Positions 1-64,000 of a DNA stretch of 64,000 bases are shown one piece after another. The notes below the pieces were generated by a model. The model did not search any database. It was not told where the DNA came from and was given only the letters and a program-made list of their open reading frames with translations. This DNA is from Cannabis sativa (taxonomy: Eukaryota; Streptophyta; Magnoliopsida; Rosales; Cannabaceae): NCBI RefSeq assembly GCF_029168945.1, contig NC_083605.1, forward strand, positions 35,043,280-35,107,279. Direction: 5' to 3'. A program made the position numbers and the translations under genes. Each line of letters starts with the position of its first letter. Position 1 is the first letter of the stretch.

Positions 1-595
1 TGTTTACATAACTAGAAAAAGTGATCAAAATGCTTTAATTTGATAAAATTTTCATTATTAGAACATGTAATTTTTTTTCTGTTTATTGATTTTTAAAGGG
101 TATATTTATCTTTTTTATTTTTAATTAATAAAATAAAAATTAAAATAAATTAGTTAGGAAAGGGAAAGGGAAAGGCAAAGGGAAAGGGAAAGGGGAAGGT
201 ATTCCCTATAAAAACGGGGAGAACTTTTCCTTTTATTTTTTCCTAATTTGTGTAGGTCCCATTGCTTTCTCCTTTTTCAAAATTTAGTAAACAACTGTAT
301 AGGAATCAATAGCATACCATTCATTCTCATTCCCTTTAAGTAATTACTAATCAAACACATTCCCTAATCCCGTAAGTAAACATACCAAAATTAAAAGAAC
401 TAATATGAGAGAGTATTGATAAGCGAAAACATTACACCTAATAATAATATGATAATATTTTTTTCCATTAAAATAGTAAGTTTCAAAATAAATGTAACAA
501 GTTAAATAATATGTTACATTACTGGGTGCAAAGTTTAAATGCACATATAATTACTTAAAATAATGAAATGGCAATATACCATATTAATATTATTG
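1..595. other. AT-rich intergenic DNA
   Basis: No gene is visible. There is a purine-rich simple repeat of GGGAAA-like units at about 157-198, a CT-rich stretch around 225-275, and otherwise AT-rich sequence. The ORFs here are short and show no recognisable protein. Confidence 0.6.
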
Positions 596-819
596 TGTTA
601 TGAAATATTATATATAGATGTCTAAATTATTATCAAATTAATTGTTACCATTAATGCTTGATTGTATTTTCATAGATTTAGTTTCTCATTCTTTTAGTCA
701 TATTTTTGTATAAATAGGAATTTACTCCATCAAAATAAATAACTGAAAAAAATCTCATTCATTCTCTTCTTCTCTTTGTCTTCTATTTGTTCTTGTTTCT
801 TTCTTTATTATATATTATT
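596..819 (+). mobile_element. 5' LTR of an old copia element, first part (family D)
   Basis: The segment begins TGTTATGAAATATTA, has a TATA-type box (TATAAATAG near 710), and a CT-rich downstream stretch. It resembles the minus-strand LTR at 62,409-62,661 in start, TATA region, CT-rich leader and end. The LTR is cut at 819 by SIRE-1; its last bases, TTATAACA, lie beyond SIRE-1 at 11,364-11,371. Rejoined length is about 232 bp, against 253 bp for the other copy. The internal part of the element continues at 11,372. Seen: ends and order. Inferred: common family. Confidence 0.65.
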
Positions 820-1388
820 TGTAAAGTCTTTTTTTTGGCAAGTTAGTTGACAAAATAATTTTTCCATTTATGGTAAGATTGGTGTGCATTCATATTCGAT
901 TTCTTACCTTATAAATTCGGATTGTAGTTGCCCTTTTCCTTGTTTGGAAAGTTGCACTTTCAGCTGAACTTTCCTTTATTGAAAACTTCTCAAAAGAGAA
1001 GGAATTCTCTTTTGGAAAGTTGTCTTTTTTAGGGAAACTTTGATTATTGCCTTTTCCTTATTGATTTCGATTGTATCTTGATACAATCAGAATATCTAAT
1101 CTGTTTTTGGCAGGAATCAAACATTAAAAGAAGATCGGACCCGATTTTAGTAAGTTTCCCGTTTCTGGGCAGATCCGCTGCGTCAGCATCCGAATCTGAT
1201 GTAGCAGATCGTGTTTCTTTTGGAAAGTTTTTGTACAGCTGCTAATTCGAACTTGTGGTTGCCTCTTTGGTTTTCATGATCTATAAATAGAGCCTAGAGA
1301 GCAACCATTCGAATTACCTCTTCCATTATTCATTTTCTACATTTATCTTTTGAGAGAAGAGAGTCTTTCTTTGTTTTGTGAGAGCCTA
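820..1388 (+). repeat. SIRE-1 LTR1, 3'-truncated
   Basis: These 569 bp align with the first 569 bp of the LTR at 2,272. The remaining 550 or so bp of the LTR are missing. It differs from both other LTRs at a few sites: GTTGCAC where they have GTTACAC, GCTGAAC versus GCTAAAC, ATCTGTT versus ATCTATT, and GGACCCG versus GGACACG. A TATAAATAG promoter-like box lies near 1,282. Confidence 0.9.
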
Positions 1389-2271
1389 TGTTTATTTCAA
1401 CCAATTGGTTTCCTTTTTGCTAAACTCTCCCATGTTTATTTCAACCAATTTTTGTCATTCACTCTCACCACCTACCCGATTCTATTTCTTTGTCTCTCTT
1501 GCTTGTTTGCTGTTCATTGTCTCTTTCAGATCAAAATAGTGAGAACAAAGAACCTAGGGCATCCCAAAAAGGAAAATGGTGGAATCTAAACAAGCCCCCT
1601 CAAATGCTCTTCTTGCTGCTCCAATCGTCTTGCTACCATGGAGGAGGTTCAGCAAGAGATGTCCAAGCAGTTGTCCTCATTGATCAAGCTTTATGGGGCA
1701 TAAGTTTTCTTTCTTTTTGTCTTTGTTGGACATATTTCTATCTTTTCATTTCTTTTTGTCTTTGGCCCTTATAGATAAACAAAAAGGGGGAGTAATTGTA
1801 TACTCAACTGTCTAGGGGGAGTTGAGGTTTGTGTTTGTGTTCATCTTTGGTCAAAGTTAGCTGTTTATTTTGGTTTAATGTTGTGCTTCTTAGGGGGAGT
1901 TTTTATGTTTATTTTGCTAACTTTGTTTTGTAGGTGTTTGTTAATTAATAATATTTTGATTATCTAAAGTGCCAAAGGGGGAGATTGTTAGGTCCTTTTT
2001 TGGCAATTTAGTTGTCAAAATATTTCTTAATTAATGTGCATTTTATTGAGCTTTCAATTTGTTTTTATCAACTCTAGACCCTTTTTCCAGGGGGAGTTGT
2101 GTTTGGTACTTGTGAACTTATTTGGTTTAAAAGTTAGAATGTTTCTTTAGTTATTGTTGGTTTTCGATTGTGTTACTCAGGGGGAGTAGTTATTTGTTAT
2201 GGCTAACTTTAACTTGCAGGTACTTTGTGTTAAAAATTATTTTGTTCATCTAAAGTGCCAAAGGGGGAGAT
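1389..2271 (+). repeat. Residual 3' internal region of a deleted SIRE-1 copy
   Basis: Positions 1,403-2,271 (869 bp) match 9,362-10,230 almost base for base and contain the same GGGGGAG polypurine tracts. Positions 1,389-1,402 are filler at the deletion joint. Short ORFs at 1,350-1,774 are the same ORF3 remnant described at 9,353-9,663; they are not separate genes. Confidence 0.9.
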
Positions 2272-3392
2272 TGTAAAGTCTTTTTTTTGGCAAGTTAGTT
2301 GACAAAATAATTTTTCCATTTATGGTAAGATTGGTGTGCATTCATATTCGATTTCTTACCTTATAAATTCGGATTGTAGTTGCCCTTTTCCTTGTTTGGA
2401 AAGTTACACTTTCAGCTAAACTTTCCTTTATTGAAAACTTCTCAAAAGAGAAGGAATTCTCTTTTGGAAAGTTGTCTTTTTTAGGGAAACTTTGATTATT
2501 GCCTTTTCCTTATTGATTTCGATTGTATCTTGATACAATCAGAATATCTAATCTATTTTTGGCAGGAATCAAACATTAAAAGAAGATCGGACACGATTTT
2601 AGTAAGTTTCCCGTTTCTGGGCAGATCCGCTGCGTCAGCATCCGAATCTGATGTAGCAGATCGTGTTTCTTTTGGAAAGTTTTTGTACAGCTGCTAATTC
2701 GAACTTGTGGTTGCCTCTTTGGTTTTCATGATCTATAAATAGAGCCTAGAGAGCAACCATTCGAATTACCTCTTCCATTATTCATTTTCTACATTTATCT
2801 TTTGAGAGAAGAGAGTCTTTCTTTGTTTTGTGAGAGCCTAGTTGTTCATCTAGGTTCTGGTTGTTCTACTTCTGTTCTTACTCTATCCTAGAGGTTGTGA
2901 AGAACTACTTGACTGAACAAGAGATTGGTCTTCGGGAGAAGACTTGATAAAGCCTTACTTCGGGAGGAAGTAAGCACTTGGTCTTCGGGAGAAGACTTGT
3001 TGAAGCCTTACTTCGGGAGGAAGTAAGCACTCACACTTCAAAGACGAAGGGAGTTCGGGCTTGAAGGTGTTTCAAGAAGTCAGATTCATAAAGTGGATTA
3101 CAAAGGATTGCGGCAATTCTTTAGAGGGAGTCTAAACTTGTTTAAGTCAATTGTCTTTGTAATTTTGATACTTTATTAATTGATTTCATTCTCTGGGCGT
3201 GGCCCCGTGGACTAGGAGTGTTCGGGAGAACACTGATACCACGTATAAATCTCTTGTGTCAAGTTATTTATTTTTCTGCAAATATTTTATATTACGCATT
3301 CGGTTCTTTGTAGCATTACTTTTCGCCGCAAACGCGTACAGTTTTTATATTTTCTTATATACAACTGACATTTGCAAAAACACGGTTTTTCA
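2272..3392 (+). repeat. SIRE-1 LTR2 (5' LTR of the complete unit)
   Basis: The LTR starts TGTAAAGTC after a polypurine tract and ends TTTTTCA, two bases before the primer site. It is 1,121 bp. It contains a TATAAATAG box near 2,734, a hairpin array (2,928-3,027, 3,217-3,234) and a GC-rich block (3,193-3,214) that is also conserved in SIRE-2. The left part shares variants with LTR3, whereas around 2,611 it matches LTR1. Confidence 0.93.
2928..3234 (+). promoter_or_regulatory. LTR hairpin array with constant CGGGAG tip
   Basis: Five short inverted repeats share the loop CGGGAG. The stems are GTCTT/AAGAC (2,928-2,943), CTTACTT/AAGTAAG (2,954-2,974), the same two again (2,981-2,996 and 3,007-3,027), and AGTGTT/AACACT (3,217-3,234). 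The same array is in LTR3 (about 10,883-10,985 and 11,172-11,190). It sits downstream of the LTR TATA box, so it would lie in the transcript leader. Function is not known to me. Confidence 0.75.
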
Positions 3393-3394
3393 AT

Positions 3395-3406
3395 TGGTAT
3401 CAGAGC
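3395..3406 (+). promoter_or_regulatory. Primer binding site of SIRE-1
   Basis: TGGTATCAGAGC, two bases after the LTR end, is complementary to the 3' end of initiator tRNA-Met, the usual primer of copia elements. Confidence 0.93.
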
Positions 3407-3450
3407 GGGACACTAAACTCTTAGTGTGGTCCTATAACGTTTTTGTTAGA

Positions 3451-6400
3451 ATGTCATTTTTTGCAGAAGGAAGTTCTATTTCTAGACAACCGTTGCTTAA
3501 TGACTCTAAGTATCCTTATTGGAAAGTTAGAATGAGGGCCTTCATCAAATCTCAAGATGAGAAGGCGTGGAGAATGGTTCTATCAGGTTGGTCTCCTCCA
3601 GTTGAGACAGATGCTTCAGGTAATACTACTATAAAATCTGAACTGGAATGGTCTATTGAAGATGATAAACTATCTGCCTACAATAGCAAAGCCTTGCATG
3701 CTATCTTTAATGGTGTAGGTGAGGGTTACATTAAACTTATATCATCTTGTGTTTCTGCTAAGGAAGCTTGGGAGATTCTTCAAACTCAGTTTGAAGGAAC
3801 TTCTGATGTGAAAAGATCTAGATTTATCATGCTTCAAACTAAATTTGATGAGCTTAGAATGTCTGATAATGAAACTTTAACTGAATTCTATGAAAAATTA
3901 TCTGACATTGCTAATGAATATTTTGCTCTTGGAGAAAAGCTTGATGATTCTGTTCTTGTAAGAAAAATTGTTAGAGTTCTTCCAGAAAGGTTTGATAGTA
4001 AACTTTTGGCAATGGAGGAAGCTAAAGATTTTAGCACTATGAAAGTGGAAGAATTGATGGGTTCCTTACGTACTTTTGAATTAAATCAACAGATTAAACA
4101 AAAGGACAAACCCAAATCCATTGCTGATAAAGGTAAAAGTATTGCTTTGAAAGTTTCTGATAATGAAAATTCTGATAGTGAATGTGATGATGAGATTGCT
4201 TTATTAACTAAGAATTTTCAGAAATATATGAAAAAGATGGGAAATAAAAAGAATATTTCGAAAGGTTCAAAAGGTAATACTTTCATTAAACCATCTGTCT
4301 CTAACAAAAAGGGAATTCAGTGCAGGGAATGTGAAGGTTTTGGGCATATTCAAGTTGAGTGTGCAAACACTTTGAAAAAGAATAAGAAAAGTTTCAATGT
4401 CACTTGGAGTGATGATGAAACCGTAAGTGATGAAGATATTGCTGAAAATGTTGCCCTAACCTCTGTTATGACTAATGTGTTGTGTGATTCACAGGTGAAA
4501 GCTAGATTGGTATGTCTGAATAATACCACCAAACAAGAGGAATCAGATTCAGATGAGTCTGAAATCTGTGAAGAATCTCTTGCTGAATCATACAAAGTCA
4601 TGTATGAAAAATGGATTCAGGTTGCTTCTGAAAATAGAGAATTGAATAAATTGAATAAAAAATTGTCTCATCAGATTGAAATGTGTAATTTGAAAATAAA
4701 AGAATATGAGACAAGTTTTTGTGATAAAGATGAAAAAATCTCTCTATTAAAGAAGGAACTTGAAAACTTTAAGAAAAATGTTCAAATGCTTAATCCTGGA
4801 TCTTCTATTTTTGAAAAAGCTCGAATGCAGTCGAGAGGTTTCGCGAGGCCTTGGTTCTAATGGAATGGAAAGTTCGGAGTCACAAAGTTTGTAAAATCTA
4901 GTGTTCCAACGAATCACCTTGAGGCTACAAACTCGCCGTAATGCTGACTTCACGGCTGTTGCGGCAAACGGCTTTTCTGATGCTGCAAAATCTCCAGGAT
5001 TTTCGAAAAGGGTAAGATCTCAGGTAAAAAGATTTGTTCCCATTTGTCATTTTTGTGGTAGAAAAGGACATATCAGACCTAAATGTTTCACGTTGAACAA
5101 TCTGTTTAAAACAAATTATTTTGATAATTTGCAAAAATCTCAAAAGAAACATAAAGGTTTGAAACAAATATGGGTGAAAAAGAAGTGTCTAGCTGGTTTT
5201 TCTGATAAAACTGCTGTATCTCAAATGTGGTATTTTGACAGTGGTTGCTCTAGACATATGACAGGTGACAAGGATTTTTTGACTAACATTCGGCCTATGC
5301 AATGTGGAGAAGTCACTTTTGGTAATGGCCTATCTGGAAAAGTTGTTGGTATGGGAACTCTAAATTTTGAAGGGTTACCTGGGCGAAAAATGTGATGTTA
5401 GTTGAAGGACCGAGGGCTAATTTACTTAGCATCGGTCAAATCTGTGATCAAGGGTTTCTTGTTTCTTTTGATAGTGATCATTGTTATGTTACGAATGATG
5501 TCAATGAATGTATCTTGCAAGGATTTCGATCCAATGATAATCGTTACACTCTAACCCCCGTGTTTACTTGTCATTCGGCTATCAACAACACCACGGATAC
5601 GTGGCATGCCAAGCTTGGGCATATTAATTTTAAAAACCTGAAAAAATTGTCAAATGCAGGTATTGTTCGAGGTCTTCCCAAGCTTGGTAAGGAAAGTGAA
5701 GGTAAGTGTGAACCGTGTCAACTTGGGAAGCAATTAAAAATCACTCACAAGCCTGTGTCTGATATCAATACCTCAAAGGTATTGGAATTGCTTCACATGG
5801 ATCTTATGGGTCCAATCCAAGTTGAAAGTTTGAATGGTAAACGATATATCTTTGTGTGTGTTGATGATTTCTCTCGTTTTACTTGGGTAAATTTCTTAAG
5901 AGAAAAATCTGACACTTTTGATGCCTTTAAAACTCTTTGTCTGAGATTAAGAGTTGAGAAAGGTTGTAATATTGGGAAAATTGTTCGAATTCGAAGCGAT
6001 CATGGTAAGGAGTTTGAAAATTCTGTGTATGATGATTTCTGCAAGTCTACAGGTATAACTCATGAATTTTCAGCTCCCAAAACTCCTCAACAAAATGGAG
6101 TTGTTGAGAGGAAGAATCGAACTTTGCAGGAAATGGCAAGAGTGATGTTAAATAGCAAGAAGTTGACAAAGCGCTTATGGGCTGAAGCTATTAACACAGC
6201 TTGTTACATAATAAACAGAGTGTTTATTCGTCCAGGTACCTCAAAAACATCTTATGAAATCTAGAAAGGTAAGCGCCCCAATGTAAGTCATTTTCATGTT
6301 TTTGGATGTGTGTGTTATGTCTATATAGATCGTGAGCATATTGGTAAATTTGATGCTAAAAGTGATGTTGGTGTGTTTATTGGATATTCCTTAAACAGTA

Positions 6401-8319
6401 GAGCTTATCGTGTTTATAACATGAGAACTCAAACTGTTTTGGAATCAGCTAATGTGGTTGTTGATGATTTTAGAGATTTTTCGAGTTTTCCACGAAGCCA
6501 AGATAGATAGTCTCATGGATACTCCTAGAAGTTGTAACGACGATCCCGATGCGGCGAGAACCCCGTGCCGATGCCGCAAATGATGAATCGTCAGCTGCAA
6601 CCGAAACTCGGAGAACCGTAACCGTCTATCTCGACTCATCCAAACATCATCACCGACTCTATTCGTAAAGAACCAAGCACCAGAGTCAAACTGAATCATC
6701 CAAAAGATCTCATCCTTGGAAATCCTGAAGAAAGCATGGTAACTCGCAGAAGGTATATTAATTTAATCAGCTTTCTTTGCTTTGTTTCTCAATATGAACC
6801 GAAAAATGTGAAGGAAGCCATGACCTTTGAGGAATGGCTCAATGCAATGCAAGAGGAACTCAATCAATTTGTTCGCAACAAGGTATGGATTTTGGTCAGA
6901 AGACCAAAAGGTATAAATGTTATTGGAACAAAGTGGTTGTTTAAAAATAAAAGTGATGAGTTCGGTACAATTGTGAGAAACAAGGCTCGTTTGGTGGCAC
7001 AAGGGTACACACAGGTAGAAGGTATTGATTTTGATGAAACTTTTGCTCCTGTTGCAAGATTAGAATCAATTCGTTTACTTTTGTGTATTGCTTGTATTCT
7101 GAATATTAAATTGTTTCAAATGGATGTGAAATCTGCCTTCCTAAATGGTATTTTGAATGAGGAAGTTTATGTTGAGCAACCAAAAGGATTCGAAGATCCT
7201 CAATTTCCAGACCATGTATACAAACTTGAAAAAGCTTTGTATGGTCTGAAACAAGCTCCTCGAGCTTGGTATGAAAGGTTGACTCAATTTTTACTTTCTC
7301 ATGGCTATCACAGAGGTAGTGTGGATAAAACTCTTTTCATCAAACGTATAAAATCTGATTTTATCATTGCTCAAATTTATGTTGATGATATAGTTTTTGG
7401 TTCTACATCTAACCATGAAGTGCAGGTATTTGTTGATCAAATGAAAAGTGAATTTGAAATGAGCATGGTTGGTGAGCTTAATTTCTTTCTGGGTCTTCAA
7501 GTGAGACAAATGGAAGGAGGTACATTTGTATCTCAAAGCAAGTATGCTAAGAACCTTGTCAAGAAATTTGGCCTTGAATCGGCTAAGCAGGTAAGTACTC
7601 CTATGAGCACCACACTGAAATTAACAAAAGATGAGAATGGAGTAAAGGTAGACACTACACTCTATCGTAGCATGATTGGAAGTCTTTTGTATTTAACTGC
7701 TAGTCGTCCTGATATCTGTTACAGTGTGGGAGTGTGTGCTAGATATCAAAGTAATCCTATGGAATCTCATGTATCAGCTGTAAAAAGGATTATTAGATAT
7801 GTTAATAGCACTCCTGATTATGGAATTTGGTACTCGAAAGATACCAATTCAAATCTTGCTTGTTTTAGTGATGCAGATTGGGCAGGAAATGCTGATGATC
7901 GAAAGAGCACAAGTGGAGGGTGTTTCTTTCTTGGGAATAATCTAGTATCTTGGCATAGCAAGAAACGAGAATTCCATCTCCTTATCCATCGCCGAAGCTG
8001 AGTACATCGCTGCTGGCAGTTGTTGTACTCAACTATTGTGGTTGAAACAAATGTTGATTGATTATGGGTTTGAATTGGGTGTTTTGACTATTTTTTGTGA
8101 CAATACTAGTGCCATAAATATTTCCAAAAATCTTGTTCAACATTCTAGAACAAAGCACATTGACATAAGACACCACTTTATCAGGGAACTTGTTGAAAAT
8201 AAATCATTGCAATTAGAATATGTTGATGCGAAAAACAATTAGCTGATATTTTCACAAAGGCCCTAGATGCAAGTCGCTTTGACTCCCTCAGAAAGTCTTT
8301 GGGAGTTTGCATTGTTTAA
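3451..8319 (+). pseudogene. SIRE-1 gag-pol, broken
   Basis: The likely start is the ATG at 3,451 (protein begins MSFFAEGSS), 45 bases after the primer site. Gag comes first, with a CCHC knuckle (CRECEGFGHIQVEC, 4,321-4,362) and a Lys/Glu-rich, probably coiled, tail. A damaged stretch at about 4,830-4,930 ends that frame at 4,860. A second knuckle (5,045-5,086), the aspartic protease DSG (5,237-5,245), the HHCC and core of integrase (5,392-6,261), RT with YVDD (7,378-7,389) and RNase H to the stop at 8,317-8,319 follow in shifting frames. Breaks seen: a frame change near 5,392, an in-frame TAG at 6,262-6,264 where SIRE-2 has Trp, a damaged linker at about 6,500-6,700, and a frameshift near 7,975. 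Products would be particle and replication proteins; this copy cannot make an intact polyprotein. Confidence 0.92.
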
Positions 8320-8575
8320 TTTTATCTGTTCATAATTCTTGTACAATAGTATTATGTGATTCATCTCTAGCTCTTAATCGTCTATCATTGTATTTTGACA
8401 AATCATGTTTATGCTTTTGGTTTATAATTAGTTAGGATCTCAGTCTGATCATACTTTGTGATGTTGTGCTAAAAGGTTCATGTTACTCTTTATGTGTGTC
8501 TAGGATTAAATAATGTTCTTATACAGAGTTGAGCAATTTTTGTTTCAGTCTTGTCAGGCCCCTTGCTGGAATAGA

Positions 8576-8692
8576 GCTACCCATACTGAGGTGTGAAAGC
8601 CATCTGATGAGTAAGCTGGAACATTGTAATTAGCAACTATGATGAGGATGCACTACCATAGAAAAGGGCTACCTTCAGTATGGTGTGAAAGC
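8576..8692 (+). other. Paired GCTACC-N9-GTGTGAAAGC motif after pol (SIRE-1)
   Basis: Two copies of the pattern GCTACC, nine bases, GTGTGAAAGC lie at 8,576-8,600 and 8,668-8,692, 67 bases apart. The flanks are direct repeats, but the centres CATACTGAG (8,582-8,590) and TTCAGTATG (8,674-8,682) are complementary, with one G-U pair. They could therefore form a 9-bp stem around an 83-nt loop. SIRE-2 has the same arrangement at the same distance from pol with different centres (46,456-46,571). No known name is recognised. Confidence 0.75.
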
Positions 8693-9352
8693 ATCCAGTT
8701 GCGGGATCAAATTGAAAAAGGCGAAAATGAAAAATCTTGCCAAGGACAATGATCCTATTTTCACTGCACACACTTCTGTCTGACAAGTGTGTTCAATTCT
8801 GTAAGTCTCCTCTATTAAAATTAAATTGATAATCCTGGTACACAATTTTCAGTAACATGCATATCTTTTTCCTTAACATCAATTAGTATGATTATTTCAT
8901 GAGATACTAATTAGTTATTTTCCTTAAAAGCATAACATGTATTTTATTTTGTCAATTGTCAATGATATTTGATTTCTTTGCTTGATTCGAATCACATATA
9001 TTTATTGTACACATTGTATTTTATTTTCGGTTTTAATTAAAAAAAATAAAATAAAAAAAATAATAAAAAAAAAAGAGAGGGAGGCGTGTGACTTGCTTCA
9101 TGGGTCAAGAAAATCTTGTGCATAAATGGTAAGTATCAACATTCATTCTTCTTTGATTTATTTTTGATATGTTTCCATTTAAAGATTGATCTTTTATATG
9201 TAATGTGTCTTTAGTCTTGAAAGATTGACTTATTTTTGGAAATATTGTTGGTAATTCTAGTTTCCTTTTATTTTTTTTTTAAAAAAAAAGGGGAAAGAAG
9301 TTGCAAGGAGTGGGCAGTTTCCTTTTGTAATCGTGGGCTGGTGGTTTCTCAA

Positions 9353-9663
9353 ATATGTTGAAATTGGTTTCCTTTTTGCTAAACTCTCCCATGTTTATTT
9401 CAACCAATTTTTGTCATTCACTCTCACCACCTACCCGATTCTATTTCTTTGTCTCTCTTGCTTGTTTGCTGTTCATTGTCTCTTTCAGATCAAAATAGTG
9501 AGAACAAAGAACCTAGGGCATCCCAAAAAGGAAAATGGTGGAATCTAAACAAGCCCCCTCAAATGCTCTTCTTGCTGCTCCAATCGTCTTGCTACCATGG
9601 AGGAGGTTCAGCAAGAGATGTCCAAGCAGTTGTCCTCATTGATCAAGCTTTATGGGGCATAAG
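9353..9663 (+). pseudogene. SIRE-1 ORF3 remnant
   Basis: Between the pol end and the polypurine tracts, SIRE-2 carries a large ORF. Here only short pieces remain: a stretch reading SENKEPRASQKGK around 9,500-9,535, an ATG at 9,535, and a short in-frame tail MEEVQQEMSKQLSSLIKLYGA ending in TAA at about 9,661. The tail resembles the SIRE-2 ORF3 C-terminus only in position and amphipathic character. The central domain is absent. Low confidence in the homology; the absence of a long ORF is directly seen. Confidence 0.4.
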
Positions 9664-9741
9664 TTTTCTTTCTTTTTGTCTTTGTTGGACATATTTCTAT
9701 CTTTTCATTTCTTTTTGTCTTTGGCCCTTATAGATAAACAA

Positions 9742-10228
9742 AAAGGGGGAGTAATTGTATACTCAACTGTCTAGGGGGAGTTGAGGTTTGTGTTTGTGTT
9801 CATCTTTGGTCAAAGTTAGCTGTTTATTTTGGTTTAATGTTGTGCTTCTTAGGGGGAGTTTTTATGTTTATTTTGCTAACTTTGTTTTGTAGGTGTTTGT
9901 TAATTAATAATATTTTGATTATCTAAAGTGCCAAAGGGGGAGATTGTTAGGTCCTTTTTTGGCAATTTAGTTGTCAAAATATTTCTTAATTAATGTGCAT
10001 TTTATTGAGCTTTCAATTTGTTTTTATCAACTCTAGACCCTTTTTCCAGGGGGAGTTGTGTTTGGTACTTGTGAACTTATTTGGTTTAAAAGTTAGAATG
10101 TTTCTTTAGTTATTGTTGGTTTTCGATTGTGTTACTCAGGGGGAGTAGTTATTTGTTATGGCTAACTTTAACTTGCAGGTACTTTGTGTTAAAAATTATT
10201 TTGTTCATCTAAAGTGCCAAAGGGGGAG
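9742..10228 (+). promoter_or_regulatory. Multiple polypurine tracts before LTR3
   Basis: GGGGGAG-type tracts occur at about 9,742, 9,773, 9,851, 9,933, 10,048, 10,138 and 10,218. The last directly abuts the LTR and should prime plus-strand synthesis. Repeated tracts of this kind are a recognised Sirevirus feature. The tracts at 9,933 and 10,218 share a longer context, ATCTAAAGTGCCAAAGGGGG. Confidence 0.85.
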
Positions 10229-10230
10229 AT

Positions 10231-11358
10231 TGTAAAGTCTTTTTTTGGCAAGTTAGTTGACAAAATAATTTTTCCATTTATGGTAAGATTGGTGTGCATT
10301 CATATTCGATTTCTTACCTTATAAATTCGGATTGTAGTTGCCCTTTTCCTTGTTTGGAAAGTTACACTTTCAGCTAAACTTTCCTTTATTGAAAACTTCT
10401 CAAAAGAGAAGGAATTCTCTTTTGGAAAGTTGTCTTTTTTAGGGAAACTTTGATTATTGCCTTTTCCTTATTGATTTCGATTGTATCTTGATACAATCAG
10501 AATATCTAATCTATTTTTGGCAGGAATCAAACATTAAAAGAAGATCGGACACGATTTTAGTAAGTTTCCGTTTAAGGCGTATCCGCTGCGTCAGCATCCG
10601 AATCTGATGTAGCAGATCGTGTTTCTTTTGGAAAGTTTTTGTACAGCTGCTAATTCGAACTTGTGGTTGCCTCTTTGGTTTTCATGATCTATAAATAGAG
10701 CCTAGAGAGCAACCATTCGAATTACCTCTTCCATTATTCATTTTCTACATTTATCTTTTGAGAGAAGAGAGTCTTTCTTTGTTTTGTGAGAGCCTAGTTG
10801 TTCATCTAGGTTCTGGTTGTTCTACTTCTGTTCTTACTCTATCCTAGAGGTTGTGAAGAACTACTTGACTGAACAAGAGATTGGTCTTCGGGAGAAGACT
10901 TGATAAAGCCTTACTTCGGGAGGAAGTAAGCACTTGGTCTTCGGGAGAAGACTTGTTGAAGCCTTACTTCGGGAGGAAGTAAGCACTCACACTTCAAAGA
11001 CGAAGGGAGTTCGGGCTTGAAGGTGTTTCAAGAAGTCAGATTCATAAAGTGGATTACAAAGGATTGCGGCAATTCTTTAGAGGGAGTCTAAACTTGTTTA
11101 AGTCAATTGTCTTTGTAATTTTGATACTTTATTAATTGATTTCATTCTCTGGGCGTGGCCCCGTGGACTAGGAGTGTTCGGGAGAACACTGATACCACGT
11201 ATAAATCTCTTGTGTCAAGTTATTTATTTTTCTGCAAATATTTATATTCGCACTTTTGTTCGGTTTTCTTGTAGCGAAATTACTTTCTCGCTCGCAAACG
11301 CGTACAGTTTTTATATTTTCTTATATACAACTGACATTTGCAAAAACACAGTTTTTCA
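10231..11358 (+). repeat. SIRE-1 LTR3 (3' LTR)
   Basis: The LTR is 1,128 bp, TGTAAAG to TTTTTCA, followed by the TTATT target duplication. It differs from LTR2 at a short cluster near 10,569-10,582 and again at about 11,240-11,295, with few differences elsewhere. Confidence 0.93.
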
Positions 11359-11363
11359 TTATT

Positions 11364-13797
11364 TTATAACACGTTATTAGTACAAGTCTCTATCAAAGTC
11401 CCAAGGTAAATATTTTGTTAAAGTTCTCGAGTTATTTCAAGGTCACAATACAATAAATATATATTTATATATATATACTCATCTGACTAAAACAATTTCA
11501 AGAACTCTTTTTTCTTTTTCTTTTTTATTTATATATTTATATTATTTATATATATATATATATGTATATATTTTTATTCTCATATAGTTATTCTTAAATT
11601 CATTTATATGTATTATATGCTCTTATTCTTTATCTATGATATGATAGAGAATATATATATATAAATTATGCATATTTCCTCAAGATTATGCGTCTTCGAT
11701 AAAATCATGCATATATCCTGAAGATTATGCAAACATAATATTCATCTTTATATAATTGACTAAGATATAACGAAAAAAAAAATAAATACATATTCATATA
11801 TATATTATATATATAAATACTCTATAAATTTTTTATATATATCTTGAAGATTAGCAAATATAATATTTATCAATGTATAATTTATTGAAATATAATAAAA
11901 AGTGAATATGTATTATTATATATTTGATAATAATGAAAAATAATTATAATATTGTTATAGATTTCTGTAAATATTTCCTGAAGTAAATATTTTATATTTG
12001 TTAAAAAAATATATTAAATTTATGTGAATACAATCAAAGAATTATTAAAATAATTAGTATTGATACAATTTTATAGTGGGTTTTGAATACCCAAAAAAAT
12101 ATTAAGAAAACTGTATTGAAACAACAAAGTGTAAGAATAATAATGAAAATGACTAATGTTCTTTAAATACACGAGACATGTATTTATTGTTAATCATTTC
12201 CTACAGAGAATGATAGATGAATTCATTTAATTTTAAAGAGCGTTCATATTCTATATATTAGTCATGTTATTATACATATGTATTGTTATTACTTATAATA
12301 TATATTAAAAATTATTACATGTGATATATATTAAAGATTTAATTTTGCATACGTCTTGAAGATTATACAAAAATTATATTCATATATTATTTGAAATATT
12401 GTAAAAGAAATTGCTGAATAATTTTTTGTATTTTTATGGATGAACAATTAATAAATTTTTAAGATTTATAATAATGTTCTAGTTGTTCAACGTCGTTTCC
12501 CGAAGTGAATGCAATAATTTTAAATAATCAATGGTATTATTTACTACTCAAATATGTTCAGAAAAAATTGAAAACAATCAGAAAATGAAATACCACACAC
12601 AAAGAGCATGAAATCTATATATCATGTGTGGAATTGAATAATAGTTGTCACGTACCTGTAGAACAGACACACTTATATTTAAGGTAAGATTATATTTGAC
12701 TATAGAATGTGAATTGTACACATATTTTAATACATTACAAATTTATCATACATTCAAAATATTTAAATATCATTCCCTGAAGAGAATGAATAGACATAAA
12801 ATTATGTTTCTAAAATATAGATTTTACATATATTAGTAATGCCAGAAGCAAATTTATATATACATATTTTATTATTTCTTAAAATCAATGGTTTCAAACT
12901 ATTATTGTTATAAGATATGTATATATACATTTACTACTTAATTCAGTTTGCATATTCCTAGAAGTGAATATATAATTTACTGATATTATAATAAAATTTA
13001 TTAGTGATCTAATATAATTTAATATAATCAAAGTGATAAAGAATTATATAATTTATTGATAATTATTTTTCTAATATAATTTATTTTAATATATGATCTT
13101 ATTTATTTATCTAGAAAATAAATATATATTAAATTATTTTTGAAGAAAATGTTTGAATTATATTTCTTTAACAATCTTGAGCTATTGTTATATTTTTAAT
13201 GCTTAGTTTCTTATCGATTTGATGATCATATGATCATGAATTTACAAAATTTATAAAATTATGTATTTCTAATTATACACAAACTCATTTTTAGAAATGA
13301 ATTAAGTTCATGACTATTGAACCTGCAGTTCAATGTCATTTAGTATATATGAGTTTAAACAAATATTAATTTATTGTGATATATTAAAATCCCTACTAGT
13401 GTATTAATATTATTAGATATCACAATTTTTAAAAGTTCTCTCGATCAGGGGGAGAGAAGTAGTTGGGATCGATAATTTTTTTAAAAAAATTGATCCTTGC
13501 ACAAAGTATATAAAAACAATATAGTTCAAAACGATATATGTCAACTGCAAATTAATATTATTCAAAGTTGAGTTAGAATGAGTCTAAAAGCGCATGAAGC
13601 GTAAATAAATAATGTAGAAATTATTAATAAATGTTCATTTGATTTGTCCTAAAGTTGTTAAATCTAGAGGTACTCATAGAGATACCTTAATGTTATGAAG
13701 TATTGATAATTTAAAAATAATAACCGTGATAAAAATGTTACTCTAGAAGAGACTCCCTAGAGAAGTTAGACATAACATATTTGATTATAATTGAATT
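11364..13797 (+). mobile_element. Degraded internal region of copia family D
   Basis: TTATAACA (11,364-11,371) completes the LTR interrupted by SIRE-1, and CGTTATTAGTAC follows as the start of the internal region. To about 13,440 the sequence is very AT-rich and repeats a degenerate CCTGAAGATTATGCA-like phrase (for example 11,691, 11,738, 11,853, 12,353, 12,497, 12,777). From about 13,440 to 13,797 there are traces resembling the copia linker between integrase and RT (GGE and TPREV-like residues, with stops). No open gag or pol remains. Family placement is inference. Confidence 0.45.
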
Positions 13798-13924
13798 TGT
13801 TTTTTTTATGAATCAGCAGTGTTTTCATTACTCCAATCAACCAATTTTACAACCTAAGAGCATCCCAGTTGAAGGACCTCAAAACTTCGTATGTAATACA
13901 CAATATGAGTATAACTCTACAAAC

Positions 13925-16900
13925 TTACAATGATCTAAACCAATCCAACTCTTGCTGCCCAATTTTCTTAGGCAAAAAGCTATATATTCTTTGTTTTACC
14001 ATTTCTTTAACTGTACATACAACTCTGTCTACATTACCTACTTTTGAGTTCCATATTTGATCATTCCTAGCCTTCCAAACATGGTACACTAGGCTTGACA
14101 AAGCAGCCGAGAGCACTTGTTTCCTAAACTTGCCGCCTTTTCTTCTTTCTATCCACCGGGTGAGCCTTGTGAAATCCAAAGAGGATGCATTCCACTCTAA
14201 CCAGTCTTTGATTCTTTGAAGTCCCTGGCTTGAAAAGGAGCAAGAAAAGAAGAGATGCTCACAAGTTTCAGCATGATTTTTACACAGTACACACATGGGG
14301 TCATCAATAATTCCAAACCTGTGAAGTTTCTCTTTTGTTCTCAATCTTCCTTGAATTGCAATCCACATGATGAAACTAGTTTTGGGAGTGTGAAGCCTCC
14401 CCCAAACTTCATTACTCCAATGGACTCTATGCTTTGGAGGAACAAGTAGCTTGTACCCGAGGGAGATGTAGTACTTGGATTGGGTAAACTGTTGAACATC
14501 AACCAAGTCTTTAACTTGGTTCTTGGCCTCCACTACCTTATTCCAGTACCAACTCCCCTGAGATGGGGCCTTGTAGCCCCACCAATCTTCCTCCCAAATG
14601 TACACACTATGAACCCATTTCATCCACATATTATCTTCTTAATTTGCAATTGCCCAATTATACTTGAACACTGCAGCTCTATTCCCTTCTGCTACCCTTT
14701 TGAATCCAATACCACCTTCTGATTTTGTTTGACAAACAGATTCCCATGCAGTAGGACCCGAACCATTCATGGTGCTCTGTCCCTTCCACAAGAAGGCTCG
14801 GCAAATAGCTTCAATCTCATTAATCACCTTCTTAGGTAATATCATTATTTGACTCCAATATGAATGGATCGCCATCAGCACCGAATTCACTAAGACTGCT
14901 CTACCCGCAAAAGATAAGTTCCTGGAGCTCCAGGTCTTGATTCGAGAAGTCATTTTCTCAGCCAGCAATATACATTCCTGCCCTGAGATTCTTTTAGCAC
15001 ATATCAGGACACCCAAGTATTTGAAAGGTACATCCTGCCTACTAAACCCAGACATATCCAGTATTCTTTGAATTTCTCCATTTTGCATACCACTGAAATA
15101 AATAGCAGATTTTGTAGGATTAGGATGCAAACCTGAGGTGCAAGAGAATAACTTCAATCCTTGTAACATGAGGTAGACACTCTTAAAATCACCCTTGCTG
15201 AAAAGTAGCACATCATCAGCAAAGCTCAAATGATTGAGTTTGAGTCCTCCACATCTTTAATGGAATTGGAAATCCTCCCTAGCTCCAATCTTTTGCATTA
15301 TTCTAAATAAGTACTGCATTCCCATAACAAAAAGCAATGGTAAAATGGGATCTCCCTGTCTTAGACGTCTTCTGAATTCAAAAAATCCATGTAGAGTACC
15401 ATTAAACATGAGAGAGAACCTTGGTGTCCTAACATAGTTCATGATTAACTTGATGAACTCGCTAGGAAACTGGAAGGCCTCCAACATTTCTTCTATGAAG
15501 TCCCACTCAATTGTGTCATATGCCTTCTGCAGGTCCAGCTTAATCATACAGTTTGGCTTAGCATTTCTCCTCACATAGTGTCGTATTATGTCCTGGCATA
15601 TCATAACGTTGTGAGCTATGAGCCTCCCTTTTACAAATCCACTTTGATTCTGACCAATAAGGCTAGGTAGGATGTTCTTTAGCCGGGAGCATAACATTTT
15701 GGTGGCAATTTTGTATATGACATTGCAACAAGCAATGGGTCTGAAGTCCTTTACTGTGTTCGGGCACTTAACTTTGGGTCTAAGAGTAAGCACTGTAGAG
15801 TTTATCTCCTTCAAAATGTTCCCTGTAGTCAAGAAAGAATCTACTGCTTCATAAATATCATTCCCTATTAGCTCCTAGTTGTCTTAGGAAAAATAGCTAG
15901 AGAAACCATCAGGGCCTGGCGCTTTGATTCCTGGAATTGCAAATAAGGCAGCTTTAACATCTTCTTTAGTAAACTTCTCCAATAGCATTTGTGCTTGCTG
16001 GTTGGAGACTTTTGGTCCCATGTTAACTACTTGTTTCATCACTTTTCTCCTGTGATCCATTGTAGTACCCAACAGAGTCTTATAATAACTAATAAAGGCA
16101 TCTGTTACCTGCTCCGGTTTCTAAGTTGGGGTGCCATCTTATTGCTCTATGGACCAAATTCTATTTTGCCTCCTCTATCTCTGAGACTTGCATAGAAAAT
16201 AGAAGTATTATTATCCCCTTTTTTCACCCAGGAGACTTTCGCCTTTTGTTGCAACATCGACATTAAGTCCCTATGGGACTTTAAAAACCGCTGTCTAGCC
16301 TCCATTTCTGTAGATTGTAGCATCTGGTTTCTCGGGTCTGCCTCTAATTTGGCCTGGCAGTCGGCTAAATCATCCTTAGCTCTGGCTTCTGCAACATGTA
16401 TGTCAGAAAAACCACTCTTGTTGATCTCCTTGAGGACCCCTTTCAATGCTTCAAGCTTTGAGGTAATCTGGTACATCTTTGTTCCTTTAATTTTCTGCAC
16501 CCACACCTCTCTAATCTTCCTATCATAATCCGGGTGATTACTCCACATCCTAAAATACTTGAAGGGTTTCCTCCCATTAGGTATTTCAGGATGTATTGTA
16601 AGCAGCCCCGGAGAACGATCAAAGATTCCTTCGTTTAGAAAAAGTGCTTCAGCCGTCGGAAACTTAGTGATCCAACTTGGATTAGCAAGGATTCTATCAA
16701 TTTTTGAATAGATCCTATCCCCTTTAGGTTGTTTGTTGTTCCATGTGAAAAAATTACCACTTGCTTTAACATCTTCTAGCTGACATTTCTCAATACACTC
16801 TATAAATTTAGCAGCCTTATGAAACTTTACTCTATCTCCCACTCTTTCTTCTCTAGAGAGAATCTCATTGAAATCCCCCATGACTAACCAGGGATCTTGT

Positions 16901-17289
16901 GTTGCCAACTCCATTAATTCCTTCCACAATTCTTTCCTTCCATCTTTATCATTCACGGCATATATAAAAGTAACAAAGAACCTCTTCTTCCCATATACCT
17001 TTGTCACCAAGCTATGATTGAATTGAATTCCACATTTAAGAATATTAACCATGAAGCTATTAGGATTCCATGCTAACGCTATCCTTCCCCCCGCATGCCA
17101 TGCTATATTCGACGTAAAACACCATCCACAAAAAACACTAGTATACAAAGCCCCAAATTTGGGAGCCTTGACTCTCGTCTCAAGGAAACCAACTAAACCA
17201 ATTTGTTGTTGAGCAATAAATTGCTTAACTAGTAATTGTTTTTGTTGGTTGTTGATCCCCCGGACGTTCCAACTCAATACTTTATCCAT
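13925..17289 (-). pseudogene. LINE ORF2: endonuclease, reverse transcriptase, zf-RVT
   Basis: The start MDKVLSWNVRGINNQQ (ATG at 17,287-17,289) is the typical beginning of an APE-type endonuclease; GDFNEI and the rest of this domain run to about 16,200. RT motifs follow: [41 protein letters not shown] and FADD (15,212-15,223). The C-terminus (13,925-14,629) has the Cys/His cluster of the zf-RVT type (MCVLCKNHAETCEHLFF). The enzyme would nick target DNA and copy the LINE RNA. The frame is interrupted near 16,140, 16,075-15,884, 15,840, 15,240 and 14,635, so it is dead. Confidence 0.85.
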
Positions 17290-18658
17290 TAGGAAGAAGA
17301 GGACCTCCCCCTCCTCCAGTGTTCTGCAATTCAATCTCTATGTTCTCCCCTATTCCATGTCTCTGCAGTGGCATACCAACATCAGTTAATTCATCTTCAA
17401 CCTGGCAGCAGCTAGTCGATACTGTAGACAACACCTGAAGAGTGTTAGTCGTATCTGTCTTCAAACTAGGGGATTTTTCTTTGACTTTCCAAACTTTCCC
17501 AGCTGGTAAAGAGCCATCTGAGTCTTCTAATGGCTGCTTCCCTTTCTTTTTGTCTGCTGCATATTGCCCAGGAGCCGTGTCCCTAGTATCTTTGAGTACC
17601 CATTCCTGCTTCTGCCCTGTTTTGTTCTTACATTCTATTGTATTGTGCCCCAGCCCATAGCAATGACCACACTTTGTTGGCTTTCATTCATACTTTACTG
17701 AGACCTCCACATTGTTCCCATATTCATTTTCAAATTTGATTACAGCAGGGAAATCTTGATTCAAAGAAACTTCAATAAGAACTCTAGGATACAGTAGCTT
17801 ATCCCTTTCTTTAGTTACTTAATCCACCATCACCGGATTGCCTACTTGCCCTATGATCTTGAAAAGTGACTTCTCACCCCAATACTTCAGTTCTAGGTAT
17901 TCCATTTGAACCCAAATTGGAACTAAGCTTACATCTTGCTTCTAAAAATTCACATTAGGGTCCCAAGCCTTCATGATAACAAGCCTTCTATTAAAAAAGA
18001 TGTATCCCCCTGCTAAAATTTCATCCCTAACTGTTGTAGACTCGAATAGGATCAAGAAAATTCCATAGGCTATCATCCCAACCTTATCCACTTTACCAGG
18101 CCACATTCTTCTAGCAAATCCATCTAAGATTGACAAAGGTGGATTTGCCCCTAACACATAACAAACAATTGAAGGGGTCGAGAATGAGACCTCATCCTCT
18201 ATATCTTCCATCTGTATTTTCACTCTTTTCTTTTGTTCATTTGACTTAAAAGTGATAGCCAAATTCTTTCTAACAGATTCAGATCGCAGAACAGGGGGTA
18301 AAGATTCATTACCTTCCGAAATTTTCGTGGAGCAGAGTTGATTCGCCTGCAGAAAAAAGGCAAACTCCGAGCGAACTTCCTCTTGCTGTTGAATTGCTTT
18401 CAGAGATGATTTGGGGGATAGTGGTGCTTGAAACACATCCGTAATCTCCGGGTCTTCCAAGTTGTCGCCACCATCCTTCTCCTCTTCTGAAAACACAATA
18501 GGCTCCACGCCTATTTCGTCCATTGATTTCACCTCCCGAGCACCAGAACTCGAATTCGGCCCTTTCGTCTTCTTCTTCTTCTTTCCAGATTCTTGTTTCC
18601 CAGATTTGTTCGACCCCTGCGATGCCTTCCGGGGACGCCCACAACCTGCCACAACCAC
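17290..18658 (-). pseudogene. LINE ORF1, RNA-binding gag-like protein
   Basis: The ORF starts MVVAGCGRPRKASQGSNKSG at 18,658 and is open to 17,942 (238 aa): a basic N-terminus, an acidic stretch, then a DUF4283-like region with an aromatic-rich end. Downstream, in other frames, a CCHC knuckle, CGHCYGLGHNTIEC, is encoded at about 17,645-17,686. In plant L1 elements ORF1 binds the element's RNA. At least one stop and frame changes separate these parts. Confidence 0.75.
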
Positions 18659-18730
18659 TGATTCAAAGATCGGAGTCAGAGAGCCCTAGCAGAGCACTTC
18701 AAGAGTCAACTCAGTTTTTTTTTTTTTTGT

Positions 18731-19387
18731 TATATTATTTAATATTTATGCATGATCCTAAATATTTTTTTTATATAAATATGCATAGTTTCATATTGTA
18801 AACTACGTTTAAAAAAATTATCATCAAATCATTCGTCATCATAAATATTTTTTCATTATTTTTATAGCATTTTGATAATATTCAACCATTAATTTTGATT
18901 ATTTTTATTTTTATTATTTTATATAAGAGTTTAATATTTTTTCAAAAAAAAAACACGAGAAAAGAGAATTTTTCTTAAAATTGTTCATTAATAGATTAAT
19001 GATGTCTTTTTATTTTTTAATTTGTTCTTCATAAAAAAATAATATCATCATTCATTATATTAAAAGTATTCTTTTTATTTTTATACCTTTCACCATTATT
19101 ATATTATACTAATAATAATTCATATAACCAACTATACAAATCTATATAAAATGAAACTTAGAGTAATAACATTAATTGTATATTACATTATTTATGCTCA
19201 AAGTATTTATATATGTAATATATATATTAAAATATAATATCCGTTGTACATACAAACAAACATAATATATAATATATTTAGCATGGAATAATATATAACT
19301 CACGATGAAGTTAATATTTTTAGAAAATCAAATAGGGAAAGTATAGCAAATGCTTTCAAATCATAGGATTATGTTAGTTAATGTCTT
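18731..19387. other. AT-rich spacer
   Basis: Very AT-rich sequence with homopolymer runs. No gene, RNA or repeat boundary was recognised. Confidence 0.5.
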
Positions 19388-20402
19388 TATTTTAAAACTT
19401 ATAAAGAAATGGCCTTTGTAGACTATTTATTATTTATATTGTCTTTTTGCCACATAAAAAAAATTAATAATTTATTTCATTTTTTTTTAAGAATTAGAAA
19501 AAAATTACTTAAAAATTATGGTATATTTATATTAATTTTGTTATTTTTTTATTTGAAAGTTATGTTTATTTTTTTTAATTTTTTAGGATTTGTTGTGGGT
19601 TTTTTTTTTTTTTTTTTTTTTGAAAATGAAATAGAAACTTCATTGAAATTTATCATTCAGAGTACAAAAGGTCCTGAAGATCAGGTGGTAAATTCTGAAC
19701 ATGAAGGCTACAACAAGAAAAAAATTGAGAGTGCCTAGCCACATAGTGGGCAATCCAATTAGCTGATTGTTTTAATAAAATTCAACGAAACATGTGGAAG
19801 ATGAGAAAGTAAAAGTTTACAATCGTTAACAACCAACCCAAAAACGGAGGACATACAATGAGAGGTACAAATAGCCTGAACGGTGAGCATACTGTCGGTT
19901 TCAATCTCCACTTTATCCCAACCTTTAGTTTTGATCCAACTAAGGGCTTCCTTAACACCTATTGCTTCGACAACTTCAGCAGCGAATGAACCTCTATTAC
20001 ATACTGCAATAGCATCTAATAAGTATTGGGTTTTGTGCCCTAAATAAAACTCATTTCAATATAATCAGATTTACTAGTTAATAAAGATCAGAAATAACAT
20101 TTTATGTTGCATGGTTCACATGATTTATTTCATGATTATATTTAATGTATAAATTCTATTAAGTCCAGAACATATGTATTTGTTAATGATTATAGTGTTG
20201 TCAGCACAGTGGAATATAATCTTGATTATATGTTCGAAAGTTTCATTCCCTAATTTGTCAGTTCACTGGATTTAGAATGGCATGATAATCAGCGATAGGT
20301 ATACTTACACCTTGGATAAGTGTTATGTCCTTTCCAGGGTATTGGCAAAGTTTACCAGTATCGGATGTATAGAGTATACATTGGAAGGGACCGATATTGA
20401 AC

Positions 20403-20576
20403 TTTGATTAATTATGTTAAATTTACCGTAATATCTATTCAATTCAATATCACCTAGTTGATCCTAGATCAAATGATCTTAATCCTGATATGTTTTGGTT
20501 CGATCTTAAGAGTATTATACGTGTTCTTTGATTTGTTAGTTAAGCCTACTTTTTGGTCAGGGTGATACGTACATTT
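20403..20576 (+). repeat. 174-bp direct repeat, copy 1 (copy 2 at 21,426-21,599)
   Basis: An LTR segment from TTTGATTA to GATACGTACATTT is present twice, at 20,403-20,576 and 21,426-21,599, both 174 bp with about ten mismatches by eye. The other LTRs of this family have it once. The two copies bracket the G-rich insertion. Confidence 0.88.
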
Positions 20577-21425
20577 AGGGCTTGTTTGGTACACCGTATT
20601 GTAATGTATTGTATTGTATTGTGTTGAATTGTGTTATATTATATTGTATTAGTATTATTTAATACAATACAATGTTTGGTATTGACTTGTATTAACTGAT
20701 TGTGTAAAGTTATAATATATTTTTAATACACTCGATCCCAACACCAACTACGAGTTCGAGTCCCGAGTACCAGGTCTGGGTCCACGTCCCGAGTCCGAGT
20801 CTGAGTCCGGAGTCGGGGTTTGGGTCGGGGTCCGGGTTTGGGTCTGGGGCCAGGGTCCGGGTCTTGGTCCGGGGTCCGGTTCTGGGACTAGGGTCCGGAG
20901 TCGGGGTCCTGGTCCGGGATGCGGGTCCAGGCCCGAGCCCGGGTCTGGGTCCAGGGTCCAAGGTCCGGGGTTCGAGGTTCGGGGTCCGAGGTCCGGAGTT
21001 CGGGTCCAGGTCCAGGTCCGGGGTCTGGGTCCTGGTTTGTGTCTAGGTCCGGGGTCCAGGTCCGGGTCTCGAGTCTAGGGTCGGGGTCTGGGTCTGGGTC
21101 CGGGTCCAGGGTCCGAGTCTGGGATCTGGGTCTGGGTACGGGATGCGGGTCCAAGCCTAGGCCTAGGTCCGGGTTCGGGTCCGGGGTCCGGGTCTGGGGT
21201 CCGGGTCTGGGTCCGGGTCCGAGTCTAGGTCCCAGGTTCAGGTCTGGGGTCCGGGGTCTGGGTCCGGGTTCGGGTCCAGGTCCCGTGTCCCAGGTCCCGA
21301 GTCCGGGTTCGGGTCCGGGCGCGGAGTCTGAGTCTGGGCGCAGGTCCAGGTTCAGGTCCGGGTTTGGGTCCAGGGTCCGGGTCCGAGTCGGGGCCCGGGT
21401 CTGGCGTCCAAGGTTCAGGTCCAGG
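20577..21425 (+). repeat. Insertion with G-rich GGGTCN hexamer array
   Basis: The left end reads AGGGCTTGTTTGGTACACC followed by TATTG repeats, similar to MITE ends, but no matching inverted end is seen on the right. From about 20,750 to the end the sequence is a degenerate hexamer array (GGGTCC, GGGTCT, GGGTTC, GGGTCG). Long ORFs on both strands (171 aa plus, 88 aa minus) are Gly/Ser/Arg/Val or Pro/Asp/Thr repeats and are translation artefacts of the array. Confidence 0.85.
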
Positions 21426-23484
21426 TTTGATTAGATATGTTAAATTTATCGTAATATATATTCAATTCAATATCACCTAGTTGATCCTAGATCAAATGAT
21501 CTTAATCCTGATATGATTAGGTTCGATCTCAAGAGTATTATACATGTTCTTTGATTTGTTAGTTAAGCCTACTTTTGGGTTAGGGTGATACGTACATTTT
21601 GGGAACATGATAGTATAATTGAGTGGGAGCGCTAAACATAGATTTGAAATCTATAACTTCTATAGGTATTTAGAAGTGAAACGATAATTTCCTTCGAGCT
21701 TGGCTAAACAGAGATAAATGGTTGAGTACTCATTTCACTTTGCTGAAATATCATTTATACGGAGCTAAGTGTTTTAAGAATAAAATACATTGTAGGGTGT
21801 AACGGTAATTTAGTCCCTATACAATGTAGATCATCTATTAGAGGATCATTGATCAAATTAGGATTATAATAATGGATAACTAATAGCGTATCTATATCGT
21901 GGAACATATAGAGCGTTCTATATGACTCAAAGTGCAATTCTAAGTTCTATGAGTGGATTCAACAAGGAATTAATAAGTTTGGGAATTTACTTGGTAAATT
22001 CGGTTCAGCATATTGGAAGCTCGGTTATATAGGCCCATGGTCCCCATACTAGTTGAGACCATACTGCTTGTAAGACTCAGTTAATTGATTTTAATTAATC
22101 AATTATAATTCTAAAATTAGACTATGTCTAGTTTATGAATTTTCACTAAGCAATGGCAAAATTGTGAAAAAAAGAGATTCTAGGTCTTATTTATTAATTA
22201 AGAGACTTTATTAGTCTAATTACTAAATATATTAAATAACAATATTATTTAATAATTAATTTTTAGTTATTAAATAATTGGAATTGGCATTTAAGTGGTT
22301 AAATTGAAAAATTGGCGTTTTTGAGAAAATGGGATGGAAAAATGACAAAATGGCAAAATTACAAAGTAGGCCCAATCCACAATCCATGGCCGGCCACACT
22401 TAGTGTAATTTACCATTTATTTTTCCACTATTTTAATGCCAAATAAATCTAACCTAAACCTAGGTGGTTACCTATAAATAGATAGTGATGGCTTAAGAGA
22501 AAAGATGATGGTACATCACATTCCTTCAGTAAAATTTTAAGCTTCTTTCTCTATAGGCCGAAACCACCATTCCTTCTCTTTTCTTCTCCAAATTTGCATA
22601 CCTTGAGTGATAGAGTGAGTGCCCATACACATCAAGTGCTATCTCAATCATAATGTGGAAGACTGTAAAGAATCCAACCAACAAGGAGAATCGGGCTTAA
22701 GAAGGAGAGAAAGAGATCCAGGTTCAGATCTTGATAATGCTCTGCTACAGAAAGGAATCAAGGGCTAGAGATCTAAACGGAAGGAGTCATTATATTCCGC
22801 TGCACCCAATCTAAGGTTTTCTTAAAACCTTATGTGTTTAATTCATTGTTTTAGAAATTCATATTAGGATGTTAATGAAACATACTTGTTAGTAAATCTA
22901 GATCCTGGTAAAATATTTCCAACAATAAGAGGCCTGAGGAGTCTCAGGCAATAATGCCAAAGCCGTAGGAGCCTTCTCCTTCAAAGAGAGCAGCATCAAC
23001 ATTAATCTTGATTGTATTAGATCTGGGTTTAGTCCATTGCTCAACCTTAGAGCCATTGATTGCAAGAGCCAATGACAATAAGTTTTATTTATCTTGAGCT
23101 TTGCGCCATTGATCAAGAGTAACTAATGCTGATGAAGAAACTTGTTGAGGAGAAATTCTTTTTTTATTCCAAACCATATTGTTGTGTGCTTTCCATATTG
23201 CCCAACATAGCATAATGATTCGACACTTTGTTTCCATATCAGAAGTATTTCAAACCTTATAGAGAAATGGCCCTTGTACACTATTTATTATTTTTTGCCA
23301 CATAACAAAAATTAATAATTTATTTCATTCTTTTAAAGAATTAGAAGCAAATTACTTAAAAATTATAGCATATCTATATTAATTTTGTTAATTTTTTTTA
23401 TTTGAAAGTTATGTCAATTTTTTTAATTTTTTATGAGTTGTTGTGGGTTTTTTTTTTTTTTTTTTTGAAAATGAAATAGAGACT

Positions 23485-26400
23485 TCATTGAAATTTAGCA
23501 TTCAGAGTACAAAAGGTCTTGAAGACAGGTGGTAAATTCTGAACATGAATCCTACAACCAGAAAAAAATCGAGAGTGCCTAGCCATATAGTGGGCAACTC
23601 GATTAGCTGATCGTTTAATAAAATTCAAGGAAACATGTGGAAGATGAGAAAGTAAAAGTTTACAATCGTTAACAACCAACCCAAAAACGGAGGATATACG
23701 ATGAGAGGTACGAATGGCCTGGACGGTGAGCATACTGTCAGTTTCAATCTCCACTTTATCCCAACCCTTAGTTTTGATCCAACTAAGGGCTTCCTTAACA
23801 CCTATTGCTTCGACAACTTCAGCAGAGAATGAGCCTCTGTTACATACTGCAATAGCATCCAATAAGAAGCCTGAGGAGTCTCAAGCAACAATGCCAAAGC
23901 CGTAGGAGCCTTCTCCTTCAAAGAGAGCGGCATCAACATTAATCTTGATTGTATTAGATCCAGGTTTAGTCCATTGCTCAACCTTAGAGCCATTGGTTGC
24001 AAGAGCCAATGACAATAAGTTTTATTTATCTTGAGCTTTGCGCCATTGATCAAGAGTAACTAATGCTAATGAAGAAACTTGTTGAGGAGAAGTTCTTTTT
24101 TTATTCCAAGCCAGATTGTTTCATGCTCTCCATATTGCCCAACATAGCATAATGATTCGAGACTTTGTTTCCATATCAGAAGCTTGGAACACATTGCATA
24201 GCCACATTTCTACTATGGTATTAGCAGCAGTATTTACCGTGGGGTGCGCATGACTCCAACAAGATTGAGCGAAGGAGCAGCTAATGATGGCATGAGAATC
24301 GATTCTGGTTGGCTTTTACATATGGGGCAGTTCGGAGAGATATCTACATGCTTGTTAACAAGCTGTAAACAAGTGGGAAGGGCATTCGAAACTACCCTCC
24401 ACATGAAGTTCTTGACTTCGCGAGGGATTTTTAGCTGCCAAAGTGTGCGCTAGAACCCAGAATTACTAGCACCATCTTCCTGGTTTGTTGATTTCTGTAG
24501 CAAATAATACGCACTTTTCACCGAGAAAGTGCCATTGCTTTCTCCTATCCATGACCAGCAATCATCACCAGCAGTGACATATAAAGGTAGCCCAAAAATC
24601 AAAGATGCATCTCGCATATTAAATATATCAGAAACAATCTCACGGTCCCATGAAAAGCTATCAATTTTGAAGAGGGAATTTACCATCTTATTATGCAGAC
24701 TCGAGTGAGTTGTTGTGACAAACGGATTGGAGTTGTCAGGTAACCAAGGATGAGAGAGAATGCTTGTGCTAGTCCCTGATCCTATAATACGTCTGGCATC
24801 AAGCTTAACAATGTCTTTTTCTTGCCATATACTCCTCCAGACAAAGCTTGGGTTGTTACCAAGTTCAGCAGCAAGAAAATCAAATCGAGAAAAGTACTTT
24901 GTTTTGTAAACATGGCTAACAAGACAGTTTGGTGAGACAAGTAGCCGCCATCCTTGCTTAGCAAGCATTGCAAGATTAAAATCATGTAGACGACGAAAAC
25001 CAAGGCCTCCAAGATCTTTGTGAACCACCATCCTGTCCCCGGACATCCAACTTATCCTGTTACCTTTAGTGGATGTTGTCTTCCACCAAAAGTTAGCCAT
25101 TAAATTTTCAATCTCAGTACAAATCTTAAGAGGAATGAGAAAAACACTCATAGCATAAGTAGGGAGGGATTGAATGACCATCTTGAGAAGTATCTCTTTA
25201 CCAGCACGGGACAGAAAATGACCATTCCAATTGTTGATTCGGTTCACCACCTTAGTTTTTAGGAAGCCAAGAATTTTTGTCTTTTTCCTACCCATGGTAT
25301 TAGGAAGGCCAAGGTACATGATGTGTTCATCAGCTTCAGTCATCTCTAGCATTGAACATATTTGATTCTTTAGCATTTGATCAGTGTTAGGGCTAAAGGA
25401 AATGGATGACTTAGTAACATTCACCTTTTGGCCAGACGCCATCTCGAAAGAATGAAGCAAAGCCCAAACATTCAAAGCCGCAGCAGTAGAAGCTTGAAAA
25501 AATAAGTAGTTATCATCAACAAACAGCATTTGTGATATTGCAGGAGCCCCATTAGCAACTCAACAGCCTTGAAGAAGTTGATTAGCTTCAATTTTTTTGA
25601 TGATTGAAGAAAACCCTTCAGCACAGATAATGAAGAGATATGTTGAAAGAGGCTCACCTTGACAGATACCTCGAGTTGGAGTGATAGGTCCCATAACATG
25701 ATTGTTGTGAACAATAGTATATCTGACCGAAGTAACACATTCCATAACAAGCTTAACCCATTTCTCAGCAAATCCCATACGGAGCATGACAGCACGCAAA
25801 TAATCCCATTCAACACGATCGTAAGCTTTGCTCATGTCAAGCTTTAAAGCCATGAATCCTTTTTTTTTTCTCTTCATTTCCGTTTCAAGTAGTGCATTAA
25901 TTCAAAAGCCACCATAATATTGTCTGAAATGAGTCGACCAGGTATGAAGGCACTTTGTGTTTCTGAAATAACAACATCAATCAGAGAACTCATATAGTTG
26001 GCAAGAATTTTAGCACCAATCTTGTAGGCTACATTGCAGAGAGCGATTGGTTGCAAGTCTCCCATGGAAGAAAAGTTTTTCTTTTTAGGAATAAGAACCA
26101 GATTAGTAGCGTTGAGTTCGCTAGGAAAGGCACCAGTTTCAAAAAAATCAGTTACTAATTTGACAATGTCAGTACCTACAATATCCTACTGTTGTTGATA
26201 GAAACCCGGTCCCATACTATCCAATCCAGGAGCTTTATCAGGATGCATTTGGAAGAGAGCTTGCTAGACTTCCTCTGCAAGAATAAGCCTAAGGAGATCT
26301 TCATTTTGTTGTTGAGTGACAGAGCATCGAATGTTCTCCACCACACTGTTACATATAGTTCCAACAGCAGTAAATAGAGCAGAAAAATAATCTGTAATAA

Positions 26401-27565
26401 CCGCATTCAGACCTGAATCCCAATCCTTCCAGTCGTCGTTTGAATCTTTTAATCTCATAATTTGGTTGCTACGTTTCCTTGTGTTGGCTGAGGCATGGAA
26501 ATATTTACTTTTTTTTGTCTCCCGAATGAAGCCAATGTTTCTTAGACCTTTGCTTCCAGTAGAGTTCTTGTTGAGCTAAAATCTCAAAATAATTGTTTTT
26601 TTCCTCATCAAATTCAGCAGTGGCAAAATGGTTGCTTGAATTCTTCATGGCAGCCATTCGATTTTTACTTTTCTTCAGCCTATTCTTGAAGTTCCCAGTG
26701 AGTTCGAACCCCCATTCTTTCAAACTTGTACTACAATGTTTTATTTTTTTCAAACAGAGTAAGATGGCCATAGACTTCCCAATAATTCTTCACAAGTTGT
26801 TTACAATACGGCTCACGAGACAAGCATTTTCATAACGGAAAAGTTGGAGATGACTACCACGATTACCCACATCAGTTTGTAGAAAAATAGGAGTATGGTC
26901 ACTAGAGGAATGATCACAATTTGATAGTATGGCTTCAGGGAAAATATCAAGCCAATGTTGAGTAACAAGAGTTTTATCTAACCGTATTTCAACATGTTGA
27001 CTGGTGCCTCTCCCACATTACTAGGTGAAGGCATAGTCATGGAGCTTCAAATCAAGAAGGCAACAGTGACGAAGAACCTCTTGGAAGCCATTAATAAGAT
27101 AAGGAGGATAGGGTCATCCACCTCTTTTTTTATCCTGAGAAGCAATGTTATTAAAGTCGCCTATGATAAACCAAGGTAGAGGCGAATGTAGAGCAATAGA
27201 CTTAAGGAGCTGTCAGGTGCAGTCACGGAGGGATCGGTTTGGTTCACCATATAAACCAGTGAGCCTCCATCGTGCAGAACCAGGGGATGAACTTCAATGT
27301 CAATATGGTTATCTGAATACCCAAGAAGATAGGCATCATCAGCAATTTTCCAAAGAAGAGCAAGACCACCTTTTCTCCCTTGGGCTTCAACAATGAGACA
27401 ACTATCAAAGCGCAATGTATTTTTTATACGGTCCAGTACATCTTTTTTACACATAGTCTCACATAGGAGAAAAAAATTAGGATTCTTTTGGACACAAATG
27501 TAAGCTAGGAAGTGAATAGCATGTGGGTTCCCAAGCCCACGACAATTCTAGCTAAGTGTATTCAT
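23485..27565 (-). pseudogene. LINE ORF2: endonuclease, RT, zf-RVT, RNase H
   Basis: The ATG at 27,563-27,565 begins an APE endonuclease, but its conserved SWNCRG has TAG in place of Trp. The endonuclease continues through KGGLALLWK and GDFN-type residues near 27,150-27,400. RT motifs: LQPIALCNVAYKIGAKILAN and QSAFIPGRLISDNI (25,874-26,065), [17 protein letters not shown] and [13 protein letters not shown] (25,560-25,877), then FVDD (about 25,512-25,523) in place of the usual FADD. A Cys/His zf-RVT region lies near 24,250-24,450. The last domain (23,485-23,862) is RNase H, with ETDS, a glutamate after AEV, and NRVAH. Stops and frame changes occur throughout. A C-terminal RNase H is known in a subset of plant L1 elements. 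Confidence 0.87.
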
Positions 27566-27599
27566 AATAAGCGGTGGGCCTGAACACCAGAGCCCACCA

Positions 27600-28831
27600 T
27601 AAACCCGTTTTTTGACATCTCCTCAGTATTTGTAAAAAATACTATTACTTAACTCAATAGCTTGATCCATATCAGCCACGTTTTCCACATGTGAACCCCT
27701 ATTGGAAACCTTTTCCACACGTGGAGCATTATGATGGACCATTTTCTCCATTAATTACATTGAGATCAACATTCCTAACATCACACCTATAATCAACTGG
27801 AGCATTATGATCAAAATATGTAGATTTACCATGATTTGATACTGGAGTGAATGCATCCCTGGATTGTGGAGGGGCATTAACTTCACAATCACTGCCTTTG
27901 TCATCGACGTTGCCGGACTGAGTGGCTTGCTTTGCAGAACGCAACCATGGAGACGCAACCAGAAAATTCTAACGTCTTGAGGGGGCTCTCATGTCAATAA
28001 TATATGGTTTATCAATCTGGTCTGCTGGGAGATCATAAAGCTTTTACAGAAACGTTCAGAGTGTCCCATTACACCACATATGAAATAGAAGGTGGGAACT
28101 CTTTCATATTTGAAGTTAGCAAAGAAGGTATCTCCTCTCTGTCTTCTGAACTTCATTCGTCTTTTTAAAGGAAGATCAATATTCATCTGAACGCGTACCC
28201 GTAGGTACTCTCGCCATACACCTTTGAAATTATTTGGATCGAATTCAAGAAATTTTCCAATGTAGTTTCCAGCCTGTAGAACAACCTTCTCTATTTTGAA
28301 CCTAGGTTGTAAGTCATGTATCTGGACCCACAAATTAAGATGGTTGATCGGTTTGGTTCTTGGGTTATCTCCTGGTTGTAATCTCTCAATAAGCAATTGT
28401 TTACGATCGTAAGTCCACCGACTACGAGTGATAACTCTGTCAATGTCAATTTCATGGTAAAATTGAAATAAAAATCGATTTTGTTCAAGTATTTTTACAT
28501 ACATCCCTTTCCATGATTTCCACAAATCAACAACGATATTTTGGAAGACTTGGTAGTCTGAAATCTCTCCAGAAAGAAGCCTCCCAATGAGACACCAACG
28601 ATCATCGTATTCTACCTCATTCAATTCCTCATCTTCCAATTTTGTAACAAACTCTTCCTCTTCATCTAACAGATATTTGACCATTTTTTCTCCACATCCT
28701 TCATAATCCCACTGCTTGAAGCCATGGTGGTCAATAAACAACAGCAACACAGCAAGATAGACATGATCACTCAAAAGCAAAATAGAGTCCAACAAAAACC
28801 AAGATCCGCACAAACATATGAAAACTCTCAA
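27600..28831 (-). pseudogene. LINE ORF1: DUF4283-like with degenerate zinc knuckle
   Basis: Open from 28,831 to 27,989 (280 aa). The conserved part starts near MVKYLLDEEEEF; the hydrophobic stretch before it is probably leader. In another frame ATGGCTTCAAGC (28,724 downwards, minus strand) gives MASSSG, a common ORF1 start, so a one-base shift near 28,690 is likely. WTYDRKQLLIERLQPGDNP and LNLWVQIHDLQ fit the RNA-binding DUF4283 fold. The zinc knuckle reads YFICGVMGHSERFC: the first Cys is Tyr. Further ORF1 tail (27,729-27,958) lies in shifted frames. Confidence 0.75.
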
Positions 28832-28867
28832 TCACAGAGAGACAACACACATCAGTTGTTGTGGGTT

Positions 28868-29676
28868 GTTGGTATATAGATTTTGTTGTACAGTATATTT
28901 CTGTTTTGTTGTATGGTATATTATTATTCTAGATGATATTTATTTTTTATTTTGTCATGTATAATAGTGGTATATAATTTTGTTAACATAATACAAATAT
29001 TTTAATGTATGTATAATTTTATTGACTTGCTACATATATTTAATTATTATTTTTATATATTTTAATTGTATGATATATTATTTATATTAAATAATATTTA
29101 ATTAGCTTCTATTTTATTATATACAATGGTAGTATTAGTATATAATTTTGTTGTCATGGTATATATGTATATTTTTTTAAAAAAAGATGGTATATATATT
29201 TTAATTGTGGTATATAATTTATTTAGTATAATATACACATATATATTAGTAATATATATTTTTATTATTATTATTATTGTTAGTATGTCTATTTTGGTGA
29301 ATGATATATATATTTTTTGTTATACTGTATATTATTTTTTTAAATAATATTTAAGTTTTTTCTAATGTACTTTTGTTAACATGATATATAATTTTATTAG
29401 CATCTTATATATTTTTATTTTTATTTGTTATTATTATATATATTTCTATTGTAAGGTATATATTTTTTATGATATGGTATATAAGTTTTATTGTATAGTA
29501 TATCATCTAATCTCAGATCATGCATGTTAGTTTTTATTTTATTATACATAAAGGTGATATATACTTTTGTTAATATAATATATACAATAGTTTTTATTTT
29601 ATTATACATAAAGGTGATATATACTTTTGTTAATATAATATATACAATTTTTAAAAAAATATATTATATTATTTGG
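28868..29676. other. TA-rich low-complexity region, part 1
   Basis: Sequence dominated by GGTATATA-like phrases alternating with T runs. No gene is seen. It continues after the MITE at 30,049-30,600. It contains the perfect 60-bp tandem repeat at 29,528-29,647. Confidence 0.6.
29528..29647. repeat. Perfect 60-bp tandem duplication
   Basis: 29,528-29,587 and 29,588-29,647 are identical by eye, each running from TAGTTTTTATTTTATTATAC to ATATACAA. Confidence 0.93.
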
Positions 29677-30048
29677 CTAATTAAGATTTTTGCCCCCGAA
29701 TGTACCAAATCATACCCCTAAACTTTTTCGATCGTTAAAAATTTCCCCTAAACTATTGAGATTGTTGGATTTAAAGACTTTTATCTAATTTTAGTAAGGA
29801 AAGTCTAACATGAATGAAAGTTCGGGACATAATTTGGCACATGTCAAAGTACGAAGGACGTGATTTGGTAGATATTAAAGTCTGAGGTACATAAACAATC
29901 ACTAAATTAGTAAAATTGAATGAAATTAGACAAAAGTCCTTAAATTCGATAATCTCAATAGTTCAGGTGGAATTTTTAATGATCGAAAAAATTCAGAGGG
30001 CGTGATTTTTGTACATGTCAAAGTTTAGAAGGTAAAAATCCTAATTAG
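29677..30048. mobile_element. MITE family M1, copy 1 (372 bp)
   Basis: The ends are inverted: CTAATTAAGATTTTTGCCCC at the left and the reverse complement of CTAATTAGGATTTTTACCTT at the right. Homology continues inwards (AAACTTT, CAAATCA, ATTGAGATT against its complement AATCTCAAT). A second copy lies at about 39,800-40,213. I could not settle the target duplication. Confidence 0.8.
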
Positions 30049-30759
30049 TCATTTTATTTTATTTTTTATTGTAGGTATATATATCTTATTGTATAGTATA
30101 TGATTTTTGTTGTCTATAGTATATCATTTATTTAAATTTATATTTAATTTCTATTTTATTATATATAATTATATCATATATATTTTAATAGCGACATATA
30201 TAATTTTGTTAGCATGATGTATATTTTTTTGAGTATCAATTTAATATTGTTATAATTTTTGTGATATATAATTTTATTACTACGGTATATTAATTTTTAG
30301 TAATACGATATATTAAATACTATTATATATATTATTTATATAATTGTAAATTCCCAAAAATAAATACTAAATATCATTTAATTTATTCTTTTAGTTTTAA
30401 GATTATGCTTAAAATTTACTTATGAATGCATAAAAGGATGTATTAATAGCAAGTGTGGTTCAAATTTAAGCAGTTTAACTAAATAATTTCAAGTGAATCT
30501 TTATTTAGATAAATTTTAATATTTATAATATTTTCAAAATAGATATATGATCTGCTTTAGCGTGGTGAGTTATTAAATTTATACTATTTTGTTGCTATTA
30601 AAATGCTACCGATCAATAAGAAGTTAGGTAAATAGTCAAACCGAAGGGGTTTTCCTTTGGTGGTTGACTCTATTACAATTATATTCTAATTTTTTTCAAT
30701 TTTGAAAATTAAAAGAACTTATTGCTTTTAAACTTTTCGTTTGCAGGTTCTTTTTCAGT

Positions 30760-31115
30760 TTTTTAAACGGAAGCAATTGCTTTACTAGTAGGTCTGCGTT
30801 GGGCTCAAGACGTGAGACTTCCAGTAGAGAGGGTCTTTCCTGATTCACTTTCTTTGGTCTCAGCTTTGGAAGGTCACACAATGTTTTTTTTTTTTGAACT
30901 GGGGGTTATTTTTTCGGATATTAAAATTTTATTATCTAGTTTCCTGGGGCATCTCTCTCTCATGTCAGTCTCAACTTTAATGTTGAGGCTCATAGATTGG
31001 CTTAGCATGCCCTTAAGATAGACAATAAATTTTCTTGGACGAAAGAAACCCCCCCTCCTACTGTGTAACTTTGTTACCTTTGTTATTTTAACCTTTATCG
31101 GTTACCCCAACAAAA
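30760..31115 (+). pseudogene. LINE RNase H fragment, plus strand
   Basis: Plus-strand translation gives TEAIALLVGLRWAQDVRLPV, then after a T run and frame change an AHRLA-like stretch and SWTKETPPP, the usual C-terminal end of a plant LINE RNase H. Stops are present (for example TAG after the AHRLA region). Boundaries are approximate; no A tail or target duplication was identified. Confidence 0.65.
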
Positions 31116-32041
31116 AAAATACTATGATATATATTTAATGATTTAATATATTTATTTGTTTTTATTACAATATATTAATAATATGCAATACTAAAAAGAT
31201 TATATAACTTAATTTAATTATTATATCTATTTTAAAAAAAAAATATGCAGTAAATGTATTTTTATAATTTTATTAGCTAATTTATTATATTTGTTCATTT
31301 TCTTAATTTTTTTAAAAAATAAACATTTACTAATTTAGTTTTTAAATTTAAGATTATTTTGCATCTCAGCCGAATAAAATATTAAAATTTGGATTAATTT
31401 ATCTTATACACTATCAAACATAACATTATTATTAATCATGGTTAACTATTTTATAAAAATAGCTAGTATCAATATGTGTAAACTTACATATTGAGTTATT
31501 TATTTTTTATCACATGACCTGATCATTTCTATAGAAATGATAAAAAATTATATTTGGACAGATCTAACTGCTAAAAATAAAAAATAAAGTTAGTGCATAA
31601 TTTTATGTTACATTTATATTATATCACTCATTCATAAACAACTTAAAAAATTACAATTATTATGAAAGACCTAATTTCCTATAAAATATTAGTATCGCTA
31701 TATAAATACACAAGCAAGCAATTCTTTACATACTATTTACATGGATAGACAATTGAGTACAACTGAATCCCCCGGACTAACAATAACAATATATTTAACT
31801 AGATGTATATATCTTATGAATTAATAATATAGAATTAACACAAACATATATATATAATCATATATCGATAAATTTAAATAAAAGTGATATACTCAAATTA
31901 TTGATGGTGCTAAGAGTATGATAGAACAATGTCATTGGAGTTGAGTGTAAGACATAGGGAGGCTAACAAGTAGTACGAATGTGAGAGAAACTGTTGGAAT
32001 GGTAGTGATAATATAAATATAAATATTTCTATATATATATA
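31116..32041. other. AT-rich intergenic DNA
   Basis: Nothing recognised on either strand beyond simple AT-rich sequence. Confidence 0.5.
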
Positions 32042-32214
32042 AATGCTAAAGGGCACCAGCAGTGCCTAGCACCTTCCTATATGTCAATATCGTGCTATTA
32101 GTCCAACTAAACATTTGTCCCATATAGTTTAATATAATAACTTTTAGAAAATATCGCTAGCCAATCACAACGCGATATGTCGATAAGGTACTACTGATGC
32201 CTAATAGCAATGCT
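32042..32214. mobile_element. Small MITE, family M2, copy 1
   Basis: The left end ATGCTAAAGGGCACCAGCAG is matched in inverted form by the right end (CTACTGATGCCTAATAGCAATG). It shares ends and GTCCAACTAAACATTTGTCC-like core features with the copy at 33,417-33,589. About 173 bp, non-coding. Confidence 0.7.
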
Positions 32215-33416
32215 CATATATAAATCGATTGTGTGAAGGGCAACACTCTTTGATGGGCGTGTGTTGGATCAGTATTGTAAGAGGCAAAGTAATCAGGCAT
32301 TGATGACATATTGTTGTGAGTGAAAAAATATATTAGCTAAATATGATGCCTACTAATATGTAATTTAATTCAAGCATACCAATTATAAGAACTAAATTGG
32401 AAACTAATGTTTTGTTGAATTTATAAGTACTTAGCATGTTTGAGTTTTTTCTTTTTCTTTTTCTTTTTTTCACAAATTGAATTTTACTTCGAAACTAATT
32501 AGTGAAGTTTCATTGCATATCATAACTTCGAAATCCTAAACCCTAAAATTTAAAGGTCCTTTTGCACTTTGAAGGATGATTCTTTGGACAAAAGTACAGT
32601 ATAGTACATGCAAAATGAGAAAGTGTCGAATAATAATACTACTTCTGTAATGTAATAATGTAATAAAAAAGGTCATTTATGGAAGTTTGGCACAAAGGGG
32701 TAAACCAAGACCCTCAACAGAAAGAACAATCGGTTACCCATTCAATCACAATTGCCTTACTACATACTCTTATTCCATTTATCACCTAATGCTTTCCCCT
32801 TATATCATACTCTTCTACTATAGTCTAAAACCTACTTCATTCGCCCCAAATTTATGGATAATCACATTCACAGGATACAAAGATACAGTAAATCTCTAAA
32901 ATTGTGAAGACTTTGAAATCTCAAGTAAATGAGGTTCGACCTCAAAATGGTCATTAATGATGGCCATTATTCTTTGTAACGAATTCTCCATTGACGTTTT
33001 GGACTTGCCATTTAAATTTGAAAAGTTTAAATATCATAATATCTAAATTTGAGTTAATCTGACTAAGACAGATCACCTTAGTGCACTGTCTCACGCCCAA
33101 AATTCATAAATTACAATTAGAGCTTGAAACTAAAAATAATGTTTTTTTACAAGAAAAAAAAAAGTTGTTTTTACAGGAAAAATTCAAAATAATAAATAAA
33201 TAAATAAAAAATATGGAAAAACTTTTAAGGTAACCTTACCTCAGACAGAGAACCAGTTACCTACTGCTTCCCCATGTTTTCTTATCTTTTTCAAAATTCC
33301 CCTAAATTTTTAATTATTTTTTTTTTTTTAAAAAAAAAAACCACATTTTGCAAACTTCCACCTTAAAAACCATAAAAAAAGACATCCCCAAGAATATTGC
33401 ATGTACAAAAAGAGAA
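32215..33416. other. Intergenic DNA
   Basis: AT-rich with homopurine and homopyrimidine runs (CTTTTT repeats near 32,448; A/T runs near 33,310-33,340). The 70-aa plus-strand ORF at 32,687 shows no recognisable protein. No gene called. Confidence 0.5.
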
Positions 33417-33589
33417 AATGCTAATAGGCACCTATGGTGCCTTCACCCATATGAGGTGTAACATTACTATCAGTGTAATTCAATAACGGGTCCCACTTAT
33501 TTTAGTTTAATAAAAATTATAGAGAACCGCTAACTAATTATAAAACGTCATGTCATTGAGACGTTAGAAGCCCATAGCAATGCACTTAC
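33417..33589. mobile_element. Small MITE, family M2, copy 2
   Basis: The left end AATGCTAATAGGCACCTATG and the inverted right end (AGAAGCCCATAGCAATGCAC) match the ends of the copy at 32,042. It lies about 400 bp downstream of the MINDY stop codon. Confidence 0.7.
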
Positions 33590-33864
33590 AGAAAGGGCCT
33601 TTCCAGACATTATCTAGAAGCCCACAGGCCACAAGTAACACTGAACCAGAAATTCCAAATCCTATGCCCATTAACACTTTATTCCAACACTTTGAATTTT
33701 TGTCCAACAATTGAACAGGACCAACCCCCATTTTTTTTCCAAAAAACATAAATGAGGGGAAGGGAAAAAGAAAAAGAAAAATGTCCTATGAAGTGAGGGT
33801 CATTGGTCCACCAACACGTTTTCTTTTTTCTTTTTCCTTTTTTTGGATTAGCATACATGAGGAC

Positions 33865-33870
33865 TTTATT
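33865..33870 (-). terminator. Candidate polyadenylation signal of the MINDY gene
   Basis: AATAAA on the minus strand, about 120 bases after the stop codon, in an AT-rich stretch. Plant signals are loose, so this is only a candidate. Confidence 0.4.
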
Positions 33871-33988
33871 TACAGTCAAAAAAACTCTAAAAATCACATA
33901 TACGCTGCTGAATAGGATTCATTCCAGGAAAGGCATTAAAAACCATTTACAAAAAACAAACTCTGAAATTGGTTTCATACAGAAGAAT

Positions 33989-36900
33989 TCACATTACCGT
34001 ACACTTGTCTTTCGACTTTTGTTCAGCCCTGGGAGACAATGTCGATGGATTCCGGCTTCTCGGCACCTGCAATTAACATTTTTTTGCAATGCACGTGCTT
34101 CCATAAATCATAAACTCAAGGTAAAATACAGAAGAATAAAACACAAGTTTAGAGAAAAATGATATCAAAACTAATAATTACCTGGGGACCAGTGACCAGC
34201 CTTGAATTGGTAGTAACAGTCGGTGGTTGCTGCTGCACATTTTGACGCTGTGGCTGTTGGTCGAACTCTTGTTGCTGAAGAGCTATTGCCAATTGCAAAT
34301 CAGGACTGCCAAAACAGAATAAGACTTGGTGATCTTGAAAAGCATATAATGAGAAAGAAAGCTCTTCCATAACATGTATAATGAACAAAACCAGTTATTA
34401 CAGTAAAGGACAGAGCAACATTCTGATCTAATATTCAACAATATGACTTAACTCATCTCATCTCATCCAGATGAAAGAGACGAGAAAGAGAAGGCACTAC
34501 CATTTACCACTCATATTTATTCCTTTCTACTTTCCTCCTTCAAAATATGAATATATAGAACAAAGAAATAAGAGTGTTGCAAACCAGCAAAAGTTAGAAT
34601 CTTACTTTACTGATTGTGCTGCAGTATCAATGCTGGCAATGTAGTCCTGAAGTATGTGAAGTCGAAATTGTATCATGTAAGTTATGTTGTGCACAGCAAA
34701 CATCTCAGGTAATTCAGCCAAAAAAAAAAAGAAGAAACATCTCAAGTAAGAAAAAATAAAGAAACACATACCGCAGTGCTAGTCATAGCATTATGTTGAT
34801 CCCAAGAATCATTTGAATGGTCTTCTACCTTAAATTCATTGAAGCTTCCTGTCATAAACAATGTGTCCCCATTAACCTGAAAAAAAAAATCATAGTTAGA
34901 AATCATATTACAAATTAGAGGCAGCAGCATATTTAAAACCGGCATATACTAGTACTACCAACAAATATCAAACTTTTCAGGAACACAATGCAATTTTCAT
35001 ATTCTTTTTCTATTTCCACAAAAGGTAATGCAATTTTGTGGCAAACATCTAGATGTAAATTTATGGACCAAAGTATTAAAATAAGGACATAATGTTATTT
35101 TATTTTATCCTACATTCCGAGCATAGCCCAAAGCAGCACAAGTTTGTTAAAAGCTTTCCTCTCAACCATAATAAACATAATATAACAAGTAACTACGCTC
35201 TTCCTATAAATGTCAAACAAAAAGGCATTACATGTGGCCCATACTGAAAAACAAAGCACCAAGCAGTTCTCCTATCTATTCAAAATACTTTCTACAAATT
35301 TATTGCATGAGAAATATTACTGCATTTCAATCGTATTTAGTCTAAGACTGTAATCTGTGACTACTACACTACCAAAACTTGATCAACGAGAACCATTTAT
35401 AAGAGGAAACTATATATTACCTCATTTAGCTTCTCCCATACCAAGTCAGGCTGATTTATGTACCCTTGGTCCGTAGCCAAAAGATAAAGCTCCCCTTTAA
35501 ACTAGAAAAAGTACAAAAACAGTAAATACTACTCTCAAGACATTTAGAGGCAATATAGCACAATCTAAGGACCAAAGGAAGTGTTTCTCATCTAATTCAT
35601 AAATTGATACATTAGGTTTTTTCAGTATATGAAGAAAAGTGTAATCAACTGACCTTAAACATGGTGCTGAAGTGATTATTACGGAAAAAGACACACAGCT
35701 CACGCTCTTTAAGACCATCTTGTAAGCAGAAAAGGCTGCACAAACAATTTAGAAAAAAAAAAGTAAATCAAAATGGAAAAGGATGAGAAAACTTGGACAT
35801 CAGCCCAGAAAAACAGAAAGTCTATCTATACATAAATAAAATGAGGAGTTAGAAGTTTAAATTGTAAGTACCCGTAGAAAGTCAATTGACTAGCATTGCT
35901 CTTCAAAAAACTCCTAATTAGTTCACCTGAAGCCAAACAAAGACAGAAACTTGTTCAGAACATCTTGTAAATGAATATATCTGCCAGTTACATAAATAGT
36001 AATCAATCTTCAAAAAACTATACTAGTTAGCCAACAGTAAGCCTTGCTAACCTGCTTGGGGAGTAATTTCATCCTTTGGCCTAGAGTCTACGGTGTCTTT
36101 GTCACCTTGATTAGCAAGGACCACTTCACCTTCATAGATTGGCTCCCTGTCTTCAAAAATTGCAGTTGCAGGATCCAAAATACATTCTTCCCCTTCATAA
36201 ATGGGCTCACTCCCATCGACACTTGAAGTCAAAGCTTCTGATGTGTCAAGCTGTTGCATCCTATCACTGGATGAATCTGAATGCACATCTGCATTCGGCA
36301 CTGGTAAAGATGATAATTCTGCTGAGCAGCATTCAACTGTCTTATCTGCAATCTTGTGAATATCTATGGTAGAATTTAATATGTTATCGCTTATTTCACT
36401 GCTTTGTGGAATATTTGCATGATGCTCATCTGCAGATGGAGTGCAAATTCCAGGTGAAAGAGAGACAGAATTTTGAATTTGGACCAGTGTGTCAACACTG
36501 CTCTTTTCAACTTCATCAATGATAGGAGAATGCCCTTCTGGTTTGACATATGTTTGGAGATCGCTACTATTTTCTCCATTTGCCTTTGAAAATGGATACA
36601 AAGCATGATCTGGAGTACTTCCAAAACACACTAACTCATCACTTCCATTCCTGGAGGCATTGCAGTCAGCTGATATAGATAAGTCTGGATTATGGAAAAT
36701 GTTATTTTCGAAAACATGCTGCTCTAACATATCTACAGAACCTACAGGCACAATCATCTGGACATGTGCGCTTTCATCTGAACTGAAAGACACAGGTCCT
36801 TTATTATTATCAGCTACAAGAGAATCATCCAGTGAAGGCAGCAGTTCAGACTCTGACATTTTTAAAGCTCTCAACAACTCTGCTTCCTCTTCAAGGTCCC

Positions 36901-39430
36901 CTTTTCTTGCATTTTCTTGATCGGAGTCTAAATGTGGAGAATCATCAAAAGATCTAGCTTTAGAAAGGCATGGAGAAGGGACACCCAGAGTTGCTGCTGT
37001 TGCTGCAGCAAAATCAACGCAATCTTCTTCAGGAGAATTTTTGTATTCTCTCTCATTTCGTGTTTCAAGGGCCACAAGCTCCTCCATCAGTGTATTATAT
37101 GACTTTGATCCAATGGCATTGGCAGTTTCATAGTCCTGAAAAACATGCATGAATGTAATATCAAGCCAAAAAAAAACCATAGTAACTCAAGAATACAATT
37201 ATCAAGGGAAATGGGGCCAGGAACATAGTGACAGGTTAAATGCAAACAAACAGCAACAATGCATTTCTCAAAATGAGATAAGTGAACTTTTAATTTTCAT
37301 TTGATTAATCAACAAATCTGAGTTTATTTGCATCAAAACAAAATGTCCAAATTCCTAAATAAGATATAATCATAAAAAGACAACTAAAAATTAAGAATAT
37401 TAACAGAATTGAAACTGTTAAAGTGCCTGTGCATCAAAGTGCCGTTTTTCATTGCAAGAAAAAAGAGAGGGAAGGAACAACAGCCAGATGTAGATATTAA
37501 ACAGATCACTACTTTTCACTTTCAGATCTATTGCGCTATCTAATCTATCTAAAAAGATAACAATATATCAACAGTTAAAAACACTTCATTAAAATCATGT
37601 AAAGTGCCTGACTGATTATATTTATGCCTTTGAAGTTATGTGAAGGTCGAAACACGAAAGATGATGTTAGGCATTTTTGGCTTTCAAACAGACGGAAGGC
37701 AATGAAAAAATGTAATTTAAAACAAGAAAACCCAGTGCCCGATGAATACTTATAAAGTATAAGAGCAAGGATACTGTCATGGACAACAGCAAGATAGAAG
37801 TTTATTTTCTTTTCAATCATAGACACACTTGGTGCTCCTAAGAACCTCAATACCTAGAGATCCAAGAATTGAACATGGAATAAGTACTGAGAGCACATGC
37901 AATAAGTACTGAGAAATTTTTAAATTCATTGAATGAGAAAGGCCGGCAAGACAATACCCAAAAAAAGTTGTATACATAAGTACTTTATATGTATCTGTTG
38001 GAAAATGTTTCTTAAAAAATTACAAGAAAATATCATAGAATTTGATATAACCAAATTAAAATGTGGAACAAGTACTTTTTAGTAAGTAATCAAATAGATA
38101 GGTAACATATAACAAAAGTGAAAGACCAAACCTGGGGATCAACTATCCAACCATGATAAAGTGGAATATCCAACAAATCAAATATGGCACATTCTCGTGT
38201 GAACTCGAAATCACTTATTCTGCAATCATCACATAAATCTTGATTAGACCAAGTAAATATCAAATGACAAGAAACCATAAGGTAAAGAAAGGACGTTTAT
38301 ATTTAACCTCCTGAATTTTATATTTACATCAATCCCTGTTGCAAGTCGAGGAAGCAGATCAATAGCATCAGCAATGTTCTGCTGTTGATTCTCAGCATAG
38401 CCCTCATCTTTATTCTACAACATTGTAACCATAAACGTGGTGAATTTCAATGAAAAGCTAAAAAAACAACACTTATGACAAAAATGCAAGTTATAACTTT
38501 TAGTATTACATCGATATTACTATTTGAATCAATTAATCGTTCTGCAACAAGAGACAGCAGTTTCTCCTGCGAAACTTCGGTCACATCTGGACTCAAAGTC
38601 AAGTTGTTCTTGAGCAGAAGAATATTACCTGTAGGGACCCCAAAACACAAAGTATGATAGTGTAAGAGAACTTAATTTTCCAATACTTGATTGCTACAAA
38701 GGGCCAAATAACACTGAAACTACATAATCATTGAAACAGTGCTACTACATAAAGCTCTGTACCACAAAAACATGCTCAAGTTTCAATATAAAGAATGCCC
38801 AATACAATTTTTGGTAACTTCTTGCAGACTCTCCTTTCATTAGAATACAATTTTCTAATAACGAATTTATAATAAGGCATCAACAACAACAAATAAGCAC
38901 AGTTGTTCAAGATTCAAAAAGATAAACAACACAAATCAAAAATATTTGAAGCAGTTCAACACCGCCAAAACCTAGAAACAAAGCAATTTCCCGTACAAGT
39001 CCATGAGTTAAGAACATTGCAAATTCAATGTTTGGACACCAAGAAAAGATAACTCTAAGCCGAGAATGCGAATGATCCATTTCAGGAAAATCCAACTGAT
39101 TACAACCTCTCCTAATTCAACCATTTCTCCAATTATTCAACACCAAAATCCAATTCCTCAATCTCCTCATTTCCCGCTTCTCGGCAACCAAACAAGTTCA
39201 ACAGATCAACCAAACCCTAGCAATACAGATTCCTATATATTTACATAGAGAGGGAAGAAAAAGAAAATACATATGGCGAGGAGAGGGCAAGGGCCATTGT
39301 CGTTTTGGAGGACGATGGGAGTGGTACGGCCCAGGAATTGAATCAGTTTGGTCTTGTGCACACATTCCTTGACCGGGACCGGCGGTTGTTGCGGTTCTTG
39401 CTTCAGTTCCTCCGAGGAAGAGGAGGCCAT
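33989..39430 (-). CDS. MINDY-type deubiquitinase (K48-ubiquitin hydrolase), 12 exons
   Basis: Exons (minus strand): 39,430-39,271; 38,628-38,510; 38,414-38,308; 38,219-38,132; 37,135-36,052; 35,926-35,872; 35,735-35,654; 35,501-35,421; 34,876-34,772; 34,646-34,606; 34,305-34,182; 34,066-33,989. All introns are GT-AG, phases agree, and the sum is 2,124 nt (707 aa). The protein starts MASSSSEELK. Q42 and C48 (in QNDNGPCPLL) have the spacing of oxyanion Gln and catalytic Cys in human MINDY-1, and H151 lies in YHGW. ELYLLATDQGY, NHFSTMFK and GSFNEF are further family motifs. DLQLAIALQQQEFDQQ (643-658) fits a ubiquitin-binding MIU. The long acidic exon 5 (159-519) is probably disordered. The family trims K48-linked ubiquitin chains. 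The C-terminus CTVM looks like a prenylation CaaX box. The reading frame is intact. Confidence 0.95.
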
Positions 39431-39520
39431 GGTTGATTAGCACTAGCTTTTCTTTAGCTTTTTAGAGAGAGAAAGAGAAAAGGAAAAGAAAGAAGAAAGA
39501 AGAGAAAGAATGGCAAAATG
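39431..39520 (-). promoter_or_regulatory. Pyrimidine-rich leader of the MINDY gene
   Basis: On the coding (minus) strand the 90 bases before the ATG are CT-rich (plus strand GA-rich, 39,460-39,508), as in many plant 5' leaders. No clear TATA box was seen upstream. Extent is approximate. Confidence 0.4.
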
Positions 39521-39799
39521 CTGTCTTATAGAAGTTTCCCTCATTTCGTGCGACGGAAACGCCAATGTTTTTTTCCTTTTTTTTTTTAACTTATTTTCTC
39601 ACTATTAATTTATTCCTTTTAATATTTCTGTACACAAAATAGTGAGATTTTTCTTTTTCCTCTTTTTTTTTTAATATTATTTTTCCTCTTTTGATAAAAG
39701 GAAATTAAAAAAAATAGAATCGTACTCAGTTAATTTTTTTTACATAAATAATTTGATAAGGTATTCATTTTCAAAATTTTAAATACCAGCATAATTATC

Positions 39800-40213
39800 T
39801 ATTATTTTTAGAATTTTTAGCCTCTAAACTTTAACATATACCAAATCACGTTTTGTAGACTTTTCTAACCGTTAAAAATTCCTCATAAACTATTGAGATT
39901 TTTTAATTTAAAGACTTTTGTTTAAATTCATTCAATTTTACTATTATTGTTTATTATTTATGTATTAAATCATGCTCCCTAGATTTTGATATCTACCAAA
40001 TTATATCCCTCGAACTTTAACATATATTAAATCTTTGACATATATTAAATCATACTCTTTGAACTTTCATCCAAGTTAGATTTTGTTTACTAAAATTAGA
40101 CAAAAGTTCTTAAATTAAACCATTTCAATAGTTCAATGGAAATTTAACGACCTTAAAAGTTCAGGAGCATAATTTAATACATGTTAAAGTTTAGGCGTAA
40201 AAATCCTAATTAG
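39800..40213. mobile_element. MITE family M1, copy 2
   Basis: The left end (TTTTTAGCCTCTAAACTTTA) and right end (TTTAGGCGTAAAAATCCTAA) are inverted relative to each other and match the copy at 29,677-30,048, as do inner phrases (CTATTGAGATT, TTAGACAAAAGT, CAATAGTTCA). The inner part is slightly longer and contains a local repeat of TTGACATATATTAAATC-like sequence. Confidence 0.75.
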
Positions 40214-41160
40214 CTTAAATTTAATTACACTTATAGCATTAATCCAATTATAATTAAAATTATAGTTCAATTTATTTTCTCAATAGTGCTCAGATAATTT
40301 TTTTTTTTTTTTTTTTTTTTTTTGTAAAAGGGCTCATTTCATTTTATTAACATAAATATTTCATAAAGAAATAATTTTTTCAAATTTTTATTAATTTAAA
40401 ATAATAGGTTTGTTACAATAAAGTTCAAACAATTACCGTGAATCATTCTTGGTCGCGTGTAATAATTGAACAGGGTTGGATTTAAAATTAAAATAAAATC
40501 CATAATCCAAATTTTAATTTTGATCCAAACTAAATAACCGGTCAAAGCAAAGCAAATATTAACGGATGTCTACAAATTTCTGGTCAACGATATAATATAG
40601 AAAAACAGTAATTTATTAAAATTACTAGTAATAAAAGAAAAAAAAACAGTAATTTATTAAAATTACTAGTAGTAAAAGAAAAAAAAAACTCTTTTGTTTG
40701 CTTGTTTATTTTAAATAAAAAAAAAAACAAGAGTAGATTTATTTATTTAAATCGTTTATTTATTTAATTTTTTTTTTAGAAAAATAGTTATATTTTTTTT
40801 TTCAATCAATGACCAATATCATTAATAATTAAATAATGTCATACAGGCTAAAGGACTATATATTTTAAATAATAAAAATAAATTGTCTCTATGCAAACAA
40901 GTTATTTATCTATCCGAAGAGCATGCATAACTAATTTATATACAACCACATTAGTCGACCGATGTATATAGATTAGAGACACTCTGGGAAATCTAGATAA
41001 CATACTTGTTACATCTTTTAACAATGATCCTAAATCACTGAAAAAGAATGTCTCCTAACAAAGGCAAACACAATTGCTAAGAGGTCAAAATCAATAAATT
41101 CAACAAACTTTGAAGGAAAAATTATTCAACGTCACTAATATGTCAAACAATATGCTTGAA
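40214..41160. other. AT-rich intergenic DNA with a T run and short tandem repeat
   Basis: A T run of about 24 at 40,299-40,323, followed by GTAAAAGGGCTCATTTCATT, may be the poly-A end of a lost minus-strand retroelement. At 40,601-40,685 a unit of about 41 bp (CAGTAATTTATTAAAATTAC) is tandemly repeated. No gene seen. Confidence 0.5.
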
Positions 41161-41229
41161 TTACTGATAATCTACATCTTCCACTCCTAAGTTAACAGTC
41201 GCTTGTTCTACTTCCTCCAATGTACCAAA
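41161..41229 (-). other. Exon-like fragment, unrecognised
   Basis: On the minus strand a TTTTTTTTATGCAG acceptor-like sequence is followed by 22 codons, FGTLEEVEQATVNLGVEDVD then YQ, and TAA. The acidic composition and clean stop look exon-like, but the family is not recognised. It lies 746 bp from the SIRE-2 insertion; another exon-like piece lies on the other side (53,870-53,962). This may be a remnant of a small host gene or chance. Confidence 0.3.
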
Positions 41230-41974
41230 CTGCATAAAAAAAAATTAGCAACTAATAAAATTTACTACAATCCATTTCTAATAAAACTAAAATTACCATA
41301 TATATAGTATAATAATAAAATAAATATAAAACTTATCTGCTAAAAATATTATTCTCTAGTAAAGCAAGTATATCATTTGAAGTCGCTAAAATTCGAAAAT
41401 TTTCATTCCAATAACTCTATAACTTCAATAACTCAATAACTTTGTTATTCTAATAATCAATTACTAAAAAATTCTAATAACTAAAAATAAATAAATAATA
41501 ATATTTTTTAAAAAATAATAATAAATCGGCAATAAATAAAAAATATATTTAACTTAATAACTATCAAAACATATCAAATAAAAACTACCAACATACATAA
41601 TTTATTTCAAAAATTGCAAAATATGATCGCCAATAAAAAAAAATAATTGCACAAGTCAAGATGTATAATGTGAATCTATGTAATCACATTAAATTTTTAG
41701 GCAAGTAAACAACTTTTATCGACTCAACAATCATTAAGTTAAAACTATATTTTAAAATGTTAAATAATATAAATCAACTGGAAGAAAAAATATGTGGCTC
41801 AAATCATCAATGGCAATTACAGAAAGTACATACGTTGTTGAGATTCGAGACAAGAGAGAAGATGATATATAGATAAAATTATAACTATCATAGTTGTTAC
41901 TCCTATCAAGATTTAGCTAGACAAATTATAATAAATTACCATTGATGCCTTTAGCAGTTAACTTGAAAATTTAC
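41230..41974. other. AT-rich spacer next to SIRE-2
   Basis: AT-rich sequence with AATAA repeats and no recognisable gene. TTTAC at 41,970-41,974 is the left target duplication of SIRE-2. Confidence 0.5.
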
Positions 41975-43200
41975 TGAAATTCCGTATTTTAATATTCCCA
42001 GTTTGATTATTTAATTAAATGATTAATTAAATGCGGAATAGTAAAACTGGTACTGAAAACAGCTTTCTGTAGTTACAGAATGCAACTCTGTAACTCCAGA
42101 GAAACCCAGAAAAACAAACAGTGCATAAAAGTAAAAACACACAAGATTTTTGTACGTGGTTTCAACAATCCTTTCAGATTGTTACTAGTCCACGGGGCCA
42201 CGCCCAGAGATAAGATTCATTAGATCGGTATCAAAAATACAAAGTAATTGACTTATGCATAAATAGACTCCCTCTTATTGTATGCCGCAAGCTTGATGTA
42301 TTCCACCTACTAACCGAATCTTGATAAAACTCCAAGTGCTCGAACTCCCTTCGATCACCTTGAAGAGTGCTTGAATCCTCCCGATTCAAGGCTTAAAGGC
42401 TATCTCCCGAAAGCCTATACAACCATCTCCCGAAGGTTGTGTGCTTGTATCCTCCCGATGCAAGACTTCAAAAGCAATCTCCCGAAAGCTTGTAAATACC
42501 CTTCTCCCGAAGGTGCACTGATGTTCTTCTTCGTTGTAGACTTGAATACAGACTCAAGACAATACAAACAACAAATAAACAGAGTAAGAGTAGAACAACT
42601 CTTCTCTACAAATCAAAGACTCTCTTTTCTAAAGATATGAATGAAATTCAAAGATACAAGAGAGGTACCGAGAGAGGTACTAAACAAAGACACTCTTTCC
42701 TTAAGATATGAAAGCAATTCTAAGTGTATGAAAGAGATACAAAACCTAGCAGCTATGAGATGTATTTATAATGAATATACATCTCATAGACAGCTTACAT
42801 TCGGTCTGAACAAGACCTCAACCCACTAGAAACTTCCCTAAAATAATTCTTCAATCAGTCCAGGAATTTCGTTTCGTACCTACGTAATCGTGGGCAGTAA
42901 CTACAACTTTCCTTTTATAGAAAAGGAAAGTTTAGCTCCGGTTTTCTCTTCAAGAAACCTGATCTAAGAAAATGGGAAACTCAACACAAGATCAGATTAC
43001 ACAGCTGGTTAGATAAAAAACGAAATGGGTAACCAAACTTACCATTTTTACCTTTTTTCCAAAAATAGGAAAGCTAGACAACTTTCCTTTCAAGTTTGAT
43101 TTACACAAATATGGAAACCATATCAATATATGCCAGCCAAAATATACATTAAATAATAAAATATTTTTGTCAATTAAATATGCCAAAAATGGAATTAACA
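41975..43200 (-). repeat. SIRE-2 3' LTR
   Basis: 1,226 bp, ending TGTTAATTCC on the minus strand next to a polypurine tract. Carries the same hairpin array (42,370-42,513, plus-strand tips CTCCCG) as the other LTR. Confidence 0.94.
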
Positions 43201-43202
43201 AT

Positions 43203-43541
43203 CTCCCCCTTTGGCACTTTGATTGACAAAACATTTTATTATGAGAAAACCTGCATCAAGTGTTAGAAACCAAAGCAAATAGCTTTTTAAAGATACAAGA
43301 GTATAGAAAATACTCCCCCTGCATGAAAGCTCTCTAACACATAAAACATAGAACTTTTTTTTGGACGGAAAAGCTTGCAAACCGAAGAACACAACTTTTT
43401 AAATGGAAAAGTGTTAAACCACAAACAACTTTTTAAACGGAAAAGTGTTAAACCACAAACAAGCAACTCCCCCTAAAACCAAGGGTCCAGAGTTGTAACA
43501 AAGAGTTCAATGAATCCAAAAAAATATGACTACTCCCCCTT
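43203..43541 (-). promoter_or_regulatory. SIRE-2 multiple polypurine tracts
   Basis: Minus-strand GGGGGAG tracts at about 43,204-43,212, 43,312-43,320, 43,466-43,474 and 43,533-43,541. The first abuts the 3' LTR (AAAGTGCCAAAGGGGGAGAT, then TGTTAATTCC) and has the same context as in SIRE-1. Confidence 0.85.
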
Positions 43542-43641
43542 TTTGTCTATCAAGGAGCCAAAGATAACAAAAACAAACATGGACAAAGTCATAAGTTCAA
43601 ATAAACATTAATAAAAAGCAAAAGATAAAAGATTGAACCAC

Positions 43642-45326
43642 TTATTCATCATCATTGGGTCGGAAGTATTTCATGATGTTGTCCATCTTCCTAAGAAGCA
43701 AGGCCTGACTGGTCTCCATTCTTCCCAAACGCAAGTTGAATTCTGCCATTTCTGTAGGAGCAGAAGTGGAAGCAGATCCAGCAGCAGGATCATTTGTAAG
43801 ACCAGGGGAAGCAGACCGAGCCTTTCTTTGACCGGTTTTCCTTGAGGAGGCTTCTCAGGAATTTTGAAAGTGGTTCCAACAGCAGGCATCTCAATTGATT
43901 CATTCTCAAGAATCAATTCCTCTTGATCAGATAAAATTTTATAGATTAAGTGAGGAAAAATGAGATTGAGCCTAGGTTTCTTACCCTTTCGAAGAGAGAC
44001 AATTTGCTCCCAAATCATGTCAGCCAAATCAATTTTAGCACCAATTGAAACTTTATACAAAAAGAAAGCAAGTTCATTTGAAACATTTACCGGATTGGAG
44101 CAAGGAAACCAATTGGATAGGGCAAACCTCATGAGAGCAGCATGTTGATAGGTGAGTTGAGACATATGCATGGTGTCGGAGAGTTCAATTTCATCATCAC
44201 CAGAGAGATAACCGAACACCTTTTGACGATCAAACTCCACATCAGTTGGCTCAATTCCCATAGGCAAATTGAGAGCCTCAGCAACATCCTTCACAGTGAA
44301 GGAATACCAGTGTCCTCTGACAAAAACTTTGCCAAACATGAAAGAGTCCTCATCGAGAAACTCATCAGTGATGTTAGCATAAAATTCCTTCACAATTCTA
44401 TCCACATACCCATCAAAACCGATCAAGGTATCTACCCATTGTCTTTCTTTCAACATGTTATACACTCCAAAAGGCTTATGAGCAATAACATTAAAATTTT
44501 TCTCCACAGTAAAATTCCTATTCTCATAGAATTTCATATCTCTAGCATGATCATTATAACAAAAATAATGAGAGTGAGGCTTGAAGTTATCAAGAGAAAT
44601 ACCAGAGGGCCTCTTTCTTTTCTGTGGAAGAACAGGATTAGAGACAATGGGCCTTTTTCCTTTGTCCTTCTTTGGAACAGCAGGAGGCACTGGAGCAGAT
44701 TCTGTAGTGACAGGCTCAGTTTCTGGTTCTTCACTCTCGGATCCAGAATCATCAACAACAGGAAGATCTTTGGGCACAAATTCTTCACTTGAATCGGACA
44801 AGCCCTCTGAATCATGATCCTCCTCACTTTCTTCTGGTTCAGAATCCGAGGAAGAGACCGAAGGGGGATTCTCCTTGAGATTTTTGGCCTTTGAAGATGA
44901 AGAAACCACCTTTTTCCCTTTGGATGCAATTTTAGGTTTAACCACTTCAGGCTTTGAAGGAGTGGAAACCTTGGACCTTGTTCGAGAACTCACCGTGGGC
45001 AAGGTCACCAAAGCTTTGTCGACATTAGGAGCATCATTCGAAGAAGAGGACTTTGACAATGTGTGATCGGATGAATGGGATTCATCATGATCACCCAACC
45101 CAGGTGTTGGAGAAGCAATAGGAGAGGCACCAACAAGAGGAGATGAGAATTTTGCCACTGATTTTCGAGCTTGGGTCTTCGATTTCTTGGCAGACTTCGT
45201 CGGAGCAGAAGACGAACCAGAAGCTCCGGTTGCTGGTGCAGGCGGCGCAGGCGGAGACACCGGTGAAGCAGACGCAGATCCACGAGTGGGCTTCTTGGAT
45301 GGTTGGGCATTCTTAGTTTTGGCCAT
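43642..45326 (-). pseudogene. SIRE-2 ORF3, plant transposon-protein-like, one frameshift
   Basis: ATG at 45,324-45,326 (MAKTKNAQPSKKPTRGS). The first 230 or so residues are low-complexity: Ala/Pro/Ser-rich, then Ser/Glu/Asp-rich. A folded-looking part follows, with VKEFYANITDEFLDEDSF, KVFVRGHWYSF and EALNLP, resembling the putative plant transposon protein domain (PF20167 type, from memory). One base is missing in the A run at 43,836-43,839 relative to a continuous frame; the other frame leads to a helical Met/Leu-rich tail ending at 43,642-43,644. I see no signal peptide, transmembrane segment or envelope features, so nothing supports an env role. Function unknown. Confidence 0.65.
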
Positions 45327-46455
45327 TTTTTCTTTGAAACCCTAGAACACAAACCCTCTTACACTTTGAACAATGTTAGACCTTTGAGAGAAAAAATAAA
45401 AAGAGAAGAGAGAGTGGTGATCGTGGGATTATGGGAAGTTGAGAATATATAACTTTCAATTTTAAATGCCCAAATTAAAAAAAAATTGAAAAGGAAGGTA
45501 ACTTCCTTACCTTTGACCCACGTGTGGAAAGAAAAAAGGAAACCAAAGAAATGTTTTTCAAATGTAGTCAATGTTTCCTTAAATGGAAAAAAGGAAACCA
45601 ATTATTCCCACAAAATCTAAGAAATAATAACCCCACCAAATCCGAAAATGCCACCAACAAGGAAACCAAAAATAAAATTAATTATTTAAGAACAAGTTTC
45701 CTATATACACCGAAAAGACCAAATCTCCACAAATAAAGGAAACATTCTAAATAAGTAAATACAATTAAAACATGTTTCCATAAAAAAATAAAAGAAAAAA
45801 TATATACAAGGATTCGAAAATGAATTCAAAAAAAATATGCCCCCCTTTTTCTTTTATTTTTTCAGAAAATGCCCCCCAAAGAAAAATTTGCAAATAAGGA
45901 ACAAGAGAACACACCAAGACACAAAAGCACTAATCACCACTTAAGAGCAAAAATTGTGTCTAAGAACATAATGAAACATAACAAAAAAAAAAACAAAATT
46001 TTTAACAAAGCTCACTTGACAACTCGATCACGAACCTTGTTTTGTTTTTTTTTTTTTGTTTTATTTTTATTTTTGTTTTTTTTGTTTTTATTTTTTGATT
46101 AAAAGACAGAAAAAAAAAATAAAATAACCTTGATATTTTTGCAACTAGAATTCACAATGTCCATTTGTCTTTGTCCCTGATGAAAAAATCAAACTCATAA
46201 GAATAATCAGAAATTATTTTATCAAACTAATGAAGTAATAGAATGAGGTCATACCGGTTCACAGGAAAAATTGACTCCATCACCAAGAATATTAAAGCAC
46301 ATCAAACAGTATGTAATAGCTTTATAACACCATTTTCGAGAATAAACAAATTTTACCACAAACTGTGTCAAGCATTAGTGTGTGAAAGTGTAAGCAGGGA
46401 ACATTGCCCAATTTGTCAAAAAGACTTTTTCTGATAAATTGTACCCATAGGAGAC

Positions 46456-46571
46456 GCTGTCACACTACCTCAATGGTAGCCCTTTTCAATGGTAGCGTAT
46501 CTTCTACATAACTCCTAATTACATAGTTCCAACTTACTCAGAGATGGCTTTCACACATTGAGATAGGTAGC
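46456..46571 (-). other. Paired GCTACC-N9-GTGTGAAAGC motif after pol (SIRE-2)
   Basis: On the minus strand arm A is 46,571-46,547 (centre TATCTCAAT) and arm B 46,480-46,456 (centre ATTGAGGTA; the right flank is GTGTGACAGC). The centres pair over nine positions with one G-U. The arms are 66 bases apart and arm A lies 272 bases after pol. Only about three of nine centre positions equal those in SIRE-1, while the flanks are nearly invariant. Confidence 0.75.
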
Positions 46572-46843
46572 TCTATTCATCCAATGGAGCTTGAACACAC
46601 AGTTTTTTGAACAACATCATTCGAAAATGGTAGCTTACATAACACTGTTTGATGAACCTGAATATTCCTGTGAGGAGTGGACAATTTTCCTGACAAACCT
46701 GTATGACATCATAATATTACAACATTAGCAATAAAATAATGACTGAAATTCTTATAAGGTTGAAATTTTCTTCTAGGACAAAGACAAGACATTATGAACT
46801 CTAAGACAACTCAAATATCAAGGACTATGGAAAAATAAAAGCA

Positions 46844-49800
46844 TTAAACAGTACAAACCCCTAAGGATTTCCTTAGAGAAATAAATCGGACCGAGTCAAG
46901 AGCTTTAGTAAAAATATCTGCAATTTGTTTGCTAGTTTCAACATATTCTAAGACAAGAATTTTATTTTCCACAAGCTCTCTAATAAAGTGATGACGAATG
47001 TCTATGTGCTTAGTGCGAGAGTGTTGAACAGGATTCTTAGAAATGTTTATAGCACTAGTGTTATCACAAAAGATGGTTAAAGTTTTCAAATCAAACCCAT
47101 AATCTGCCATCATTTGTTTCATCCATAACAATTGGGTACAACAACTACCCGCAGCAATGTACTCAGCCTCTGCTGTGGACAGAGAGATTGAGTTTTGCTT
47201 CTTGCTATGCCATGAAACCAAATTGTTTCCAAGATAGAAACATCCACCACTAGTACTTTTTCTATCATCAGCATTACCTGCCCAATCAGCATCACTAAAG
47301 CAAACAAGGTTAGAATTAGTGTCTTTTGAAAACCAAATCCCAAAATCAATAGTGCTATTTACATAGCGAATGATTCTTTTCACAGCAGAAAGATGGGATT
47401 CCATGGGATTAGCCTGATAACGTGCACAAACACCAACACTATAGCAAATATCAGGACGACTAGCAGTAAGATAAAGCAAACTTCCTATCATACTTCGATA
47501 CAAAGTTTGATCTACCTTTACTCCTTGTTCATCTTTGCTTAATTTTAAAGTGGTGCTCATGGGAGTGTTGGTATGTTTGGCTTTTTCAAGGCCAAATTTT
47601 TTCACCAAATTCTTTGCATACTTGCTTTGTGTGACAAAAGTTCCCTCATCTGATTGCTTCACTTGAAGACCGAGAAAATAAGTGAGTTCACCTACCATAC
47701 TCATTTCGAACTCCTTTTGCATTTGGGAAACAAAAACCTGCACTTCAGAGTTAGAGGTAGAGCCAAACACAATATCATCAACATATATTTGAGCAACAAT
47801 CACATCAGAATTAATGTTTTTGATGAAAAGTGTTTTATCAACATTTCCTCTCTTGTAATCATGAGAAAGCAAGAATTCAGTTAGACGCTCATACCAAGCA
47901 CGTGGTGCTTGTTTTAGACCATACAATGCTTTGTCTAACTTGTAAACATGATCAGGAAAATGTGGATCCTCAAACCCTTTAGGTTGTTCCACATACACTT
48001 CTTCTTTTAACAGCCCATTCAAAAAAGCGGATTTGACATCCATTTGATACAATTTAATACCAAGAATGCAAGCTATGGAAAGAAGTAACCTGATCGATTC
48101 CAGTCTAGCTACTGGAGCAAATGTTTCATCAAAGTCAACACCCTCAACTTGAGTGTATCCTTGGGCAACCAGCCTTGCCTTGTTTCGAATGATAGTGCCA
48201 AACTCATCACTCTTATTTTTAAAGATCCACTTGGTTCCAATGATGTTCACAAACGGTGGTCTTGGAATCATTTTCCAGACTTTGTTTCGAACAAACTGAT
48301 GAAGCTCATCCTGCATAGCTAAAAACCAATCTTCATCCATTAAAGCTTCTTTTACAGATTTAGGTTCTAAAGAAGAAATAAAACATAAAAATTGAATTAT
48401 ATTGGCATATTTTCTTCTTGTAACCATGCTCTCATCCAAGTTTCCAAGGATGAGATCTGAAGGATGATTCTTTTTAACCCTGGAGGATGGTTCCCTCTGT
48501 ATTGGATCAGCGATTGAATTTAAAGGATACTCGGATTCTTTTGTTGTTGGATTTTCTGTAGCAACAGATTCCTGCACAGTAACCTCGACGACTGCTTCTG
48601 AAGCTTTGTCAGGTTCCTTTTCCTCAGCAGCAGGTTTTTCAAGCAAATCTTCAATCTGTTCTTCTGTGGAAAACTCAGAAAAATCTTTTAGGTCATCAAC
48701 AACAACATTAGCAGATTCCATAACAGTTTGGGTTCTCATGTTATACACACGATATGCCCTACTATTTGTGGAATATCCTAAGAAAACACCTTCATCACTT
48801 TTAGAATCAAATTTACCAATGTAATCACGATCTCGTAAAATATAACACTTACATCCGAACACATGAAAGTGACTTACATTTGGTTTTTTACCTTTCCAGA
48901 TTTCATATGGTGTTTTGTGAGTACACAGGCGCAAGAATACTCTGTTGATGGTATAGCAAGCAGTGTTAATGGCTTCGGCCCAAAGGCGCTTTGTGAGCTT
49001 CTTGCTATTCAACATTACTCTAGCCATTTCTGCTAGAGTACGATTCTTTCTTTCAACCACTCCATTTTGTGAAGGAGTTTTAGGAGCAGAAAATTCATGA
49101 GAAATACCGTTAGCTTTACAAAATTCATCATATACGGTATTTTCAAATTCCTTACCATGATCACTCCTAATCCTAACAATTTTGCCAATGTTACAATCTT
49201 TTTCAACTCGTAATTTCAAACACAGAGTTTGGAAAGCTTCAAAAGAATCAGATTTTTCTCTCAAAAAATCCACCCATGAGAATCGAGAAAAATCATCAGC
49301 ACAAACAAAAATATATCTTTTACCATTTAAGCTTTCTACCTGGATTGGACCCATTAAGTCCATGTGCAAGAGTTCGAGAACTCTAGAAGTATTCACATCT
49401 GGGACACTCTTGTGAGAAATTTTCGATTGCTTACCTAACCGGCATGGACCACATTTTCCCAATGACTCTTTACCTAATTTAGGTAATCCTCGAACAATCC
49501 CCGAAACGAGATAATTTTTTCAGATTTTTAAAGTGAATGTGACCAAGTTTTTCATGCCATAGGTCAGTAACATTTTCAATGACAGAATGACAAGTGGCAT
49601 GCGTAGTGAGAGTATAACAATTATCACTAGATCGCAGCCCTTGTAACACAATTTCATCAAAAATATTATATACATAGCAATGATTGCTATCAAAGCTCAC
49701 AGTATAACCCTGATCACAAATCTGACTAATGCTAAGTAGATTAGCTTTTAGTCCTTCAACCAACATGACATTCTTTAGTTTAGGAAGCCCTTCGAACTTG

Positions 49801-51700
49801 AGAGTTCCCATTCCTATGACTTTACCAGTAAGACCGTTACCAAATGTAACTTCTCCACAGTGCATTGGTCTTATGTTCACAAGAAATTCTTTTTCACCTG
49901 TCATGTGTTTGGAACAACCACTATCAAAATACCACATGTTAGAAGCAACAGTTTTAAAACAAGTAGAACCTACCAAGCATTTGTTTTTGACAACCCATTT
50001 TTGTTTTTGTAAAACATGTTTATTTCCAATGTAATTAGATTTAAACATGTTATGCATGGTTATGCATTTAGGTCGAATGTGACCTTTTACTCCACAAAAA
50101 TGGCAAATAGGAATGAAACGTCTTCCTTTCCCTTTGAAGTTGTCAAACTTACCGTGTCGCTTCTTTTGTAACAACGAATGCTTCTTTGTCGAGACGAAAC
50201 TGCGAGGTAGAAACAGTTCTTCCGAAACAAAACTATTAGTGGTATTAGACACGGAGTTGATTTGGAACATAACCCAAACCTCAAAGATGATTGGTTTGGC
50301 CAGATTTTTGAATTTTTTCAAAGATGGTGGAACCTGGATTTAACATTTTAACATTCTTTTTAATGTTTTCAATTTCCTTGGTTAAAGAAATAATTTTTGA
50401 CTCTTTTAAAGACAATTCAGATTCACAACATTTGAGTTTATCTTCCAACTCATTAATGTTGTTACACAAAATTTTATTATCTTTAACCAGGGAGCGATTT
50501 TCAGCACTAGTTTCCAACCACTTACCAAACATTACCTTGTAGGATTCAATCATGGAATCCTCATCAATTTCTGACTCATCTGACTCGGATCTGGATTCTT
50601 CCTTGTTGTCATTAATCAGGATATTGTTCAAGCAAATGCTTTTTCCTTTTTCCTGCAAATTTCTTGACAAAACACTTGTTAGGACAACTTTTTCTTTTTC
50701 ATCCTCACTACTCTCAGAATCATCACTCCAAGTAACATTCAATCCCTTTTTATTTTTCTTTAAGGTATTAGCACATTCAGATTGAGTGTGACCAAAACCT
50801 TCACATTCTCTGCATTTTAATACCTTTTTTATTGTTAGATGGAAAAGGTTTAGAGGGAATGTTACCAGAAATGTTACCTTTTGGGTTCTTTGAAAAGAAC
50901 TTTTTATTTCCACCAGATTTCATGAATTTTTGGAAATTTTTTGCCAATAGAACCATTTCATCATCATTTTCATCATCAGAAAAAATATTTTCAGAAGCAT
51001 TAAAGGCAATACCTTTGCTTTTCTCATTCGAGAGATTTTGCTTACTCTTTTTCTTGATTTGTTGATTCAACTCAAAGGTTCTTAAAGATCCCATGAGTTC
51101 CTCAACCTTCATTTTGCCAAAATCTTTCGCCTCTTCCATTGCAAGCAATTTTGTATCAAACCTGTCAGGAAGAACTCGAACAATTTTTCGAACCAAGACA
51201 GATTCATCTAGTTTTTCTCCCAAGGCAAAAAACTCATTAGAGATGTCAGATAATCTTTCATAGAAATCATTTAAAGTTTCAGTATCTGACATTCTCAATT
51301 CATCAAATCTAGTTTGAAGCATGGTAAATCGTGATCTCTTTACATCAGCAGTACCTTCAAATTGAATTTGAAGGATTTCCCATGCTTCTTTTGCAGATTC
51401 ACAAGATGATATTAATTTAATAAAACCTTCACCAACACCATTAAAAATAGCATGTAAAGCCTTATTATTATAACCAGACAGTTTTTCATCTTCAGTGGTC
51501 CAACTGAGTTCAGATTTTACCTGAGTATTACCTTTTTCATCATTTTCAGTAGGTTGAGACCATCCTGTAAGAATAGCTCTCCATGCTTTCTCATCTTGCG
51601 ATTTGATGAAAGCTCTCATCCTGACCTTCCAATAAGGATAATTCGACTCATTCAATAGAGGAGGTCTAGAGATGGAACTTCCTTCTGCAAACAAAGACAT
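46844..51700 (-). pseudogene. SIRE-2 gag-pol, few lesions
   Basis: Probable start MSLFAEGSS at 51,700; an in-frame ATG lies 9 bases upstream. Gag has the copia gag core and a CCHC knuckle (CRECEGFGHTQSEC), then a coiled acidic/basic tail. Lesions: an extra A at 50,815-50,818, a break at about 50,281-50,321, and an extra G at 49,499-49,502. A second knuckle (CHFCGVKGHIRPKC), protease DSG in WYFDSGCSKHMTG, and the 872-residue open stretch 49,462-46,844 follow: integrase (D, D, E core with SDHGKEF and NGVVERKNRT), RT (YVDD), RNase H (DADWAGN, TAEAEYIA, DNTSAI). It ends LGVCTV. This supplied the particle, cutting, integration and copying functions. Confidence 0.93.
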
Positions 51701-51759
51701 CTCACACAAAACAAGTTAAGCGGAATAACCTCAAGATCTCACTAAGAATTTAGTGACTT

Positions 51760-51771
51760 GCTCTGATACCA
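51760..51771 (-). promoter_or_regulatory. Primer binding site of SIRE-2
   Basis: Minus-strand TGGTATCAGAGC two bases after the LTR end, matching initiator tRNA-Met. Confidence 0.93.
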
Positions 51772-51773
51772 AT

Positions 51774-53001
51774 TGAAATTCCGTATTTTAATATTCCCAG
51801 TTTGATTATTTAATTAAATGATTAATTAAATGCGGAATAATAAAGCCGGTATCGAAAACGACTTTCCGTAGTTACAGAATGCAACTCTGTAACTCCAGAG
51901 AAACCCAGAAAAACAAACAGTGCAGAAAAGTAAAAACACACAAGATTTTTGTACGTGGTTTCAACAATCCTTTCGCATTGTTACTAGTCCACGGGGCCAC
52001 GCCCAGAGATAAGATTCATTAGATCGGTATCAAAAATACAAAGTAATTGACTTATGCATAAATAGACTCCCTCTTATTGTATGCCGCAAGCTTGATGTAT
52101 TCCACCTACTAACCGAATCTTGATAAAACTCCAAGTGCTCGAACTCCCTTCGATCACCTTGAAGAGTGCTTGAATCCTCCCGATTCAAGGCTTAAAGGCT
52201 ATCTCCCGAAAGCCTATACAACCATCTCCCGAAGGTTGTGTGCTTGTATCCTCCCGATGCAAGACTTCAAAAGCAATCTCCCGAAAGCTTGTAAATACCC
52301 TTCTCCCGAAGGTGCACTGATGTTCTTCTTCGTTGTAGACTTGAATACAGACTCAAGACAATACAAACAACAAATAAACAGAGTAAGAGTAGAACAACTC
52401 TTCTCTACAAATCAAAGACTCTCTTTTCTAAAGATATGAATGAAATTCAAAGATACAAGAGAGGTACCAAGAGAGGTACTAAACAAAGACACTCTTTCCT
52501 TAAGATATGAAAGCAATTCTAAGTGTATGAAAGAGATACAAAACCTAGCAGCTATGAGATGTATTTATAATGAATATACATCTCATAGACAGCTTACATT
52601 CGGTCTGAACAAGACCTCAACCCACTAGAAACTTCCCTAAAATAATTCTTCAATCAGTCCAGGAATTTCCGTTTCTGTACCTACAGAATCGTGGGCAGTA
52701 ACTACAACTTTCCTTTTATAGAAAAGGAAAGTTTAGCTCCGGTTTTCTCTTCAAGAAACCTGATCTAAGAAAATGGGAAACTCAACACAAGATCAGATTA
52801 CACAGCTGGTTAGATAAAAAACGAAATGGGTAATCAAACTTACCATTTTTACCTTTTTTCCAAAAATAGGAAAGCTAGACAACTTTCCTTTCAAGTTTGA
52901 TTTACACAAATATGGAAACCATATCAATATATGCCAGCCGAAATATACATTAAATAATAAAATATTTTTGTCAATTAAATATGCCAAAAATGGAATTAAC
53001 A
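51774..53001 (-). repeat. SIRE-2 5' LTR
   Basis: 1,228 bp, TGTTAATTCC to AATTTCA on the minus strand. It contains the hairpin array (52,169-52,312) and the block GGGCGTGGCCCCGTGGACTA, which is identical in SIRE-1 LTRs. Confidence 0.94.
52169..52312 (-). promoter_or_regulatory. SIRE-2 LTR hairpin array with CGGGAG tips
   Basis: Plus-strand stems around a CTCCCG tip: CTTGAAT/ATTCAAG (52,169-52,189), AGGCT/AGCCT (52,196-52,215), ACAACC/GGTTGT (52,218-52,239), CTTGTAT/ATGCAAG with a G-U pair (52,243-52,263), AAGC/GCTT (52,271-52,290) and CCTT/AAGG (52,299-52,312). The tip is constant, the stems differ. The other LTR has the same set at 42,370-42,513. Confidence 0.75.
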
Positions 53002-53006
53002 TTTAC

Positions 53007-53244
53007 TAAAAAAAACTAATATGTGCATAAATAAATAAAATTAGAATTACCATGGCCGCATAAAAAAGTAAGACTTGAATGAAACATGTAAACAAAAAAT
53101 AAAATTTGAACAACTTATTGTCGCTTGCACTTTATATATTCAAATATAAATAATATTTGGGTTTTTTAAATCAGTAAAGTGAAATTGTTCATTTTAACAA
53201 CTTACAAGTTACAAGATCAGTATTAAATAGTGAATCTAAAATTA
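53007..53244. other. AT-rich spacer between SIRE-2 and TRIM
   Basis: AT-rich with no recognised feature. It should be contiguous with 41,974 before the SIRE-2 insertion. Confidence 0.5.
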
Positions 53245-53249
53245 ACACG

Positions 53250-53832
53250 TGTTAGAATTTGAGGAATAAGGTGAATGACGTTCTATCTCAAAACCAATTG
53301 ACAATGGGAGTAGTAGCCCATTCCTCTTATATATTTTATTATCTTTCCACACATTGGCAATGTGGGACTCTCTAACATCCCCCTCAAGATGGTAGCTATT
53401 TTACTTGCTCACCAGCTTGGATAACTCGATCATAAGCGGCTCTTTTTTAGCTCACTATCCCTGATCACAAGTAGCTCTTTTTGCTCTACTTTTCGGATCG
53501 GTATTTTTGGATTTTTGGTGGCTCTTTTTTATTTTTGGCTCATTATATCCCTGAATCACAAGTGACTTTTTTGACTTTGGCTCTTAGATCAATTTTTTTT
53601 TGGATTTTTGGTGGCTCTTTTTTTTCAGCTCTACTTCGATCAGTTTATTTTTTGGGATTGGATAGTCGCTAGAGATTTTTTTTGTTTGTTTTGCTCTGAT
53701 ACCATGTTAGAATTTGAGGAATAAGGTGAATGGGGTTCCATCTCAAAACTAATTGGCAATGGGAGGAGTAGCCCATTCCTCTTATATATTTTATTATCTT
53801 TCCACACATTGACAATGTGGGACTCTCTAACA
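53250..53832 (-). mobile_element. TRIM (miniature LTR retrotransposon), complete
   Basis: Two 128-bp LTRs (53,250-53,377 and 53,705-53,832) start TGTTAGA and end TAACA, flanked by ACACG at 53,245-53,249 and 53,833-53,837. The primer site TGGTATCAGAGC is on the minus strand next to the right LTR (53,693-53,704), and a GAGGGGGA tract is next to the left LTR, so the element reads on the minus strand. Internal DNA is 327 bp, repetitive (TTTTTGGTGGCTC) and non-coding, so it depends on another element's enzymes. No 5S rRNA-like sequence is present, so it is not Cassandra. Confidence 0.93.
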
Positions 53833-53869
53833 ACACGTGAAGAAAATAAGAAATAGTGAAAATACATAT

Positions 53870-53962
53870 CTCATTCCAATGTTTTTGCTTCGATCGCCTT
53901 GTGCGCAATAACTGAGTAGAAATCCAATCCCCATCATCATTTCCAGCCGATTGCATCATCGT
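53870..53962 (-). other. Exon-like fragment, unrecognised
   Basis: On the minus strand an ATG opens MMQSAGNDDGDWISTQ followed by LLRTRRSKQKHWNE, then ATATGTATTTTC with a possible GT donor. Mixed charged/aromatic composition looks protein-like, unlike the surrounding AT-rich DNA. The family is not recognised. It may belong with 41,161-41,229 as parts of a host gene split by SIRE-2; the reading phases I tried do not join cleanly. Confidence 0.3.
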
Positions 53963-54698
53963 TGTTGTCGTTTGATGCCACTACTGATGTTAAAAGAAAG
54001 ATGAAGAAAAAATCAAATCTTTATAAAAATTTGGACACAGGTAACAAAATGCGTTGTACATTTATCATTAATAAATAGAATTCACTATAAGAGTAAATTG
54101 GAGTAACTATATCTCCCAACCAATAAGAGCATCTCTAGTAAATAAGTGAAAAAAAGTTAAAATATAGCTTAATTAACAAGAAGTATACTCTACTAGTGTG
54201 CTAAAAATTGATGTAAATTTTATACCAAATTTGGTACGTGGTAAATCTTGAGCTAAATTTGGCACAACATTTGTTATAATGTAAAATTTACATTACAATA
54301 AATACACTATTTTTTTATTTACATTTAAGTTATTTGTATTATTTTATTAGTATATTTAACTATAGCATTAAATTATGAAGTATTTATATTATTTTTTATT
54401 GTCATACATATTAAAATAATAATAAAATTAAGAGTAATTTGCGGCGTAAATACTTAAGTTTTATGCTGAGTAGCAGATAAATACCTAAGTCGTATTTTTG
54501 GCGGTAAAAATACTGATCTGTTAGGGTCTTTGAACTTCCGTAGGTACCTGGACGTTAAGTGTCAGGTCAGTACCTACATGGCACGTTGTGATTGGTCCAG
54601 GTAGTTTTATTTTTATTTTTTATTTTAAATAATCATTTAATATTTTAAAAATTAATTTTAAATTATAAAAAATAAAAAAAATATATTTTTTTTCCTTT

Positions 54699-54700
<2 letters not shown>

Positions 54701-54754
<54 letters not shown>
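54701..54754. repeat. (CT)27 microsatellite
   Basis: Uninterrupted CT dinucleotides inside the MULE. Confidence 0.97.
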
Positions 54755-54756
<2 letters not shown>

Positions 54757-54779
54757 ATCTTCTTCCTTCTTTATCTTCA

Positions 54780-55250
54780 ACGTATCGCCTCCTCCTCTCT
54801 CTTCTCACAGGTTTCATCTTCGGTGCACCTCCGCCCGACCCCAGTGAGGCATTCTACCACAACCGATGGACGAGATTCTTAGGATCACAAGTATCAGATC
54901 ACACCGAAGCTTGTTCTCTCTCTCGATCTCGCTTGAGTTCCCTCCACTCTCTCAGTCCCTCTCTTCCTCGTTTTCTCTCTACTCAGAGCCAGACGGAGCA
55001 ACTCCGACCGTCCATGGCCCAAACAGACTTTACCGCACCTAACGGAGATACCGGTGAGGCATCGACAAGATACTTAGTCTTGGTTGAGATCTGAGCATCA
55101 ACGACATCTGGGCATCTCGATCTAGGAAGCTTTAGTGCTGGGGTTGCAATCGCACAAGAGGACGACAATGATGTTGCAATCGCACAAGTGGACGACGATG
55201 ATGTTTCTGGGCACTCAAGAAAATCGCACAAGGCTTCTAGGTATTTTTTT
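54780..55250. other. Gene-like, GC-richer interior of the MULE
   Basis: Markedly less AT-rich than its surroundings, with short ORFs on both strands (for example 97 aa on the minus strand, 54,983-55,276). It holds an imperfect internal repeat (GTTGCAATCGCACAAG near 55,143 and 55,173). No protein family is recognised; a captured host fragment is possible. Confidence 0.4.
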
Positions 55251-55313
55251 TTTACCTTTTTTATTTTCTTTTTCAAGATATTATAGATGAGGATTTTTGT
55301 GTGAGAAATTTAC

Positions 55314-57206
55314 TGTTAGGTTTTATGCCCTAAATAAAACTCCATTTCAATGTAATCTATTTTATTCAACATCAATAAAGAAACAGAAGTATTTTTCATT
55401 CATTTGTATATGTTTTGGCTCACTTTATCAATTGCTTGTCTAATTGATTTATAAATTCATCTTAAACCCTTTTCACATACTTGATCATGTTTATTGTGCT
55501 GTCATCACATTGGAAAGTAAACATGACTATGTGAATAAAGTTTCCTAGATTTATCAGACACAGGGTTTTACTGATATGATAATCTACAACAAGAGTTTAC
55601 TTGTATTTGGAGAAATACTATGTTCTTTCCAGAACATTGGTTAAAGTAAAGCTCAGGTTGGATGCATGGAGTATGCATTGGAAGGGACCGATATTGAACT
55701 TTGATTTAGGTTTAATTAAACTTACCGTAAAATCTATTCAAGTCAATATCGCCAAGTTGATCCTAGATCAAATGATCTTAATCCTGTTATGATTAGGCTC
55801 AATCTTGAAAGGCTATTCGTGTTCTTTGATTTGTTAGTTAAGCCTACTTTTAGGTCAGGGTGATACGTACATTTTGGGAACACTAAGAAAGGCAATTGAG
55901 TGGGAGCGCTAGCATAAACATCGAATCTATAGCTTCTATCTGGCAAATAGTAAGCAAAGGATGATCTCCTTCGAGCTTGACCAAACGAAAATAAATGGTG
56001 GAGATCTCATTTCACATAAGCTGAAATATCATTTATACGGGGTCAAGTGTTTTAAGGATAAAATACATAGTAGGGTGTTACGGTAATTTAATCCCTTTAC
56101 TATGTAGATCATTCATATAGAGGATCATTGATCACATTAGGATTATAACAATGGATAACTAATGATGTGTCTATATGGTGGAACATATAGAGCATTCTAT
56201 ATACTGAGAGTGCAATTCTAAGTTCTATGCGTGGATTCAACGAAGAATTAATAAGTTAGTGAATTTTAGTGCTAAATTCTTGATCTACTTATTGGAAGCT
56301 CGGTTATATAGACCCATGGTCCCCCCACTAGTTGAGATAATATTGCTTGTAAGACTCATGTAATTGGTTTTGATTAATCAATTATAATTCACGAATTAGA
56401 CTATGTCTATTTGTGAAATTTTCACTAAGTAAGGGCGAAATTGTAAAGAAAGAGTTAATAGGGGCATATTTGTTAATTATGATACTTTGTATGGTTCAAT
56501 TAATAAATATGATAAATGACAATATTATTTAATAATTATTTATAGTTATTAAATAGTTAGAATTGGCATTTAAATGATTGAATTAGGAAATTGGCATTTT
56601 TGAGAAAATCAGATACAAAAGGTGTTAAAATTGCAAAATTGCAAAAATCAAGGCCCAGTCCACCTAGCCAGGGCCGGCCACCTATTGTAGCTTTTTAAAT
56701 TGATTTTTTCATTATTTTAATGCCATATAATTCAAATCTAACCCTAGTGGAATGCTATAAATAGATAGTGAAGGCTTCAGGAAAATTACACTTTTCTGAA
56801 TCAGAAAAACCTGAGCCTCCACTCTCTTCTCTAGCCGCCATTCTCTCTCTCTATTCTTCCTCTATATTTCGAACCTCTCTTAGTGATTAGAGTAGTGCCC
56901 ACACACATCAAGCAATACCTCAATCATAGTGAGGAAGATCGTGAAGAAAGATCATCAGCAAAGGAGATTCAGCATCAAGGATTCAGAGAAGAAGATCCAG
57001 GTTCAGATCTTGATAATACTCTGCTACAGAAAGGAATCAAGGGTTAGAGATCTGAACGGAAGGAGTCATTTAATTCCGCTGCACCCAATGTAAGGTTTCT
57101 TAAACTTTATATGTGTTTAATTTATCGTTTTAGAAAGTTCATATTTAGGATGTTAATAAACATACTTGTGAGTAGATCTAAGATCCTGGTAAAATAATAT
57201 CCAACA
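55314..57206 (+). mobile_element. Solo LTR B (copia family B)
   Basis: 1,893 bp, starting TGTTAGGTTTTATGCCC and ending ATATCCAACA, flanked by TTTAC (55,309-55,313 and 57,207-57,211). It aligns along its length with solo LTR A and, in reverse, with 58,238-60,118. A TATA-like CTATAAATAGATAG lies near 56,755. No internal region is attached, so LTR-LTR recombination probably removed it. Confidence 0.92.
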
Positions 57207-57942
57207 TTTACTGGGTTTTTTTTAAAAAAAAAAAATTGGGATATTTGAGTAGAGTTTTGTATGTTGGATTGGTTAGATCAGTTTTCTCTTAGTGAGAATG
57301 TTTTTGAGCTTTAAGTGGGTGAATGAATTTGGGTGAGAATGTTTTTTGAGATTTTTTGGTTGATTTTTTTTTTTTTTTAAGTTTGGGATGCCTCTGTTAA
57401 GAACACAATGGATAAGACGATGGTGAGGGAGATGAAGATTTAGGGTTTTAATTAATATTGTTATTATTTTGTAAATTTAAATTTATAATCAGGTTTAATT
57501 TTAATTTTTATTTAATTTATTTTTTTATTTTAAAATGATTTTCAAATATTTTAATGAATTTTAAATAATAAAAATAATAATTAAATGATGTGGACCAATG
57601 CGAAGATGACATGTGGACATTTACATGTCACTTAACGAAGAGGTATCTACGGAATTTTCAGAATCCTAACAGAAGGTATTTTTACTGCCAAAATTATTAC
57701 TTCGGTATTAATTTGCAACTTTGAGATAAACTTAAGTATTAATGCCGCAAATTACTCTAAAATTAATAATAAAGTTATTAGTTTTATTTTTTCAATAAAA
57801 ATATTAATTAGATATTAAATTTTACGTCAAAGTTTTGCAACTGTGAATTGGAGCACAACGTTAAAATTTGATGTAAATCTACCATAAAATTACTTTTTAT
57901 ACCAAATATAACACAATTTTTACATCTCCCATTGAAAATAGT

Positions 57943-58131
57943 CTAACTATCTTCATCCAGTGAAAGAGCAAATTTAGCTATATTATGAGCAACTTTGTTG
58001 GCATCTCGTTTTACATGGGACACCTTTGCTCTAGGAAAATTGGAAAGAAGAATAGAAATATCATCTATTGAATCATAAAAATGAGTGGCAAATCTAGTAA
58101 AAGAAGAGATGTAAACGACATTGGCAACCAA
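57943..58131 (-). pseudogene. LINE RNase H fragment, minus strand
   Basis: The minus-strand frame ends AKVSHVKRDANKVAHNIAKF and ALSLDEDS, the typical C-terminal part of plant LINE RNase H. The upstream part is in other frames to about 58,230, where the family-B LTR interrupts it. It is a fragment, not a gene. Confidence 0.75.
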
Positions 58132-58172
58132 AAGTTTCGTTGTAGTGTATTGCCAATTGATTTGAGATGGCC

Positions 58173-58193
58173 TTAACCAAAAAAAAAAAAAAC
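58173..58193 (+). mobile_element. Tiny A-tailed insertion flanked by 15-bp repeats
   Basis: TTAACC plus a run of 14 A and C is bracketed by two copies of TGATTTGAGATGGCC (58,158-58,172 and 58,194-58,208). That is the layout of a poly-A retroinsertion cut down to almost only its tail. Confidence 0.6.
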
Positions 58194-58237
58194 TGATTTG
58201 AGATGGCCCATTGAATACTAGCTATGAAGAAGCTTGA

Positions 58238-60118
58238 TGTTGGATTATATTTTACCAGAATCTAGATTTACTAACAAGTATGTTTTTAACATCCTAAATG
58301 TGAATTTCTAAAACAATGAAACTTAAACACTTATAATATATGAGAAACCTTACATTGGTTGCAGCGGAATTAAATGACTCTTTCCGCTCAGATCTCTAAC
58401 CCTTGTTCCTTTCTGTCGCAGAGTATAATTAAGATCTGAGCCCGACACTCCTCCAGTTGTTTGGATTCTTCACAGTCTTACACACTATGATTGATGACTA
58501 ACTTGCTATGGGTGGGCATGCACTCAACCACTAAGGCTCGAATTTTTATGTGAAGAACTCTATAGAATTTTGAAAATAGGAAGAAGAAGAAGAAGTTTCA
58601 AACTCTCTAGTTATCTGAGAAGATGTAAACTAGGTTTAGAGTCATTAGTTAGATTATGAGACTATTCTTTTCTTTTTATACTAATTCACTTAGGGTTAGG
58701 ATTGAATTATACGAAATAAAAAATGATAAAATAATAGCAAAATAGGGACTTAGAGGCCGACCATGATGTGGGCCCTACATTAATTATATTTTTGCTATTT
58801 TTCTCAACCATTTATCTATCATTTCACAAGTGTCATATTTTCTAATTCTAATCCTATAAATGTCAAAATTATTTATTTAATAATTAAAATTAATTATCAA
58901 ATAAAATTATTATTTATATTATTTATTAATTAGACTCCACAAAGCCTTTTAATTAATAAATAAACCCTAAAATCCTATTTCTTCACAATCAAGCCATAAC
59001 TTAGTGAAAATTTATAAATAAGACATAGTCTAATTTAGAGTTATAATTTATTAATTAAAATCAATTAATTGAGTTTTACAAGCAGTTTGTCTCAACTAGT
59101 ATGGGGACCATGAGCCTATATAATCGAGCTTCTAATAAGCAGATCTAGAATTTACCAAGTAAATTCCTTAACTTATTAATTTCTCTTTGCACCACTATAG
59201 ATTTAGAATTGCACTCTTAATTATATAGAACACTCTATATATTCAACGATATAGATACACTATGAGTTATCCATTTGTTATAATCCTAATAATCAATGAT
59301 CCTCTATAGATGATCTACACTGAGTAAGGATAAATTTATCGTTACACCCTTCAATGTATTTTATCCTTAAAATACTTAGCTACCCATAAATGATATTTCA
59401 GTGAACTAATATAATCACTGAAATGAGTACTCAATCATCTATCTTTTTTAAGCCAAGCTCGAAGGAAATCATCGTTTGACTTATATGTCCGGATAGAAGC
59501 TATAGATTTTGTATCTATAATTAGCGCTCCCACTCAATTGAACTACCATGCCCTTAATCTATATGTCATGAGAAGATCCATTGGTCGACTTTAACGAACA
59601 GATTGAAGAACACAAATAATGCAACTAGAACCTAACCATCTCAGGATTGAGATCATTTGATCTAAGATCAATTAGGTGATATTGAATTGAATAAATATTA
59701 CAGTAAGTTTATTATATCTTATCCAAGTTCAATATTGGTCCCTTTTGATGCATACTCCATACATCCAACCCAAGCTTACTTTAACTAATGCCTTGGAAAG
59801 TTTATAGCATTTATCTAAGGTGCAAGTAAACTACATTGTAGATAATCCTATCAGTTAAACCCTAGGTACTAATAAATCATATGAATACATTTAATTACAC
59901 AATCTTGATTACTTTCTACTGTGTTGACAACACAATAAACAAGAATGTCAATGTGATAAGGATTTGGATAAATTTATAAATCAAATAAATTAATAAATGA
60001 TCATATGAACCAAATAATACATTAAATAAGTAATAAAAATAAAACTGTTTCTTTATTGATAATTGAATAGGGAAGATTACATTGAAATAGAGTTTTATTT
60101 AGGGCACAAAGCCTAACA
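58238..60118 (-). mobile_element. 3' LTR of copia family B, minus strand
   Basis: 1,881 bp, TGTTAGGCTTTG (minus strand, from 60,118) to ATCCAACA (58,238). It follows directly a polypurine tract (AAATGGGAG, minus strand) and the RNase H end at 60,147, which shows that solo LTRs A and B belong to a copia family. The 5' LTR is not in the window. Confidence 0.9.
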
Positions 60119-60146
60119 AACTCCCATTTGCACTAACATAAAACAA

Positions 60147-60901
60147 TCAGTATATTTCAATTAATCTTAAATTCAGTCTGTGCTTTTCAAAAGTAGTTAC
60201 AGTCAAAATTTTGGTGAATGGATCAGCTAAGTTGTCTTCAGTATCTATTTTTTCCACCAGTACGTCCCCTCTTGCCACATATTCTCTTATGATGTGGTAT
60301 TTCCTCTCTATGTGTTTGCTTCTCTTGTAGCTTCGAGCCTCTTTACTGTTGGCTATAGCACCAGTGTTATCATAAAGTAAAACCAGTGATTTTTCCATTC
60401 CAAGAACAACACCAAGTCCTGAGAAGAATTTTTTAAGCCAGACAAGTTCCTTAACAGCCTCAGCGGCAACTATGTATTCGGCCTCCATGGTAGAGTCTAA
60501 TATTGCAGTTTGCTTAGCACTCCTCCAAACAACTGCTCCACCCCCAAGAGTAAATACTATTCCAGATGTAGACTTCATGTCATCAAGACAAGCTTGAACA
60601 TCTGAGTCGGTATAGCCTACGGGTTTTAAAGAACCACCATTGTAGACTAACACATGATGCCTTGTACTTTTCAAGTACTTCAGAATATGCTTAACTGTAG
60701 TCCAATGTTCCTCTCCTGGATTTGTCTGATACCTGCTGAAGCATAGGGAACCCTTCTCATGTCCTCTATCTCTTGAGGATCAGTGGGACAATGTTCCTTA
60801 GATAGACGGATACTAGGCCTAGAAAGCATCACTTCCCCTTTGGTCAACCTTGAATTTGATTTAAAAAAGTTGGCTGGAAGAATATTGCTTTTCCAAATCA
60901 A
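60147..60901 (-). pseudogene. Copia pol 3' part (RT end and RNase H), family B
   Basis: 60,147-60,674 (175 aa) has the RNase H signatures YTDSD, DDMKSTSGIVFTLGGG, DSTMEAEYIVAA, YDNTGAI and SKHIERKYHIIREY, and ends before the polypurine tract. 60,680-60,901 carries the RT end (RLSKEHCPTDPQEIEDMRRV, PYASA). Relative to related copia proteins, the stretch after PYASA with the Met/Asp/Tyr-rich RT end is missing and the frame changes. Upstream pol, gag and 5' LTR are absent. Confidence 0.85.
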
Positions 60902-62408
60902 AGCACAATGATGGTCAACCTTGTCACATGTCGATCAAAAGGGAAGAGACCAAGTCATGCATAGGAATAAGAGTTGATGAGCAGTTTGGAATTTCATATA
61001 TATTAAATAGCTTCAGTCACAATATGATCCACATGGTAGAAACTTGGGTTGGGCTTGATATTATTTCTTCTTAAATTGGGTTCTTCCCTTGCAAGAATGC
61101 CAATTTTTTCATTTCAATCTTTCACAATTGAATCATTCTTTTTATTTGTATCAAAATGCACATAATTCCTGCAAAATAAACCAAATTAAATTCAAACTAA
61201 ATATTTTTCAGTTGTAAAAATATTTTTCATTAATTTCATGAAAATATTAATTAAAATTTAATTTAATTTAACATTTGAGATCAATAATTATGCATTATTC
61301 ACCACCAATCAAGTGTCCTGTATTAGGCAAGAGTCAAAGATATCATTCATTGAATAGAGTAGTCAACTCATCTAAAATGGAACTATTCTAGCAACCTTTT
61401 ATTCAATCGAAAAGTGAATCCGATGTTGCTTCGTTTTAGTCGAGAGTCAAGGTCATTCTTATTTCATGAGCTTCTACCATTGTTTCATACTTTGTAAGTC
61501 CTACTCACACCAACCACTCTTCGGATGGACGTTACTAATAATAAAACACTTACAATAATACTTATATTTTGAGATTCTACAGCGTTAAATTGCTAATGAA
61601 CATCCATCTATTAGGGATGAATCTCACTAAAATAGAACTATGTAGAACCAACAATGGAGATCGACTATCACTTTGATTAAAACTCATTATTTAAAATATA
61701 TTTTAATTAATCACTTATTTTAATCTATATATTTTAATAATGAAAATTACTTAATTTAAATTAGTTAAAAATTAATTAAATTAGTTTTCAACTTTAAATT
61801 TCGCAAATCTATATATATAATATATACAATTTAAAAATTCTATAAAATATAATAAAATAAATTCTTGAAAAATATCTAATTTAAGTTGTTTTATAAAATA
61901 ACTAAATTTTCAACTTAAATAACTTTTCAAAATTTAATTAAATAACAAATTAAGTATCTTGAACTAATCACCTTAATTTGAAAAAATGTCCATATTTAAG
62001 TTGATCTAAAATTAACAAATTTTTAACTTAAAAATACTTTTAAAGAATATCTGAATAACTAATTTCCTAGAAAAATCTACTTAATTATTAATTTCAAAAT
62101 ATTCTAATTTAAGTTGATCCAAAATTAATTTAAAAAATTAATTTTCAACTTAAATATATTTTCTATGAAAATTTAAATAATTAAGTATCTAGGAAAATCT
62201 AATACGTAAATGATATAATATTTTTGAATTATTAGTCTCATAACTTAAAAAATTATGATTATGTATAGGTTAATAAATTAAGTTATAATTCCTAACAATA
62301 CCATAATGTAAAACTAAGTTATTCTTTAAAATTCTATTATATTATAATAAACTATAATTCCAAATTGATGTCTATTTAAAATTGTATAAAATATAAAAAA
62401 TGAATTCT
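60902..62408. other. AT-rich DNA, no gene recognised
   Basis: The first 400 or so bases could be remains of the family-B element but show no protein. 61,280-61,660 is less AT-rich and repeats phrases of the kind AAGAGTCAAAG and GAGAGTCAAGG, with no recognised family. The rest is AT-rich with repeated TTTAAGTTGATC-like phrases. Confidence 0.5.
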
Positions 62409-62661
62409 TGTTATAAAATAATATAAAGTAATATAAAGTAGAAGAGAGGAAAGAAGAAGAAGATGAAGAGAGAAAGAGAAAGTGAATGAGAATTTCTGAG
62501 GTGTTTATTCTAATGGGGTGAACCCCTATTTATACAAATACAAGAGTGAGATATTAAGAAACTAAGAAAAAGGGAAACTAAGGAAAAGATGAATGTTGAT
62601 TACAATTCATGGTAATAAATAAAAGATTTGGACATCCACATAATTATTAATATTTATAACA
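62409..62661 (-). mobile_element. 3' LTR of copia family D, minus strand
   Basis: 253 bp from TGTTATAAATATT (62,661) to TTTATAACA (62,409), directly after a minus-strand AAGGGGGAG tract. It contains TGTATAAATAGGGG as a TATA region and a CT-rich end, as does the older copy at 596-819. Confidence 0.85.
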
Positions 62662-63137
62662 CTCCCCCTTGGATGTCCATAATATAACTGCCTTATTAAA
62701 AATCTTGCTGAAAAATTTGGTCAAAGGAAAAAGAGTATAGTGTAAACTAACTCCCTCCCCCTCATTTAGGCATTTGTGGAGATCTTCTAATCGACGAATT
62801 TCGATCTTGTCTGTCGTCTTCTCAAATGTTGATGTTGGTAATAGCTTTGTGAATAAGTTTGTAAGATTGACACTTGATTGAATATGTTGAACACCAATAT
62901 GCATTTTCTTGAAGCGTATAAGAAGAATTTCGTGAAATGTGTTCTAACTCTATCTCCTTCAATGTACCTCCTTTTAGTTGAACGATGCAAGCAGTATTAT
63001 CCATAGAGAATTGCTTGGGTTGATACTTCTTTATTGAGTGCAATCCATATGTTTCCCGAATATGCTATGCCAATGATCTCACTCACACACATTCTCTACT
63101 TGCTTCATAAAATGCAAGTATGTTAACATGATTTATA
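62662..63137 (-). pseudogene. Copia RNase H end, family D
   Basis: Minus-strand frames give EASRECV (about 63,090), DNTACIVQLKGGTLKE (about 62,960-63,005), HISRNSSYTLQE, and VQHIQSSVNLTNLFTKLLPT STFEK-type end (62,800-62,890), the usual order at the end of copia RNase H. Stops and frame changes separate them. Confidence 0.75.
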
Positions 63138-63312
63138 GTTGCCTCGTTAAAAACCTTGCCAGAAAAACCCAGTGGGACAAAATCTGAGCTAGGGAAAAGA
63201 GTACAATATGTATTTCATATTCATAATTATTTGCAAGTTGCCTCGTTAAAAACCTTGCCAGGAAAACCCATTAGGACAAAACCTGAACTAAGGGAAAAAG
63301 AGTGCAACATGA
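63138..63312 (-). repeat. Tandem repeat of about 99 bp inside copia D
   Basis: GTTGCCTCGTTAAAAACCTT recurs at 63,138 and 63,237, with the following CCAGRAAAACCCAKTRGGAC and GGGAAAAAGAGT also repeated. It lies upstream (in element sense) of the RNase H end. Confidence 0.85.
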
Positions 63313-64000
63313 ATATGTCTCCCCCTCATGCACATATGATCCATAATTCTTTTGGTGATAATATATCTCATAAGATTATTGTTATCACTTTTAAAATATC
63401 ACCATATATAATCTTTGATCATATATTTTCTATAACTCTTCCAGAGTATGTATGGACTTCTAAATTATAGATGAGGGGTTCGTGGAACATTAGTCTTTAT
63501 CCAACTAATTGTATCATTCATGTGTGTACACAACTTTGTTCATACGAAAATTTAAAATTTCAAGTAGATATGAACATAACACATTAATGGTACTATAAAT
63601 TTTCATTTGTGACAATGATGGTACTCCAAGACCATATATTTATTCCATCTTGTTTTATGATCTTAATTTCCAAATCAAATGATCATATATTTATAATTCT
63701 TGATACATATGAAGTACTTCAGGACTTCAATACTAATGAACAAACTTTATACATTAATATTTCTCGAAATACAAAAGAAATAAAAGTTTGTTCTTCAATT
63801 AATCAAAAACTCTTCAAGAGTCTATCACAACGTATAATTTACGTATTTATATTGCATAGACAACCATAGGTATTTTTCAAATAATAATTTACTTACATGT
63901 CTTTATTTTATACAAAGATCTTTGTCATATAGTGCGCGCGACTTTGAATTTATATCACTTAAGACATGTATTAAATTCTTCTAGAATTTTTAGATAAGGC
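63313..64000 (-). other. Probable internal part of copia D, unresolved
   Basis: AT-rich with no clear protein on either strand. A CTCCCCCTC (63,321-63,329) resembles an inverted polypurine tract. The plus-strand ORFs of 86-104 aa have no recognisable features. The element probably continues past the window. Confidence 0.4.

Follow-up and report, generated by a model that had tools for sequence, protein, structure and literature searches.

Related elements and known Sirevirus motifs

The CTE of Mason-Pfizer monkey virus and SRV-1 lies outside the coding genes, downstream of pol. It is described as forming a stem-loop 150-175 nt long that contains two internal loops (PMC7551171), the loops being arranged in 2-fold symmetry with one TAP-p15 bound per half (structural passages of PMC4330393), and it takes unspliced RNA out of the nucleus (PMC4330393, PMC7551171). 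Cis-acting structured RNAs of LTR retrotransposons are likewise described for mouse, where the RTE of IAP and the MTE of MusD serve export, the MTE by means of a pseudoknot and kissing-loop pairing (PMC12786077). According to this December 2025 review, plants are said to employ TREX factors in place of NXF1, and no direct studies exist of how the RNA of plant LTR retrotransposons is exported (PMC12786077).

Sireviruses make up about 21% of the maize genome, as stated in part of PMC10760457. Their described non-coding motifs comprise polypurine tracts, an inverted repeat flanking the polypurine tract and CGG-CCG repeated motifs, the repeated motifs being short palindromes in the LTRs and upstream of env (relevant parts of PMC2829016), unlike the rod-shaped element reported here. 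The consulted parts of the open literature (PMC2829016, PMC12786077, PMC10309623, PMC10760457) name no such element for Sireviruses. In PMC2829016, these parts describe no twin GCTACC/GTGTGAAAGC element, and the string GAAAGC is absent from the main text.

Two Sirevirus-type elements

The window, i.e., the whole analysed stretch of 64,000 nt of Cannabis sativa DNA, contains two Sirevirus-type copia elements, E1 on the forward (+) and E2 on the reverse (-) strand. Sirevirus hallmarks are present in both: clustered AGGGGGAG tracts and a primer site of the initiator-tRNA type (TGGTATCAGAG; 3395, +, in E1 and 51761, -, in E2), which we take to be the Sirevirus primer site following the 5' LTR. E1 displays seven polypurine tracts AGGGGGAG between 9744 and 10221 (+), and its 3' LTR presumably begins at about 10230 (+). 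The LTRs of E2 (51774-53001 and 41975-43200, -) are 98.5% alike. The AGGGGGAG tracts before its 3' LTR are located at 43203, 43313, 43467 and 43533 (-); the one at 43203-43210 adjoins the 3' LTR, a feature shared with the known Sirevirus motifs.

The pol stop codon of E1 was assigned by eye, following the frame of its broken pol gene, to 8317-8319 (+). E2 harbours an ORF of 551 aa (43671-45326, -), envelope-like by position only, which begins some 1.1 kb past the rod described below. E1 is a decayed copy, and no ORF of at least 150 aa was found there between rod and 3' LTR. A partial copy of an E1-type element is located directly upstream of E1 (819-2271), with 819-1392 resembling the start of the 3' LTR and 1403-2262 the linker with the polypurine tracts; as this copy adjoins E1, the latter seems to be part of a recombined array.

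A twin motif with complementary centres

A sequence-only reading of the window had pointed to a GCTACC-N9 motif present twice, 67 nt apart, in the first Sirevirus, which is confirmed: both copies of GCTACC-N9-GTGTGAAAGC in E1 are exact (8576-8600 and 8668-8692, +; gap of 67 nt). The second element (there named SIRE-2) had been credited with the same twin and conserved flanks. The twin is indeed present in E2 with a gap of 66 nt (46571-46547, exact, and 46480-46456, -), but its flanks are not wholly identical, the latter copy having one flank mismatch (GTGTGACAGC). Complementarity of the centres was recovered for both elements, with 9/9 standard pairs including one G-U each (E1, centre 1 CATACTGAG at 8582-8590 and centre 2 TTCAGTATG at 8674-8682, +; E2, TATCTCAAT and ATTGAGGTA). 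The estimate that about six of the nine centre bases differ between the elements likewise agrees with the counts (6/9 in centre 1, 7/9 in centre 2).

Chance origin of the twin motif was ruled out by shuffles, a reversed-pattern control and the odds of centre pairing. Shuffling the window 100 times yielded no exact match and a mean of 0.13 matches with up to 3 mismatches. The genome search proposed alongside the sequence-only reading returned 1266 exact single motifs in 770 Mb of the own genome, compared with none for the reversed control pattern. A random pair of 9-mers of the same composition pairs at 9/9 positions with a chance of 1.4e-4. From the same genome, a small third family with paired centres (E3) was obtained via a pattern excluding the known centres. 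With patterns that left out the main centres of E1 and E2, there were 10, 3, 10 and 1 matches, by eye E3 or variants of E1/E2; a fourth family was not among these matches, the patterns spanning only part of the possible centres.

Scans of viral-contig and genome-contig collections outside the own genome produced 97 matches in 97 loci, which are taken as chance matches because a second copy was absent (91) or poor (6; at most 160 nt away, with 4 mismatches, the limit allowed). A protein search of the viral contigs confirmed no relative. The evidence for a rod in all three families comes from one genome.

Covariation of the centres

The filter was passed by 57 distinct twin units, mostly found via the motif pattern, so that at least one unit per copy is near exact by selection; centres, interior and stems were not selected by this pattern. 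Six loci lacked a twin according to the filter (L014, L122, L143, L154, L165 and L186): four of them (L122, L154, L165, L186) carry an interruption or deletion within or ahead of the second copy, and in L143 the second copy is mutated but kept. With L014 added by hand and L116 left out, the count covered 57 rows (37 E1, 16 E2, 4 E3). The exclusion of L116 from the pair counts relates to systematic-looking changes at CTG/CAG sites, judged by eye. Almost every CTG/CAG of this copy (G000:C1, about 52689043) deviates from its family, as if methylated CHG had been misread in the assembly.

Covariation of the centres, the check suggested with the sequence-only reading, proved extensive. Standard pairs occupy 96.5% of 511 cells over the 57 rows (not 513, since L014 and L152 have a gap in one centre), compared with 27-55% when the centre partners are slid by 1-3 columns, and two-sided changes occur in 8 of the 9 pairs, although the cells are not independent events because the rows are related. 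Pairing is complete (9/9) in 40 rows and reaches 8/9 in 15, 7/9 in one and 6/9 in one. Among the cells departing from Watson-Crick pairing, 53 are G-U and 12 are A-C or C-A, the G-U excess stemming from few inherited positions. Measured start to start, the spacing is 92 nt in 38 and 91 nt in 17 of the 57 twin units that passed the filter.

Between E1 and E2, six positions changed on both sides, and two more between E2 and the L016 form of E3. Under a simple model without a tree, survival of the 9/9 helix through an equal number of random changes from E1 to E2 has a chance of 1.7e-5; from E2 to the four E3 rows, random changes would do as well with chances of 0.003, 0.004, 0.018 and 0.056, L016 being the best paired of the four and the other three having been computed separately. 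Centre 1 of E3 reads TACATCAGT in one row and TGCATCAGT in three, and centre 2 ACTGGTGTA in two and ACTGGTATA or ATTGGTATA in the others; pairing is complete (9/9, with G-U) in two of these four rows and reaches 8/9 in the other two.

E2 copies chosen by their pol protein, and not by the motif, carry the twin in 48 of 50 cases within this one family. Specifically, 28 of the best 30 among 150 listed E2 pol-end matches have the twin, plus one with shorter spacing, as have 19 of 20 E2 loci from the lower end of the same 150 listed. The centres of these 48 copies pair 9/9 in 47 and 8/9 in one. The case is carried by E1, E2 and these unselected E2 copies. A spacing of 75 instead of 91 was observed in three E2 copies (L192 and two pol-selected loci); L192 lacks 16 nt between two GCTACCATTGA repeats within the rod, both units and centres being kept.

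Architecture and folding of the predicted rod

The position originally given for the feature, 8576-8692, does contain the twin, but the conserved unit is larger, about 8559-8705. Apical hairpin, outer stem and the possible two-fold symmetry arising from crosswise flank pairing had been missed by the earlier reader. Based on the MFE fold, the alifold and the extent of the conserved island, the predicted E1 rod (8559-8705, +; 147 nt) comprises an outer stem, unit A, the centre helix, unit B, the interior and an apical hairpin with return. The 5' arm of the outer stem (8559-8569) pairs imperfectly with its 3' arm (8695-8705) in the fold and is followed by the AATAGA strand of an outer internal loop (8570-8575), in which the majority base is equal in the three families at 6/6 positions. 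The GCTACC 5' strand of unit A (8576-8581) leads into centre 1, behind which lies the GTGTGAAAGC strand of unit B (8591-8600) with proposed U and GAA bulges. The two arms of the apical stem (8622-8631 and 8635-8644) precede a second GCTACC (8668-8673), proposed as the partner strand of unit B, centre 2 and the GTGTGAAAGC strand of unit A (8683-8692), for which the same two bulges are proposed. At either end of the centre, the fold sets a GCUACC against a GUGUGAAAGC from which one U and GAA bulge out. The E2 rod (46444-46588, -) measures 145 nt. In E1, 257 nt separate the pol stop from the start of unit A; in E2, unit A begins 273 nt beyond the pol ORF.

Just upstream of the E2 rod (46634-46589, -) a third unit-like copy, GCTACC - 28 nt - GTGTGTTCAAGC, was observed; none was seen by eye in E1. 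Two more possible hairpins (GGATCA...TGATCC and ACACACTT...AAGTGTGT, by eye) follow the rod in E1 (8703-8793, +), with similar but imperfect counterparts in E2 (identity of this stretch 0.33-0.40).

RNAfold of isolated E1, E2 and E3 (L016) sequences yielded a single long hairpin in which the centre pairs have probabilities of 0.80-1.00, and of isolated E3 L015 a different outer fold with centre probabilities of 0-0.68. The RNAalifold consensus of 9 copies with 22 nt flank is the rod, at -53.1 kcal/mol and a conservation index of 1.33. The real alignment surpasses every one of 300 column shuffles, whose energies average -28.7 with -38.7 as the best and whose index does not exceed 1.15, corresponding to z = -6.4 for the energy and 4.6 for the index. 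Folded in antisense, the alignment reaches -39.6 vs -53.1 in sense. With flanks of 22, 60, 100 and 150 nt the alifold centre probabilities stay near 1.0, and the index falls from 1.33 to 1.19, 1.12 and 0.85; at 100 nt flank the outer stem and unit A take other partners. The initial suggestion of a "structural or paired-recognition element" is thus supported within one genome by covariation, relative to the slid controls, and by the column shuffles.

Over the 57 rows, 93.2% of the apical-stem cells are standard, with two-sided changes in 2 of 10 pairs and with one pair being A-C in 34 of 57 rows. In the middle helix, two-sided changes occur in one of two pairs (pair 40-74). The outer stem forms in each of the three families with its own letters and was counted only for two invariant pairs. 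Sequence comparison supports a predicted 9-bp centre helix and, less strongly, a predicted apical hairpin in a non-coding island.

Stability of the single sequences is nothing special according to RNAfold (E1, z = -0.94; E2, z = -0.38), and their opposite strands score slightly better (-1.29 and -1.84, respectively). Mean centre probabilities with 40 nt flank are 0.60 in E1 (37 rows), 0.31 in E2 (16) and 0.35 in E3 (4), and with 100 nt flank 0.18, 0.06 and 0.33, respectively. Formation of the rod may depend on a protein, or the rod may alternate with a different fold.

The majority base is equal in the three families at 12/12 positions of the GCTACC strands, at 11/12 paired positions of the opposite unit strand (23/24 for both strands together) and at 6/6 positions of the U/GA bulges, compared with only 1/18 in the centres; part of this likeness of the units follows from the search itself, as the unit pattern was the means of finding most copies. 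Flank pairing amounts to 676 of 684 cells crosswise vs 675 within copies, and since the unit helices hardly vary, their pairing is without covariation support, L126 being the single row that changes both sides of a crosswise pair.

A conserved non-coding island

E1, E1b (L121), E2 and E3 were aligned from the pol end onward to obtain an identity profile. E1-E2-E3 identity is 0.53-0.65 over the pol end, drops to 0.10-0.28 in the linker leading up to the rod and rises to 0.53-0.72 at 8551-8707; past the island it is 0.33-0.40 to about 8800 and then mostly below 0.3. By this alignment, an island of about 147 nt is about as conserved between the families as the pol end, unlike its flanks. A coding function was ruled out because every sense frame of either rod contains stops and because the copy spacing (mostly 92 or 91) does not keep to a frame. 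A known RNA family was also rejected, Rfam 15 giving 0 matches at gathering score in the window; up to E = 5, a single weak match was obtained within 8300-9000, at 8811-8887 on the other strand.

Proposed function and alternatives

The reading tentatively favoured, at slightly less than an even chance, is that of a structured cis-acting Sirevirus RNA serving as docking site for a dimeric protein that steers unspliced RNA, with export as first choice. The rod would act in the sense transcript, where pairing of each GCUACC with the GUGUGAAAGC across from it would leave a U and a GAN bulged out. This would place two identical protein-sized sites on either side of the centre helix, related by two-fold symmetry. 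Fixed bulged sites mirrored across a helix of free sequence are what one would expect if a dimeric protein read the bulges and depended elsewhere on geometry only. Such a protein, possibly a host RNA-export (TREX-type) factor or the Gag of the element, could dock on the rod and mark full-length unspliced RNA for a cytoplasmic fate, nuclear export in the first place. The ranking of export or cytoplasmic fate before packaging/dimerisation, and of the latter before env expression, derives from the CTE-like layout, the 3' position and the reported use of TREX factors by plants.

The resemblance to the CTE concerns size and shape (one hairpin each of 147 and 145 nt, slightly under 150-175 nt), two internal sites in two-fold symmetry, which in the Sirevirus rod would follow from the proposed pairing, and residence in the 3' part, past pol, of the full-length RNA of a retroelement. 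The two differ in that the Sirevirus units are GCUACC / GUGUGANAGC, with the CTE loop AAGACA (as given in a passage of PMC4330393) having 0 occurrences in both rods, and in that the host is a copia-type plant element whose E2 rod precedes an env-like ORF. The rod is not filed as a CTE member, because the CTE loop is absent and receptor and function are only inferred. RTE and MTE are set apart by description, having other hosts and other structures. That the rod represents a plant counterpart of the CTE, i.e., an independently evolved, two-fold symmetric Sirevirus export RNA that recruits an export factor in plants, which are said not to use NXF1, has a fair chance but is less likely than not. 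A TAP_C search of the own genome gave no match, and the controls matched nowhere either.

Somewhat less probable still is a packaging or dimerisation signal, the Gag-bound rod selecting or dimerising full-length RNA, possibly with arm exchange between two RNAs. Full-length RNA includes the rod, and a Gag dimer would be well served by paired sites of two-fold symmetry. Known retroelement packaging signals, however, generally sit near the 5' end, and the titles and abstract openings found name no such signal for Sireviruses. An expression element for the env-like gene, acting in internal entry, splicing control or transcript ending, is more doubtful. It would agree with the location of the E2 rod between pol and the env-like ORF, about 1.1 kb upstream of the latter, and with the internal promoter upstream of env discussed by Bousios et al. 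(in part of PMC2829016). Yet E1 keeps the rod without a downstream ORF of at least 150 aa, even if the family of this decayed copy may have had one, and splice-site-like sequences beside the rod are not kept among the copies (by eye, uncounted).

Complementary centres would be explained equally well if each motif copy formed a hairpin of its own (GCU/AGC stem, 9-nt loop) and the two loops kissed, and within-copy pairing of the flanks equals crosswise pairing (675 vs 676 of 684 cells). A 9-nt loop wholly paired in a 9-bp kissing complex is strained, however. Moreover, the alifold optimum is a continuous rod with two-sided changes also in middle and apical pairs, and L126 changes both sides of a crosswise pair, so that kissing loops are regarded as improbable, even though such pairing is reported for the MusD transport element (sections of PMC12786077). 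Very little probability is given to an element acting at DNA level, i.e., a cruciform or a site for a transcription factor or recombinase. Direct repeats at near-fixed spacing (92 in 38 and 91 in 17 of 57) would suit paired binding, but binding has no need of complementary centres. Departures from Watson-Crick pairing are mostly G-U in the sense strand (53 vs 12 A-C, a count that comes from a handful of inherited positions), and the alignment folds better in sense than in antisense, a difference that the single-sequence z-scores do not share. Equally remote is a hairpin feeding small-RNA production, comparable to the palindromes in maize Sirevirus LTRs. Small RNAs are drawn to structured regions of maize Sireviruses (part of PMC10760457), but a long duplex would suffice for this purpose, leaving the duplicated units with invariant bulges and the free but paired centre unexplained.

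Under the favoured reading as a docking site, an RNA of about 150 nt with covariation support would be a concrete piece for the question of export in plants and a bait for the protein partner. The rod is a candidate for a new RNA family. With its free but paired centre beside fixed units, it clearly exemplifies an RNA whose letters appear to be kept only where they are read.

Further features of the window

Three further AGGGGGAG tracts at 62662-63319 (-) suggest another Sirevirus 3' end. In the 9.9-kb locus L240, covering the polypurine cluster near the right end of the window, no clear pol motif and no twin were found. A GC-rich, repetitive, SGPGPG-like open frame of 171 aa in repeated DNA (20919-21434) is probably no gene. 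Broken reverse-transcriptase and endonuclease frames, LINE-like by eye, are located at 13925-18658 and 24450-25529 (-).
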